A DNA stretch of 64,000 nt from Triparma columacea (lineage: Eukaryota > Sar > Bolidophyceae > Parmales > Triparmaceae). The DNA lies in the NCBI GenBank assembly GCA_030267965.1, contig BRYA01001451.1, positions 37,677-101,676 of the forward strand. The letters run 5' to 3'. Under the pieces are notes generated by a model that saw only the letters and a program-made list of their open reading frames with translations, did not search any database and had not been told where the DNA came from. Shown here in pieces: positions 1 through 64,000 of this stretch (its first letter is position 1; every line of letters starts with the position of its first letter). The position numbers and the translations under genes were made by a program.

Positions 1-404
1 ACTTCGGCTTCCTTGACGGCTCTCTCCGTCGCAACTTCGACCGCAGTGGTCAAGTTGAGAGGTGAATAAATGTCACGGAACCACTCGTCATCAATATGCA
101 CATTGAAGAAGGACCGGAGGATGGTGGTCCCAAAGTCCGCCCTATAATCATCGTACTTATCCTGCAATTGGCTTTTATCCCCTTCTTCATCTGGCTTCTT
201 GGCCCCACCCTCCCCATTCCTGCTCTTGGTGTGTTCACGATAACAGAACTCGTCAAAACTCATCATGGGCGCATCGACGTAATCGAAGAACGGCGGCTTG
301 ACAGGAGGGGGCGGAGGCTCCCGCCGAGGAGGCTTGTTACCTTGAGGGCGATCTCGCTTTGGAATCAAGGGCTTGACGGTGCCATCGGGAGGCTGCCAGT
401 CCAT
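1..404 (-). CDS. ARS2/SERRATE-like protein, N-terminal part (cut by window edge)
   Basis: The first 134 or so residues are present, starting at the ATG at 404 (MDWQPPDGTV), and the gene runs off the left edge. After a Pro/Arg-rich leader there is a helical segment around residues 52-120. It contains MSFDEFCYREH, DKYDDYRADF, FFNVHIDDEWFRDIYSP and TAVEVATERAVKEAE. This spacing matches the N-terminal domain of ARS2/SERRATE proteins (YEEYK...FFEAHKDEEWFREKYHP). In other eukaryotes ARS2 bridges the nuclear cap-binding complex to small-RNA processing and RNA decay. The family call rests on this domain alone, because the zinc finger and C-terminus lie outside the window. No intron is needed in the visible part. 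Confidence 0.65.
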   Translation of the reverse strand, partial: MDWQPPDGTVKPLIPKRDRPQGNKPPRREPPPPPVKPPFFDYVDAPMMSFDEFCYREHTKSRNGEGGAKKPDEEGDKSQLQDKYDDYRADFGTTILRSFFNVHIDDEWFRDIYSPLNLTTAVEVATERAVKEAE

Positions 405-823
405 AACTATAAGGAGAATATAAGGAGAAGGGGAGGGGAGTGTTAGGTTTGTAAATGCTATCAAAACAAACGACAAGCATACAAGAATCGTCAAAAGCTT
501 GTGAGGAGTTGGAAACATGAGACGAAATTAGGGACGCTAGTCTCGGAGGTGATATTATGTGCTGATATTGTGCTGATACTATCATTAGATGGGACATGAC
601 TGACAACAATATTTAGAAATGAGCATTATACGACACATACGCACAACAAAATCAACTAAGAATGCTTAAATTCCCACCTAAAACTAAATACCTTGGGGGA
701 CGGACTTGGGCAGGGTGGGGGGGGCAGGAGGGGGAGGTCTTTGAGGTAAATAATTGTCAGAACGCGACTGTATGAACAAGAAAGAAAGCGAAAATTATTT
801 CTAGTTGAAACGATCAAACTCAG
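405..823. other. Intergenic, ARS2-like promoter and DERA 3' flank
   Basis: No convincing gene. It holds the upstream region of the ARS2-like gene and the 3' flank of the aldolase gene. A G-rich run lies near 715-740. A reverse-strand ORF at 337-609 overlaps the ARS2 start in another frame and has no family signal. Confidence 0.5.
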
Positions 824-2188
824 CTAAACACTTGGCATATAGTAATCGGCAGCGTACTGCCCGAAGGCGTTGTGGTAGAGCTGCCTCTCGCAATCATTCA
901 ATAAGCTACTGGCGCCGAATCGAAACATTTCATTGTTCAGGTAGGAGTCACCCAGTTCGTCCTTGACAAGGGCGAGGTAAGTGAGGGCGTCCTTGGCAGT
1001 GGAGATGCCGCCAGCCGGCTTGTACCCGACTCTGAAGCCGGTCCTATCGCGGTAATCTCGGATCGCCCTGAGCATGCAGAGCGAGACAGGGAGGGTAGCG
1101 TTGACTGGCTCTTTTCCGGTGGAGGTCTTGATGAAGTCAGCACCAGCCATCATACAAACGAGGGAGGCCTTGTAAACGTTCTCAAACGTGGCGAGCTCCC
1201 CAGTGGCTAGAATGGTCTTCATCTCAGCGTCCCCGCAGGCCGCCTTGAAGAGCTTGACCTCCTCGTAGACTTCATCCCACCTTCCTTGGAGGACGAGATC
1301 CCTTGACAAGACGATGTCAATCTCTCTGGAGTGGGAGGAACAAAGTGACGACCGAAAGGGTTGGTTAATGCACAAAAATCCTTGGGGGCGCGCGGATAAA
1401 TTCACCGTGCGCAATGATAGATATCGCTCCGATGCCATTTCGCTGCCTCGTCCCACTCTCACCTCGCCCCGTCTGCGACGCATTGCTCAATTTCCTGGAG
1501 CTTGTGCTCAGTCTTGATCTGCCCAGAAGGAAACCCGGTCGCAACGCTCGCGACCGGAATGCTGGAACCCTCCAGAGCATCGACGGCGTCCTGCACCCTC
1601 GCGGGATAAACGCAGACTGCGCCTGTCGTTATGAAGTCATGAGGGACACCAAGCTTATCCATGATGTCCCGCCGGACGGGGCTCCTTGCCTTGGCGCAAA
1701 GGCGCCGGACGTTGCCCTGGGTGTCATCTCCAGATAGAGTGGTGAGGTCGATGCAGGAAATCGCCCTGAGCAGCCAGGCAGCCTGGTTAGCCTTCGCAAG
1801 GAGGGGCAGGGGGAGGGGGAGGGAGGTTGGGAAGTGGGTTAGGTTACAAGACGACGAGGAACCTTCTTCGCTCGGCCGCCTATTAACTCCCCCTCGAACC
1901 TCCCTCCCACGTCCACCCCGTCAACCCCACCCTTCTTACCTTCTTGACTGTTCTACGTCCAGAGATCTCAGATGCTCTTCGGATGAGGCCAGCATGGTTA
2001 ACATTGGAGGACTCGACCCAGTGATTATCGAGCTGCATACCTGGATTGTACTTTGAGTGAGATTCAGAGCTCTGGGAGATGGGGGAGATGAAAGGAAGGT
2101 CAGAGGTCGAGAGAGCCTCTGTGGTCATGGAACTACTGGACCTTGCGCGGAGGAGGGATCGGAAGGGTTTCAAATTTTGCATTAGCAT
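824..2188 (-). CDS. deoC: Deoxyribose-phosphate aldolase
   Basis: Class I aldolase that splits 2-deoxyribose-5-phosphate into glyceraldehyde-3-phosphate and acetaldehyde. Exons are 2188-1940, 1791-1463 and 1325-824; all phases join to give 359 residues. The order AAWLLRAISCIDLTTLSGDD, AVCVYPARVQDAV, IPVASVATGFPSG, EIDIVLSRDLVLQG, KTILATGEL, DFIKTSTGKE and VGYKPAGGIS follows the animal DERA type throughout, including the C-terminal FGQYAADYYMPSV. The Schiff-base lysine is in DFIKTSTGK and the second catalytic lysine in GYKPAGG. About 85 Ser/Arg-rich N-terminal residues precede the barrel and could be an organelle leader, although the ATG at 2182 or the internal MTTEAL could also serve as start. 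Introns begin GTAAG and GTGAG. The gene is head-to-head with thymidine phosphorylase, the enzyme two steps upstream in the same catabolic route. Confidence 0.93.
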
Positions 2189-2343
2189 GATCTCAGGCCG
2201 GGGCAAATCGAATTAGGCTCGGAGGAACAGGACGAGAGGCGCTTTTAGAGTGCAAGTTAGTTGTCCTTGACCTTTTCGGAGAAGAAATTGTGGCAATTCC
2301 ACACTTTGCAAAAGGCAAAGGATCCACGACGTTCGCGAAAATT
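2189..2343. promoter_or_regulatory. Shared divergent promoter region, deoC/deoA
   Basis: Only 155 bases separate the start codons of the two divergent deoxyribonucleoside-catabolism genes, so both 5' leaders and core promoters must lie here. I see no TATA box. The segment is a candidate bidirectional promoter by position only. Confidence 0.5.
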
Positions 2344-3907
2344 ATGGCTAGTAGACTACTATTTCACTCCTCAAAGAGAGCGAATGGCATGTTCCTTGGT
2401 AGGAACGTGTCGCAGGGAACTGGGCTTAGCCCCTTGGCACTAAGGACCATGTCGTCTGCGACCAGTCAGTCTCCAGCTTTGTTCATCAGCGACAAAAGGT
2501 ATGGCAAGGAGCACACGACGGAGGAGATCGGGGGCTTCATCAAGGGCTTCCAGGACGGCAAGGTCAAGGATTACCAAATGAGTGCATGGCTCATGGCAGT
2601 GTGCTTGGTGAGTAGTGGAGGGAGGTGGGAGGAGGGAGGAGAAAGAAGAGAGGGCAATTTACTTGTTGTAACACCGACTAACACGAACACGCTGCTCTTC
2701 GCAGAACGGAATGAGCCCTCGTGAGACTGCCGACTTGACCCGCTTCATGACGGAGTCTGGGGACATTGCTGATCTGTCCTCTGTGCCTGGGACATCTGTG
2801 GACAAGCACAGCACCGGAGGGGTCGGTGACAAAATCTCGCTCATCCTAGCACCACTCGTGGCCAGTTTTGGGCTGGTCGTTCCCATGATGAGCGGAAGGG
2901 GGCTGGGTCACACGGGGGGAACCCTCGATAAGCTCGAGAGCATCCCGGGGTTCAATTGCGATCTCGCGATGGACGAGTTCCTCGACGTTTTGAGGGACAT
3001 TGGGGTGGCGATGATCAGCCCAGCAGGGGACATGGCGCCGGTCGACAAGCGCGTTTACGCGCTTAGGGACGTAACCTCAACCGTGAGGGCCATCCCCTTG
3101 CAAACGGCCTCGATCATGTGCAAGAAGTTGGCAGAGAACCCAGAATCTCTCGTCTTGGACGTCAAGTTCGGGAGTGGCGCCTTTAACCCTAACCCTGAGG
3201 AGAGCATCGAGTTGGCAAAGAGCATGGTGGAAGCAGGGGAGGGGAGTGGGAAGCAAACCACCGCCTTCATTACTAGCATGGACGAGCCAATCGGTAAAGC
3301 AGTTGGGAACTGGTTTGAGGTAGTCGAGAGCGTGGAGACGCTCAGGGGGGAGGGACCGAAAGATCTAGAGGACCTTGTAGTCGTGCAGGGAGGACAAATG
3401 CTCCTGCAGGGGGGAGTCTGCGGAAGCCTGAACGAAGGGATCGCCATGGCTAGGGAGAACCTCAGGAACGGCAAGGCGTTGGAGAAGTTCTGGCAGATGG
3501 TTGAGAGGCAGGGAGGAGACGTGGACGTCGTGAAAGGGGTGAAGGAGTACCCTAAGGCTAAGTTTAGGGAGGAGGTCAGAGCATCCAAGGCCGGGGTGGT
3601 TGGGAAGATTGACGCTCTGCAGGTCGGCCTCGCTGGGGTCCATCTTGGCGCAGGGAGAAAATACATTGAAGACAAGGTGGATTTCACCGCTGGGATCTTG
3701 CTGGGAAAGAAGGTTGGAGACAGGGTTGAGGAGGGGGACCTCTTGGCCGAGTGCTTCGGAAACGACGAAAAGGTTATGAAAGAGAGCGGCAGAAGGGTTG
3801 GGGAAGCTTTCCAGTTTGGCGAAATGAGGGAGGGCGGGGACTTGATTAGGTACATTGTCAGGGGGGGAGGGGAAGTGGAGGAGTTCGACCAAAGTCTTTT
3901 GAAGTGA
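2344..3907 (+). CDS. deoA: Thymidine (pyrimidine-nucleoside) phosphorylase
   Basis: Catalyses phosphorolysis of thymidine/deoxyuridine to base plus deoxyribose-1-phosphate. Exons 2344-2607 and 2705-3907 are joined in phase 0 (GTGAGT...GCAG), giving 488 residues. The signature region reads VDKHSTGGVGDKISL, PMMSGRGLGHTGGTLDKLES and KRVYALRDVTSTV, then LDVKFGSGAF and, near the C-terminus, GRKYIEDKVDFTAGI. All three domains of the nucleoside phosphorylase II family are present at normal length. The first roughly 60 residues (MASRLLFHSSKRANG) are basic, lack acids and may target mitochondria. An ATG at MSSATSQ could make a shorter cytosolic form. The protein resembles bacterial DeoA and animal TYMP equally by eye. 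Its partner deoC is divergent at 155 bases. Confidence 0.94.
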
Positions 3908-4047
3908 GGTCGGGAAGGTGGGGAAGCAGGTTGTTGGAATACAAGAAGCCTTTTCCACAAATTCTGTTTCGTTTTTCTTTGATGCTGCTTGGGAAAGGGA
4001 ATTTCCAAAAAAATTCACATTCAGAACGCGCAACATCGAAGTAACAG

Positions 4048-6329
4048 ATGCCACCATTCTCATCTTTATCTTCCCGGAATTCGAGTGTAATTCTAGCCGT
4101 GGTCCTAGTCTCCTTCCTTTTAATCACCCTTTGTCGGTGGCCTCTCAAATTTCAGACCACCTCAACCTCAATCTTTCACGTTAGGACTGCAAAAAATAGT
4201 AGCGAGGTGGGGAATGGCACGGAGAGTGATCGGGCAAACCCTAACCATTTTGTTCGCGAACCTGAAATACAGCACCCAAAGGGAAGGGATGCTATGGTGA
4301 AGTTCATTCGAGAGGACATTCTCCCTTCTGCCGTGTCGAAATGCCGCGAATCCCGCCTCAGCTTCTTAACCCAATTCCACGAGATACCACGAGACAAAAT
4401 TCCCGACATGGGAAATACAAAAGGAGTCGATTCCTGCCGAGGTAAACCTGCACTTTACTCTCGACTTGGTATATTCACTGGCTACACCTCCTTGCCTTCC
4501 GATGATGTTCCTTTCTCCACCTCCAGATACAACCACATGATCCTCTTCCCCTGCGGCGCGGACGATTCTGACAAACGTGGGTTTAACGCTTTTCACAACG
4601 TTAGTTACTACAGCTCGATGTCAGGCCCTGCGCTCGTGAATCCCGTGATTAAACAGTTGGACGTTGACGGTCTGCCGTTGTGGTTGCTGAGCTACAGGGT
4701 TGTAATTCCTGGAACTTATAGGTTGAAGGTGTTTGTAAGGTGAGTAATGGCAACACGCAACTCTTCGGGTACGATGCCATAATCCCGTGCAGTTAACTCC
4801 GTAACCCACCCTCCCCCCTCACCCCGCGCATTGTAGATTCTACAACGATTTCAACCAACGGAATTATGTGTTTTTTGGGGAGAGCGAGTCGAGACCATGC
4901 CCAGGTGAATTTTGTAAGCACCGAACAAATGATGCTAAAAAGGATTGCGCGAAGGAGAGCGCAATTGTTGATGTTGACGTTGTTGTTGATGGAGGTGTGG
5001 GGGGGGAGAAGACTTTGGGGGAGTTGGGGCTGGAATTCTTGGATTTGCCGCTTTCGCAGAATGGGGATGGCAGCGCGGACGGTTTCTGGGCTCGCGTTGG
5101 TCGGAATACAAATGATTGTATGTCCTCCCTGCAGGATATCAACAAAGTATTCGAAGGGAATCCGTGCAAGTTATCAGGAGAATCGATCGATGGTGCTTCG
5201 CCCGTCTACGCTTGGCAGCCGAGCGATCGGAGGTACAAATTCTACTCGAGTACAGAGATTGGGAAATGTTTTGAGGACAGGGGCATCAAGAAGGTACTCA
5301 TACAAGGGGACAGTCAGGCGAGGTCGCTGTTTGCTCCCTTCCCAAGTCTTCTTGGGGACTTGGATCTTGGTCCAACGTTTATGGATGATTTGAAACAGAA
5401 GCTCAAAGACAACGACGACGGCTCTGGATCGACCAGGATGTCGAATCTCGGTCCTAACAAACTAGAGGTGATTTACACACAGGAGTGGGGGGAGAATTCT
5501 GACTTTACGGACGCCAAGTTCAAGAAGGAAAAACTTTTCGAGGAAGGGGGACCAGAAGTATTCATCTACAACGCCGGAATTCCAGCTCATAAGTCTTTCG
5601 GCGACAGCATTGACTTCCAAAAGTGGTGGATTGGCAAGGTCTCGGCGCCCGGGGCTGTCGTTCCCAAGGTACTCGTGTTCATACTACCGGTCACACTGCA
5701 GGGCCAGAGGAATGCTTATTGGTCAAAGATGTACAACCTGCAATTCGTTGAGAAACTGGAGCGAATTGCCAAGAACTTAGGTGAGTGAGGGCGTTGTGGG
5801 CGTTTACGTGGACTATACGGACGCGGCGACGGTGAAGGTGGCCCGGCAACCAGTTGATCAAATATCCCCTACAGACCTCCTAACCGGCAACGCCACACGC
5901 TCCCTTCCAGGTTTCAGCGTCCTCCGTTTGGATCAATTAACCATGGGGTGGGACGTAACAACGACTGGTCAGATGGACGGCTTCCACTACAACTTCAACG
6001 CCATGTCCATGGGGGCGATGATTGTTATCAACACGATATGCAACATTCCGTTAAAGGACTATGCCGAGGGAAGGTTTTACGATGTTGGGGAGAAGCTCAA
6101 GGTCGATAGTGATAGCAGTGATTTGTTGTTCACGTACGAGAAAACAACGGTTACAATCGACGGTGGCCGGGAGGCTGATGTCCTCGTACCTGCATCAGAC
6201 AGATACGAGAAGAGCAAAGAGGGGGAGAGTTGGAAAATAGTCAACCCATGCAACTGCTTTGATACAGAGAGGATCGTGCCATACAATTTGGTCGAAGACC
6301 CCGTAAGTTTTGACGTTTTCGGAGATTAA
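4048..6329 (+). CDS. Type II membrane protein with SGNH/PC-esterase-like domain
   Basis: Exons 4048-4739, 4837-5780 and 5911-6329 give 684 residues. Residues about 14-30 form one hydrophobic anchor (VILAVVLVSFLLI) after a short Ser-rich tail, so the bulk should face the secretory lumen. The C-terminal half has a GDS block (VLIQGDSQARSLF) and, near the end of the fold, DGFHYN. GDS plus DxxH is the catalytic pattern of the NXPE/PC-esterase/TBL group of SGNH-fold esterases and acetyltransferases. Intron 2 falls between these two motifs; without splicing the frame stops at 5786. Many Cys and Asn-X-Ser/Thr sites fit lumenal location. The substrate is unknown; a polysaccharide O-acetyl group is the usual one in the family. 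Confidence 0.68.
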
Positions 6330-6395
6330 GTGGAAAGGGAAATAAACTTTTTGATTCCACGAAAATAAATTTAAAGCATCCATACGGAATCTCTT

Positions 6396-9193
6396 TTAAT
6401 GCCATTGTTGTTGTTGGCCTTGTCCTTGTTGGGCGGAGTTGAGGATCGAAGAAAGCTCCCTTAACGCCTTATCCTTTTTGGCAATGACTTTGTCCTTCTC
6501 CTCAAGCATCCGCAGCCTCTCCTCAGCGACAGCCTCGATGCCTTCGTGCACTTTATCTGGCGAGCCTTCCATGAGAATGAGAGCGGACTTAATTTTCACG
6601 GGGAGATTCTCCTTGTAGGATTTGTCAGGGGACGGTGCAAAGCAGACCGAGCGCACAGATTTTGCTGTCGCAGAACCGTCGTCGCTGCTGTGGGATGAAG
6701 TTACGGACGAGGCACAGCAAATTTTCACAGGAACATAATCGGAGTCGCGAGAGTCATCATTGTCATCATTGTCGGCAAAGACGTCATCGAGGCACTCAGC
6801 AAGTTTATTGACGGTAGTCGAAGTAGACGCAGCCATGGCCCAAGCGTGAGAGCTTGTGACGGACGCATCTTCTTGGGGATCCGGGGCGTCGGTGTCACCG
6901 TCGATGGACCTCGAACTTTCAATGTAACCGAGATCTCCAAGATTAAGCTCCCCGCTATCGTCATTCACTTCAACCTCGACGACGTCAAGCCCTCCGAGCT
7001 TGGTGTTCTCAAGCACCTTTTTGCTTGAAGTAAAGATAAAACCTCCTGAGGACGAGGACGACGTGCTCGCGTTATCTGCCGCGACTGGGGACAGCACTTC
7101 GAGTTTGTAGCCGTTAGGGTCAACCTGGAGGCATTTCAGCTGTTCGAGGAGCTCTTCTTCTTTACCGTCGAACTGCACCATGATTGAGTCGAAGTTTACG
7201 ACTTGTTCAGGTGCCACGTCCTTGAGGCACTCGAAAATATCTCTTCTCATACGCTCCTTCAACTTCGTCTTTTTCCTTCTTCTGCACAGCATGGCAAGGC
7301 AAAAAGCGACCATCGCCGCCAACACAGCAGCAACGCCAGCCGCAATGTAAATTGTCGTGTCATTGGACGAGTTGTTTGTAGTCTGTATCGGGTTGCTGAT
7401 CGAGGAAGGCGAGGGGGCACTGGTAGGTTGGGCAGAGAAGGCATTGAGAAGTTTCGATCGAATTGATTCTAGAGCTGCAATTGGGGAAAGTGGGGAAAGT
7501 AGCGTTAGTAAAGAACGGCGGCCACGACATTCGAACTTTTGACATTCTAACCTCGCTCCACTCGATCCTTCACGGGGGTTGGTGGTTCAGGGTTTGGATT
7601 GACGCTGAAAGTCAACGTCATGTTGACAACCATTGGGGTATTCGAGGGGTTTGTCGAGAGGTTTAAGTCTCCTCCGACGATAGAGGCAAGGTTGCGTATG
7701 CCGGCACGTCCTCGGAGCAGGCGACCGGGAGTCGGCAATAGGACAGGGTCGATTGCGGCGTACAAAATGTCTTTTAGCACTGCGCGAAGTGTTAGGAGGA
7801 AGGGGAGTTCAGGAGCGAGGTTTAGTAGCATATATATCGGTAAGGTGGCCCTCGCAAAGTCGTGTCCGCGATGCTATTGGCCAACCTCACCTTCACGCTG
7901 GGCTGCAGTTGGGCTTGCGTTGAGTCGGACATCAAAAGTGAATGCCACCTCGAACTCAGCGAACGGCTGACTGGAGGCAGTCGGAGCGGGAGTTTCATCT
8001 GGAGTGGGAGAGATAGAGCCAGAAGAGCAGACATATCCATTTGCGTAAGAGTTAACACAAACAAGTGGTAGAACGCAAGACTGGACGAGGGGAGAGCAAC
8101 GGGAGGATTCTTGCCCGGTCAAACAAATGCCCTGCGACGAGCGAAGCGAGTCACAGGAAATTGCCGCGTTAGCGGAAAGGAACTACTGCTTAGTACGTTG
8201 GCAGATTCATCGTTGTCCGTGTGTGTATGTGCGGCGGCGTGTGTATTTTTAATTTTCATTCTCACCTCGACACAAAACCCCCCGTCGCAGTCGTCGTTAC
8301 CGCTGCATTCTGCATTCATGCAAAAACCTTCCGAATCACAAATGAGCCCTGACTCGCAATCTTCCTCCGATCGACAATCTCCATTAAGAGGAGACAGTTT
8401 ACAAAAATCTTTGTTTCTGTAGTAAGTGTCGTTCACTGGGAGGACAGGCTGAATCGAGCGACGATTGACGAGATGAGCAGGAATGCAATAATATAGCGCA
8501 GCGTCATCGTTCATACGATCATTGTTTCGCCTCTGCACTCTCTCACCTCTCTCCATCCAACGTCCGTCCCCAAGTTTAAGGTGACAGAATAATGTTCCCG
8601 ACAAGCATCCTCGTCTGGTGCCCCGACACACACAGGGCACCACCACGGATGACCTCTATCACCCTCTTTAACCGTCCCTGTCTTATAGGGGCCGTAGCAC
8701 ATGCAGTGGCTGCAATGAGCGAAGCAAATCGTGAAAATAAGGTAAGGGCAATGGGAATGTGTTGGCACACAACCTTCTCTTATCTTACCTGTCCCATTTC
8801 TCGTCTACCAGGATAGAACAAGAAGGGTACTTGAAGCGACAGTTGTTTTCTGCGCAAGCGAGGGGAGTAGGGAGGGAGTGAGTCTTACATGTCGATTAGC
8901 CTCGACAAACATAAAGAACACGTACCAATGTAAATAGACCAGACGTGACTGTCGGCGTCGTGACTGTCAGAATTAAGTAAGACATCGACGGGATGCTCTA
9001 CATCCCATTCAAACATTTTAAAATGATGATTTTGATGATTTTGTCGTTTCAGGTTTTTCGACTCCTCGCCAGTTTGTTGGTTTTGAGAGGTGTGAGATTG
9101 AAACGAGACCGTATCAAGAAGAGGAATAGTATTAATAGAACATACAACTATCGGCAATACCGCCAGAAACCATATAAGAAGGCTTTTTTCCAT
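6396..9193 (-). CDS. Cys-rich type I membrane protein A with heterokont-type cytoplasmic tail
   Basis: Seven exons fit in phase: 9193-8926, 8849-8789, 8709-8547, 8448-8266, 8080-7891, 7779-7552 and 7474-6396, giving 723 residues. It starts with a signal peptide (MEKSLLIWFLAVLPIVVCS). Next comes an ectodomain with Cys pairs (CMCYGPY, WWCPVCVG, then CRSEEDCESGLICDSEGFC and CSGNDDCDGGFC), resembling small disulfide modules that mark off GxC segments. A Thr/Pro linker and one membrane span (YIAAGVAAVLAAMVAFCLAML) lead to RRRKK. The acidic, Ser-rich tail contains VNFDSIMVQFDGKEEELLEQL and ends in a helical KDKALRELSSIL region and Gln-rich tail. The tail motif recurs in gene B just upstream on the same strand (9406-13089), so the two are probably tandem paralogues. 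No enzyme domain is seen. A receptor or scaffold role is inference. Confidence 0.62.
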
Positions 9194-9405
9194 TTGCAAT
9201 AAAAATGCTGGAGTCGTAAAATGCTAGTAACTTTGAAATAATGCAGGAGAGTGTGAGTTATTTAAACAACACTATTGTCTCCAAAAGGAGACAACACTCC
9301 AAACGGAGAGATGATCGGCTCCTATCCCTTTTTCTTGTCCACTTTCCCTCCCCCCTTCCTGTTGCCCCCTCCCCGGAACCCCTCCCCGCGCGCCCCCCAA
9401 AAGCC

Positions 9406-12400
9406 TCAAAACTCTTGAGACATGTCCGTAGAACTCAACACCGTGCTGCACGAGCTGAAAGCATCGATGGCAGCTTCAACGCCCATCCATTCCTTCTCTG
9501 AGATGAGGCCGATGATTAACTCGATCTTTTGCACGGCAATCAGATCAGGATTTCCTGGGAAGCTGTCGGCCGCGGAGAACTCCCCCGTCAGTTCGCCTCC
9601 TGTTTCCTCAAGAACCTCAGCTATGGTTTTAACGGCATCCCAATCTTCGCAAGCTATGGCTACCGCAATATCACCTTCGCTGAAGGCTGACATTGAGTTG
9701 TGGACGTTTTGTTGAAGTTGCCTGTCGATTTCGTGGACAGGCTCCTCCCCCTCTGTGGCTGAAAACGTTGAAAGAGCTAGCCCTATCACCTTGACTTCCG
9801 GCTCCTTCTCCGCCTTAACCGCAGCCTTGACCTCCTCCTTGACCTCCTCCTTGACTTCCTCCTTCATTTCTTCCTTGACCTCCTCCTTGACCTCTTCCTT
9901 CGTTTCCTCCTTGACCTCCTCCTTCACTTCTTCCTTGACCTCCTCCTCCTTCATTTCTTCCTTGACCTCCTCCTTCAGTTCCTCCGTTACCCCTTCCCCT
10001 CCCTCTTCGACGGAGGGTAAGGTCGCATCCTTTGGCATTTCGGCCGCCTCCAAGGCTGCGAGTCCTGGAGGTATGGACGCTCCAGCAGGAAAGACCCCTT
10101 TCTCCTTCGTCTGGCCCTCCGCGCGAGATAGTTTCGCCTGTGATGAGAGAATGCACAAAGAGCGTTTTGGTTAGCAAGCCTTGAGCGTCGGGACTTCGCT
10201 ATTTGCATATAACTGCTTACCTGTTTCTTTCCGATCTTCTTCGCGAAAACAATGTTAGCGGCCTTTTGTTGCTTCAAGACCGCCCTCTCGTTCAGGTCCG
10301 TTAGTTGCTCGATGAGCATCTCCTCTTTGCCCTTGAACTCGTCCAAGAGCAGGTCGATATGCGCAGTCTCAGCTGGGGCAACTCTCTCAAGGAGACCCAA
10401 TGCCTGGCCTTTGATTTCTTTGAGCTCTTCAACGGTCTTTGGGGCGTCCTTTAGCGGCTTTGCAGTGCTGTGAGCAATGCTATAATCGTCCTTGGCGTAC
10501 TTCGCGGCGAGGGATGTCGCTGCGGCAAAGTCTCCGACCTCGAAGTGGCCGTCAAGTTCCGCCATCCTTAGCGCGTTGAAGCCGTAGTCAACAACCGAGG
10601 TCCCTCCTAGTCCGGAGGACAAGGCGGAATCCTGATCCAGCGAGGAGGAAAGGGGCGCGTCGAATTTCGCTATCTCATCGGAACTTGCTGCTCCTAGAAC
10701 TCTCGAAATATCCTCTACTAGCTCCCAGTCTCCCTTGAGAACGGCAGCCTCGAGGTCAGCGTAGGTTGGAGTGACGATGTTTACCCCCCCCTTGCCCTGT
10801 GCCTTGTTCCCGGTTGGGACCGTGAGGGCCGTGGCGATATTCTGAACTGGAGACATGGACTTTGCCGGGATTTTGCTGACGGGGATAAACTGAGTGGCGC
10901 CCCTCTGTTCGAGCTGCCCGCAGACGTTACAGAGCTGCTTGTTGCAATGGCAGACCTTGGAGGCCACGCTGCCGCCGGCGCCGACGTCGTACTTCTGCCT
11001 CTTGTTCCCGTACGATTTGAGGGACGAAGTAATCGTCGAGCCATCGTAAGCGTCAGAGTCAAACTCGTCGCTGGAACTTCGCTTGCGTTTCCCTTTGTTC
11101 TTCCTACGCCAAAAGGCGACGATGAGTCCAAGACCCAATAGCCCTCCTCCTACAGAGACGCCAATTATCAGATAATTAACCCTCCCCGCAGCCACGACGG
11201 GGGCCGCAGGGATGCACGTATAAGGCTGGAAGGGGAAGAACAAAAGGAGGGAAAGTGTCTGTCAGGGGTTTTAAAAGGAAATCAGGGTGCGTGCTCACGG
11301 TGATCAGGCGCCGCACTAGATAACCATACTACCCACGAATACCAGCTTTCTCGCTCGTTGCTTTGGTCCCCGCCGCTGCCCAACTCACCTCTGTCTCTCC
11401 CCCCTCATCCGTATTGCACTTGACGGAAGCGCAGTGGTCGTCGCTGTCGCATGGGCTCCCATTTTCTCCGTCAGTGCAAGTGTTGGTGGTTGAGACGCAA
11501 ATGTCAGGCATGCCAGGGGGCGCGTCTACGTTACACTCGAGGTCCTTGACGCAGCCGCACGTGCCGGAGGTCAAACATATGCCGCTGAAGCAGTCAGTAT
11601 TGGAGGTGCAAAAGTCGTCGACCCCACCAAAGTCGACCACACCGCGCCCTTGGGACGGGGCAGCCGTAAGACTCATAGTGGGAGCAGCAGTGGGGGTGGC
11701 CTTGTTTTTTTTCCCTTTAGGAGTCGAAGTTGGTGAAGCCGTAGGATTCAAAGTTGGTGAAGCCGTAGGAGTCGAAGTTGGTGAAGCCGTAGGAGTCGAA
11801 GTTGGTGAAGCCGTAAGAGTCGAAGTTGGTGAAGCCGTAGGAGTCGGAGTTGGTGAAGCCGTAAGAGTCGAAGTTGGTGAAGCCGTAGGAGTCGAAGTTG
11901 GTGAAGCCGTAGGAGTAGTAGTGGGCTTAACGGTCAGGGCCGCAGTTGGGGCACCAGTAGGTGCCACAGTATGACTTGCAGTAGGTGAAGAAGTCTGGGG
12001 TGTGTAATTTTCGGCGCACCAGTCCGTCTGGAAGTAGCTCGCATTGTAGCCATCATAAAGTGTCATTCCCGACTCAGGGCTTGACGATCGATCATAGATC
12101 ATGCAGCAGAGCTCCTGCACGTCTTCGACGTCTTTGATGTTTGAGGGTGGTTCAGCTATAGGGGCAATTCCCCAGTATGCCTTGTCCACCGGAGTTTTGC
12201 TGATCCAGTTCAGGTAAGACTCGAAGTATGATTGGGACAACGCGCACCCCGGCATCCACCACTCAAGGAGGTAAAACGTACAAGTGTGTCCACCAGGTCG
12301 AGGCTGCGATGAGCGAGAGCGTGACAAGCGAATCGCAAAAAGGGTGAGTGGATCACGGCGAGGGGTGCATTTATACGGTACAACATATTCCAATGAATAC

Positions 12401-13089
12401 TTGCGTTATCAGTATCAAGGTTTGTCGTTTCGTTCCTCCTTGTTGTCGGACTTATAGTCCACTCTCACCTCCCAGTCACAGTACTTAGGGTCTTTATACT
12501 TTTTCCCCTTCTTGCCGCCATGCGCGAGCCTAGGAAAAATGTAAGGACAACGCTTGTGTTAGAATAAGCTCGACACTTTCCCTTCGAGTGCCCTCAGCCA
12601 CCGAACATTACCCGCTGTGTCAAGCTGACTCCAACACTTAATCTCATCCCAAAAAGCAACCTTTGGCCGTCGTTTCTGTCGACACCTAGCTCCTCCCCCG
12701 CCCCCCAATTACCCTCACCTTCGTACTTGTCGCGGCTGCATTGCTTTGCGTAGGCCCCTCCTTGTCATCTGGGTCATGACAGGAGGGCCAGAATCGGAGA
12801 CCACAGCCTCAACCAATATTATGGCACAAATGATCCGCAGCAGAAACTATTGGGGGCGCGAAGGTTAGCTTGTGATACTGCAAGGCTAAGGGTCTAGTGT
12901 GCGCGAAGGAATAATGGCCACAATGCATCCAACTGCCTCCATCTCCTAAACTCGGCCGAATGGAGTCCATCACCCAAAAATGAAGTTCCTGTGTGCTAGC
13001 GCGTCTAAAAAGTACCCCCTCTTCAATAAAAGTGCACCAACTAGCCACCAACGAAAGAATTAGAGAGGAAAACGCCCTAAACTCACCAT
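9406..13089 (-). CDS. Cys-rich type I membrane protein B, paralogue of the neighbouring gene
   Basis: Proposed exons are 13089-13087 (ATG only), 12846-12719, 12529-12469, 12303-11389, 11225-10221 and 10137-9406, all phase-compatible, giving 947 residues. The joined N-terminus (M+FLLRIICAIILVEAVVS) is a good signal peptide, but the ATG-only exon needs transcript proof. The ectodomain has YCDWEP, CTFYLLEWWMPGC, a Thr/Ser/Pro mucin-like repeat, then CTSNTDCFSGICLTSGTC and CDSDDHCASVKC modules. One membrane span (YLIIGVSVGGGLLGLGLIVAF) is followed by RRKNKGKRKR. The tail has CHCNKQLCNVCGQ, two LEAAVLKGDWELVEDI-like helical segments, LLLDEFKGKEEMLIEQL (shared with gene A) and a KEEV repeat. The last four exons are well supported. 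Confidence 0.6.
9826..9990 (-). repeat. Coding minisatellite, KEEV/KEEM repeat
   Basis: In-frame repeat of 12-15 base units encoding about fifteen copies of KEEV, KEEM and KEET in the tail of membrane protein B. It predicts a highly charged single helix. Runs of this kind expand and contract readily, so copy number may vary between strains. Confidence 0.75.
11718..11935 (-). repeat. Coding 24/30-base repeat, PTASPTST mucin-like stalk
   Basis: Imperfect tandem repeats encode PTASPTST and PTASPTSTL units in the ectodomain of membrane protein B. Thr/Ser/Pro density suggests an O-glycosylated stalk holding the Cys modules away from the membrane. Confidence 0.75.
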
Positions 13090-13494
13090 GATTACAGCCT
13101 CAATTTTTGCTCCCGTTGAGTGACTGGGAACCCCGAAAGTATTGGAGATTTTCCAATTTCCTCTGACCCCTTTTCATCTCTCATGCCGGGCTCATTACGA
13201 CTCAAAGTTTGGGTATATTTTAAGTGTCTACCAATGATTGGTACATCGTGAGTACTTTCTTTCTCTCTGAGGTCACCTTTGCTAATTTAGGGAAATCTCC
13301 AACGAACCGACGAGCTAAAGTTTCCATCTCTCAGTTTACACACTCAATTTGACCCCTATGTAACCCCCCCTCTAACCCACCCACCCAATACTACACTCAA
13401 AACCTTCAGTTGCATCGGAAAATCGCTCCGAAAGCCAAAGAATCACGACGACAGGTACAAAAGGGGAGATTGCCCCACCGTTGCCACAGACACT
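13090..13494. other. Intergenic between divergent genes
   Basis: No convincing gene. There is an in-frame ATG at 13183 followed by a possible GTGAGT donor near 13249 and an acceptor near 13411, so the gene at 13495 may have an additional upstream exon. Otherwise it is divergent promoter space. Confidence 0.4.
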
Positions 13495-14688
13495 ATGTCT
13501 TGCTCTGAGGCCTCGTCCTTAGAGGGAGACAAAAAGAGTGTTACAAAGCAGGTCAAACGACGAGCAAATCGGGATAGCCCTAGGAGGAACACGTCCGTCA
13601 GGCAGGTACGTGACACATTCTGACAGGTTGTTTTTCAACCATTTTACTGAAAAAAAATCTTAACCCCACCGGTCGTCCTACCTCGCTCACAGCCACAGCA
13701 GTCATCACCGCCCCTCCCCCCCCCTGTTGCCCCCCCCCCTCATCCCTCCACCTTTGACAGTATTATATCGGTCGCAACCATTCACACCCCAAGGCCTCGT
13801 GACGCGCCTCCAGCACCCCTCCATTCATCTTCCCTCTTCTCCAATCTCCCCTCCATCTCCACAAATGGGAGCGATATGGACTCTGTCAGCAACTGCTCTT
13901 CGGTGACGTGTTGGATGTGCAAGGAGGGATGTAGGGGGAACCACCATCCCGGGGGAAACGAGCATGGACAGAACAATGCAGGGAAGGACAGGTAAGAGGG
14001 TGGTATCGGGGGATTCACATGAAACGGGGGCGACGAGGTTTGGGGTCGATCCGGGACCATTAATAGACCCCCCCTTGGAGACGCCACAGCTTCCTGGGAC
14101 GTTCTGCTAACCCCCCCCCCAACTCTCAGAATTGTCGGCACGTATTTTGTCCCAAGCGATTCCTTCGATAGCGTGCCCTCCGCTTTGCTCGTCCATCAGC
14201 GCGGCTACTCAGGGGACAGCGCCGCCACACTCGATGCATCATCAAGCGACTCTACCAGCATGTCGAGTGGCATCATGAGCAAGGATTCCTCAGTGATGAG
14301 TGGTGTGAGAATGAGCGAGGGATTAGAGAGAGAACCGATGGACGTGGGGAACGATAAGGCGGTCACGTTCAACAGCAACGTCGAGATGTACAGCTTGAGC
14401 GTCGATCGCACCAGCTCCTCCATCGAAACTGTGAGCACCAGCAACGAAAGCAAGGAAGACCTGACAAAGCGGGAGGGGGGGGACCGCGAGGGAGGAAAGT
14501 GGAAAGAAAACGCTCCCCACAATGGTGGGAGAGAGCCCGAAGATGGCTTTGCGATGTCTTCGACGACACTCTCGACGGGTCGAAAGGTCTTGACGCCACT
14601 GAGCGACAGCTACAGTGAGAGCGACAGCGATGGGATCGCAGGGGAGGAGGATGAGTTCGTAAATAGCTGGAGGATGGGGGAGATCTAG
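13495..14688 (+). CDS. Ser-rich protein of unknown function with a CxxC motif
   Basis: Exons 13495-13605, 13693-13991 and 14130-14688 join in phase for 322 residues. I do not recognise a family. The N-terminus is basic (QVKRRANRDSPRR). A Pro-rich stretch follows, then a compact Cys/His segment NCSSVTCWMCKEGCRGNHH that could bind zinc. The last two-thirds are Ser/Asp/Glu-rich and look disordered, with many SxxE/SDSD sites. The second exon's acceptor (CTCACAG at 13692) was chosen because it is the one that keeps phase 0. The start could lie farther upstream in another exon, since the reading frame stays open before 13495. Confidence 0.5.
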
Positions 14689-14915
14689 TAAGATTGGAAA
14701 TGCGAGAGACGGAAAATGTTTTTGGTCAATACGTGCAGTTTTCTTCATTATTATGTTGAAACAATCACTGTCCACTGTCCTGAAGGTTGCTTGAGGCGCA
14801 GATTGTGACAGCTTTTCCTTGCCCAATTTCACCCTACTTTCGCCCCAATTTCGCCCTAACACAGTTCTTCCTTCTTTCATTTCCCCCCGCTTAACATAAA
14901 AAGTGTAAAACAACG

Positions 14916-17900
14916 ATGCAAAGCAACTTCCAGACCTCCTCTTCCTCCTCTTCTACATCTTTAATATCCTCCCATCCCCTTCCTCCCCTAAACCCTCCGT
15001 TGACACTCGTTACTACGCTAGCTAGCAGTACACCTATATATGTACCGCTGCATCCACTACCGAGATTACTGTGCTTTGGGCCCAATCTTCAATGGTTAGT
15101 CTGCTGAAAGTCGAGATGGTGGGGGGAGGAGGGGTGTGTGGAGTGGGAGGATTGTTAGGAGGGGTAGTAGAGTGCGAAAGGGGGGGAGGAGATGGGCGTG
15201 AGGAGGATATAATATTGGGAGTCGGTGTGTCTTGCGCCTTTTTGTTGGCGTCGCTTCTGGAAGGGAAAGTCACACAAACTCTCACACCTCTCCCCCCCCC
15301 CTCTCAGGTCCAAGGTTGCGTTCTCTTCCCGCACCGACTCCATAGATTCCTTCTGTGACCGTATAGAAGCAGTAGTAATGGGCTCAGACCTCCTCCTTAC
15401 CCACTCGGTCCACGGTTCCTCTACTCACCTCCACGCCTGCTCCATAAGCCAGCAGACCACTCACAAGCTGTTTGACCCCGACGTCCTTGCGAAGTTAGGT
15501 GCCCCGATAACGATCCGTCCTACTTCCCCTCTAACCGCAATAATCGCCGGCCGCAAGGGCGGGCGTCTTGCTGACCTCCGTGTCCGCGGCGGCGACGGCG
15601 GCGAGCTCTGGGACTGCGGCCTCGAGTGGTTCGCCTACGACCCCTCAGGCGAGCGCGGCCTCGGGGGCTCCTCCACCGTGCACTCCTTCTACGACCCCAG
15701 GGGGGGATGGACGTCGTGGGAGACGAGCGGGAACATCACGGGGGGGGGATTCACGAGCACCAGGGTTTACTGGTGCCTCAAGTCGGGGGGAGTGGAGGTT
15801 GAAGAAATTGGGGGGGAAGAGGGGTGGAAAGTTGGGGGGAGGGCGGTCTGCGGGATCAGTGAGGGAAAGGTGAGGGAGAGAGGAGAGGGCATTCCGTTAA
15901 CCCCAGCGAACGTTGTTTTGACGATCGAAAACTGCTAACGCAAACCCCCCTTCCGGGTCGTCGCTTCACCTCCCACACCCCGCAGTTTGAGGGTGGGCTG
16001 GTCGTCAGGAACAAGAACAGCGTATCAATATACGACGCTAGAGGTCGAACCGTTGAGGTGAGTTGAAACGAGGGCATGAAGCTACGAGCGGCGAGAACAC
16101 ACTGAACAAAATACGCAACTCCCTCACTCACCTCACCTACCGCCTTTCCTGCCATCGTCATTCTCACCGTTTCGCCCTTCGCTTCGCTCATCGCTTCACC
16201 AACCTTAGCATTTCTCCAACCTTACCAACCCCCACTCTTCCAACACCACGAACCTGGCGGTAAAGTACACCCCCGACTCCTCTGGCATGAGTCTGATCGA
16301 GAACGATGCCAACTTCATCAGGGTTTACCCGTCGTCCACCCTGCCCCCGTCGGCGCAGCCCTCGGCTTACGCAGGGGACTGGCTCCTTAAGGGGATCAAC
16401 GGAGCCTCCACTGTGAAGAGGTGAGAAACGAAAGGACAGGGAAACAAAACAAGCACACCCACATTAACGCGACCCCCCCACCTCCCCTCCCCCCCACCTC
16501 TCTTAGGGGCATGCTGGAGGGCGAGAAGAATCTCCGTATGCTAGAGTCGGGTAGTGCAGGCGAGATGTTTGAGATCGATCAAAGCATCCACGGGCGGGAC
16601 CTGGCCTCAGCCGGGGGGGACAAGCCTCCTGGGGCCTTGCAGGAGGCGGCGGCTGCCACCGTGGAGGAGGAAATAATCGTCAGCCCAAAGCCGACGAGCT
16701 CACAGTCCCACATCCCCTGCCCTCGGCTTTGCGGGTTCACGTTCTGGGGAGGGGGGAACGGGTCGGCCCCAAAGACAGGGTACGGGAAGGAGGTCGGGTC
16801 CGGCGTGGTGTTCAATAACGGGAAGGTTGGAGACGTGTGGAAGTGGTGGGCAAAGAAGAACGGGGGAGGGGGGAGGTACCCGAAGACGCTGAGGGAACTT
16901 AACAACGCTATGTCGTCTTACAGGACACTACAGTGGTCGACGCCGAACCAGGACGACGATGACGACGAATCGAGCGACGAGGACAGCGAGGGAGAGGGGG
17001 AGGGAGGGGGAGGAAAAGAAGGAGAAGGGAGGGTCTGGATAGCCAGCGACGCAGACAAGGAAATGGAGGGATGGGGGGGATGGGGCTTGAAGATGGGGCC
17101 GATCGAAGGTGAGTCGCGAGCTTCGTGCACTGTAAGGGCACAGTTCTTAACCAACCTATTTCCCCAATACGCACCCCGCCCAGGTGAGGATATCGTGGTC
17201 CTGCTCACGAGGCAGACCCCCTGCATTCTGCATTCTAAACAACCATGTACTCCTCCCCTCCCTATCACTCTCAATTACCAGTGCCATTCCTTGAACCCGT
17301 TTTCCTCCCCCCCGTCAGCCCACTGCGCTCCCCTCCGCCTAGCCCCATGCGTGGCATATTTAGGAGAGAAACTGCTACATTGAAGAGGTCGATCTCATCC
17401 CCCCTGCTCTTCCGATTTAAAAAGGCAGTTGTAGGGCTGAGCGACGACTTCTACAGCTCCCTGGGGTCCGTCAGCTTTGACGAAAACAAATTAATCCACG
17501 AGAGCTCGAGCCCCGCCGACGGGCTGACGAGAGGCATTATCGCGTCGGGCAGGAAGAAGAGGGCCTTGTTCCCTAGCAGCACCGCCTTCACTCACAAAGC
17601 CAAAGCACAGGATCCCTTTGTATTGACTCAGTCTTGGAACGAGGAAAGCGACAGCGAGGATTCCTCCCAACAAGGGTGCCCAGGAGACGAGCAGAGAGAG
17701 GAGTTGAATCACGGTAGGGTTGCATTATGCGCTGAACATTGAATTCATCATGCATTAACTCCTTTTTTCATTCATTCTTCTGCATCACCTTTGGACACGC
17801 AACCTCTCAGCCCTATTTAACCCCCCCCCCTCCCCCCTCCCTCTTTCCTCCTTCCCCTGATTCAGATCCAGCCTCCCTCCCAGGTTCCTACCCCTCCTGC

Positions 17901-18885
17901 CTATCGTCCCTTTGCCTGTCTAACGCCTCGATCTACCACACCAGGGGTAAGCCGTCCAAGGCGCGCTGCATGAGACTTCTCAGCACGTTAGTGAGGGGGA
18001 AGAGAGGGGGGAGAGGAGAGGAAGGGGCGTTGGGATCAAAGATGGTGGGAAGGGTGCTAGGTAAGCAAGCGATCAGAGTGAGGAAGGAAACATTTAAGGC
18101 AAAAATAGGGCATGTAGCTACGGAGCAATATCTAACTAACGAGCGCAACCAACGCATCGTCATAGACCTCCACCCGAACGACCCGCAGTTCATAACCATA
18201 GTCTTCTCCATCCTCCGTCACACTCCTCTGCTCCCCAAGGGAGAGTCGGACAGGTTTTCTCGAATGGGTCGGATATACGGGGACATGCTGGGTCGTTGGG
18301 GAGAACTCGAGGAAATGGCCATCTGCGGGAAGCACATCTCTCTCCCACCCCCCTCCCCCTCCGTCCTGACCTTCGGCTCAATCTGCGGGGTCTGCGGCAA
18401 GGCCGGTGACGGAGGTTCGTTCTGCAGGGGCTGCAGAAATTTCAAGCTGAGGTGCGGGGTCTGCGAGGGGAGAATATTTGGGAGCTACGTAATGTGCTTC
18501 AACTGCGGACACGGGTTCTGCCTCGACCACGCGAGGGAATGGTTCAGTGAGGTGAGAACGAGATGGCGGGAAAACAGTTCGCATGCGCTCAACTCCATAT
18601 GTAACGCGACGCCCTCCCTAACTGCCGCCATGATTCTTTCGCTTATCGCAGAACGAACAGTGCCCGACGGGGTGCGGGTGCGAGTGCCAAAGGGAGACTT
18701 ACGGGAAGGTCGGGGGGATGGAGTATATGGACGAGGGGGGCACGGAAGGAACGGTGGAAGTCCCAGGGATTGGCAGGAGGGGGGTGTACGACGGAAAGGC
18801 GATGAGCATAGGGATTAAAGTGAGCATGAGCGAGGACGCTAATGGGAGCTCGAGCGTTAGCGTGAGCGACGACGACAACATGTAA
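14916..18885 (+). CDS. WDR59: GATOR2/SEACAT subunit, WDR59-like
   Basis: Eight exons fit in phase (14916-15094, 15308-15869, 15986-16057, 16209-16420, 16507-17108, 17282-17713, 17866-18551, 18652-18885), giving 992 residues, close to animal WDR59. The C-terminus is diagnostic: YGDMLGRWGELEEMA is followed by zinc-binding CGVCGK...CRGC...CGVCEGR, then CFNCGHGFCLDHAREWFSE and CPTGCGCEC. This RING-like end is shared by WDR24, WDR59 and Mios of the GATOR2 complex, which relays amino-acid sufficiency to TORC1 at lysosome/vacuole membranes. The N-terminal half is beta-rich and plausibly a degenerate WD propeller, but the repeats are weak. An acidic insert (DDDDDESSDEDSEGEGEG) lies in exon 5. Exon 6 could alternatively begin at 17184; the chosen join keeps the frame. 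Assignment among the three RING subunits is less sure than GATOR2 membership. Confidence 0.72.
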
Positions 18886-18902
18886 TATTGTGATTTTTCT
18901 GA

Positions 18903-19749
18903 TCATGTTATAAGTTTTTCTTCTATTAGAGCGGCATCTACCGCGGAAGCTATTATATCTCCGCCTGGCACGCTCTCTTCTATAATCTCCCAGCACTCAT
19001 CGTCTATTTTGCTCCAATCTTTCGAAGAAAATACCATCCTTCCCTTCGCTGGGATTCCCGGGGCGTCAATATAGCCAATTTCCTCCACAGTCTCGAGGAG
19101 CTTCGAGGGGTCCGTAGAAGCGTCAATCGAAAGGTTCAGGAGGGTCACGTCAAGATCAAGAAGCTTTCCCACTGAAGAAGCTGTCATGAAGCCCTCTTCC
19201 TCCTCCCAACCGGAGAGGACAGCCATGACGGAATTTGACTTCGACGTATGACCTTTAACGTGACCAAGGGTGGCGTCAAGAACTCCTGAGGAAGAGACGG
19301 ACCAGGGAACGGCGAACACAACATTCTGAGGAAATTCCATGGATGCATTATAGGGAAAGGTGGAAGGAACGATCATTCGAAGTTTTGGAAACAGCGAAGA
19401 GAAGGAGAGGAGGTTGTTGTTGTTCATCATTATCGGAGTAGACGGTAGGAGAACCGACGAGAAATTTGAGGAGATTTCGTGAAGCGTGCTGGGGAGAAAC
19501 GAGAAGATAGATTTAAGTCAGCTTCCAAAGTAACCCCTTCCAAAGTAAACCCCCCCCCTCGTACCTCTCTTTGTCCGCTATACCGCTTTGAAGTCCCTGA
19601 GAATCATCCAAACAAGAATTGGCCGTGGCATCCAAGGCAACAGTGAAGCCATCAGGAAGGCTAGGGACCCATTGTCCAGACTGCGAGTCATAGTAGGTCA
19701 TACACCGTCGTTCTAATCGTTTTAATGGATTGAATCGACGAAGAAGCAT
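18903..19749 (-). CDS. Hypothetical protein
   Basis: Exons 19749-19565 and 19488-18903 (GTACGAG...CCCCAG) give 256 residues. I do not recognise it. The N-terminus is basic (MLLRRFNPLKRLERR), and the rest is mixed with no membrane span. Recognisable segments include MTYYDSQSGQWVPSLPDGF, AVPWSVSSSGVLDATLGHVKG and EIGYIDAPGIPAKGRMVFSS. Its stop codon lies 17 bases from that of the WDR59-like gene on the opposite strand, so the two transcripts must overlap at their 3' ends. Confidence 0.6.
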
Positions 19750-20069
19750 TTTAAAAGAAGATTTCCCAAGTCTCCTCCCCCTCCCCAATTATTTCCGAAT
19801 TTTCCACTCTCCAGTTTTGAATACCTCCTGCCGTTTTGGTCGACGTTTTTGGTTTTATCATCATCATTGGCCCATGAGTGACCAGGGTGAGCATGATACT
19901 ATACATTTGCTGCGAGAATTGGAAGGTGGAAGGCTGCCTTGCCACCGCCTCCAAAATCCATTTCCCCCTACCTCCACAACCCTCCACTTTTCTCCGCATG
20001 CCATAACCCACCCCAACTAACCCCATTTCCCCCTATTCAACCACTAAAACATATTCAGGTTCGACTACA
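19750..20069. other. Intergenic, divergent promoter space
   Basis: No convincing gene. It lies between the divergent hypothetical gene and the PAH-E2F gene. C-rich and T-rich tracts near 19961-20010 lie before the ATG at 20070. Confidence 0.5.
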
Positions 20070-23000
20070 ATGGTGACCTCCTCCTCCTCCTCCTCCACAG
20101 CCTCTGCGGCTCCTCCTACCATTGTTGCACCTCCAACCCCCGCTTCTGTGGCTGACACAACGGCATTGGATGACTTCAAGTTTGAGGAGGCGCTAAATTA
20201 CATCAAAGAGGTGAAGGATGAGATCGGGGAAGGAGGGGTTTACGATGCGTTCCTAGAGACTATGGAAAAATTAAAAGCCAAGGAGGTCGATGCGCTCTGT
20301 GCCATCCCCACGATCAAGAAGCTACTCGAAGGCCACAGCACGATACTTCTTGGCTTTAGCACGTTCCTTCCTGAAGGCTACAAGATGCAAATTCGCTCCG
20401 ACAGTGTTGCAGACCACGCTCCGACTCTGCCTTCGACTCAAACTCTGACCTCGACTCCTCACTTGATAACTGAAAACAAGAAAGACGCGTTCTACGTAAA
20501 TGTGACGAACGTTTCAGCTTGTGGGGGTTGGGCCGGCGTGAGGAGGGAGATGGAGGCCTTCGTGGTGGGAAGGTCAGGGTTATCACTGACTGTGAGCGAC
20601 CCCAGCGTAAGGGCCATGAAAGGAAACGAGGCGTCCGGAGGACTGGACCTATTTGCCTACGACAAGAATATAAGGAAGATCACACTTCCCCACATTGAGG
20701 AGGTGAGAATATACGATGGGTGAAGTGACGAGCATAGCGATTTCCAACCCTTTCGTGACTTCTCGCTTCTCGCTTCTCGCTTCTCGCTTCTCGTTCACCC
20801 GCAGCTCGGAGACTGGGCCTTCGGGGGTTGCAGCAACTTGAGTGTGGTGGAAGCTCCCAGGCTGACCAAGCTCGGGCCCCACAGCTTTGCCATGTGCAAA
20901 AGCTTGACGAAGGTGGCAGTGGGAAGCGGGGAGGACACGGAAAAGAGGTGAGGTGGAGGCGGAGGGCGGAGCGAGGGGCGAGGGGCGAGGGGCGAGGGGA
21001 AAACTATCGGCGTAGATGTTGCCGAAGATGCACTCCCTCTCAAGTCTTTACTTCCTGTCATCCTCACCCGCTTATCACACAGGTTCGGAACTAATGTTTG
21101 GAAGCTCCCCAAGAGGGTGGGATCGAAGAGAACGAAGCCGCCAAAAATTTCTCGAGGGGGGGGGTTTGTATTTTCTCTCGACTCCTTTGCTCCCAAGGAG
21201 GAGTACGAAGGGGAGGGAGTTAAGAAGGGGCAGAAAAGAAAACAAGATCCCATCCCAAGACAGCACCGCCCAAAACAGCAACATTATGGTACGAGGTACT
21301 CGAATGAAGAGCCACCGCCCCCATATCCCCCAAGTATCCCACAAGAAATCCGACCGCCCCATGTTTCTCGTAAAAAATCCTCAATCACAGTGCTTGTGAA
21401 GAAGCTCAGGGCGGCCTTGGATTCCGCTGGCGCCAAAGGGGTCGAGGCGTCGAGTTTGGTGACTATCATGGGATGCAGTAAGAGGAGGGTCTACGACGTG
21501 CTTTGTGTCATCGACGGGGTTGGCCTTCTTGAAAGGATAGGGGGGAAAGCCAGCCGAAAGATTTATAGATGGAAATCCGATCAATTACGCGCGGTTGAAC
21601 GTGCAGCTGCGGGCTTGGGGGCGGGCTCGGGCACGGACACAGGAGCAGAGGGGGAAGGCAGCGCCGAGGATACGGGTGAACGGTCCAACCTACCGCTACC
21701 GACCCACGACCTGTTCTCAGCGTTTGCACCACCGGCTCAAGGCTCAGCCAACCCCCCCGCGTCGAGGCCAGAAGGTCCCAAGGAAGGCGAGGGAGCCAAG
21801 GAAGGCGAGGGAGCCAAGGAAGGCGAGGACATCGGCCCTCAGGTTGCCAAACTGAATTCAGAGATATCCTCCCTCGACACCATGATCGACGAGACTTTGT
21901 CCAACCTCCAAGCCTCGCGCTCAGGCCTTTACGTTTCGAAGTCGATAATATCCTCGCTTTTCGGCCCTGGGAAAAAGGTCGTCGCCGTAGGAGTCGGGGA
22001 GAAGTCCAAGGTTGACATCAAGGTCGATGGGCCGGCCGAGGGCGGGACCGTATTAATCAAGAGCACCAAAGGGGCAGAGGCAAACGTAATTTTTGGGGAT
22101 GTGAAAATAGGGACGAAGGAATTTGACATTGACGGGTTCGACATGATTGAGGAAGAGGGGGAGGAGGAGGAAGAGGAGGAGGAGGAGGAGGAGGACATGG
22201 ACATTGATGAGTTGAGGTTTGAGGAAGAGGGAATTGAGGAGTCGAGTGCTGAGGAAGAGGAGATGGAGGATGCGAAGGAGGGGGAGGAGGAGCAGGAGCA
22301 GGAGCAGGAGGAGGAGTGGGAGGAGGAAAAGAAGGTCAAGGCTAAGGTCAAGGGTAAGGTGAAGCAAAAGGGCAAGAATAAGGCGGAAAATGTCGTTTTC
22401 AACTCCGAGCAGGCCGCGGAGGTAATGACTAGGCTCGTCTCTTACGTGGCGTCCGAGCTCGTGCGGTCCGGTTCGTGTGCCCCCCCCAGCTCCCTCTCTA
22501 TAGCTCGGGATATGCTGGAGGGCTGGCACGTTAGGGTGAAACCTAGGAGGAAGGGGCCGCCGTGGCTGGACAAGTACTACCACGACGGGGCGGGGGGGGT
22601 ATGCAGGTCCATGAAGGAGGTTTTCAGGAGAGTTGTGAACCCAGAGATACAGAGGGAGGAGAATGACGCTGACGAGGAGGAGGAGAAAACGAAGGGCGAG
22701 GGGGGGGGGGGAGAGGCTAGGAATACTGAGGCTGAGAGGTTCAAGGAGGAGGAGGAGGAGGAGGAGGAGGAGGAGGAGGAGGAGGAGATTGAGGAGGAGG
22801 AGAAGAAGGAGGAGAAGGAGTCTGTGGCCGGTGGCATGTCCGTGTTTGGTCCCACCGTCAGTACCGTCTCCGTTCCTGCAGCCTCCGCCTCCGCCTCCGC
22901 CTCCGCCTCCGCCGGCAGCAGCAGCGGGCTCGGCGACACGGGATCCTCGCCCCCCCCCTTCGGAGGACTTGGATTCATGGATAGTTCCTTCTTCGAGGAG

Positions 23001-23246
23001 CCGCTCTTCTCAACAACGCCGGCAGGGGTGGAGTCGGAGGGGGGGGGGTCGGGGAAAGCGCGGGGGAAAAAAAGGAGGGACAGGGAGAGGGTGGGGTGCT
23101 CTAGGTGCAGGCACTCTAAGAACGGGTGCCTGCAGTGTAACCCTCACCACCCTAGGTACGCGAAGGGGGGGCGGGGGAAGAGGACGAGGGGGAGGAAGAA
23201 GGTACGGGAAGGTGGAGGGGGGGAGGAAGAGGAGGATGAAATCTAG
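20070..23246 (+). CDS. Sin3-type PAH domain - LRR_5 - E2F winged-helix fusion protein
   Basis: Exons 20070-20702, 20805-20947 and 21083-23246 join in phase for 979 residues. Residues about 34-110 are a paired amphipathic helix domain as in Sin3 (FEEALNYIKEVKDEIG, YDAFLETMEKLKA, LLEGHSTILLGFSTFLPEGY). Two LRR_5-type units follow (GDWAFGGCSNLSVVE, GPHSFAMCKSLTKV). Exon 3 carries an E2F DNA-binding domain (GCSKRRVYDVLCVIDGVGLLERIGG, with the RRxYD core) and then an E2F dimerisation/marked-box segment (EISSLDTMIDETL, GLYVSKSIISSLFGPGKKVVAVGV). Two Glu-rich tracts, a conserved middle segment and a terminal CSRCRHSKNGCLQCNP Cys block complete it. Exon 3 has no in-frame ATG before the winged helix, so the E2F part depends on the upstream exons. 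Expected role: nuclear regulator of cell-cycle-type promoters with a built-in corepressor-scaffold domain. Confidence 0.8.
20759..20793 (+). repeat. Seven-base tandem repeat (CTTCTCG) in an intron
   Basis: Five perfect copies of a 7-base unit lie in the pyrimidine-rich part of intron 1 of the PAH-E2F gene, just before the acceptor at 20804. They extend the polypyrimidine tract. A related G-rich array (GAGGGGC units) lies in intron 2 near 20970-20998. Confidence 0.8.
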
Positions 23247-23576
23247 AGGGGGGGAGACAAAAACAACGGGGGGGGATGGAGGGGAGGAGGAGGGGGAGGA
23301 GTGAAGGAGGAGTGGGGGGGAGGGGGAGGGGGAAACGCAGGGGGCGTAGTTATTTCATTTTGTTGCCTAAAATCCGCCACGGTTGCTAAATTTGGCAGAC
23401 CCTTTAAATAATGGTAGACCCTAAATAATGTAATATCCCATGAAGGGATGAATTTACTTCTCCACTTTTATTTATGCAACAACACGGCACTTTATGGCCA
23501 GCCTCTCGCTCCAAGACCGACTTTAGACAAACTTTAGTTCGGACAGCCTTAAATCCAACTAATCAAGCGCAAAGAG
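23247..23576. other. Intergenic between convergent genes
   Basis: No convincing gene. A purine-rich extension of the upstream gene's 3' end (about 23247-23340) is followed by AT-richer sequence with two short related segments around 'ccctaaataatg' near 23400-23430. Confidence 0.5.
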
Positions 23577-25376
23577 TTAGAGAAACTCCAGAATTACTCT
23601 CCACAAAACTTTCGGCATCTTCTCACGTGCTGGGGTTACCCTTAGCGCGGGGGCTTCAACTCCCTCAGTTCGCTTCCGCTTCAGACTATCAGGTACACTG
23701 GGTTGATTCTCCACGTGATCCCAGGTTCCCTTGAGGCACAGCAGAGCGTTGACGCGTTCGATCACAGCGACATTGCGGTGCCACCTGTAATGGAGGAGGT
23801 CAGAGACGGTCGGCATATTTTTATCAGCAGCGGCAGCGATTAGGGCAGTGCAATTCAAGAAGCAGTCTTCACCGATGGAAGCGGCAGGAGATAGACTGAG
23901 TTTCGTTAGGTCGGAGCATCCAGAGAAGGCGCGTTCGCCAATCGTTGTCACTGAATCCGGGATAGTGATGGCCGTGAGGGAGGAGCATTCGCAAAAGGCT
24001 TCCTCGCCAATCGTCGTCACTCCGTCCGGGATGGTGATGACCGTGAGGGAGGAGCATCGGTTGAAGGCGCGTTCGCCAATCGTTGTCACTGAGTCCGGGA
24101 TGGTGATGGCCGTGAGGGAGGAGCATGCGAAGAAGGTGGATTTGCCAATCGTCGTTACTCCCTCCGGAATTGTGATGGCCGTGAGAGAGGAGCATCTAGA
24201 GAAGGCGACACGGCCAATCATCGTCACTGAGTCCGGGATTGTGATGGCCGTGAGGGAGGAGCATCCAGAGAAGGCGAGGTCACCAATCGACGTCACTCCG
24301 TCCGGGATGGTGATGGCCGTGGTGGAAGAGCATCCCAAGAAGGCCCAGCCGCCAATCCTCGTCATTCCGTCTGGGATGGTGACGGCAGTGAGGGAGGAGC
24401 ATTCGTAGAAGGTGGATTTGCCAATCGTTGTCACTCCATCTGGGATGGTGATGGCCGTGAGGGAGGAGCATCCTTGGAAGGCGCAATCGCCAATCTTCGT
24501 CACTCCATCCGGGATGGTGATGGCCGTGAGGGAGGCGCAATCCCCGAAGGCGCCCTTGCTAATCGTTGTCACTCCGTCCGGGATTGTGATGGCCGTGAGG
24601 GAGGAGCATCCAGAGAAGGCGAGTTCGCCAATTGTCGTCACTCCATCTGGGATGGTGATGGCCGTGAGGGAGAAGCATCCCCTGAAGGCGTGATTGCCAA
24701 TTGTTGTCACTCCATCTGGGATGGTAATGGCCGTGAGGGAGGAGCATCCAGAGAAGGCGCTTTCGCCGATCGTCATCACTCCGTCCGGGATGGTGATGGC
24801 CGTGAGGGAGGAGCATGCACCGAAGGCATAACTGCCAATTGTCTTCACTCCGTCCGGGATGATGATGGCCGTGAGGGAGGAGCATCCGTAGAAGGCGTCT
24901 TCGCCAATGATCGTCACTCCGTCCGGGATGGTGATGGCCGTGAGGGAGGAGCATCCTTGGAAGGCCTGATCGCCAATTGTCGTCACTCCGTCCGGGATGG
25001 TGATGGCCATGAGGGAGGAGCATCCTTCGAAGGCTCTTTCGCAAATCTCCTTCACTCCGTCCGGGATTGTGATGGCTGTGAGGGAACGGCATCTTTGAAA
25101 GGTTTCGTAGGCAATCAACGTCACCCCTTGTGCAAAAGTCACTTCTGTGAGTAGATGATTGCCTCTGAAGCTCTCTGTTCCGGAGTATACTGCTGTTTTG
25201 GGAAGGGGAGAGTACCCATCATCTGAGTCGTCATAGTCTCCATCACTATAGTCATCACTATAGTCATCCCACACACAGTTCACACAACAATAGTAGTCAC
25301 CACCATAGTTATCACCATACTCATCACTATCGTCATCACTATAGTCATCACCATAAGCAAAGTCTAATTCGCTCAT
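23577..25376 (-). CDS. BspA-type LRR_5 repeat protein 1
   Basis: Intronless, 599 residues. The N-terminus is acidic and Tyr-rich (MSELDFAYGDDYSDDDSDEYG). About 18 LRR_5 units of 23 residues follow, of the form LTAITIPDGV-TTIGxxAFxxCSS, then a capping unit LTKLSLSPAASIGEDCFLNC. The shared C-terminus contains YRWHRNVAVIERVNALLCLKG, a basic LKRKR stretch and the end KMPKVLWRVILEFL. No signal peptide or membrane span is present, so it is likely intracellular, and the basic stretch could be a nuclear signal. LRR_5 repeats form a protein-binding solenoid; the ligand is unknown. Between units the DNA is nearly identical except at codons flanking the AF pair. Confidence 0.85.
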   Translation of the reverse strand: MSELDFAYGDDYSDDDSDEYGDNYGGDYYCCVNCVWDDYSDDYSDGDYDDSDDGYSPLPKTAVYSGTESFRGNHLLTEVTFAQGVTLIAYETFQRCRSLTAITIPDGVKEICERAFEGCSSLMAITIPDGVTTIGDQAFQGCSSLTAITIPDGVTIIGEDAFYGCSSLTAIIIPDGVKTIGSYAFGACSSLTAITIPDGVMTIGESAFSGCSSLTAITIPDGVTTIGNHAFRGCFSLTAITIPDGVTTIGELAFSGCSSLTAITIPDGVTTISKGAFGDCASLTAITIPDGVTKIGDCAFQGCSSLTAITIPDGVTTIGKSTFYECSSLTAVTIPDGMTRIGGWAFLGCSSTTAITIPDGVTSIGDLAFSGCSSLTAITIPDSVTMIGRVAFSRCSSLTAITIPEGVTTIGKSTFFACSSLTAITIPDSVTTIGERAFNRCSSLTVITIPDGVTTIGEEAFCECSSLTAITIPDSVTTIGERAFSGCSDLTKLSLSPAASIGEDCFLNCTALIAAAADKNMPTVSDLLHYRWHRNVAVIERVNALLCLKGTWDHVENQPSVPDSLKRKRTEGVEAPALRVTPAREKMPKVLWRVILEFL

Positions 25377-25386
25377 AGTAAAGGAA

Positions 25387-26287
25387 TTCCTACATTATTG
25401 ACGGGAATCAGGAGGGTTAGTGTGGTGTGATTGACAAAGAACAAGGGACAGGGATTGTGAGATCCTCAAGGAATGTGTCATTGCGTCGTCAATAGCGGGT
25501 CTCTGCCCAGTAGCAACCACAATATGACACCAGAATATCGGAAATAGGGCCCAAAATAGTATTATCTCGTCTATAAGACGGTAATAAGACGGGAAAAAAC
25601 CCCACGAATACTCGACCTCGATTGAAGGGGAAATAACTTGGTTCCTTGACGTGAATAGGAGACTAAAATCATCGAGAGGACGAAATACAACTACATAAAG
25701 CCTTAAAAAGGGTCATCATTGTCATTGTTGTCCGCCTTACCTTTCTTTTGATAGATTTATTTATTGCCAATCCTCCCTCCACTGGGGTGGGTCTGGCAAA
25801 CCTGTGTGTTTTTTCTTAGAGTATTATCTTCTATTATTACGACCCGATTGTTTCATTCATGTCTGACTATACTTGGAAAAAGAGTAACGTTCGTGAAAAA
25901 AACAAAGAGTTACAGAAACTCCAGAATTACTCTCCACAAGACTTTCGGCATCTTCTCACGTGCTGGAGTTACCCTTAGCGCCGCGGGGGCTTCAACTCCG
26001 TCCAGTCTCTTCCGCTTCAGCCTAGCCGATCTCCTGGGTTGATTCTCCACGTGATCCCAGGTTCCCTTGAGGCACAGAAGAGCGTTGACGCGTTCCATCA
26101 CAGCGACATTGCGGTGCCACCTGTAATGGAGGAGGTCCGAGACTGTGGGCATGTTTTTATCAGCAGCGGCAGCGATTAGGGCAGTGCAGTTCAAGAAGCA
26201 GTCTTCACCGATGGAAGCGGCAGGAGATAGACTGAGTTTCGTTAGGTCGGAGCATCCAGAGAAGGCGCGTTCGCCAATCGTTGTCAC
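25387..26287. repeat. Segmental duplication, copy 1 (about 0.9 kb)
   Basis: Matches 27778-28678 at a constant offset of 2391 bases with scattered single-base differences. It spans the intergenic region between LRR genes 1 and 2 and the C-terminal coding part of LRR gene 2. The block starts at 'ttcctacattattgacggg'. Alignment by eye shows no indels. Confidence 0.85.
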
Positions 26288-27679
26288 TCCGTCCGGGATG
26301 GTGATGGCTGTGAGGGAGGAGCATGCAGAGAAGGCATGTTCACTAATCATCGTCACTCCAACTGGGATGGTGATGGCCGTGAGGGAGGAGCATGCAGAGA
26401 AGGCATATTCACTAATCATCATCACTCCAACTGGGATGGTGATGGCCGTGAGGGAGGAGCATCCGTTGAAGGCGTCATCGCCAATCGACGTCACTCCGTC
26501 CGGGATGGTGATGGCCGTGAGGGAGGAGCATCCGTAGAAGGTGCCCTCGCCAATCGTCGTCACTCCGTCCGGGATGGTAATGGCCGTGAGGGAGGAGCAT
26601 CCGTAGAAGGCGCCCTTTTCAATCGTCGTCACTCCGTCCGGGATGGTGATGGTCGTGAGGGAGGAGCATCCGTAGAAGGCGCCCTCGCCAATTGTCGTCA
26701 CTCCAGTTGGGATGGTGATGGCCGTAAGGGAGGAGCATTGAGCGAAGGTGTATTCGCCAATCATCGACACTCCCACAGGGATGGTGATGGCCGTGAGGGA
26801 GGAGCATCCATTGAAGGCACGTCCACCAATCATTGTCACTCCGTCCGGGATGGTGATGGCCGTGAGGGAGGAGCATCCCCAGAAGGCGCCCACGCCAATT
26901 GTAGTCACTCCGTCCGTGATGGTAATGGCCGTGAGAGAGGAGCATTCCCAGAAGGCGCCCATACTAATTGTCGTCACTCCGTCCGGGATTGTGATGGCCG
27001 TGAGGGAGGAGCATCTGTAGAAGGCGCCACCGCCAATTGTCGTCACTCCATCTGGGATGGTAATGGCCGTGAGGGAGGAGCATCCGTAGAAGGCGCCCTT
27101 TTCAATCGACGTCACTCCGTCAGGGATGGTAATGGCTGTGAGGGAAGAGCATCTGTTGAAGGCGCCCTCGCCAATCGTTGTCACTCCGTCCGGGATAATG
27201 ATGGCCGTGAGGGAGGAGCATCTGTAGAAGGCACGATTGCCAATCATTGTCACTCCGTCAGGGATTGTAATGGACGTAAGGGAGGAGCACTCTTGGAAGG
27301 CGCCCTCGCCAATCATTGTCACTGAGTCCGGGATGTTGATAGCCGTGAGGGAGGAGCAATCAGAGAATGCGACACGGCCAATCATCGTCACTCCGTCCGG
27401 GATCGTGATATCCGTGAGGGTGGAGCATCCCCAGAAGGCGCTCATGCCAATCATCGTCACTCCATCTGGGATGGTGATGGCCGTGAGGGAGGAGCATCCC
27501 TTGAAGGCGCCCTTGCCTATTGTCGTCACTCCATCTGGGATGGTAATGGCCGTGAGGGAGTAGCATCCATAGAAGGTTTCATCGGCAATCGACGTCACTC
27601 CTTGTGCAAAAGTCACTTCTGTGAGTTCACTATTGTATCTGAAGCTCCCTATGCCATAGTATACAGCTGTTTTGGTCAT
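25910..27679 (-). CDS. BspA-type LRR_5 repeat protein 2
   Basis: Intronless, 589 residues from the ATG at 27679 (MTKTAVYYGIGSF); the upstream extension has only a GTG. It lacks the acidic leader of copies 1 and 3, and instead starts directly at the motif that follows that leader. About 20 LRR_5 units are followed by the common cap and C-terminus with the full basic block RRSARLKRKR and the end KMPKVLWRVILEFL. Several units carry PVGV or PTGV instead of PDGV. Its C-terminal 120 codons and 3' flank are almost identical to LRR gene 3, pointing to recent duplication or gene conversion. Confidence 0.85.
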   Translation of the reverse strand: MTKTAVYYGIGSFRYNSELTEVTFAQGVTSIADETFYGCYSLTAITIPDGVTTIGKGAFKGCSSLTAITIPDGVTMIGMSAFWGCSTLTDITIPDGVTMIGRVAFSDCSSLTAINIPDSVTMIGEGAFQECSSLTSITIPDGVTMIGNRAFYRCSSLTAIIIPDGVTTIGEGAFNRCSSLTAITIPDGVTSIEKGAFYGCSSLTAITIPDGVTTIGGGAFYRCSSLTAITIPDGVTTISMGAFWECSSLTAITITDGVTTIGVGAFWGCSSLTAITIPDGVTMIGGRAFNGCSSLTAITIPVGVSMIGEYTFAQCSSLTAITIPTGVTTIGEGAFYGCSSLTTITIPDGVTTIEKGAFYGCSSLTAITIPDGVTTIGEGTFYGCSSLTAITIPDGVTSIGDDAFNGCSSLTAITIPVGVMMISEYAFSACSSLTAITIPVGVTMISEHAFSACSSLTAITIPDGVTTIGERAFSGCSDLTKLSLSPAASIGEDCFLNCTALIAAAADKNMPTVSDLLHYRWHRNVAVMERVNALLCLKGTWDHVENQPRRSARLKRKRLDGVEAPAALRVTPAREKMPKVLWRVILEFL

Positions 27680-28300
27680 TTTGGGAAGGGGAGAGTCCTG
27701 GGATTGAAAGGATCTTTTCACCCGTCTTTTCGGTTACAGTTGAAAGCCTAAACTATTTAAAACTGATTCACTACGAGTTCCTACATTATTGACGGGAATC
27801 AGGAGGGTTAGTGTGGTGTGATTGACAAAGAACAAGGGACAGGGATTGTGAGATCCTCAAGGAATGTGTCATTGCGTCGTCAATAGCGGGTCTCTGCCCA
27901 ATAGCAACCACAATATGACACTAAAATATCGGAAATAGGGCCCAAAGTAGTATTATCTCGTCTGTAAGACGGTAATAAGACGGGAAAAAAACCCACGAAT
28001 ACTCGACCTCCATTGAAGGGGAAATAACTTGGTTCCTTGACGTGAATAGGAGACTAAAATCATCGAGAGGACGAAATACAACTACATAAAGCCTTAAAAA
28101 GGGTCATCATTGTCATTGTTGTCCGCCTTACCTTTCTTTTGATAGATTTATTTATTGCCAATCCTCCCTCCACTGGGGTGGGTCTGGCAAACCTGTGTGT
28201 TTTTTCTTAGAGTATTATCTTCTATTATTACGACCCGATTGTTTCATTCATGTCTGACTATACTTGGAAAAAGAGTAACGTTCGTGAAAAAAACAAAGAG
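27680..28300. other. Intergenic between LRR genes 2 and 3, mostly duplicated
   Basis: From 27778 this is the second copy of the duplicated block; 27680-27777 is unique promoter sequence of LRR gene 2. No other gene is seen. Confidence 0.6.
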
Positions 28301-28678
28301 TTACAGAAACTCCAGAATTACTCTCCACAAGACTTTCGGCATCTTCTCACGTGCTGGAGTTACCCTTAGCGCCGCGGGGGCTTCAACTCCGTCCAGTCTC
28401 TTCCGCTTCAGCCTAGCCGATCTCCTGGGTTGATTCTCCACGTGATCCCAGGTTCCCTTGAGGCACAGAAGAGCGTTGACGCGTTCCATCACAGCGACAT
28501 TGCGGTGCCACCTGTAATGGAGGAGGTCCGAGACTGTGGGCATGTTTTTATCAGCAGCGGCAGCGATTAGGGCAGTGCAGTTCAAGAAGCAGTCTTCACC
28601 GATGGAAACGACAGGAGATAGACTGAGTTTCGTTAGGTCGGAGCATCCAAAGAAGGCGCGTTCGCCAATCGTTGTCAC
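27778..28678. repeat. Segmental duplication, copy 2 (about 0.9 kb)
   Basis: Partner of 25387-26287. It includes the region between LRR genes 2 and 3 and the last part of LRR gene 3. Differences are isolated substitutions; one changes the end of the repeat region from the PDGV to the PDSV form. Confidence 0.85.
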
Positions 28679-29890
28679 TGAGTCCGGGATGGTGATGGCC
28701 GTGAGGGAGGAGCATGCGAAGAAGGTGGATTTGCCAATCGTCGTTACTCCCTCCGGGATGGTGATGGCCGTGAGGGAGGAGCATTCGCAGAAGGCGCCCT
28801 CACTAATCGTCGTCACTCCATCTGGGATTGTGATGGCCGTGAGGGAGGAGCATCGGCAGAAGGCGCCATCGCCAATCGTTGTCACTCCGTCTGAGATTGT
28901 GATGGCTGTGAGGGAAGAGCAATCAGAGAAGGCGCGTTCGCCAATTGTCGTCACTCCGTCCGGGATGGTGATGGCCGTGAGAGAGGAGCATCCCCTGAAG
29001 ACCAAAACGCCAATTGTCGTCACTCCATCTGGGATGGTGACGGCAGTGAGGGAGGAGCATTCGTAGAAGGCACGTTCGCCAATTGTCGTCACTCCGTCTG
29101 GGATGGTGATGGCCGTGAGGGAGGAGCATTCTGCAAAGGCGACACGACCAATCATCGTCACTCCGTCTGGGATGGTGATGGCCGTGAGGGAGGAGCATCG
29201 GCAGAAGGCGCGTTCGCCAATTGTCGTCACTCCGTCTGGGATGGTGATGGCCGTGAGGGAGGAGCATTTGTAGAAGGCGGAATGGCCAATTGTTGTCACT
29301 CCGTCCGGGATTGTGATGGCCGTGAGGGAGGAGCATCCTTCGAAGGCGCCATCGCCAATCGTTGTCACTCCGTCCGGGATGGTGATGGCCGTGAGGGAGG
29401 AGCATCCGTAGAAAGCATATACGCCAATCTTCGTCACTCCGTCCGGGATGGTGATGGCCGTGAGGGAGGAGCATCCAGAGAAGGCGTCATTGCCAATCAT
29501 CGTCACTCCGTCCGGGATGGTGATGGCCATGAGGGAGGAGCATCCTTCGAAGGCTCTTTCGCAAATCTCCTTCACTCCTTCCGGGATTGTGATAGCTGTG
29601 AGGGAACGGCATCTTTGAAAGGTTTCGTAGGCAATCGACGTCACCCCTTGTGCAAAAGTCACTTCTGTGAGTAGATAATTGCATCTGAAGCTCTCTGTTC
29701 CGGAGTATACTGCTGTTTTGGGAAGGGGAGAGTACTCATCATCTGAGTCGTCATAGTCTCCATCACTATTGTCATCACTATAGTCATCACTATAGTCATC
29801 CCACACACAGTTCACAAAATAGTCACCACCATACTCATCACTATCGTCATCACTATAGTCATCACCATAAGCAAAGTCTAATTCACTCAT
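28301..29890 (-). CDS. BspA-type LRR_5 repeat protein 3
   Basis: Intronless, 529 residues. The acidic leader MSELDFAYGDDYSDDDSDEYGG is shared with LRR protein 1; its C-terminus is shared almost exactly with LRR protein 2. About 15 LRR_5 units lie between, so copy number differs among the cluster members (about 18, 20, 15 and 5). The basic block RRSARLKRKR is present. The mosaic of a gene-1-like 5' end and a gene-2-like 3' end suggests unequal crossing-over or conversion within the cluster. Confidence 0.85.
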   Translation of the reverse strand: MSELDFAYGDDYSDDDSDEYGGDYFVNCVWDDYSDDYSDDNSDGDYDDSDDEYSPLPKTAVYSGTESFRCNYLLTEVTFAQGVTSIAYETFQRCRSLTAITIPEGVKEICERAFEGCSSLMAITIPDGVTMIGNDAFSGCSSLTAITIPDGVTKIGVYAFYGCSSLTAITIPDGVTTIGDGAFEGCSSLTAITIPDGVTTIGHSAFYKCSSLTAITIPDGVTTIGERAFCRCSSLTAITIPDGVTMIGRVAFAECSSLTAITIPDGVTTIGERAFYECSSLTAVTIPDGVTTIGVLVFRGCSSLTAITIPDGVTTIGERAFSDCSSLTAITISDGVTTIGDGAFCRCSSLTAITIPDGVTTISEGAFCECSSLTAITIPEGVTTIGKSTFFACSSLTAITIPDSVTTIGERAFFGCSDLTKLSLSPVVSIGEDCFLNCTALIAAAADKNMPTVSDLLHYRWHRNVAVMERVNALLCLKGTWDHVENQPRRSARLKRKRLDGVEAPAALRVTPAREKMPKVLWRVILEFL

Positions 29891-30423
29891 AGTAGGGATG
29901 GATCCGAGGATCTTTTATACCGTCCTTTTGGTAACCTAACCCTAACCCTGTATTTATTATGCAGTCTTGTCGTTATCAGCTTCAATCTTCAACGAATTCC
30001 TACATTATTGACGGATAAGCAGGGTTAGTGTGGTGTGAGGAGTAAGAATAAGGGAGAGGGATGGTGAGACCCTCGATGTGTCTTTGCTGGGGGAAATAAC
30101 TTGGTTCCTTGACGTGAATAGGAGACTAAAATCATCGAGAGGACAGAATACAACTACATAAAGCCTTAACAAGGGTCATCATTGTCATTGTTGTCCGCCT
30201 TACCGTTATTTTGATAGTTTTATTTATTGCTCCTATTTCTCCCTCCACTACGAATGGGGTCTGGCCAGATGTGTGTGTTTTCCCCCAAAACTACGATTTA
30301 CACAGCTTTTTCCGATTCAGAGGAGAGGGGGGTGTTTAAGTACGCGGTTGATTCTATTTTTACAACATGTCCTTTCACTGTGTTATATAAATGTAATAAA
30401 CACTCTCTTTCCCCCCCTCCCCC
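29891..30423. other. Intergenic with partial duplicon and telomere-like snippet
   Basis: No convincing gene. 29932-29950 carries 'taacctaaccctaaccctg', about two and a half telomere-type CCCTAA units. 29997-30236 is a third, internally deleted copy of the block flanking the LRR genes. Confidence 0.6.
29997..30236. repeat. Partial third copy of the LRR-flanking duplicon
   Basis: Starts with the same 'ttcctacattattgacgg' boundary as the two full copies and resumes at 'ggaaataacttggttcctt' after missing a middle segment. It stops before the LRR C-terminal coding part. Confidence 0.75.
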
Positions 30424-31426
30424 TCACATAACTCCAGCCGCTCCCTCCCATCCTATCCCTTCCCACCTCCACCCAACCCTCCCTCTAACTTTAACCCCCT
30501 GTCCCTCCCTCGCGATCCTCCTGATCCCTCCAACCTTGAATACAGCGAGTCCCCTAACAAGTCCATCGTACATTAAACCCTGCGTTAAAACCATACCACC
30601 AACCTCCACGTTACCCTCCTCTTCGGAGTTTCTCGAGTTGTATATTTCATCATTCATTCCCCTATATTTCCTCGCCATCATCGGTTTCAAAAAATCCCCA
30701 ACGTCCGGTCTACCTTTCCCTTTAACCGTATACCAGCAAACGACATTCTCACCCTCCCCCCCCTCCTCCGTTTGTCCTAGGAGTGTCTGCACGTCCTTGA
30801 TTTTACACATTACATCCATCCTTCTATCTTGCGCATTTCTCCCCCCTCCCCCCTCCTTAGTTTTCAAAATCGTCCTCCACCCTCCCTTCCAATCCCATTC
30901 CCCCCCTTCCTTACTTCCCCCCTTTCCTTTACCCCAGTTCTTATACCCCTTCCCGCCAACCCTCCCCCATCCCGTTCCCTTCCTCCCTTCAACTAATCCC
31001 CTTCTACTATCATTTCCATTAGTCCATCGTTCCCAGTCAATATCTTTAATCCATTCACGACATCCCCCACCACCCCCATTCGTTGTTGCGTATGCGTAAC
31101 ACTCCCTGAATCCCATGGTTGTTTTACCCTCCATATCTTTTATAACACACCACCCCTCCCCCTTATTCTCGTTTAACCCTTTGTGTCCCCAAATTCTACC
31201 GATAAACCCGATTTCCCCAACCTTCCATTCAACGCCTATAACCCTACCGTTTCTAACGTCCTCTACAGTACCTAATGGTCCTCGTGATTTACTACCAATT
31301 ACAAAACACCCTTCTCCAACGACACCTTGTTTATGAATGTGGTAGTGGGATCGAATTTTTAAGGATAGGGGATTTGAATTGAAGGACATACGACGGAGGT
31401 AGGAGCGGGAGGGGTTTGAGGGTTTC

Positions 31427-31457
<31 letters not shown>

Positions 31458-31623
31458 GAGGAGGTAAGGTTGAGGTTATGTTGTTGTTATAATTCTTGTT
31501 ATAATCGTCCTTCTTTATTCCGTTGCTTATGTTGTTATAATTCTGCTTTCTTCTCCTCCAGTTTTTCGACTTCCGCACTCTCTTATAGCTCCTACCTCTC
31601 CTTCTCGATATGGCTTTCTTCAT
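30424..31623 (-). CDS. Basic protein of unknown function
   Basis: Open frame of 399 residues from the ATG at 31623; upstream the frame has only a GTG and then a stop. I do not recognise a family. The N-terminus is strongly basic (MKKAISRRRGRSYKRVRKSKNWRRRK), then Asn-rich, then a run of ten Thr from a GTT microsatellite at about 31427-31457. A possible folded part follows (VGEGCFVIGSKSRGPLGTVEDV, VIGVEWKVGEIGFIGRIWGHK, GWCVIKDMEGKTTMGFRECYAYATT), whose Gly and aromatic spacing suggests a small beta domain. Later Gly/Lys-rich segments look disordered. The opposite strand is also open, but its product is only Pro/Ser low complexity. Confidence 0.5.
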
Positions 31624-32340
31624 CCTTGACCAGTACTTTGAGGGTTGGGAGGGGGAGGAAGGCGGAGGGGGGAGGGAGGAGATTACTGATTTTATGTATG
31701 GGAGGGAAGAGTTCAGGTAGGGGGTCACGAGGAGGTGCGTTGGGAGAGAGGGACATGTCTATGGTTTGGGTGTTGTGTTTGGGTGGTTTGGGGGATCGGG
31801 TGTAGGTGTGTGTGTATGTATGTGTGAGTAGTTTGTGTGTCGTGTATCACAACACAGCTACACAAGCTGGTACACAAGCCGGCACACAACCTTGCACACA
31901 ACAGCACACATTGAGAGCCCAGTTTTTAGTTAATCAAAATACGTCATTGATCTTGGTGATATTGGTTTTATCAGCATTGCGCCTGCGAAAGCGCTATAGA
32001 GTAGCAAATAATTTTATAATCCTTCGTATTTTGATATCTTTTAGGGTATGCATGGGGATTTATGGGTATGTATGGGGTATGTATGGGTGTGTGTATGCAT
32101 ATAAAGCCAATTTCACCCATTTTCACCCAATATATATCCCACCACACAAATCGACATGTCTAAAGCAACATCTCATTTTATCATCATTCTAGCCTTTATT
32201 ACACATACAAATACTATATACGTGTAGTACATACACTCATACACACTACACACTTCACATATTCACTTACATTACCCTCATTGGACATCTTCCCATTCCT
32301 GCTTTTGCTCCCCAATCTCCCACTCTCCTCAAACTTCCTC
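31624..32340. other. Intergenic, TG/CA-rich low complexity
   Basis: No convincing gene. 31800-31915 holds TG and CACA-type simple repeats and imperfect copies of 'acacaagc'. 32045-32105 holds GTATG repeats. The plastid-targeted gene starts at 32341, so its promoter is near the right end. Confidence 0.6.
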
Positions 32341-33289
32341 ATGTTCTCCTTTCTCCTTGTTCTTCTCTGTACATCAATAAGTCTCGTAAATGCTTTCATC
32401 CTCCAACCCTCCTCACACCGTATACCTCAAACGAAGCTTTTCTCAACAACAACACGATTGAATAAACTAGATGTAAGTGAATCATGGAATCCATCGACCA
32501 CATCAGATTGTTAAAGGAGCCTTAAAAATTTGCCTGAATGTACTATTTCAGGCTACTTTTGGGATATCTATGAGTGATACTTACTTCGAAAGATAAACAC
32601 AAAGATAAACCCCAAACAATCAACTTGAGAAAATAAACAAAGCCAAGAAAAAAAAGACAACACAACAACAATCACAACCTTCCCACCACCTACCATTCTA
32701 AACGTACCTTCCCATAATAACTAACCCTCCCTTCCCCCCCCCCTATAAGGCTGCGAAAGTATTCGGTCGTATATCCTCCTCCTACATTCTTCTTTCCCCT
32801 TCCGGTGGTTCATGTTGTTACTCCGCATGTCCCGATTGCGAGTTCCGCGATCCATCAGGTGGGTATATAATGAGTGAAATGACGGCTGCGAGGCCGAAAT
32901 GGTTAGTCTGTTACGGTAGGAGAGAATTCGATACTAACGAAGGGAGTAAGAAGCATGTTAATCCGTTTTTTGAGTACGTTTTTAATGAAGATGAGAATAT
33001 GGGTGTTAGTAGAGAGGAATTTGGAGGGAGGATTAGGGGGATGGAATATAAACAACAGTTAGGTGGACCTTATATAACTGTTAAAGACGGGCAGGATATG
33101 GAGGGGTGCGAGGCTGGGGAGATGCTTTTCGATCTATTCTTAACACAGGGGGAACATGATGACTTTAGCGATGAGGGGGGGGAGAGGAAGGTGGTGTGGA
33201 ATGATGTGGAGAGGAAACTTAGGGAATGGAGTAAAGGGGAGGACGGAGTTACTTGGGACAAATGGTGGATGGGGGTGGGGGACGAATAA
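32341..33289 (+). CDS. Predicted plastid-targeted Cys-motif protein
   Basis: Exons 32341-32472 and 32750-33289 (GTAAGTG...TAAG) give 223 residues. Exon 1 encodes a signal peptide (MFSFLLVLLCTSISLVNA) immediately followed by FILQPSSHRIPQTKLFSTTTRLNK, a Ser/Thr/basic transit-like segment. The A-F junction is the hallmark of heterokont bipartite plastid presequences. The mature part opens with SCCYSACPDCEFRDPSGGY, four Cys in a metal- or cluster-binding arrangement, then ARPKWLVCYGRREF. The remainder is acidic and ends DKWWMGVGDE. I do not know a characterised family. The Cys block followed by RPKW is likely the functional core. Confidence 0.62.
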
Positions 33290-33720
33290 GAAGGGAGAGA
33301 GAGATGGTTTGAGGGTTTGAGAGTTTCTTGGAGCCTCCAAAAAATATTACGTTGTAAATCGAAAATGAGAAACGTTGGAGGAAATATTGAAGGGACACTT
33401 CTAAGCCTTTCAACAGTGACTTTAGAGTTTAAACGTACAATCATCTAGTATTATGACCCGATTGTTTCATTCATGTCTGACTATAGTTGTAAAAAGGTTA
33501 ACCTTCATGCTCTAGTGAAAGTTCCTTGTCCGTGATTTTCTCGTCCGTGCATCCTCTACGCTCAGTGTGGGTTCGAAAAACTTGTGAATCTGCCATGTTA
33601 GAAAGTCAGTCTCTGTAGATTCCCTTGCGGTATTTCGGCCTGGAATCCTCCGCGGCGCAATCCCTGGAGGTTAACGTCCTGTCTGTGTTCTCCCCCCCTT
33701 GGCACCCCTCCGAGATTTTT
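33290..33720. other. Intergenic with LRR-duplicon remnant
   Basis: No convincing gene. 33449-33507 repeats, with changes, the sequence found downstream of LRR genes 2 and 3 ('gacccgattgtttcattcat'). This shows that the fourth LRR gene shares the same ancestral 3' flank. Confidence 0.6.
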
Positions 33721-34425
33721 TTACAGATATTCCAGAATGACTCTCCACAAGACTTTCGGGATCTTCTCCCGTGCCTCACTTGCCCTTAGCGGTGGGTCTT
33801 CAACGCAGTCAGTTCGCTTCCGCTTCAGCCTAGCCGATCTCCTTGGTTGGTCCTTAAGGCACAGCAGAGCGTTGACGCGCTCCGTCACAGCGACATTGCG
33901 GTGCCACCTGTAATGGAGGAGGTCCGAGACAGTCGGCATGTTTTTATCAATAGCGGCGGTGATTAGGGAAGTGCAGTTCAAGAAGCAGCCTTCACCGATG
34001 GAAACGGCAGGAGATAGACTGACTTTCGTTAGGGCGGAGCACCCAGAGAAGGCTTCATTGCCGATAAACGTCACTGAGTCCGGGATTGTGATGGCCGTGA
34101 GGGAGGAGCATCCAGAGAAGGCGCCACTGCCAATCTCCGTCACTCCGTCCGGGATGGTGATGGCCGTGAGGGAGGAGCATCCAGAGAAGGCGTAACTGCC
34201 AATCCACGTCACTCCGTCCGGGATTGTGATGGCCGTGAGGGAGGAGCATCTCAAGAAGGCGCATCTGCTAATCGTCGTCACTCCAATTGGGATGGTGATG
34301 GCCGTGAGGGAGGAGCATCCCAAGAAGGCGTCTCTGCCAATCGTCGTCACTCCCTTTGCAAAAGTCACCTCTGTTAGTTGATCATTACGGAATGTCTGGC
34401 CAGAGTATACTGCCGATTTGGGCAT
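33721..34425 (-). CDS. BspA-type LRR_5 repeat protein 4 (short)
   Basis: Intronless, 234 residues from the ATG at 34425 (MPKSAVYSGQTFRNDQLTEV). It has only about five LRR_5 units plus the cap (LTKVSLSPAVSIGEGCFLNC). The C-terminus is intact (YRWHRNVAVTERVNALLCL, RRSARLKRKR, KIPKVLWRVILEYL), although the GTWDHVEN segment present in copies 1-3 is missing. Length is far below its relatives because of fewer repeats, not a stop codon. It is the most diverged member and is separated from the array by two unrelated genes. Confidence 0.82.
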   Translation of the reverse strand: MPKSAVYSGQTFRNDQLTEVTFAKGVTTIGRDAFLGCSSLTAITIPIGVTTISRCAFLRCSSLTAITIPDGVTWIGSYAFSGCSSLTAITIPDGVTEIGSGAFSGCSSLTAITIPDSVTFIGNEAFSGCSALTKVSLSPAVSIGEGCFLNCTSLITAAIDKNMPTVSDLLHYRWHRNVAVTERVNALLCLKDQPRRSARLKRKRTDCVEDPPLRASEAREKIPKVLWRVILEYL

Positions 34426-34571
34426 TGTGGGAAGGATGAAAGTGATAGTGCTGACAGCGCTCGAGCTAGAGTATGCTGGGGTTTGGCGTGAACGTTTAGA
34501 TGGAGAGGATGAGATTGAAAGTTATTGGGGACCAAATTTAGCCAGGTTCCCTCATTTTCCTGCCCCCCAAA

Positions 34572-35141
34572 ATGTCGTTGTCCATGCGTCACGATCCCTC
34601 CGCCCCTTCTCAGAACCAGGGCAACACCCTCGGTCACCGTCCCGTGATCCGTCAGTCCCGTTACTTCCGTCAGTACGAGAGTGGTAATGCTACCAAATCC
34701 TTGCTAGGTGTCGGCCACTTGGCTTGGAGCACGGAGAGGCTTCAGGGGGCATTCGATGGAGGAAGGCTGAACGCTTTCGAGGGCGGAAGGCCCCACGGCA
34801 TCGGCGAGCGGGCGGGGGGGGTGGAGGGGGGGGGGGAGGGGACGTGGGGGGGAGGGGACCAGCTTGATAGGCTGGTTAGGTCACAGGAGGAGAGGGGGGG
34901 ACGGACGGACGGGGATAAACTGGGGAGGAGAAGGGAGGAGGAGGAGGAGGAGGAGGAGGACAAGGCGGGAAGATGGAGGGTGGAAAGGGAGAGGGAGATG
35001 AGGGGAGGGGGGGAGATGAGGGGAGGGGGGGAGAGAACGGGGGGGGGGAGGATAGGGGGGGGGAGGATAGGGGAAGGGAGAACAGGGGGGGACCAAAGCC
35101 GCTGGATGACGACCTCCAGCGCTTACGGGAGCGGTTGGTAA
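34572..35141 (+). CDS. Doubtful G-rich ORF, possibly frame-broken
   Basis: ATG-initiated frame of 189 residues. The first 60 residues (MSLSMRHDPSAPSQNQ, RYFRQYESGNATKSLLGVGHLAWSTERLQGAF) look like protein. The rest is Gly/Glu/Arg low complexity from G runs of 6-9 bases. A second frame closing at 35203 ends more naturally (DDDLQRLRERLVKMYFSKDK). Either an unrecognised intron or a homopolymer length error between about 34815 and 35090 may separate the two parts. The 3' end would overlap the RsmD gene by 14 bases. Confidence 0.35.
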   Translation: MSLSMRHDPSAPSQNQGNTLGHRPVIRQSRYFRQYESGNATKSLLGVGHLAWSTERLQGAFDGGRLNAFEGGRPHGIGERAGGVEGGGEGTWGGGDQLDRLVRSQEERGGRTDGDKLGRRREEEEEEEEDKAGRWRVEREREMRGGGEMRGGGERTGGGRIGGGRIGEGRTGGDQSRWMTTSSAYGSGW

Positions 35142-35189
35142 AGATGTATTTTTCCAAAGACAAAGCAGAAACGGGTCCAGGCAATTTAG

Positions 35190-36530
35190 TTACAAGGTTA
35201 TGAACTCATCAGCCGCGCTCTCCGCGTCCAACCTGCCCGTCGGGTCCGCCACGTATATCGCCAGCACAGTTCTTCCGTACTTCCTGTTCCTCACCCCCAC
35301 CAGCGTCCTCCCCTCCTTCCCCTCCGAGTTCCTTATGACGTGCGGGAGCGATCCTAGCTCCACCGGGTACTCGACTACCACGACGGTGTCCGGCCTCACG
35401 AGTGGGCTTGAGCAGACGGCGTCGGTGATGTCCTTGTAGACGACCTCCTCATAGGGGGGGGTTAGGGTGATGAGGTCGTAGCCCCTGTCGTCTACGACGA
35501 TTCCGACACTCGAGGGGGAGGTTAAAGCAGCCATTACGTCGGCCTTGACGGCCTGGCCGTTCTCGACCATGTCAAAGTCCTGCGGTGAGGGGAAGGTTCT
35601 GTTAGTTGGCGGGCTGTTCATGAAGCAGCAACTTTAGCTTCGCTCCACCCCTCACCTCTAAATTTCTATTGATCGTCTCCACGCAGTCGTCCGCAAAGTC
35701 CAAGAAGGTCGTGAACCCCCCGTCCGTCGCCTTCAAGGACCTGCTGAGGCTCTCCAGCCCCACGCTCCCGCTCCCGGCGAAGCAGTCCAGGTGCCTGACC
35801 GGGCCGAAGGCCTCGGAGTAGAGGCTGAAGGAGCGGAGCTGGGAGAAGAGGGCCTCCTTCACCTTGCCCATCATGGGACGGAGGTAGACGTCGGGGCTGG
35901 AGATTAGGCGGCCCTTGTGGGTACCGCCAAGGACCTTGAGACGAGAAACGTTAGAGATTGATTGGTTGCGGCTGGAGCCTTGGGCCATGACGCCCATTGA
36001 TCTATGGGGGTTGGGTTGGAGGTGTGTAAGGGTTGGGGGTTGAGAAAGTGTGGTGAGTGAGACAGTGTTGGTGAGACAGTGTTGGTGAGACAGTGTTGGT
36101 GATCTGTTAGTGGTAGGAGTGGAGTGGAAGGGGTATTCCTTTGGGTATTCTCCTTTGTTGTTCAGGATGGTTGTTTGGCATATCATAAGCTACATACTTC
36201 AATCGTATTTGAATCATATTTCTTTCCAACTTCAGCCATCCATCTAAACGACATCATCCCCCCTTACCTTCCTCCACTCCCACCCTGCTTCCTATTCATC
36301 CTCTTTTTCAACTGTTTAACATCCTTAGGGACAACGTGTCCCATTGGTTTTCGCGGTGCGTCAACAAGTTCATCAAATTTTGATGGAGAAGTAGAGGCTC
36401 GGCGAGGAGGTTTGGCCATCAATTTGCTTGAGGGTCGCGTTATGGCTGTTAAATTAGGGATAGTAAAGGTTGTTACACCATCAAACATCAATAAAGCGCA
36501 TAATATGCTAAATATACCAAGACGGTGCAT
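35190..36530 (-). CDS. rsmD: RsmD-family rRNA guanine-N2 methyltransferase, predicted plastid
   Basis: Exons 36530-36268, 36001-35656 and 35579-35190 join in phase for 332 residues. The core follows bacterial RsmD, which methylates G966 of 16S rRNA: RLKVLGGTHKGRLISSP, LRPMMGKVKEALFSQL, then the SAM loop HLDCFAGSGSVGLESLSR. The catalytic motif IV reads TPPY in place of the usual (D/N)PP(Y/F). Exon 1 supplies a signal-like start (MHRLGIFSILCALLMFDGVTTF) and a basic Ser/Pro-rich tail, a plausible heterokont plastid presequence. An ATG at 36186 inside intron 1 also gives an open frame, but that stretch is C-rich and ends in a good acceptor (CCCATAG). Target is probably plastid small-subunit rRNA. 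Confidence 0.78.
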
Positions 36531-36658
36531 CTGCAGGTAGATTGTCAGGTGGAGGAGAAAAAGGAGAAAAAGTTGAAAGGAAAAGAGTCTCAAATCTTCA
36601 TTCCTAAACCGTGCGTATCTGCTGAGTTACACCACACCGCTAACCGCTCACCGCACCC

Positions 36659-37168
36659 CTACGAGTCTAGCATAGGGAACTCTTGAAGCGCACACTCCCT
36701 GTCGCAGTCCGGATCAGAGAAGCCTTCACCTTCACCTTCTTCATCTTCGTCGTCGTACCTATGGGTGCCGGCGTGCGCAAAGTCACTGTACAACCTTGAA
36801 GCGGCAAGCATACCGGAGTTGAAGCCATGTTGCCAGTCACCCTCCTCTGCAGAGGAGAGTTTTGCGAGTGCATTCTTCATTCTCTCGCGTTCGGCACCCT
36901 CGTACTTCTTGAGTACCATCTCGTCTCTGTCGACGCCACGGGCTCCCCAGACGAGATCAAAGTACCAATCCATGTGCACGTTGGTCTGGTTTTTGAGGGC
37001 CTTCAGGTTGTTTTCGAGCCTTAAGTTCTCTTTCCGTAGGGCCTTGATCTCCGAGCCCTCGAGGTGGTTGGCGACAACGTTTAAGGCGGCATTCTTGGAT
37101 ACGTTGTCTGTCACATTTGTGGTCTCTGATGACTTGTGTGTCGATTGTACCTCTGATTTTGATTCCAT
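36659..37168 (-). CDS. Coiled-coil acidic protein, unknown
   Basis: Single-exon frame of 169 residues from the ATG at 37168 (MESKSEVQSTHKS); the open frame continues upstream without another ATG. Residues about 35-60 form a short coiled coil (ALRKENLRLENNLKALKN). A conserved-looking block follows: WYFDLVWGARGVDRDEM, then GDWQHGFNSGMLAASRLYSDFAHAG. The end is acidic (DDEDEEGEGEGFSDPDCDREC). I cannot name the family. Confidence 0.55.
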   Translation of the reverse strand: MESKSEVQSTHKSSETTNVTDNVSKNAALNVVANHLEGSEIKALRKENLRLENNLKALKNQTNVHMDWYFDLVWGARGVDRDEMVLKKYEGAERERMKNALAKLSSAEEGDWQHGFNSGMLAASRLYSDFAHAGTHRYDDEDEEGEGEGFSDPDCDRECALQEFPMLDS

Positions 37169-37411
37169 TTTTGAGAGCGAACCTACCCCAAGTGTAAGTT
37201 TATAGCGGCAAATTACGATGTGAAACTTATCAACAAAGCCTTGACAGTACTCTACGTAGGCAGAAGTATCGTATAAGTGGTAAAATTTGAGTCCAACAAA
37301 GTGTACCTCCACCAAAATCTGTTTCTGCTGGTGCAGGAATCTGAGACTCTGAGGTGAGACTCTGAGAAAGTTCCTAAGTTCCTGCTGAAGAAGCCGAAGT
37401 TCCAAATCTTC

Positions 37412-38881
37412 ATGAAGTGGTTTTTAGCTCTGCTACCTCTGGTAGCTGCCCATAAAGGGCACCATCACCGCCACAAGCGTCATATGCAGGAAAATCGCAT
37501 GGACGACTACGAGGCCAGCTCTCCTATGGTTCAGGTGAGAGAGAGAGTGACAGAACAGAACCGACTTCACAAACCCCTCATCAATTTTGGGACTGTTATG
37601 ACCCCATCATTGCAAATACTGTGCTCTACTTGTGTTAATAGACGTATAGCGCACCAAGTTTACACATAAGTTTCTCCTTTTAGGCGTTCAGTCTCTCAAA
37701 AATATGGGAATTCTTTTCATCCTTCTGCATCACTCCTTCACCTTCTTCTCATGCTCCTCCCCTCCACTCACTCCCCGCACCCGCAGGAACTGAAGCAGGA
37801 GCTCGCTCTCGCAACCTCGGAGGTTGTTCTTAACTGTGCCAACGACGTTGCCGTCCTTTGCCACGGAGAAGAAGATCTAACCATCACCAACTACATCCTC
37901 CCTCCCCCCACCAACATCAAGGTCCCTGAGATGGGCACGGGGAAGCCCAGAGAGGAGGAGGAGGAGGGATCCTTCTTTGACATTGTCGTTTTCTTCAACA
38001 AGGATGAGGGCCATAGCAGGAAGCTCACTCGTGCTGCCAATGGAGCCCGCAGGAAGCTTTTCCGCTACATTGAAGGCGACGTTGAGGAGGAGGAGAAGGA
38101 GGAGCACCCCGACCACAAGGGCCACAAGGGCCACAAGGGCCACAAGGGCCGCAAGGGTGAGGACAGCCATCAGCATGACCACAAGAGGCCCTGCCACGGA
38201 AAGAGGGGCTTCAAGCTCGGCTTCGGGGCGGAGGATGACAGGTGCCTCGTGGACCTCATGATCTCTGGATCCCCCGACGTCTCCTCGCAGTGCTACGAGG
38301 CCGTCGGGACCTACAAGCAGGTCAACGAGGCCCTTAACGAGGAGATTGCCATGGAGGAGGCTGCGGAGGAGTTCGCCGCCTTCCTCTTCCTCTTGACCTC
38401 GCTCCTCCTCACCATGTCCATCCTCACTTGCGTGTTTGGCAGGTCCAAGTTCCACGAGAACAGGATGATCAGGCTCAGCATCCTCGAGGCTGTTTACTCA
38501 GACGAGGACATTAAGGCCGCCGTCCAGAGCAAGCTCCCTGAGGGAATGATCCTTGGAGACCAGCTGCCCGTCGGCAGGAACTCCGCCAGCGCCGAGCCCT
38601 GCACGTGCAAGAAGGTCTGCAAGGCCTTCTGCTCCGGCTTCATGTTCATGTTTCTGGCGATCTTCCTCCTCCACGCCTTCCTCTTCTTCCCCCTCCTGCT
38701 CCCAGTCACCCTCATCGCAATGACGGTCAGGGCGTGCTGCTGCAAGAGGAAGAGGAGGCAGCAGCAGACCGACTACGGCCTTGTTGCCAACGACGGATAC
38801 CCCGCCGCCGCCGCCGCCGCCTCAGGCAAGGAGCTCGAGCTCTCGGACAAGGTCTACGTTGGAGTCCCTACTGTTGCTTAA
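37412..38881 (+). CDS. GLG1-like Cys-repeat membrane protein with His-rich loop
   Basis: Exons 37412-37534 and 37787-38881 give 405 residues. A signal peptide (MKWFLALLPLVAAH) precedes a His/Lys-rich segment. A region with the spacing of GLG1 (Golgi apparatus protein 1) Cys repeats follows: VLNCANDVAVLC and, after an insert, CLVDLMISGSPDVSSQC. The insert is rich in Glu and HKG repeats (38113-38160) that could bind metal. Two hydrophobic spans come later (FAAFLFLLTSLLLTMSIL and FMFMFLAIFLLHAFLFFPLLL), with CTCKKVCKAFC between them and CCCKRKRRQQQ after the second. Codon use is strikingly GC-rich in exon 2. The family assignment is tentative. Confidence 0.55.
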
Positions 38882-38990
38882 TCCACAACTAGACAGGTCT
38901 TACATATTTTAGGTGGAGGGATTAAAAAAACCATTTTTACCCCCAAAGCTTTTTCTGTGTTGTTATTACGTCGTGCTATTACGTCTCTCC

Positions 38991-41900
38991 CTACCTCCCG
39001 CCCCCTAGCTTTATCATAAGATCAGCATGCTCCGTCAGCCCGTTGTAGAAGTTGCAGTTAACTTCCTCCTTTGCCTTCTCGATAACAGCCTTCACAGCGA
39101 CCGGGTCGAGCACCGCCGAGAGCCTTATCGCTCCATCGTACATGGCCCCCGCTTCAAAGTCCTTCTCAGCTAGCGCGTCTAGCCCTCGCGCCATTCCTGC
39201 CGTTCCGCCGACGGGGATGAGGGCGGATACGAACTCAGTTAGCGTCACGGCACTCGACGAGGCGGAGCCTTGGGATGCTTTCTGAAGACCGCAGACCGAG
39301 CCGACCCTAACCTCCTTCTCGTCGTCCGATTCATCATCGTCATCATCCTGCACGACAATCTTCTTGAATTCCCCCGCCATTTCAGCCCCGACTTCCCTCG
39401 CGATCCCCTCAACACCCTCCTCCTCCTCCTCCTCTTCCTCCGACTCAGAATCAGACATTTCGATCGTAACCCTTTGCAGCTTCACCTCCTTCATCTTCTT
39501 CTTGACAACTCCGCCCTTTACCACCAAAGCGCCCCCCACATCGCCCCCCCCCGCCTCAGCCAAGAAGTAAACGAAGCTGCGACAATGATAAGGGGTGAGA
39601 TTTCGCACCTTTAAGTTTATCGCAACCCTTTCTCAACAACTCATTTCGCCCGTCGTTCAGTCACTCGTCGCACTCACCTATTGCACAACCCACCCCACTC
39701 CCCTCTCTCCTCCAAGCCCATCTCCCAGTATTTCCCTGCCCCCTCCAACACCTCTGTCTCCCACAAATCCCTCATACCCTCCACCCCTTCGACGCCCTTC
39801 CACCCCTTTGCGAACGACTTCAACCTAGCACCTTTCCCCCCCATCCTCGCCTTGATCACCAGGTCCAAAACCGCCGCAGCTGACTTGAAGTCCCCCCTCA
39901 CAGCATCCAGCATCCGCCCCGCGTACTCCAAAGCCACCCTCCAGACCTCCTTCTCCCCCTCTCCGCCCTTTCCCAAGGCCTCGCAGATGCTCTCGACAAG
40001 TTTGGCCCTGACCCCCCCGAGCACCTCTCCACCCCAGCACCTGCTCCCCTCCCCAAACAGTACCTCGCCCAAAAGCATATCCAAACTATCCCCCACCACA
40101 ACGTCCCTCTCCTTCACCCCACCCCCAAGGAACTTCTCCACCGCCCCCTCCATCAGTCGTCCCCAATCCTTAAGGCACTCAGCTCCAACCTCCACGCTCT
40201 CGAAGTCTTCTTCCCTGACCCCCTCAGTGATCCAAGAGCCGTACATGACCAGATCCACGACTCCACCTAGCAACCCCTCCTTGGCCTCCTCGTTCGCCCA
40301 TAAGTTCTCCACCGCTCTGACATCCTTCCCATCCCTCTCCCACATTGCATGGCCCTCCTCCATGATTTCTTCCAGGGCGGCCTGCTGGATCGTCCCCGCC
40401 CAGTCCCTGAGGCTCTTGGAGTTCGTGTTCATGCTCTCTCCCAACCCCCCCTTCCCGAAGAGTTTCAGCCCGGACTCAGCCTCCTTCTTCAGCTCCTCGT
40501 CGCCTTCCCCGTTGCTCTGCACCGCTAGGAGGCTCTTGCAGACCGAGATCCATAGGGGTTCGAGGTCCGCAAGCCTCCCAGTCGCGTTAAAATAGCCAGT
40601 CAGGATCTTCCCGTCCCCTCCCCTGATCTTGACTAGGAGCGCGTTGAGGCACTTGCAGAACGCCAGCCTGCTCCTGACCCCCACCTCCCCCGTCAGGCAG
40701 TCGCTCCCCTCGCACATCCCCAGCAGCACCCTCTTTACGTGGGGCGTGAGCTGCCTGGTGAGGCTCCCCCGGATCATGCAGGAGAGGGCGAGGGCGTGGG
40801 AGGTCCTGCTGGAGACTGTGTGGGCGCCGCCCTCGGAGCGGGAGGTGGCGGACTCAGTATCGCCCACTACCCTAGGGAGCAACAGAGGCACGTAAGTGTC
40901 AGGGTCGACGAACCTGAGATGAGCGGGATGAAGGATGGGGGGGTTAGGTATGGTATAAGTACGTCACGCTTTCAGTCCACAAATGAAACCCCTCCCCCGT
41001 GACACGCTTCGCTCGTCGGCATCGCCCCTCCACCCTCTCACCTCCCCATAAGTTCCAAAATGAGCTCCAACTTTTCCCTCAGTTCCTCCCCAACCTTTCC
41101 CTCCTTGACGCTCAAGCCCAAGGCCTTCACCACCTTGGGCAGTGTGTCGTGGAAGTCCATCGTCAAGTGCTCCTCGCAGTACACGACTAAATTGACGATG
41201 AGGTCCGCACTCCTGTCCCTCGTGACGTCGATCCAGTTGGTAAGCTCCCTCAGGAGGGCCTTGAAAAACCTTTTGGTGTTTCCCCTAACAAACAGCCTGG
41301 CTCCCAATCTCGGCCTCTTCTCGAAGGGCTTCGGGAGGGGGGCGTTGATGTTCGTCCTGCTGTCTCCGTCAACCCCGTACTGCCTCCTCTCAATGATGTC
41401 GTCAGGGTGCTCGGCCTCGTACTGCCCTCCGCAGTGCTCAATGGCCTGGATTGCCATGTCCCTCGTCTCCTTGATGTCGTCGTTGAAGAACGAAAGCACG
41501 TACGGGAGGAGGCGGGTGTGGTGGTCGTACCTGTCAGGAAGGCAAGTGAGGAAGAAGCACAGCACGGCGCAGCACCGAGCCCTCACTGTGGGGTTCTTGT
41601 CCTGGCAGACTTCCGCTAAGGAGTTCACGCTGACGCCGCAACTGTTGTCGTAAAAGGCAGCAATGGGGAGGACATTTTCCTCCCTGAAGCCGACGACGTC
41701 CGCTATGGCGTCAGTTCCAGCTCCCCTGACCTTGGCCCTGTTCGGGACTCCGACGGCAGCCTCAAAGAGGGACAGCGCTGCCAACCTAACCTTGGCGTTC
41801 CTATGCCTCAAGTTCATGATGCACGCCCTGCTCACAGCCGTCGCGAAGACCATCGCCCCGTTCTCCCACTGCGGGATGCGAACCATCTGGATGAGGATCA

Positions 41901-43406
41901 TGGACGCCCTGCACTTCAAGACGGGGTAAGGGTCGCGAAGCTGCGACTGCAGGATGAGGACGAGGTCGGAAAAGTAGGGGTTGAGAATGGACAGAGACCC
42001 GTAGTTTACGCCGGCCTTGAGAAGGGCCCCCACGACGTCACATAAGAGCAGGCGGACCTCCTCACTGGGCTCGACGACCTCAATCTTCTTGATCCCGTGC
42101 ACCAAATTGCTCTTGTCTTGGCGCTCGCTCGCGACGCCTCTCTTGTAGCCCTCATGGGCGTCAAGGTCGTGGATGAAGACGTTGAGTTCCTGGTCGAAGT
42201 AGGTGGGGGGGTACCGGGAGAGGAGGGCGGGGAGGAGGTACGAAACGTGCTTGGTGAGATCGAGGACATTGAGGATTAGAATTTTGATAATCTTGAGTGA
42301 CAGCTCTCTACACTTCTCGGACGTATCGCTGATCCTTTTGAAGAGAGAGTTCGCAGTGCCGTCGAGGATGAATTGCATCTGCTTTCTCATTTCGTTCTCC
42401 TGAGCGAGGGTCACGGAGGTTGACAAAGGGGTGATGAAATCTGCGGCCTCATCGGCGTCCTCATCATCCACCTGCGAAGAATTATGGAGGCAGGCGAAGC
42501 GAACAGCGGAGAAGGTCGCGTTAGTATGCAGGAGCTACAGTCTCGAATGATCGGGAAGTGAACGCTCAAACGTGCCGATCACTACTTTCGGAAGTAGTGT
42601 ACAGTACAAGTTCATGCTCTCACCTCTTGGCCTCTGATCGCCCTCTTCCCCATGTTGGGCTTCGCCGGTGCCGCCGTCTTATCCTCGAGGAACTGCGACA
42701 TGAGGGAGGAGTGCGTCTTCTGCCAGGCCGCCCAGTGTGGAGCGTGCTCCCCTTTGGCCATGTCGGAGACCATGGCGCCTTGCTTGTGAGTCAACACAAT
42801 CCTGCTGGGATCATAAGGGGGGGGGAGGTCCAATTCGGGAAGAGAAGGCAGCGTCTTCGAAAGCTGTACTACGACGTGGTACAGGGCCTGCAGGGCGTCG
42901 GTCCTTATCTTGAGCTCCTGGCTCGACAAGGCACTATTGAAGCGGTGGTTGGTCCACCCGCGTGTGGAGGGGGGGGGAGGGGGGAGGGCCGGGACAGAGG
43001 AGGAAGAAGAAGGAGGAGGATCACCGGGAGCATTCTCATCACCCCCCCCCCCCTCTTCGTCCCCGCTCTCGTCGTCGCTATCACCCATGGCTGTCATGCT
43101 CTGGGACGATCCGCCCTCCCGAACCATGTCCATGATACCCTCAGCAATAGAATCGACAGTCGACTCAGGGTCAACAAAAAGCGGTTGTTTATCGGGCTTA
43201 GGAGCAGCACCAGGCAGGGAAGAATCGCCAGGGAGCGATACACTCAAACTTTCAAGGCCCATTGCCTCGAGGGTCTTCGATTTTGATTTTTTTTTAGTTG
43301 CCTTCTTGGACTTCTTTGACGATTGGTTGAGATTTTCGAGATTCACCGCCTTCATTGAAGCGGAATCCGCCTTCATCTCGGCGAAGATACTCCCAATGTC
43401 TGCCAT
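38991..43406 (-). CDS. DNAAF5: Dynein axonemal assembly factor 5 (HEATR2) homologue
   Basis: Exons 43406-42624, 42471-41042, 40913-39678 and 39576-38991 join in phase for 1344 residues. HEAT repeats run from about residue 270. The block RPRLGARLFVRGNTKRFFKALLRELTNW, the GRFVDPDTYVPLLLPRVVGD junction across exons 2 and 3, and DPYPVLKCRASMILI match HEATR2/DNAAF5. That protein acts in the cytoplasm in pre-assembly of outer and inner dynein arms. The first 260 residues are extra: a Lys-rich stretch (KKSKKATKKKSKSK), an acidic Ser/Pro-rich linker and a helical part. The C-terminus is also acidic. Animal homologues are about 855 residues, so this form is long. Presence implies a motile flagellum at some stage. 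Confidence 0.82.
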
Positions 43407-43507
43407 GGTGGCTGTTTGCAGTTTGCCTTGGTTTTTCCAGGTTTCCTCGTCTCCTCTCTTGGGATGACCAATTTAGTCCACTTTTTGAAACCCGTTTCTC
43501 CGTAATC

Positions 43508-44940
43508 ATGAAGGTAACACCAGTCACGGGAGAACCTTCACTATACGGTGGTGAGTTGTTAGCCCTCTCGGAGTGTATACCTGGAAGTCACAGGTCCCCG
43601 TGCCAAGGCTGAGGTGGCTGTCAAATTAAATTTCTCGTCAGTTTAGTTGAAATGGGGGCCACAAAGCTATGTACTCACCCTTACTATCGTAAACGAACTT
43701 TGCATACCAGCTTTTTTCGCAAAAGGAACTCCCATTGAGATGATGGCAGGGATGGGATTCGGGTTCGTGATAGCATGTCTCTTTCTCTGGAAGGTGAGAT
43801 TTCTGTGCTTACAAACGAGGTGATGGAGGGGCACACGATTGCGCTGTCGCCCCCCCCTCCCCCCCCCCTCCCCCCTTCTTTCCTCCATTTCCCCTCCACC
43901 ACCACCAAACCTTACTGACCATCCTTGCTTCTTGCTGCCCCTCCCCCCTTTCCTCCCCAGCTTCTCTACAACCCCACGAGGAAGGCGCTGCGGGCGGATA
44001 AATTTCGCGCCTTCAAGCTCATCAAGAAGGAGCAGATTAGTCACGATACAATCAGGGTGACATTTGAGAACCCCGACGGGCCGAAAGCCATCCTTGGGCT
44101 CCCCATCGGGCAGCACATTTCGTTCAAATTCAAGAACGCTGAGGGGAAGGAGGTGATCCGTAGCTACACGCCTACCACCGGCGACGAGAAGCCCGGCATT
44201 GTAACTTTCGTCATGAAGGTCTACAAGCCCAACCCTCCCAAGTTTCCAGACGGTGGACAGATGAGCCAGTACGTCGACTCGCTCAAGGTGGGAGACTCGT
44301 GCCTGTTCAGGGGGCCCAAGGGCCACCTCGATTACCAGGGGTGCGGAAAGTTCGAGATCCACAGGGCTAGGAAGCCAGTAGACAAGAGGACCTGCACTCA
44401 CATTGGGATGATTGCAGGTGGTACCGGGCTCACTCCTATGCTACAAATCATCCAGGCCGTCCTCCGTAACCCTAAGGACCACACGAAGATGTACCTGCTC
44501 CTCGCCAACCAGACAGAGGAGGACATCCTCTGCCGAGAGGAGGTGAGAATGAAGGAGGAGCGAAGCAGAGGAAGGAGGAGCGAGCAGCCAAAATCATTTG
44601 AGGTTGACATACGAAACATTCTTGGGACGAGTGAGCGAAGTCAGAGGCATGATTCTCACACATCATATTACTCCTCTATCATCACTCGTCGCAGCTGGAG
44701 CGCTATGCTCGCATCCACTCTGGTAGGTTCCAGATTTTCTACACCGTCGACAAGCCCCCGGCCAAGGGCTGGAAAGGCTTCACGGGGTTCATCAACAAGG
44801 AAATGATATCAGAGTGCCTGCCCACCGCAGCGGAGGGGGTCCAGATCTTCATATGCGGACCGCCCCCCATGATCAAGTTCGCTTGCCTCCCGAACTTGGA
44901 AAAGTGCGGGTTTAAGGAAAACCAGCTCTTCACATTTTAA
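43508..44940 (+). CDS. CYB5R: NADH-cytochrome b5 reductase
   Basis: Exons 43508-43550, 43711-43793, 43961-44542 and 44695-44940 give 317 residues; starting at the ATG at 43740 gives 293. The FAD domain has RSYTPTTGDE and FPDGGQMSQYVDSLKVGD. The NADH domain has GGTGLTPMLQII, LLLANQTEEDILCREE and CGPPPM. It passes electrons from NADH to cytochrome b5 for lipid desaturation, sterol synthesis and similar work. The anchor is MAGMGFGFVIACLFLWK, so ER or mitochondrial outer membrane is expected. The extra first exon adds a short lead (MKVTPVTGEPSLYGAFF) and is inferred from phase. The gene is divergent from DNAAF5 with 101 bases between starts. Confidence 0.88.
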
Positions 44941-45046
44941 GACGCGAGCGTGATGTGGAAGGAGAGGGGGTTTTGTTGGAGGAAGGCGAAACGAAGATAA
45001 ATGAAATGATTTTTTTTGGCAACGGGAACGGCATTCATTTTAAGGC

Positions 45047-45619
45047 CTACGTCGACTTTGCCAGCTTGCCTCCATTATCACGAGGAATCTCCGCGTAGCC
45101 TCGCTTTTGCCCCTTACTCTCAGCCTGCGAAAACCAACTAGCAGACGTCTTCCCTCCAGCCACCACTGTGTTTTCGCCGTCGCCAAAATCCCAGCTCTCC
45201 AGATCGTTCAAATCAACGTTACTCATCCCCAGCTTCTTGTACCAAACCTGAATTGATAGCAAAACGAACAGGATTCCTGCGTGTACGGAAGTGGGGTGTT
45301 GAGGGGAAGGAAGGAGCAATGACTCTCCACTTCACCTCGACACCAAAAACTTACCTCCAATAGCGCACACCAGCATAATGATCTCGGCGACATGGTAAAC
45401 TACTGACGTCTCCTCAACCTCATCACCCCCAAAATCATCATCATCGTTTCTGCTGTCTTCTTGGGAGCTTGTTGATTCGAGACGACGAGAATGAGAAACA
45501 AATCTGAGGTGATTGGGAGATTCCTGGGGACTCAGCGTTTGTGAAGCCCATCTTAAGGGTATCGCAAGGGCAAGGTTAATATTAGCAATCGTAACGATGA
45601 ATCGACAAGGCCAAGACAT
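45047..45619 (-). CDS. Small single-pass membrane protein, unknown
   Basis: Exons 45619-45355 and 45276-45047 give 164 residues. The N-terminus may be a signal peptide (MSWPCRFIVTIANINLALAIPL). A Ser/Asp-rich lumenal part follows. One span is created across the splice (AEIIMLVCAIGG + ILFVLLSIQVW), then a tail with DLNDLESWDFG and basic Gly/Lys residues. No family recognised. Confidence 0.58.
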
Positions 45620-45784
45620 CCCAATTTAATTATGCTAATAGTAAATTGAGAATCGAGATTTTGGGGAGTTTTGGTTTTCGCGTGTTCAGTGTTCAGTGGG
45701 TTGAAGTAAGTTGGGATATCAAGAGAGTTGAGCTTGAAGGCACAAAAACATACAGCACAAGGTTTCGATTCACAACATAATCTT

Positions 45785-46723
45785 TTAACAATCTGTGTTA
45801 ACAGGGGTATTTTCGTCCTGCGTCTCCCCGCCTCCGACAGAAGCCTGATCTCTCAGGTAACCCACCACGGAATCTGTATCGTTCGTACTGATGAGGCCGT
45901 GTGGCACCAACTTCGCACAATAGGTAAAAGGCCCCGTTCCAATCTTATTCACGCCTTCTGGAACGTTGACACTCTTCAGTTCCTTGCAGTACGAGAAGCA
46001 GTACGAGCCCAGCGACTCAACGGTGGTCGGTAGGGCGATAGATACCAAGGAGCTGCAGCCGTTGAAAGCGTACCCTCCAATTTCCCTCAAACCTTCAGGT
46101 AACAGAACTTGCTTCAAGCCACGGCAACCCTTAAAGGCGTTGTCACCCAGGACTTTTACACCATCTGGGATCGTCACGCTCACAAGATTCTCCGCATACA
46201 TAAATGCACACTTCCCCACTCTCTCAATCCCACTGCTGAAGGAGACATCTGTCAAAAATTTGTTTCTGCCGTCGTTCCGAAACGTTGGCAAGTCCTTTCC
46301 ATCGTGGCAAACTTGCGTCGGCTGGGGGGGGGGCTTCGGCTTTGTTTTAGTCCTCGCCCTCGACCTTGGACCCACGTGAATCTTTCCGAGCTTCTCTCTC
46401 CTCTTCTCCTCATCAAATACCTTCCTGCTCTCCTCGTCCCCCAACAATTCCTGGGCATGCTTTATCTCCCTAAAAATTGGCGCGGCATGGGGACTCTTGT
46501 TCTTGTCGGGGTGGTATTTGAGAGCCAATTTACGAAACGATTGCGAGATTTCAGCTTGACTGGCAGTGTTGGGGAGGGAGAGACAAAGATAAGGGTCCTC
46601 GTGAAGCTTTGCAGTCGTTGACTCCAGAAGTTTGGACCAGGCAAGGTTAGCTTCTTCACAGCCTCCTTCAACACGAAGGCCATCTAACGAATTTGATATG
46701 TTGCTCAAGCAAAAGGAAGCCAT
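45785..46723 (-). CDS. J-domain - LRR_5 fusion protein
   Basis: Single exon, 312 residues from the ATG at 46723. Residues about 45-108 are a J domain (DPYLCLSLPNTASQAEISQSF, LALKYHPDKNK with the HPD triad, AQELLGDEESRKVFDEEKR), so it should stimulate an Hsp70. After a basic Pro-rich linker (RARTKTKPKPPPQP) come five LRR_5 units (RVGKCAFMYAENLVSVTIPDG, VLGDNAFKGCRGL, EIGGYAFNGCSSL, SLGSYCFSYCKEL). The LRR units are more diverged than those of the 23.5-34.4 kb cluster. The LRR part likely selects the client or location. No signal peptide. Confidence 0.8.
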   Translation of the reverse strand: MASFCLSNISNSLDGLRVEGGCEEANLAWSKLLESTTAKLHEDPYLCLSLPNTASQAEISQSFRKLALKYHPDKNKSPHAAPIFREIKHAQELLGDEESRKVFDEEKRREKLGKIHVGPRSRARTKTKPKPPPQPTQVCHDGKDLPTFRNDGRNKFLTDVSFSSGIERVGKCAFMYAENLVSVTIPDGVKVLGDNAFKGCRGLKQVLLPEGLREIGGYAFNGCSSLVSIALPTTVESLGSYCFSYCKELKSVNVPEGVNKIGTGPFTYCAKLVPHGLISTNDTDSVVGYLRDQASVGGGETQDENTPVNTDC

Positions 46724-46938
46724 GAAACAGGATTCCCCCCGACTTATTTGCCAAATCAATAACAAACTACAGGTCCCGAAATTCTACGCCCTTGTGGAGC
46801 GAACCCTTGTACAGGAGACCAGTCGTGACTCCAACTTATCCAATATACTAAATACAGAATGATTCCTATCCCAATAATAAATATTCACCCCTTCCTTTTT
46901 GGTCTCCCTCAAATTATAATAATAAGTCCTCAAATCCC

Positions 46939-48270
46939 ATGAGCGCTTTTCTGTTCGCAGTAACCACGGTTGTTGCAACCACTCTTGCTCGGACTTCCGG
47001 CGCCGATAATAAGTCTAACGACTCTGACAGGTCTGTTGAAGGTACCATTCGCTACGACGACTCTGACAGGTCTGTTGAAGGTTCCATTCGCTACGACCTT
47101 TCTGTCGCTCACAAGGCATGCAATTACTTTGGGATGGATGAGCTCGTGTGGAACCATATTTCTGCGCGGCACGGATCCGGGTGGCTGATTACCCCTGGCA
47201 GGAGGATGTGGGATGCCATTGAACCGTCAGACATTGTCTCAGCCAGCGACAATTGCACTGCGGGTAAGTAAGACGCATAAATACGCACAAATACGCGTAA
47301 ATACACTTACACTTATACGACTTACACTATCGCTCTTCTATCCCCCTGTCCTATCCGCTGCGCCAATCGCCATCTCCCTCATCCCTTATCCAGACATTAT
47401 CCACTCCGCTGTCTATAAAGTTCGTCCCGATGTCAAGGCCATCATCCATCTTCACACCAAGTATGCGGCAGCAGTGTGCTGTATCGAGGGCGGGTTTATT
47501 CCACTTACACAGGTTAGAGGAGAATGGGCGAGAAGTGAAAGAGAATCGCCGGTTTTGTTACTCACCAACGCACTCTTTCCACGGCACGCTTTGCTCGCTG
47601 CAGGACGGCTCATTCTTCTTCAACAAAGTGGCAACTCATGAGTGGGAGGGCGTTTCTGATGACCCGGGAGAGGGGGAGAGGATCGGCAAGGCCGTTCTCT
47701 CTATTCCTGACTGCAACATCTTGCTCATGCCCAATCACGGCTTCTGCACCTTCGCGACTTCCGTTAAGGAGGCATTCATCCAAGCGTTCTACTTTGAGAA
47801 AGCCTGCGAAACACAAGTTCTTGCACCAAAATTTTGACTTTTAACTGTTTTCTGACCGGCTTTTTCCTCAAGGTGCCCCGTGTAGTGAGGATATTATTAT
47901 GTTTTATAGCCCATCGAATGCATGTCCTCCTAAGTGAGTTATTGGTGGTCCCCACACTCTTCGTGCTAATAAACAATCCTCTTGGGAAGCTTGCCATTGG
48001 GCTGGTTTTCGGTGGGTGAGGCATCTAAGCGATGTGGTGATGGGTTTGGTGGATTTTATACAGAGGTTGCAGGGAGGGTGAAAATGGATTTCAGCAAACG
48101 TCATTTTCACAAAACAGCAAAACAGCACCGGCAAGAAGCTGCTCGTTCCTCCGGCGGAAATCATGAAGAAAAGCGAGAGGCAGAACTATTCTGACGTTTT
48201 TCGCCCTGGGGAGTGCGAATGGGATGCCGTGTGTGATTTGATCGAGAGAAAGTATGGGGTCGGAAGGTAG
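46939..48270 (+). CDS. Class II aldolase/adducin-family protein with signal peptide
   Basis: Exons 46939-47263, 47394-47512, 47604-47816 and 48118-48270 join in phase for 269 residues. The N-terminus is hydrophobic (MSAFLFAVTTVVATTLA), suggesting entry to the secretory pathway or an organelle. The fold is recognisable from LVWNHISARH, WLITPG, SAVYKVRPDVKAIIHLHTKYAAA, LLMPNHGF and the terminal RPGECEWDAVCDLIER. Metal-ligand histidines HLH and NHG are present as in fuculose/ribulose-phosphate aldolases. Intron 3 has a weak donor (CAA|GTTCTT); if it is retained the protein stops at 47837 without the last helix. Substrate unknown. An internal 39-base duplication lies near the N-terminus. Confidence 0.72.
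47020..47097 (+). repeat. Tandem 39-base duplication in coding sequence
   Basis: Two adjacent copies (47020-47058 and 47059-47097) encode DSDRSVEGTIRYD and DSDRSVEGSIRYD just before the aldolase domain. Copies differ at few positions (for example ggtacc versus ggttcc), so the event is recent. Confidence 0.9.
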
Positions 48271-48456
48271 AGATGATGGGGATGGTGGTGGTGGAAGAAT
48301 ATATGTAGTGAAAGTCGCACGCTGGAGCGGTGATTGTAGGGTGTCGGTCCTCCATCATAAGGAGGATTTTTAGCCCTTGCCTGCTCTTGCAGACGTGAAA
48401 AAAAATTCAGTTTATGAAACAAATTGAGTTACAAGGTATTTTCGCATATTCATCAT

Positions 48457-50336
48457 TCAAACATCTGTTGTTGGATCAGAAACAGTCGTATCAACACCAC
48501 CACCCGCTGTTCCTGAAACCCTCACAACGTCGGGATACATATTACCTTCAGCATCAAAATCTGGGAACTCTTCCTCCTCTGGATCCTCTCCCTGATGGAC
48601 CCTCAAAAGCGCCCTAAGAAAGCCTTTCTCCTTCGGATCGGCGTAAGTCCAATTCTTGTAGTAGGCAAACACTCCGAACAGGCCTAACAATACGCACTCA
48701 GCGAACCCGTAAAGGAGTGGAATGCCGACCGCCTTAATTTGATCGTCACCCTCGTACATACCTAGGGCCATGCTGGTGGCGATCCCTACGTTCTGGTAGC
48801 AAGCTTCGATGGTGATAGCGACCCTCTCAGGGTCAGAGACATTGAAAAATTTCGACATGATGAAGGTCAACAAAAGTCCAGATCCACATGCCAGAAAAAC
48901 AGCGGCGAAGAATGCAGGTTCCCTTGAGTGGTAAGGGGGGGGGGGGGAGGACGTGATGCAACGGATGAGATTGTATCGGGAGGGAGGTGCATTGCGCTCG
49001 GAACGAGCGTTCTCCCTCTTCTCACCTGTTCCAGATCGGGGCATTCGCCTGGCCGACAAACATGGAAAACACTATCAGAGCAACACCGCAAATATTACCG
49101 AATCCTGCCGCCAAAGAGCGGAACTTCTTTGACAACTCAAATGAAGATATAGGCACCCCACCCTCTGGCGTGATTGTCGTCCTTTTTCTCCTTTGGTACG
49201 GATTCTGCACCACAAATTTATCCTCCGTTTTCTCGTCCTGGTGGAGGGGAGAACGCGTTAGCAGGAGCAAGAGAAACCACGCATTGTGAGGTATCCACAA
49301 GCGTCCCTTCAATCGTACATCCTCCTCACCTTATCCACTGGATTTGGAACTTTCATTGATACAGTTTGCTCCTGATAAGAGCCCTTTCCAACGGAAGAAC
49401 TGACCGGCTCATCAACCGGCGCATCAACTGATGCATCGGCCGATGCATCGGCCGACGACTTATCCCCATTACTTTCGGCATTCGGCACAATCTTGATGAA
49501 AGATTGCACAAGCTCGCCATCTTCAGTTCTTATGCTGCTTCTCCGCTCCTCGACTTCAATCTGGATATTTTCTTCGAGCTTGTAGCTCAAGTAGAGGCCA
49601 AGTATGATCCCCGCAATGACCACGCCGAGGGATATGGAAAACTCGGACCACTTTATCTCCGTCTTCTTGTCATCATTGTTTTTGAAGGCCAAGTGAGAAT
49701 AGAGCAAGAGGTTCAATGGTAGAGCCACTACGGCAAGGATGGACGACGCCGTAGTCATAGCAATAGAGAGGGCGAGGTTAGCGTTCATTACCGAGCACAT
49801 TAGGTTACTGGGGAGGAGCGAAGCGACGATCGAAGTGCTGGTCAATATATGTTGTGCAGCGACTTGGCACGCCCTTCCATCAACAGGCGTCTGCTCTCAC
49901 CTATAGCTTCCGCCTGGGGAAGATGTCACAACTATTATCATCATGGCGTAAAGAGGGTCCATCTTGATCGACTTGACCGTGACGAAGCCGACCAACGGCA
50001 TGATAAAGAACTGACAACCGAGGCCAATTAGGATCCCCGTCTTGTCACCGACGCGCTAAGGGGGAGAAAGCAGGTGGGTTGAGGAGGCGAAAAATACGAG
50101 GGAAGGTGAGAGGGATGTCGTAGGCTAGAACGAGCGGCCAGGAAGTGCCTACCTGCCGAATGATCTTAAATCGCGTGCTCGACGACATCCCAAAGACAAG
50201 GCAGAACTGTGAGAGGGTGAGGGTTAGAGCTTAAAGGCAGGTGCCGGGGTGGGGGGGGGGGGTGATTTTAGGGGAAGGGGGGGGTTTGTGGGCTCACCAG
50301 AAGGATATTCGAGACATACCCAGCCCACACCGACAT
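48457..50336 (-). CDS. BASS/SBF-type sodium-coupled transporter (SLC10-like)
   Basis: Six exons (50336-50298, 50206-50153, 50055-49901, 49807-49330, 49237-49026, 48922-48457) give 467 residues. It matches the bile acid:sodium symporter family: IGLGCQFFIMPLVGF, then SSPGGSYSN across a splice (family pattern CPGGxxSN), MNANLALSIAMTTASSILAVVALP, and a second half with FFNVSDPERVAITIEACYQNVGIATSMAL. A long hydrophilic, acidic loop (about residues 150-260) interrupts the two halves. The C-terminal tail is acidic. The first exon is short (MSVWAGYVSNILL); another upstream exon cannot be excluded. Plant relatives move pyruvate or other organic anions across plastid membranes, but the substrate here is not predictable. 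Confidence 0.8.
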
Positions 50337-50574
50337 GGGGCGCGGCGCTTGGAGGGCGGCGTGGGGAAGGTTGAGGTGAGGCAAAAAAGGGTAAATATCT
50401 TATCAAAAGAAAATGGGAGTTATACTGTAAATTTCGTAGAAACTGCATTCTCCACTAAATGTTCCGATAATATTATGCTCTCGCGCCCTCCTCTCCTGCC
50501 CTCCCATCCCATCCCCTCCCTCCCTGGAATCACAAAATTATGTCTTTCTCATCGACTCCTCGGTTAAATAATGT

Positions 50575-52761
50575 TCAGGCCTTCAGCTTCTTCTTCTTCT
50601 GCTCCCCGCCGTTGATTTTCTCGTTATCGTCCGCAATGAAGGTGTTGTCGTACGCCGAGTCGTGGACTCCAGCCGCCCTCCCGCTCGGGTCTGCCCTGCC
50701 CTCGAAGCTAGCGTCCCAGGCCATAGCCCTCTCGGTGCTGCAGGCGATGGACTTACCTCCCGGGACGGTCTCTGCGGCGGCGCGACCAGGGAAGAGCTCC
50801 TCGAAGATGCAACGGTAGCGGTAGCCCTCCTTGGTGAGGGGGGTGTTGTGGGGGAAGCGCTTGGAGGCCTGGGCGAAGAGGACGTCGGAGACCTCAGTCT
50901 CAGCGGCGTCCCTGAGAGAGTCCACCCAGCCGTACCCGACTCCGTCACTGAACTGTTCCTTCTGCCTCCAGAGAATTTCGTCGGGGAGGTAAGGGTCATC
51001 CGGGGTGTCAAACGCCTTCCTAACTGCCCACTTCTCGATCCTCTTGTCCTCGGGCTTGACGTTCTTGGTCTTGATCATTTTCTCCTTGGGATCTAGGGCC
51101 ATGGCGAGATCGAGGAAGTCCGCGTCTAAGAAGGGCACGCGGGGCTCGACCCCCCAGGCTGACATGGACTTGTTGCAGCGAAGGCAGTCGTACATGTAGA
51201 GGCGGGAGATCTTGTCTACAGTCTCCTCCTGGAACTCCCGGGCGTTGGGGCACTTGTGGAAGTAGAGGTAGCCGCCAAAGACCTCGTCCGCGCCCTCCCC
51301 GCTCAGAACCATCTTGATTCCCATGGCCTTGATCTTCCTCGCCATGAGGTACATGGGGGTGCTAGCGCGGATCGTGGTGACGTCGTAGGTCTCAACGTGG
51401 CGGACGACCTCCCTGATGGCGTCGAGGCCCTCCTGGAGGGAGTAGGTGTAGGCGTGGTGGGTGGTTCCGAGGAAGTCGGCGACCTTCTTGGCGGCCTTAA
51501 GGTCGGGGGAGTTGGGGAGGCCTACGGAGAAGGAATGGAGCTGGGGGAATGCGGAGGACTTCCTCTTGATGTGCCTGGACGCTATTGAGGCGACAAGGGA
51601 AGAGTCTAGACCCCCCGACAGCAGCACTCCCCAAGGTACATCTGACATCATGCGCCTGACGACGGCTTTCGTGAAGCCCTCGCGGAGCGCCATGGCGTTG
51701 TAGGGTTCAGTAGGGAGGGGCCCCCCAATGGGGGTCTCCTCGACGATGAACTTGGGCTTGTACCAGCGGACGAACTCCCCGTTGACAAACATGTGGCCGG
51801 GGGGGAACTGCTGGAGGGAGACGCAGTGCTTCACAATGGCCTTCATCTCGGAGGAGAACCAAATGCTGCCGTCGTTGCCCCACCCAATGTAGAGAGGTGT
51901 GATGCCAATGTGGTCGCGGACCGCGGTGAAGGTATTAGTGGAGGAGTCGTGGAGGACGAAGGAGAACATTCCGCGGAGCTTGTCGGCGAGGGATGGGGTG
52001 GTGCCGTACTTAGCGTAGAGGGGGAGGAGGACCTGGAGGGGGGAGGTGTGGGTGTGGGTGGCGGGTGTAAGTTTGTGGGATCCTAAAGGCGCGATAAGCG
52101 ATGGGGCTCGCTCACCTCGCAGTCCGATCCGGTCATAGGGTCGTATTCCTTAGCCTCGCTGGCGTAGAGTTCCTTGTAGTTGTAAATCTCCCCGTTTGCA
52201 GCAATGGTAACCTTTCCGTCCTTACTCGTGAACGGCTGCGCCCCACTGTCGGGGTCCATGATCGCCAACCTCTCGTGCGCCATGCCACTGACGGTCTTCC
52301 CGTCCGGAGAGGGGAGTATGTTGTAACCAGACCAATCAGGACCACGGTGACGGAGGGTGGAGGAACAGGATATCATCAGCTTGCGGAGCTCAGCCTCCGA
52401 CAACGTGGAGTTGAAGATGGCAAAGATTCCACTGCGGGGTGGGTGAGTAGGGAATGTTGTGTGGGTGGTGTTGAGTTAGAGTAGGACGGTGATGAAAGAG
52501 GGTAGGGTATGAGGATTGAGGTTAAACAAGGCATCAACGGGTCATAATGTTGACGAAATAGGAAATTAAAATGTATAATATCGGCTATTAGACGTCAATT
52601 TTTATCCAACTCCCACCCAAGCCTGATTTCACACATGGGAGTGCGACTACAGATCGTTGTTGTAATTGAGAATGGGGGTAAAGCTGACAATACGAGGCCC
52701 GAAAAACCCCTTCAGAGCGATAATGAATACGCCTTGACAGCGAGGTCATACTCACCACATC
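50575..52761 (-). CDS. asnB: Asparagine synthetase, glutamine-hydrolysing
   Basis: Exons 52761-52757, 52431-52116 and 52032-50575 give 592 residues. Exon 1 codes only ATG TG; joined to exon 2 it gives MCGIFAIFNS, so the nucleophile Cys-2 codon is split by the intron. The glutaminase part has RHRGPDWSG and ANGEIYNY. The synthetase part has the ATP-binding SGGLDSS loop and SGEGADEVFGGY. It makes Asn from Asp, Gln and ATP. The family's core length is about 550; the extra end is a basic tail (GGEQKKKKLKA). No targeting peptide is possible because Cys-2 must be N-terminal, so it is cytosolic. Confidence 0.94.
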
Positions 52762-53388
52762 CTCGAGAGAGTTTTCAATAAATGAAAGGGGGGGCGTGGT
52801 CGATGGGAGCCAAAAAAGGCAAGTTCAGTGAGCAAAAATGAAAGAGCAAGATTGTAGATCTCGTTGGGTCCGACTACGAAGCGATTTTTTCCACGACAGC
52901 AAGCGCACCGTACCTCAGCTGCAATTCCCACCCCTGCCTCGCGATAATGTCTTCAGAGGACGATTGAATTCATTCAATTGCAAGGGACCCTTCCAAATGC
53001 CTTCGTTGGACGTCCAAGGCGTCTTTGTACCTCAACGCGGGTTTTCTACGCCTTAGAGAGAAAAAAAAAACTTCAAACACCACTGCAAGCAGCCTCAAAA
53101 AGGATTTCAAGGTTTCCTTTATTGATGGGACCTGAAAACCACAACCAGCAAATTGAAAAAAACTCAAGTTTGGTGTTCTCTCCATCAATACTCAACGCAA
53201 AATACAACAACTTTACATTCAGGCCTCAATTGATCAATTGATCTACTCTTCACATATTTAACCTTCTGAAAACGAGCTCAACACCCCAAAAAAGTAACCT
53301 CTTTCTCGCTCCCGCCCCGCCCAACAAAAGTCTTCTTACCTCTTCACTCCTTCTTCACCCCCTTAATCCCCCCCCCCCTCACATCACG
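52762..53388. other. Intergenic between divergent genes
   Basis: No convincing gene. Short forward frames at 52838-53056 and 52978-53241 have no coding character and no homology that I recognise. The right end is C/T-rich before the ATG at 53389. Confidence 0.55.
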
Positions 53389-54045
53389 ATGCGTTGGCCT
53401 ACCATCCACCACAACCCCCCCGCCCACCCCTTCTGCGGTCCCATAACAACCCCAGGGACCCGTCCCTCTGACCCCTCCTCCCTCGAATGCCTCGACGACC
53501 TGATGGATGACGGGGATTGCATGCAGGGGACCGATAGCTACAGCAACGCCGAGCTTGCCTTAGGTCACGCCATCCACGGCTCTGGTACATTCACCCCCCT
53601 CCACCCCGGCACAGTAAGCAGGGACCCCAGCCCTACGATGCTCAGCGGAGGGGCCAGGAACGGGAGTTTCTCTTCGACGGATTCGCTGGTGTCGATGATG
53701 GCTGTCAACCCCCCCGTCCCTCCGTCCGTCGCTTACTGCCAGCAGCAGCAGCCCCCTGGGTGCCTCTTCCCTAACCGTCACCCGGACTTGAGCGGGTCGA
53801 TGACGGACGCTGATTATGGTAATTTGATCGTCATGGGGAAGGTGACCGAGGCCGGCCTCCTCGCCATGCTCGGGAACGACCACAGCAGGTTGGTCAGGGT
53901 GAAGAGGGAGGCCGTGCTTATGAGGCAGCAGCAGCAGAGGAGGGTGAGCTACGAGGGGAGAGGAAAGAGAGGGTGGGAGGAGGAGACTTTCCCGACAGGC
54001 ATGGAATTGCAGGGGGGAGGGAAGAGAAGGTGCAGCATGGAGTGA
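53389..54045 (+). CDS. Hypothetical protein, probably disordered regulator
   Basis: Single-exon frame of 218 residues. Not recognised. Pro/His-rich N-terminus, then ECLDDLMDDGDC, Ser-rich NGSFSSTDSLVSMM, two Gln runs, and a helical patch YGNLIVMGKVTEAGLLAMLGNDHSRLVRVKREAVLMRQQQQRR. The basic C-terminus (GRGKRGW, GGGKRRCSME) could be a nuclear signal. Composition suggests a transcription-related protein, but no domain is visible. Confidence 0.5.
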   Translation: MRWPTIHHNPPAHPFCGPITTPGTRPSDPSSLECLDDLMDDGDCMQGTDSYSNAELALGHAIHGSGTFTPLHPGTVSRDPSPTMLSGGARNGSFSSTDSLVSMMAVNPPVPPSVAYCQQQQPPGCLFPNRHPDLSGSMTDADYGNLIVMGKVTEAGLLAMLGNDHSRLVRVKREAVLMRQQQQRRVSYEGRGKRGWEEETFPTGMELQGGGKRRCSME

Positions 54046-54140
54046 GGGAAATTTGAGGGGAGAACGGGAATACACAATTCACGTTTGATCCAAAAAAATA
54101 GCGCACTCTTTTACACAGAAGAGCATCGTCTTTCTCCAAT

Positions 54141-55429
54141 TCAGCAAAAGTGCACCCCCCTCTTATTGAACTCTGCCAGCAGGCCTAGCAGGTCGTCAAT
54201 GTCAAGTTTCGTGACCCTCCTGTCCTTGTAAAGTTCCATCTCGCAGACGTTCCTCACGATTTGCTTAACCTCTTCCTCTTCGTTGTCCCCCCCCGCCCCC
54301 TCCCCCCCCCCTCCCTCCACGTCCATCGCCGCCCCCGCCCCCTTCATGGCCTTGTGCGTCCTCATGTTACCCCCGAGGAGCTTGTAGGTAGCCTTACTGT
54401 CAAGGACGCTCCTGATGGTCTTGTTCTTCCTGTTGAACAGCAGCCTAACCATGCCGTCCCACTCCCTGAAGTCAACCTTCACAGCCGGGACACGGGGGCT
54501 GAGCCTGACGACCCTGGACTCGACTTTTGGGGGAGGCCTGAAGTTGTTACGGCCGACCTTCATGAGCTGATCGACCCGAGCTAGGAGCTGCGTGTTTACC
54601 GAGAGCCTGCAGTAGAGGTTCTCCCCCGGCCTCGCCGACAGCCTCAGGGCGAACTCCTCCTGGAACAGCATGACGGCCGACCTGAAGAGGGGGCGGTGGG
54701 AGAGGAGCTTGAAGACTAGGCCGGAGGATATCTGGTAGGGGACGTTGGCGACGCAGACGTCGAAGTAGGGGAAGGCGGTCTTGAGGGCGTCGCCCTGGAC
54801 GACGGTCAGCTTGTGGTGGGACTCGGTACCCTCGACGCGCTTGGTGACCTCGCGGACCATTCGAGGGTCGTACTCGACGGCCGTTAGGGCGGAACACTGG
54901 GGGAGGAGCTTGACGGTGAGGTTGCCGGTACCGGGACCGATCTCGAGGACTTTGTCGGTAGGCTTGATGCGGGATTTTGCGACGATGGCGTCGATTATTG
55001 CAGGGTTCTTGAGGAAATTCTGGGGAAGAGAGAGAGGAAGGAACGAAGTTCAGAGGGTGAGGTTGAGGGTTGATGATGAGCTCAAGTATGGATTCTCCCA
55101 TCTACCAACGACCATCATCACCCAAACGTGGCAGATCATTGCTAATGTTTCCTAATCTCTACCATCTTTCCCATCCTTGTAGTGTGATCGATGATCAGGG
55201 CGACATGACTGGCACCAAAAAAGGCCCAAAAAGTGACTTTGCTTGAATAACTTTAACCTCACACCTAATTTAACTCCAATTGTATCCATCTCACCTGTCC
55301 ATACGCCTTAACTGGGTCCAAAAGGGCAGCTGTCCTCGTACCAGTTGCTGAGGACTGGTGGCCACCGGATCGAGAAGCTGCTGTGGTCACGCCAGAGTGG
55401 TGCGAGCGCGATGAGGGTTTCTTAGGCAT
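54141..55429 (-). CDS. DIM1: Dim1/KsgA-type rRNA adenine dimethyltransferase
   Basis: Exons 55429-55295 and 55019-54141 give 337 residues. It makes N6,N6-dimethyladenosines in the 3' terminal loop of small-subunit rRNA and is needed for pre-rRNA processing. Motifs: YGQNFLKNPAIIDAIV across the splice, VLEIGPGTGNLTVKL (SAM loop), VVQGDALKTAFPYFDVCVANVPYQIS (NLPY variant NVPY), and the eukaryotic-type block LYCRLSVNTQLLARVDQLMKVGRNNFRPPPKVESRVV. This last block matches the nucleolar Dim1 rather than the plastid or mitochondrial paralogues. A Gly/Glu insert (VEGGGGEGAGGDNEEEE) lies in the C-terminal domain. The N-terminus is basic and Ser-rich. Confidence 0.93.
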
Positions 55430-55592
55430 ATTATGTAATTGTTTAGGTGTATAATTTGTGTGTAGATTGTGGTATTGGATTCAAGAAAAAAGGATGGAGA
55501 TGAAGGAAGGGGATGGGGTGAGGGGTGAGGGTGATTCTCCGAATTAATAATATACATTCCTATAGAAATATCTCCGCTTCAAATACAACCAG

Positions 55593-57918
55593 CTAATAGT
55601 AGTTGGGAAAGAAATCCAGTTCCCTCAATTTATCCCACTCCTTCTTAAAAGTCCCCATCTCCACGTTATCCTCCTGCGTTTCCCCCGTTGTCTCATCACT
55701 TGATTCCGCAACCCTTACAAAGGTTGATCCAGGAAGGTCCGGGAAGCACCTCTCGCGAACCCAGATTGCCCACGACCATGAAGTCTCAGGTGCTGGTTTA
55801 TCCTTCTCGTATCCCTAAGCGAGGAACGAAACGGTGACACAAACGACGAGTTAGAGTGGGTTGTTGTCAGTAAAGCTGTAGAAGTGAGGATCAAGGTAGC
55901 TTCGCTCACCCTCCCCCCCCCCGTGTTTAGCAGTCCCCCCTCTCACCTCTAGTAAGATATGAGACATCCTCTCATAAAGTTTAACCGGAGTAATAAACGC
56001 ACTACAATGGCTCCCTACAATGCTACTAATAAGCGTCCCCGCCATATACATCATTTGTTCTTCCGCCGTACCCTTCACATAAACCATCCCCGTAATAAGC
56101 GCAAACGTAGTCATAGGCGAGCCCGTGAAACCCGAGAAGTACGAAGCCGTACCACTTATCACGCAGAAACTAGCGTCCACAGTAGATAACGCCTCCTTCC
56201 AAAGCCCGCAGTATGTGAGGGTAGCGAAGCCGGATGCGGTGGAGAATGTGGGGGCGAATATCCCCCCGCATGTACCTGATAGGTACGTGAGTAATGTCGC
56301 GGTTGCTTTAGCTATACCGAACCACGCTGATATGTAGCCTTCTGTTTTGGTTGATGCACAGTAGTTGTTGGAAGAGAGGGCTTGGACTACGGCGGAATCA
56401 CCGTTACCGAATAGGGAGGCTGCGTAGGTGTCACCTGTGGAGGCGTTTGAAGCGAGGGATACAAAGAGGACACCGCAGGCTATCGCCCATGCGTAAGCGA
56501 GGTGTGGTGATTTTCTTGATGTCCATGATTTTACCTCTAATAGTAGTAGTAGGGCCTGTGCGTTAAGGCCTCCTAGTAGTCCTAGTGTGACGCCGTTTAC
56601 GATAGATATGTAAAGCATGTTACCGGCGAATAGATCACCGGTAACAGTCACGGAACCGTAGAAGGGGAGAGCGTAGTTACGGAGCGTACCGGAGGAACCG
56701 CTTTCAAGGAGGGCGTTGAAACCGTAATACGCGCCGACTGAACCGGCGACGGATATCGTTAACATACGACCGTATGAGGGGTCGTAGTAACCTGAGAACT
56801 CCTCAACTGCGAAGACGAAGCCACCGAGGATCGTGTTGAAGGCTGCAGCGATGCCTGAACCTGCTCCGGAGGCGAGGGCAAGCTTGACGTAGGGAGTGGA
56901 GGAACCTGTGGAGGAGGAACGGAACTGCGCGGAGGAACCTGGAATGTAGCGGAGGTAGAGGGAGAGGGTAACTATGAAAATCGAGCCGGATATTATCGCA
57001 GTCGGACCTTCCTAAGGAGGAGATGCGGACAGAAGCGACAAACGAACAGAGGGTTTAGAAGACTACTCCAAAATGCTTAGCCCTTTCCCTTCACACGACG
57101 ACCTCACCTTCCCAGCCGATCCTCCTAACCATAGTGTGAACCAAGTAAGAAGGAACTTTCCGATAAGTATCCTAAGGCTCACGTACTTTGACGCGTTAGA
57201 AAGTGGGTCAGGGTCCTTGTGGTACATTATCATTGCAGCGGGGATACCACTACCGCCACAACCTACGAAGATCGTGCGGATTATTAACACCTCGAATGCG
57301 AAACCGAGGGGGACGGTTAGGTATGTTAAGGAGTTGGAGGTGTAGAAATTGTGGTGCTGGTTGTGGAAATTCTCGGAGATGCTGAGAGAGGCGGAGAGAC
57401 AGAGGGAGAGGATACCGGAGAGGATTGAGGCGAGAAGGAAGTAGGGGGAGATTAACCAGTAGCGAGAGGAATTGACCTTTATCTGGGAGGGGGGGGGTAT
57501 GGTGGGGTGGGCGAGTGAGTAGAACATTGGGGGCAGTGAGTAAAGAGTGTTGACAATGTGTCGACAATATGCCCTCATGGGGTGTTGTCTTGCTCTTTGT
57601 CATACTCTTTGTGTCTCGATGCCCCTCACCTTATAATACATTCTGGATGGAATGTGGGGCGAATTGGTTATTGAGAGATGGGTTAGGTGTGTATGACGAT
57701 GTAATGCAGCTGTTATCCAATTAGTGAACGCCATGAAGGCACGTGTGTTGTTTATAAGTTGAAAGGAATTTCAAAAGCGATTCTTACCCCAAGAAATATC
57801 TCTTAAAGGGGGTCAGGAACTCATCGTCAGGACAGTCAAGGCCAAGTTCATGATCAACATTTCGTTCGATGTCCGCAAGCTTTGAGGAGGTGTCGACAGA
57901 GGTTGTCTCAGTACTCAT
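55593..57918 (-). CDS. CLC-family chloride channel or Cl-/H+ exchanger
   Basis: Proposed exons are 57918-57788, 57642-57630 (13 bases), 57482-57108, 57011-55947 and 55814-55593, giving 601 residues. CLC filter motifs are GGSGIPAAM, GKEGPTAI (formed across the exon 3/4 splice) and GGIFAPTF. The gating glutamate of GKEGP is present, as in both voltage-gated channels and exchangers. GIAAAFNTILGGFVFAVEE is also family-typical. No CBS domain pair follows, so it resembles bacterial or plastid-type short CLCs rather than long animal ones. The 13-base micro-exon (codes MYYK) is inferred because it alone restores phase between exons 1 and 3. The last exon codes a short acidic tail. Confidence 0.82.
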
Positions 57919-58012
57919 GGTTTGTTCTTTGTCTGGACGGATTTCCAGGCGATCCTTTTTGCCCTCAATTCAGCCCCTTTGTTTCACCATTTTTCTTCCA
58001 TTTATCGTACTT
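57919..58012. promoter_or_regulatory. Shared divergent promoter, CLC/PPX1
   Basis: Only 94 bases separate the start codons of the CLC gene and the exopolyphosphatase gene, so both promoters and leaders share this interval. It is T/C-rich; no defined motif is recognised. Confidence 0.45.
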
Positions 58013-59267
58013 ATGTCTCCACTTTTGACATATCTAAATAGTATAAGAGCACTACTAACAGCAGCTCCGACAACAACATCCACAAAGTCTACAATCAATT
58101 TCATCATCGGAAACAGAGGTCAGTTTATCCATCTTATTTGCCCATAAAGTACACTTTTTACCTCATTTAAGACCTCATCCCCTCACACATCCCTTAATCC
58201 ACCCCCACCCTCACCCCCACACCCCATAATAAACTCTCCCAGCTGGTGATTTAGATTCCTGCATATCAGCCATAACCTACTCCTATCTCCTTCATTCCAC
58301 TCTCCCTCCCCTCCACATCCCCATACTCCCATTCCCAATATCAGCCCTCCACCTCAAGCCCGACACTCTCCAAATGTTCCGTGAGGTTGGTATAAGTCCT
58401 CAAGCACTACTAGGGGTCGACGATATGCTAGATTTTGTAAGCTCAAACCCTGGTCTTGATTACACACTCACGTTAGTCGATCATAACGTACCAGACCTAC
58501 CTACATCACACCCTTCAACCCCTCGATTAACTGGTAGGGTCGCTAATATCCTAGACCATCATGTAGACGAGGGTCTACAAGTACCAGATGGTGGTCGTCG
58601 TGTCGTTCGTGTACCTTGCGGTTCCACTTGCACCATAGTACACTCCGAGGGTCTTCTATCAGGTGGTTTCCACTGGGATGTTGTAGGTATGAAAATGCTG
58701 GGTACAACGATAAAGGTAGATACTGGTGACTTGTCCACAAGTATGGGTAAAACGACACCTTCAGATGTTTTAAGTCTTCAAACCATTATGAAAGAGTTAG
58801 GTGATGAGGGGGATGATATGGGGGGGATGTATAAAAGAGTCGTAGACGCTAAGTTTAACGTTGATTTTTGGAGGGGTTTGGATATTACAGAGGTTAAGGA
58901 TATGGACTTTAAAACCTTCTCAAACGTAGGGGTCGCTAGCGTCCTGTTAGGGGCGGGGGACGTTAAGGTTAAGGGGGGGGAACTTGGGGTAGGGGATGGG
59001 GATTTACTGGTTTTTATGTGCATGAAGATCGTGGAGGGGAAACCTGAGAGGGAGATTATCCTAGTTGAGGGTTTAGGGGGTGGGGGGTTGGGGGAGAAGG
59101 TTAGAGAGGGGCTTGAAAGGGACGAAGAGCTGGGACTGGAGGAGGTGGAGAAATATGAGAGGTGGGGGGGGAAGGCGAGGGCTTATAAACAAAGGAACGA
59201 GAAGGCTAGCAGGAAAATTTTAGGACCTAAGATCAACGAGATTGTCAAAGGGATAAAGGAGGATTAA
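58013..59267 (+). CDS. PPX1: PPX1/prune-type exopolyphosphatase (DHH family)
   Basis: Exons 58013-58118 and 58243-59267 join in phase 1 for 376 residues, near yeast Ppx1 length. Catalytic motifs: INFIIGNRAGDLDSCIS (motif I with paired Asp, formed across the splice), LTLVDHNVPD (motif II) and NILDHHVDEG (the DHH motif III). The C-terminal DHHA2-like domain ends in a basic helix (RAYKQRNEKASRKILGPK). It releases phosphate from chain ends of inorganic polyphosphate, or acts on related short phosphate compounds. The first 30 residues (SIRALLTAAPTTTSTKS) could be a mitochondrial leader. Confidence 0.86.
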
Positions 59268-59545
59268 TGAGAAGGGAAGGACGCGTAATAACGGCAAAGG
59301 GAAGGGCACGTAAATACAGAAATAATGCTCGAAAACGCAAGTTCAATGCACAAGGGGTGACCTGACGTTTAGGGTTATTAGCGTATTTCGTATCATAAAA
59401 CCACGTCATATCCTCCTTCCCCCCCCCCTCCCCTCCTCTTCTATTTGAAACAACGAAAACGTACGAACAAGAAAACCAAGGCTTATACAAAAAGACCACT
59501 CCCGTCCTTCTCAAAAGGTTGTCATTCATCCACCCCCCTCCCCCT

Positions 59546-62470
59546 CTACCTTCCCCTTGAGCAGTGTTTGTTAAGCACTCCCATAAGCAGCGCGCTCTTC
59601 TTCTGCACTTGCGTAAGGTCCATGCTCGCATATTCATTAATCGCCGCCGCCACAGTGTCCCCGGGTATACCGGCCATGTATAAGAGGATCTCACGGGGGA
59701 GAGTTGAAGGCTCGAGACCGTGCTTGGACTGGAGGTTCGAGAGAGCGTACTGGACTATCATGGGGAAGGATTTTATGGTCGGGGTAGGGAGGGCGGTGGA
59801 CTGCGCCGCGGCGGGGGCGGGGGGGGGTGGTCGGGGGGCTAAGGTTTGTGGGTGTAAAGGCGGTCCTCCTCCTGGGGGTGAGACTTGGCCGGATATCGAG
59901 CTCATGGCGGAGGCCGCTTGCGCGGCTATCGAGGACAGGTCAACCATGGGGGGAGGCGCAGCAGCGGGCTGGCGGGGCATGGCGTGGGGGGGGGGGGCGG
60001 AGGCGTACTGCGGAATGGAGGGAGGCTGCTGCATGGAGGGAGGCTGCGGCTGCATGGAGGGAGGCTGCTGCATGGAGGGAGGCTGCTGCTGCATGGCGGT
60101 AGGGACGGGGGCGGGGGCGTACGGGGAGGGCTGGGAGGGTGCACCGACGTTGTATTGGGATGGGTACGATGGGGGTTGTTGTTGTTGTTGTTGTTGCTGC
60201 TGCTGCTGCTGCTGTTGCTGGTGGTACTGGTACGGGGAAGGGGTGGGGTAAGGGGGCATGGGGGGCTGATGGGGATTCCTCTGCTGCTGCAGCTGCTGGG
60301 AGTTTTGGTACGGGTTTGATGCTGGTGGCACAGGGGGCTGCTGGGTTTGGACGAAGGAGTTCATGGACGTCTGACCGTAAGGCATCGGAGGCTGCTGGAA
60401 CTGCGGTGGCTGCGGCGCCTGGTGCATCTGCATCTGCTGCTGCATCTGCTGTTGCTGCTGCCTCCGCTTAACACCATCTCTCAAGTCGAAGGTCTCTACA
60501 GGTCCTTGCTGTTGCCTTGGGGGGACGTTACTCCCCCCACCGCCACCGAAGCCTGCTCGCTCAAAACTCCTGTCAGGACCACGCTTGTTAGGGTTACCCA
60601 CATCTCTAGCGTTTCCCCACTCAGACTTTGGCCTGGGTGGGCCGGGGGGATGTCCGGTTCTCTTTCCCGTCCTCGGGTCAATCACGTGGTCCCTGTCTCC
60701 ATTGGTGTAGCGGTTCAAGATGCCCATGAAGTACCCCCCGAACTTTGAAATCTTGCGCAGGTCCCCCACGCCGAGTAGCTCCTCAATCGCTGCAACTTGG
60801 GCGTCCTCGGGCATGAGGTACATCTTCCCGTAGATTCGCTCATCGAAGATTTGCTGGTTGGCATTTTTCCGGGCAACAATCTCAGGCCTCCTGAATAGCT
60901 GCTCCAACTACGGGGGAAGGAGCGCAGTAGTAACGAAGGGAAGGAGTAAGTAAGCTACAGGAGGTTATGAAAGTGACGACAACCAGCCCCCTTGCTTGTT
61001 GATTAACTGCATTTCGCCCCTCGCCTCACACCATCTCACCTTCTCTCTAACCGGAGGGGAAGGCTCGTACTTCGCCCCAAGGTCCGAGTGGGCAGCACGG
61101 GAGTCATGTTGCTTCTCCAAGGCAACACGAACGTCGGCCTTCCTGTTCTTCGTGGGGTTGTTTCCTGCATTCGGCGGCATATATCCCTGGTTGCCTCCCA
61201 TCCCCATATCCCTACCCATGTCCCTTCCCATGTTTCTCCCCATCCCCATCCCCATCCCCATCCCCATCCCATCTGCCATCTGACGATTGAACCGCTTCAG
61301 GATTCCAATGAAGTACCCGCCATCGTTCTTGATTGTCACCGATGGGTCATCAATGTCAGTTTGGAACTACGACGAGCGCGTGCGGCGGGGGTGGGGGGGT
61401 GGGTTAGTTGTGAGAACTTAAATAAAATGGTCGTCCAAGATCATATTTCGTTCCCCCCCTCTCACCTCAAAAAGGGCGCGCTCCTGTATCGCGGGAGGCA
61501 GGTTGTTCAACTTGTCAATAGCGAGGTGATTAAAAAGACGTTGAGCATTCTCCCTCACGTAAGGTGGGATGCGTATGTTCTGGTTTACTCCTCTAGGAAG
61601 AGGCGGGAGGTTATGACCACGGTGGAAAGGGGTCGATTGGGGGCGGTGGGAAGGTGAAGGGTGGGAATTCTGGACGGTAGATTTGGTGCTACCCCACTGC
61701 GCCAAGCGTAAGGAGGTTGGGGTTAGTTGGAGGGAACGAAGGAGTTGATTGGATTGAGATGGAAGATAATCGCCAATTCTCACCTTGCTCTTCTTGGGGA
61801 CAGAGGAGGAGGGGGATGCAGGGGGATTGGTGGGTTGATCAGGAGCTTTCCTCTGGGGTAGGGGTAGAAGTAGGTAGGGGTTAGAGAACCACTTTCAAAC
61901 TGCCTCCAAATAGGCTTATCTCACCTTGTTGTTGTCGCTGCTGGTGTTGTTGTTGTCGTTGTTGTTGCTCTTGTCACCCAACCCCTCCTTCTCACACACC
62001 TCACGGTAGGCAGCCTCCTCATCATCGTTGTCACCAAACATCTTGGATGCGTCAACTACGGGTTCAGAGTCAGCAGCGGAGGATACAGCCACTGTGGAGG
62101 ACGCAGACGGAACCGCATCCCCTAGATTAGAGGTCTCATTAACGGATTCTGACTCCAGAAACTCATTGACACTAGATTCAACATTAGCATTGTCGCTTTG
62201 AGCCACGCCATTCTCGGAACTAGCGCCCGAGACCCCATTTTTTGAGCTTTCATTGTCGAAGAAGATGGGGGTGGAGGAATTGGCTTCATCATCTTCCTCA
62301 AGAGCGGCGCGCAACTCAGCCTTTAGCCTCTTCCTCCCAAGGTCGATCCCTCGCTCCTCACACAGTGCCTTCAGTTCGGCAACCTTGAGCTTATCGTACA
62401 TTTGGTTTTTTGCTTCCAGGAATCGATTGTCAAGGAAATCCAGAATCCAGAAGGAGTTGGATCTGGACAT
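59546..62470 (-). CDS. SAP-domain protein with three hnRNP Q-type acidic domains and poly-Q
   Basis: Five exons (62470-61925, 61852-61784, 61696-61466, 61366-61040, 60907-59546), all phase 0, give 844 residues. A SAP motif lies near the N-terminus (LKVAELKALCEERGIDLGRKRLKAELRAAL), a DNA/RNA-binding helix pair. Three copies of a helical domain like the acidic domain of hnRNP Q/R follow, each ending in a similar motif: KNDGGYFIGILKRF, SKFGGYFMGILNRY and QKKSALLMGVLNKH. Linkers are low complexity: MGMGMG repeats, Gln/Pro/Met-rich runs and poly-Q. There is no RRM. A role in mRNA-protein complexes is inferred. The ATG at 62401 (MYDKLKV) is an alternative start directly before the SAP motif. Confidence 0.68.
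60175..60220 (-). repeat. Poly-glutamine triplet repeat
   Basis: CAA/CAG tract coding about 14 consecutive Gln in the SAP/hnRNP-Q-domain gene. The mixed codons (GTT and GCT triplets on the forward strand) show it is not a single recent CAG expansion. Confidence 0.85.
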
Positions 62471-62480
62471 AGTTTTAGTT
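62471..62480. promoter_or_regulatory. Ten-base gap between divergent start codons
   Basis: The furthest upstream ATG of the SAP-domain gene and the ATG of the MFS gene are ten bases apart on opposite strands. The 5' leaders must therefore overlap unless the SAP gene starts at 62401. Confidence 0.4.
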
Positions 62481-63910
62481 ATGTCGTGCTCAAGAGGAGC
62501 ACAACGCCCGAAGAACCACTTTTGGGGCGCGATAGTATACTCAATGTCCACGATTTTCTTGTTTGCGGACCAAAATCTAATGAGTCCCAATCTTACTATG
62601 ATGGGTACGTTTTGTTGGCAGGTGTAAAGGGGGCATCCTGATGAATGGTTTTGGGTTTATGTTTGGTTCTTAGACCCGGCACTCTCCCACAGGAGCACAG
62701 AATTCCCTCAACTGTCTTCTAACCCACAGTCTCCCCTCCCTTCCCTTTTTCCTTGCAGCCGAAGAATTTGGATTCAATGACGAGGAGAGAGACAGGTATT
62801 TGGGAGGTTACGTTGCGCTCGCCTTCTTCACACTGGGGTGCCCGATAAGCTTTATGGTGGGCTATTGCGCCGACAAGTACCCAAGGATCCGTAAGTGTGG
62901 GGGGCTCAAGAAAAGAAAAAAGGAAGAAAGGTTCGAGGCCTCATATCATAAGACGCAATCCTCTCAACCCCAACCTCCCGCTCCCCCATCCCCCCCCTCC
63001 CCTACCCCCCCCAGCACTCTTTGCCCTTATTATAGTCCTTGGGGAAGGTGCCTGCTTCTTCACGTACTGGACGACAACGTACGAGCAGCTACTTATCACG
63101 CGAGCCCTCACAGGAATAAGCGTCGGAGGGGCTCTGCCCTTGATCTTCTCCCTTTTGTCTGACATGTTCGGGTCGGACAAAAGGAACCTCGTTTCTGCCC
63201 TCGTCGGGGGAGGAATGGGCTTCGGGATTGCATTCGGTCAGCTGCTTGCGGGCTTCATTGGACCCGCACACGGATGGAGGTTGCCATTTGTTATCGTTAG
63301 TATCCCCGCCTTCATCTGCGCTGCTCTCATGGTAACGACACTGACGGAGCCCCCGAGGGGCTGCCAGGAGAGCTCCGTCAGGGAGCTCTCAAAACCGGAT
63401 GAAAGGTAAGAGGGCAAGGCCGTGAGGTTGGATATCATCAAGTCCTACCCACTAAACACACATACCCCTGCAGCAAGAGCAAAAAATCAGGCGGCTGCTT
63501 CGGGGTGTGCGGCAGTAGTGAGAGCAACGATTTCGAAGAGAGGTCGTCAGGAGGAGGTGAGGTGGCCCCTGAGCAGGCTGTCGGGCTGGTCATGGAGAAA
63601 ACTCTAGAGAGTGGGCCGGACGTGCAGTACAAACCCATGTTGGACTCATGGGGCACCTTCAAGCTCCTTTTTGCGAACAAGACGGCCGTTCTCCTTTTCG
63701 TGCAAGGCATCCCCGGCTGTCTACCTTGGGGCCTCGTTGCAGTCTTCATGAGCGACTACCTCAGCGACGACTGCGGCCTGTCGGTGGAATCTGCAACTAT
63801 TGTGGTGAGCATGTTCGGAATAGGAGCCTTCTTAGGCCTTCTTTTCGGAGGGGGCTTCGGACAGTACCTGTACAATAGAAACAAAAAACAGCTCGTCCTC
63901 TTCTTTGCAG
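62481..63910 (+). CDS. Spinster-like MFS transporter (3' end outside window)
   Basis: Exons 62481-62604, 62759-62890, 63015-63405 and 63474-63910 are in phase; a donor (GTGCGTGAAG) at 63911 shows that the gene continues past the edge. The N-terminal half has six spans and MFS marks: FADQNLMSPNLTMMAEEFGFNDEERDRY, the A-loop region MVGYCADKYPRI and TRALTGISVGGALPLIFSLLSDMF. A Cys/Gly/Ser cytoplasmic loop follows. The second half begins at FKLLFANKTAVLLFVQGIPGCLPWG. Spinster-type proteins export lipids or sphingoid compounds, but related protist proteins are uncharacterised, so substrate is open. The exon 1 donor at 62605 was chosen because it gives the family motif; reading on to 62628 in that frame hits a stop. 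Confidence 0.8.
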
Positions 63911-64000
63911 GTGCGTGAAGAGGAAGTAGAGAAGCCGAGCACAACACGCATCACTCCCCGATTTTCTAAACGGCTTTGACCCTCAATTGGGGGGGGGGGG

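Follow-up and report, generated by a model that had tools for sequence, protein, structure and literature searches.

A predicted protein with a Sin3-type PAH domain, LRR_5 repeats and an E2F winged helix in Triparma columacea

A gene in a 64,000-nucleotide stretch of the Triparma columacea assembly (hereafter the window) is predicted to encode, from three exons on the + strand (20070-23246), a 979-residue protein that carries a Sin3-type PAH domain, a block of LRR_5 repeats and an E2F-type winged helix (Table 1). The same three domains occur in the same order in P0001, a 578-residue environmental protein from a 1,934-base JGI contig, where PAH, E2F_TDP and LRR_5 all exceed their Pfam cut-offs (37.5, 32.5 and 30.2 bits, respectively). 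The preliminary description of this DNA had placed the three domains in one protein, and the Pfam order, the exons and P0001 bear this out. The result is a domain arrangement new to the E2F family, built from modules that are all already known.

On balance, we judge that the product of this one gene is a DNA-binding member of the E2F family, equipped with a Sin3 PAH1-type docking domain and a short LRR_5 block, and that it would act as an adaptor-free dock. Such a protein would bind E2F-like sites through its winged helix and marked box, probably together with the DP-like protein of the same genome (contig C752), and its PAH domain would capture single-helix motifs of the Sin3-interaction type. 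E2F sites would become landing sites for helix-bearing factors, with no need for a pocket-protein adaptor. As to the outcome, we lean towards repression or regulated docking over relief of repression. More tentatively, the protein may represent an adaptor-free E2F regulator in an algal lineage, with a PAH1 pocket set on an E2F unit and LRR_5 providing an additional surface for sensing or docking.

Table 1. Predicted features of the fusion gene and its protein (positions within the window; aa, residues of the 979-residue protein)
Feature	Position	Strand	Evidence
Exon 1: N-terminal tail, PAH, linker, LRR N-cap, start of LRR_5	20070..20702	+	Frame, GT donor; P0001 runs on through the splice to exon 2
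PAH domain, Sin3 PAH1 type, aa 35-107	20172..20390	+	Pfam PAH 57-100; profile, fold and own-Sin3 comparison
Conserved cap ACGGW...SDPSVRAMKG ahead of LRR, aa 150-185	20517..20624	+	24/49 identical with P0001 over aa 140-190
LRR_5 block, aa 190-251, interrupted by intron 1	20637..20924	+	Pfam over cut-off; 51/68 identical with P0001 over aa 191-258
Intron 1, 102 nt, phase 0	20703..20804	+	GT-AG; absent from P0001 reading frame (P0001 may derive from DNA or RNA)
Exon 2: remainder of LRR_5	20805..20947	+	Gap-free alignment to P0001
Intron 2, 135 nt, phase 2	20948..21082	+	GT-AG; P0001 reads through the TEKRFG-NVWKL junction
Exon 3: E2F region with C-terminal extension, TAG end	21083..23246	+	Reading frame
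Conserved linker motif GG-VFSLDSFAPK-EY, aa 285-300	21159..21206	+	14/18 identical with P0001 over aa 284-301
E2F-type winged helix, aa 356-424	21372..21578	+	E2F_TDP over cut-off; 1cf7_A profile match; SKRRVYD at 21477-21497
Conserved linker motif LPLP-HDLF, aa 462-470	21690..21716	+	9/14 identical with P0001 over aa 457-470
Probable E2F coiled coil and marked box, aa 515-597	21849..22097	+	hhalign to E2F CC-MB; shuffle test
MBD-like-looking segment, aa 737-776	22515..22634	+	Chosen by eye beside own-genome MBD matches
Cys module GCSRCRHSKNGCLQCNPHHPRY, aa 930-951	23094..23159	+	Two related copies at C732

PAH domain and predicted docking

Within the whole 979-residue protein, PAH scores 17.1 bits, under the Pfam cut-off of 21.3, and in the N-terminal 137 residues alone it reaches 21.6 bits, just over it. 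A two-row profile matches PAH1 of Sin3A (2rmr) with E=8.2e-15, and the predicted fold of the P0001 domain, which has the four helices of a PAH domain, also matches 2rmr in a structure search. A chance match is ruled out by the profile, and the fold supports this. The domain scores 55 bits to the Sin3 PAH1 of the same genome versus 21 bits to two PAH2 domains, and by sequence and predicted fold it is of the Sin3 PAH1 type.

The fusion locus was not among the five matches of a PAH-model scan of the genome. Two PAH matches lie in frames 375 and 315 residues long (C317:46775-46906 and C19:56590-56724, respectively) on contigs with no match to the HDAC-interaction domain (HID, PF08295), which may represent either PAH domains outside Sin3 on more than one occasion or pieces of split genes. 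A weaker fifth match, on C156, has a stop inside.

Passages of PMC6295471 describe HDAC as binding the HID of Sin3, while the PAH domains take up short single helices of other factors. No HID was detected by Pfam in the fusion protein, so the protein itself probably brings no HDAC. The single HID match in the assembly lies on C56, a contig that also bears PAH1- and PAH2-type matches. Direct recruitment of repressor complexes, as first proposed for this gene, is accordingly less supported, and the other suggestion made at that time, a predicted dock for partners that carry Sin3-interaction helices, agrees better with the sequence data.

A PAH domain with no HID detected beside it, in a genome that retains a single Sin3 having both an HID and a PAH1, would also suit a protein that holds Sin3-interaction helices at E2F sites, away from Sin3, and so opposes Sin3-HDAC repression. 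We regard this as unlikely: the conserved LRR block suggests a role more specific than titration. We give similarly little credence to the idea that the PAH surface has changed and that PAH and LRR recognise partners other than Sin3-interaction helices, comparable to the binding of CRAMP1 by the Gon4L PAH repeats (PMC13001340, in excerpt); PAH has the lowest identity to P0001 among the four domains compared (24 of 62 positions), but it is closest to Sin3 PAH1 in both sequence and fold.

LRR_5 block

In the adaptor-free dock that we favour, the LRR block would add another protein contact, which may be under the strongest constraint of all. LRR_5 scores 29.0 bits in the whole protein (Pfam cut-off 27.7) and is the best-conserved domain relative to P0001 (51 of 68 positions identical). 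A BspA-like frame at C467:49549-49779 has its LRR N-cap in common with the fusion protein (43% over residues 161-237) and is a candidate relative of the source of the block. Because of this cap resemblance, and because 58 of the 64 rows returned by a search of the same genome with the fusion protein match the LRR region, a local origin of the block appears likely.

About 330 bases downstream of the gene, a convergent neighbour (23577-25394, - strand) holds a BspA-type LRR_5 frame of 605 residues (LRR_5 E=2e-189).

E2F winged helix and marked box

E2F_TDP scores 30.6 bits in the whole protein (Pfam cut-off 25.7). When a two-row winged-helix profile was searched against the PDB, the best match was E2F4 (1cf7_A, E=1.3e-6), followed by the unrelated MinD (0.0049) and E2F8 (0.16), and comparison with the E2F genes of the same genome plus E2F4 gave an hhalign probability of 97.6%. 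The winged helix scores ∼26 bits to E2F, 16 and 13 bits to a two-winged-helix gene and 5 bits to a DP-like gene; by sequence it is nearer E2F than DP. Across the assembly (37.85 Mb, 789 contigs), a winged-helix scan yielded seven matches at five loci, namely C701, C577, C561 (two), C752 (two) and the fusion locus, with the E2F labels of these loci and the DP-like label of the C752 frame representing our own reading of the sequences.

The DNA-contact motif of this fold is RR-x-YD. SKRRVYD is identical in the fusion protein and P0001, and KRRVYD aligns with KRRIYD of the own-genome E2F and E2F4. This identity in both relatives argues against an E2F-like part that has lost DNA binding and is kept for dimerisation only, which we consider quite improbable despite a wing that is longer in the alignment than in the own-genome E2F genes and a modest E2F_TDP score.

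The segment that follows the winged helix aligned to E2F coiled-coil/marked-box (CC-MB) sequences with an hhalign probability of 53%, and 31% in a second run, and its score of 25.6 exceeded all 300 column shuffles (largest 19.3). The Pfam E2F_CC-MB model matched two other loci in the genome and not the fusion locus, the Pfam scan of P0001 and the fusion protein likewise gave no match to it, and a PDB sequence search with the segment was empty. On its sequence, a coiled coil and marked box is probably present. The "complete E2F unit" of the preliminary description therefore holds in part: the winged helix is over its cut-off, and the marked box is moderately supported, by profile comparison with no Pfam or PDB sequence match. 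E2F folds did not appear in the list of structural matches for the P0001 model, but pLDDT is low in that part, so their absence is uninformative. Against a viral fold library there was no match at E ≤ 0.001, and the top rows were mostly LRR proteins.

The motif TTTSSCGC occurs 6 times in the window versus 7.05 expected, and none of these sites lies between 18574 and the start codon. The looser WTTSSCSS occurs 10 times in L020 versus 6.77 expected, a count reached by 29 of 200 shuffles, with four of the ten sites upstream of the start codon. Pocket-protein models (RB_A and RB_B) had no match in the genome, but control genomes were equally silent, so this result is uninformative. RB and E2F/DP members are mentioned for P. 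tricornutum, as unpublished data, in a portion of PMC2872877.

Gene structure and conservation of the fusion

As initially described, the predicted exons close exactly in phases 0 and 2; both introns are GT-AG, with lengths of 102 and 135 nt, and the joined exons give 979 residues. Without splicing, the exon 1 frame meets a stop at 20721 and the exon 2 frame at 20949. Exon 3 has no in-frame ATG ahead of the winged helix, again in agreement with that account: its first Met is residue 388 (position 21468), which falls inside the winged helix. With no earlier Met, and with P0001 spanning both junctions in one frame, exon 3 is unlikely to hold an E2F gene of its own, as had been supposed. Rfam gave no match.

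P0001 and the 979-residue protein are identical at 267 of 584 alignment columns (46%), and the alignment is uninterrupted across both exon junctions. Because P0001 matches in frame through both junctions, the fusion is not an artefact of the gene model, nor is it confined to this assembly, and two separate genes are ruled out. An erroneous joining of adjacent PAH-LRR and E2F genes, to which the model's basis in genomic sequence and the weak PAH score in the window's own protein might point, is very improbable and, as judged from sequence, already close to refuted by the single frame of P0001, as well as being opposed by the absence of a Met in exon 3 before residue 388.

By domain, identity to P0001 is 24/62 for PAH, 51/68 for LRR_5, 43/69 for the winged helix and 56/93 for the coiled coil/marked box, whereas the five linkers are only 15 to 36% identical. 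We read this peaking of conservation in the domains as suggesting selection on one joined protein.

The protein search covered ∼5.8 billion proteins, with 8000 candidates scored, and P0001 was the one three-domain protein among 17 matches at E ≤ 0.01. Two region searches with P0001 (6535 and 2032 candidates) returned no further three-domain member, P0001 itself being the only such protein both times (1 of 1 and 1 of 9 matches, respectively). Thus, the fusion, which the preliminary description proposed to seek in other organisms, has one environmental relative and no further member in these protein searches. Genome scans seeded solely with LRR-block peptides matched P0001 residues 120-222 at 23 loci among 61 bacterial and archaeal stretches, and residues 29-208 in 1 of 56 on viral contigs; in a Pfam scan, the viral match shows LRR_5 and other repeats and no PAH.

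C-terminal extension

As read from the sequence, the C-terminus is rich in acidic residues and low in complexity. The segment at residues 737-776, which was chosen by eye, scored 6.4 bits (E=0.51) against a five-row MBD model from the same genome, above 998 of 1000 self-shuffles, and the whole exon-3 protein scored −2.6 bits against the same five-sequence model. The segment has no Pfam or PDB match, and Foldseek with its single-sequence structure (mean pLDDT 63.5) gave nothing better than E=2.8.

The Cys module near the C-terminus is possibly a small metal-binding knuckle of algal chromatin proteins and a new motif. Two tandem copies, GC-RCR-SKNGCLQCNP, occur at C732:19700-19906, in a frame that adjoins another whose Tudor/Agenet matches fall short of the Pfam cut-offs; the two frames are perhaps exons of one gene.

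Significance and comparison with known systems

In animals, E2F and Sin3 meet via pocket proteins and other adaptors, according to parts of PMC6295471. A single protein that unites key E2F and Sin3 modules, and does so in a diverged relative as well, would show both pathways wired together independently. If the docking reading is true, cell-cycle promoters could capture helix-bearing factors with no pocket protein involved. The protein would also provide a simple way to examine how a PAH pocket works when it is placed on DNA instead of an HDAC scaffold, and the combination is worth testing as a new way of regulating cell-cycle genes.

A literature search at the level of titles and abstract openings found no description of a PAH-E2F protein, and E2F goes unmentioned in the main text of PMC10328945. 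With the E2F family (E2F4, 1cf7; CC-MB of E2F4 and E2F5, 5tuu and 5tuv), the fusion protein shares the RR-x-YD winged helix, followed in the customary order by what is probably a coiled coil and marked box, but it adds an N-terminal PAH domain and LRR_5 and a long acidic C-terminus. Of the own-genome E2F loci C701 and C577, ∼3 kb each was read, and the genome-wide domain scans put no PAH match on either contig.

With Sin3 (PAH1-PAH2-PAH3-HID-Sin3a_C), the protein has one PAH1-type domain in common, but its PAH is single, no HID was detected and it carries a DNA-binding domain of its own. An E2F and a PAH scaffold also meet at target genes where Sin3B/HDAC1 acts with E2F4 and p107/p130 (PMC6295471, in part); these are separate proteins, whereas the fusion joins E2F and PAH covalently. 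BspA-type LRR_5 proteins share the repeats, and the cap is common to the fusion and the C467 frame of the same genome, but here the block is short and lies inside a nuclear-type regulator.

The nearest functional parallel, as likened from its description, is GON4L/Mute, a non-Sin3 protein with two PAH repeats beside a Myb-like SANT domain, which acts on histone genes and is found with Sin3a and HDAC1 (excerpts of PMC13001340 and PMC7449961). Unlike GON4L/Mute, the fusion protein has one PAH domain, an E2F unit in place of SANT, and an LRR_5 block, a domain not named for GON4L/Mute.
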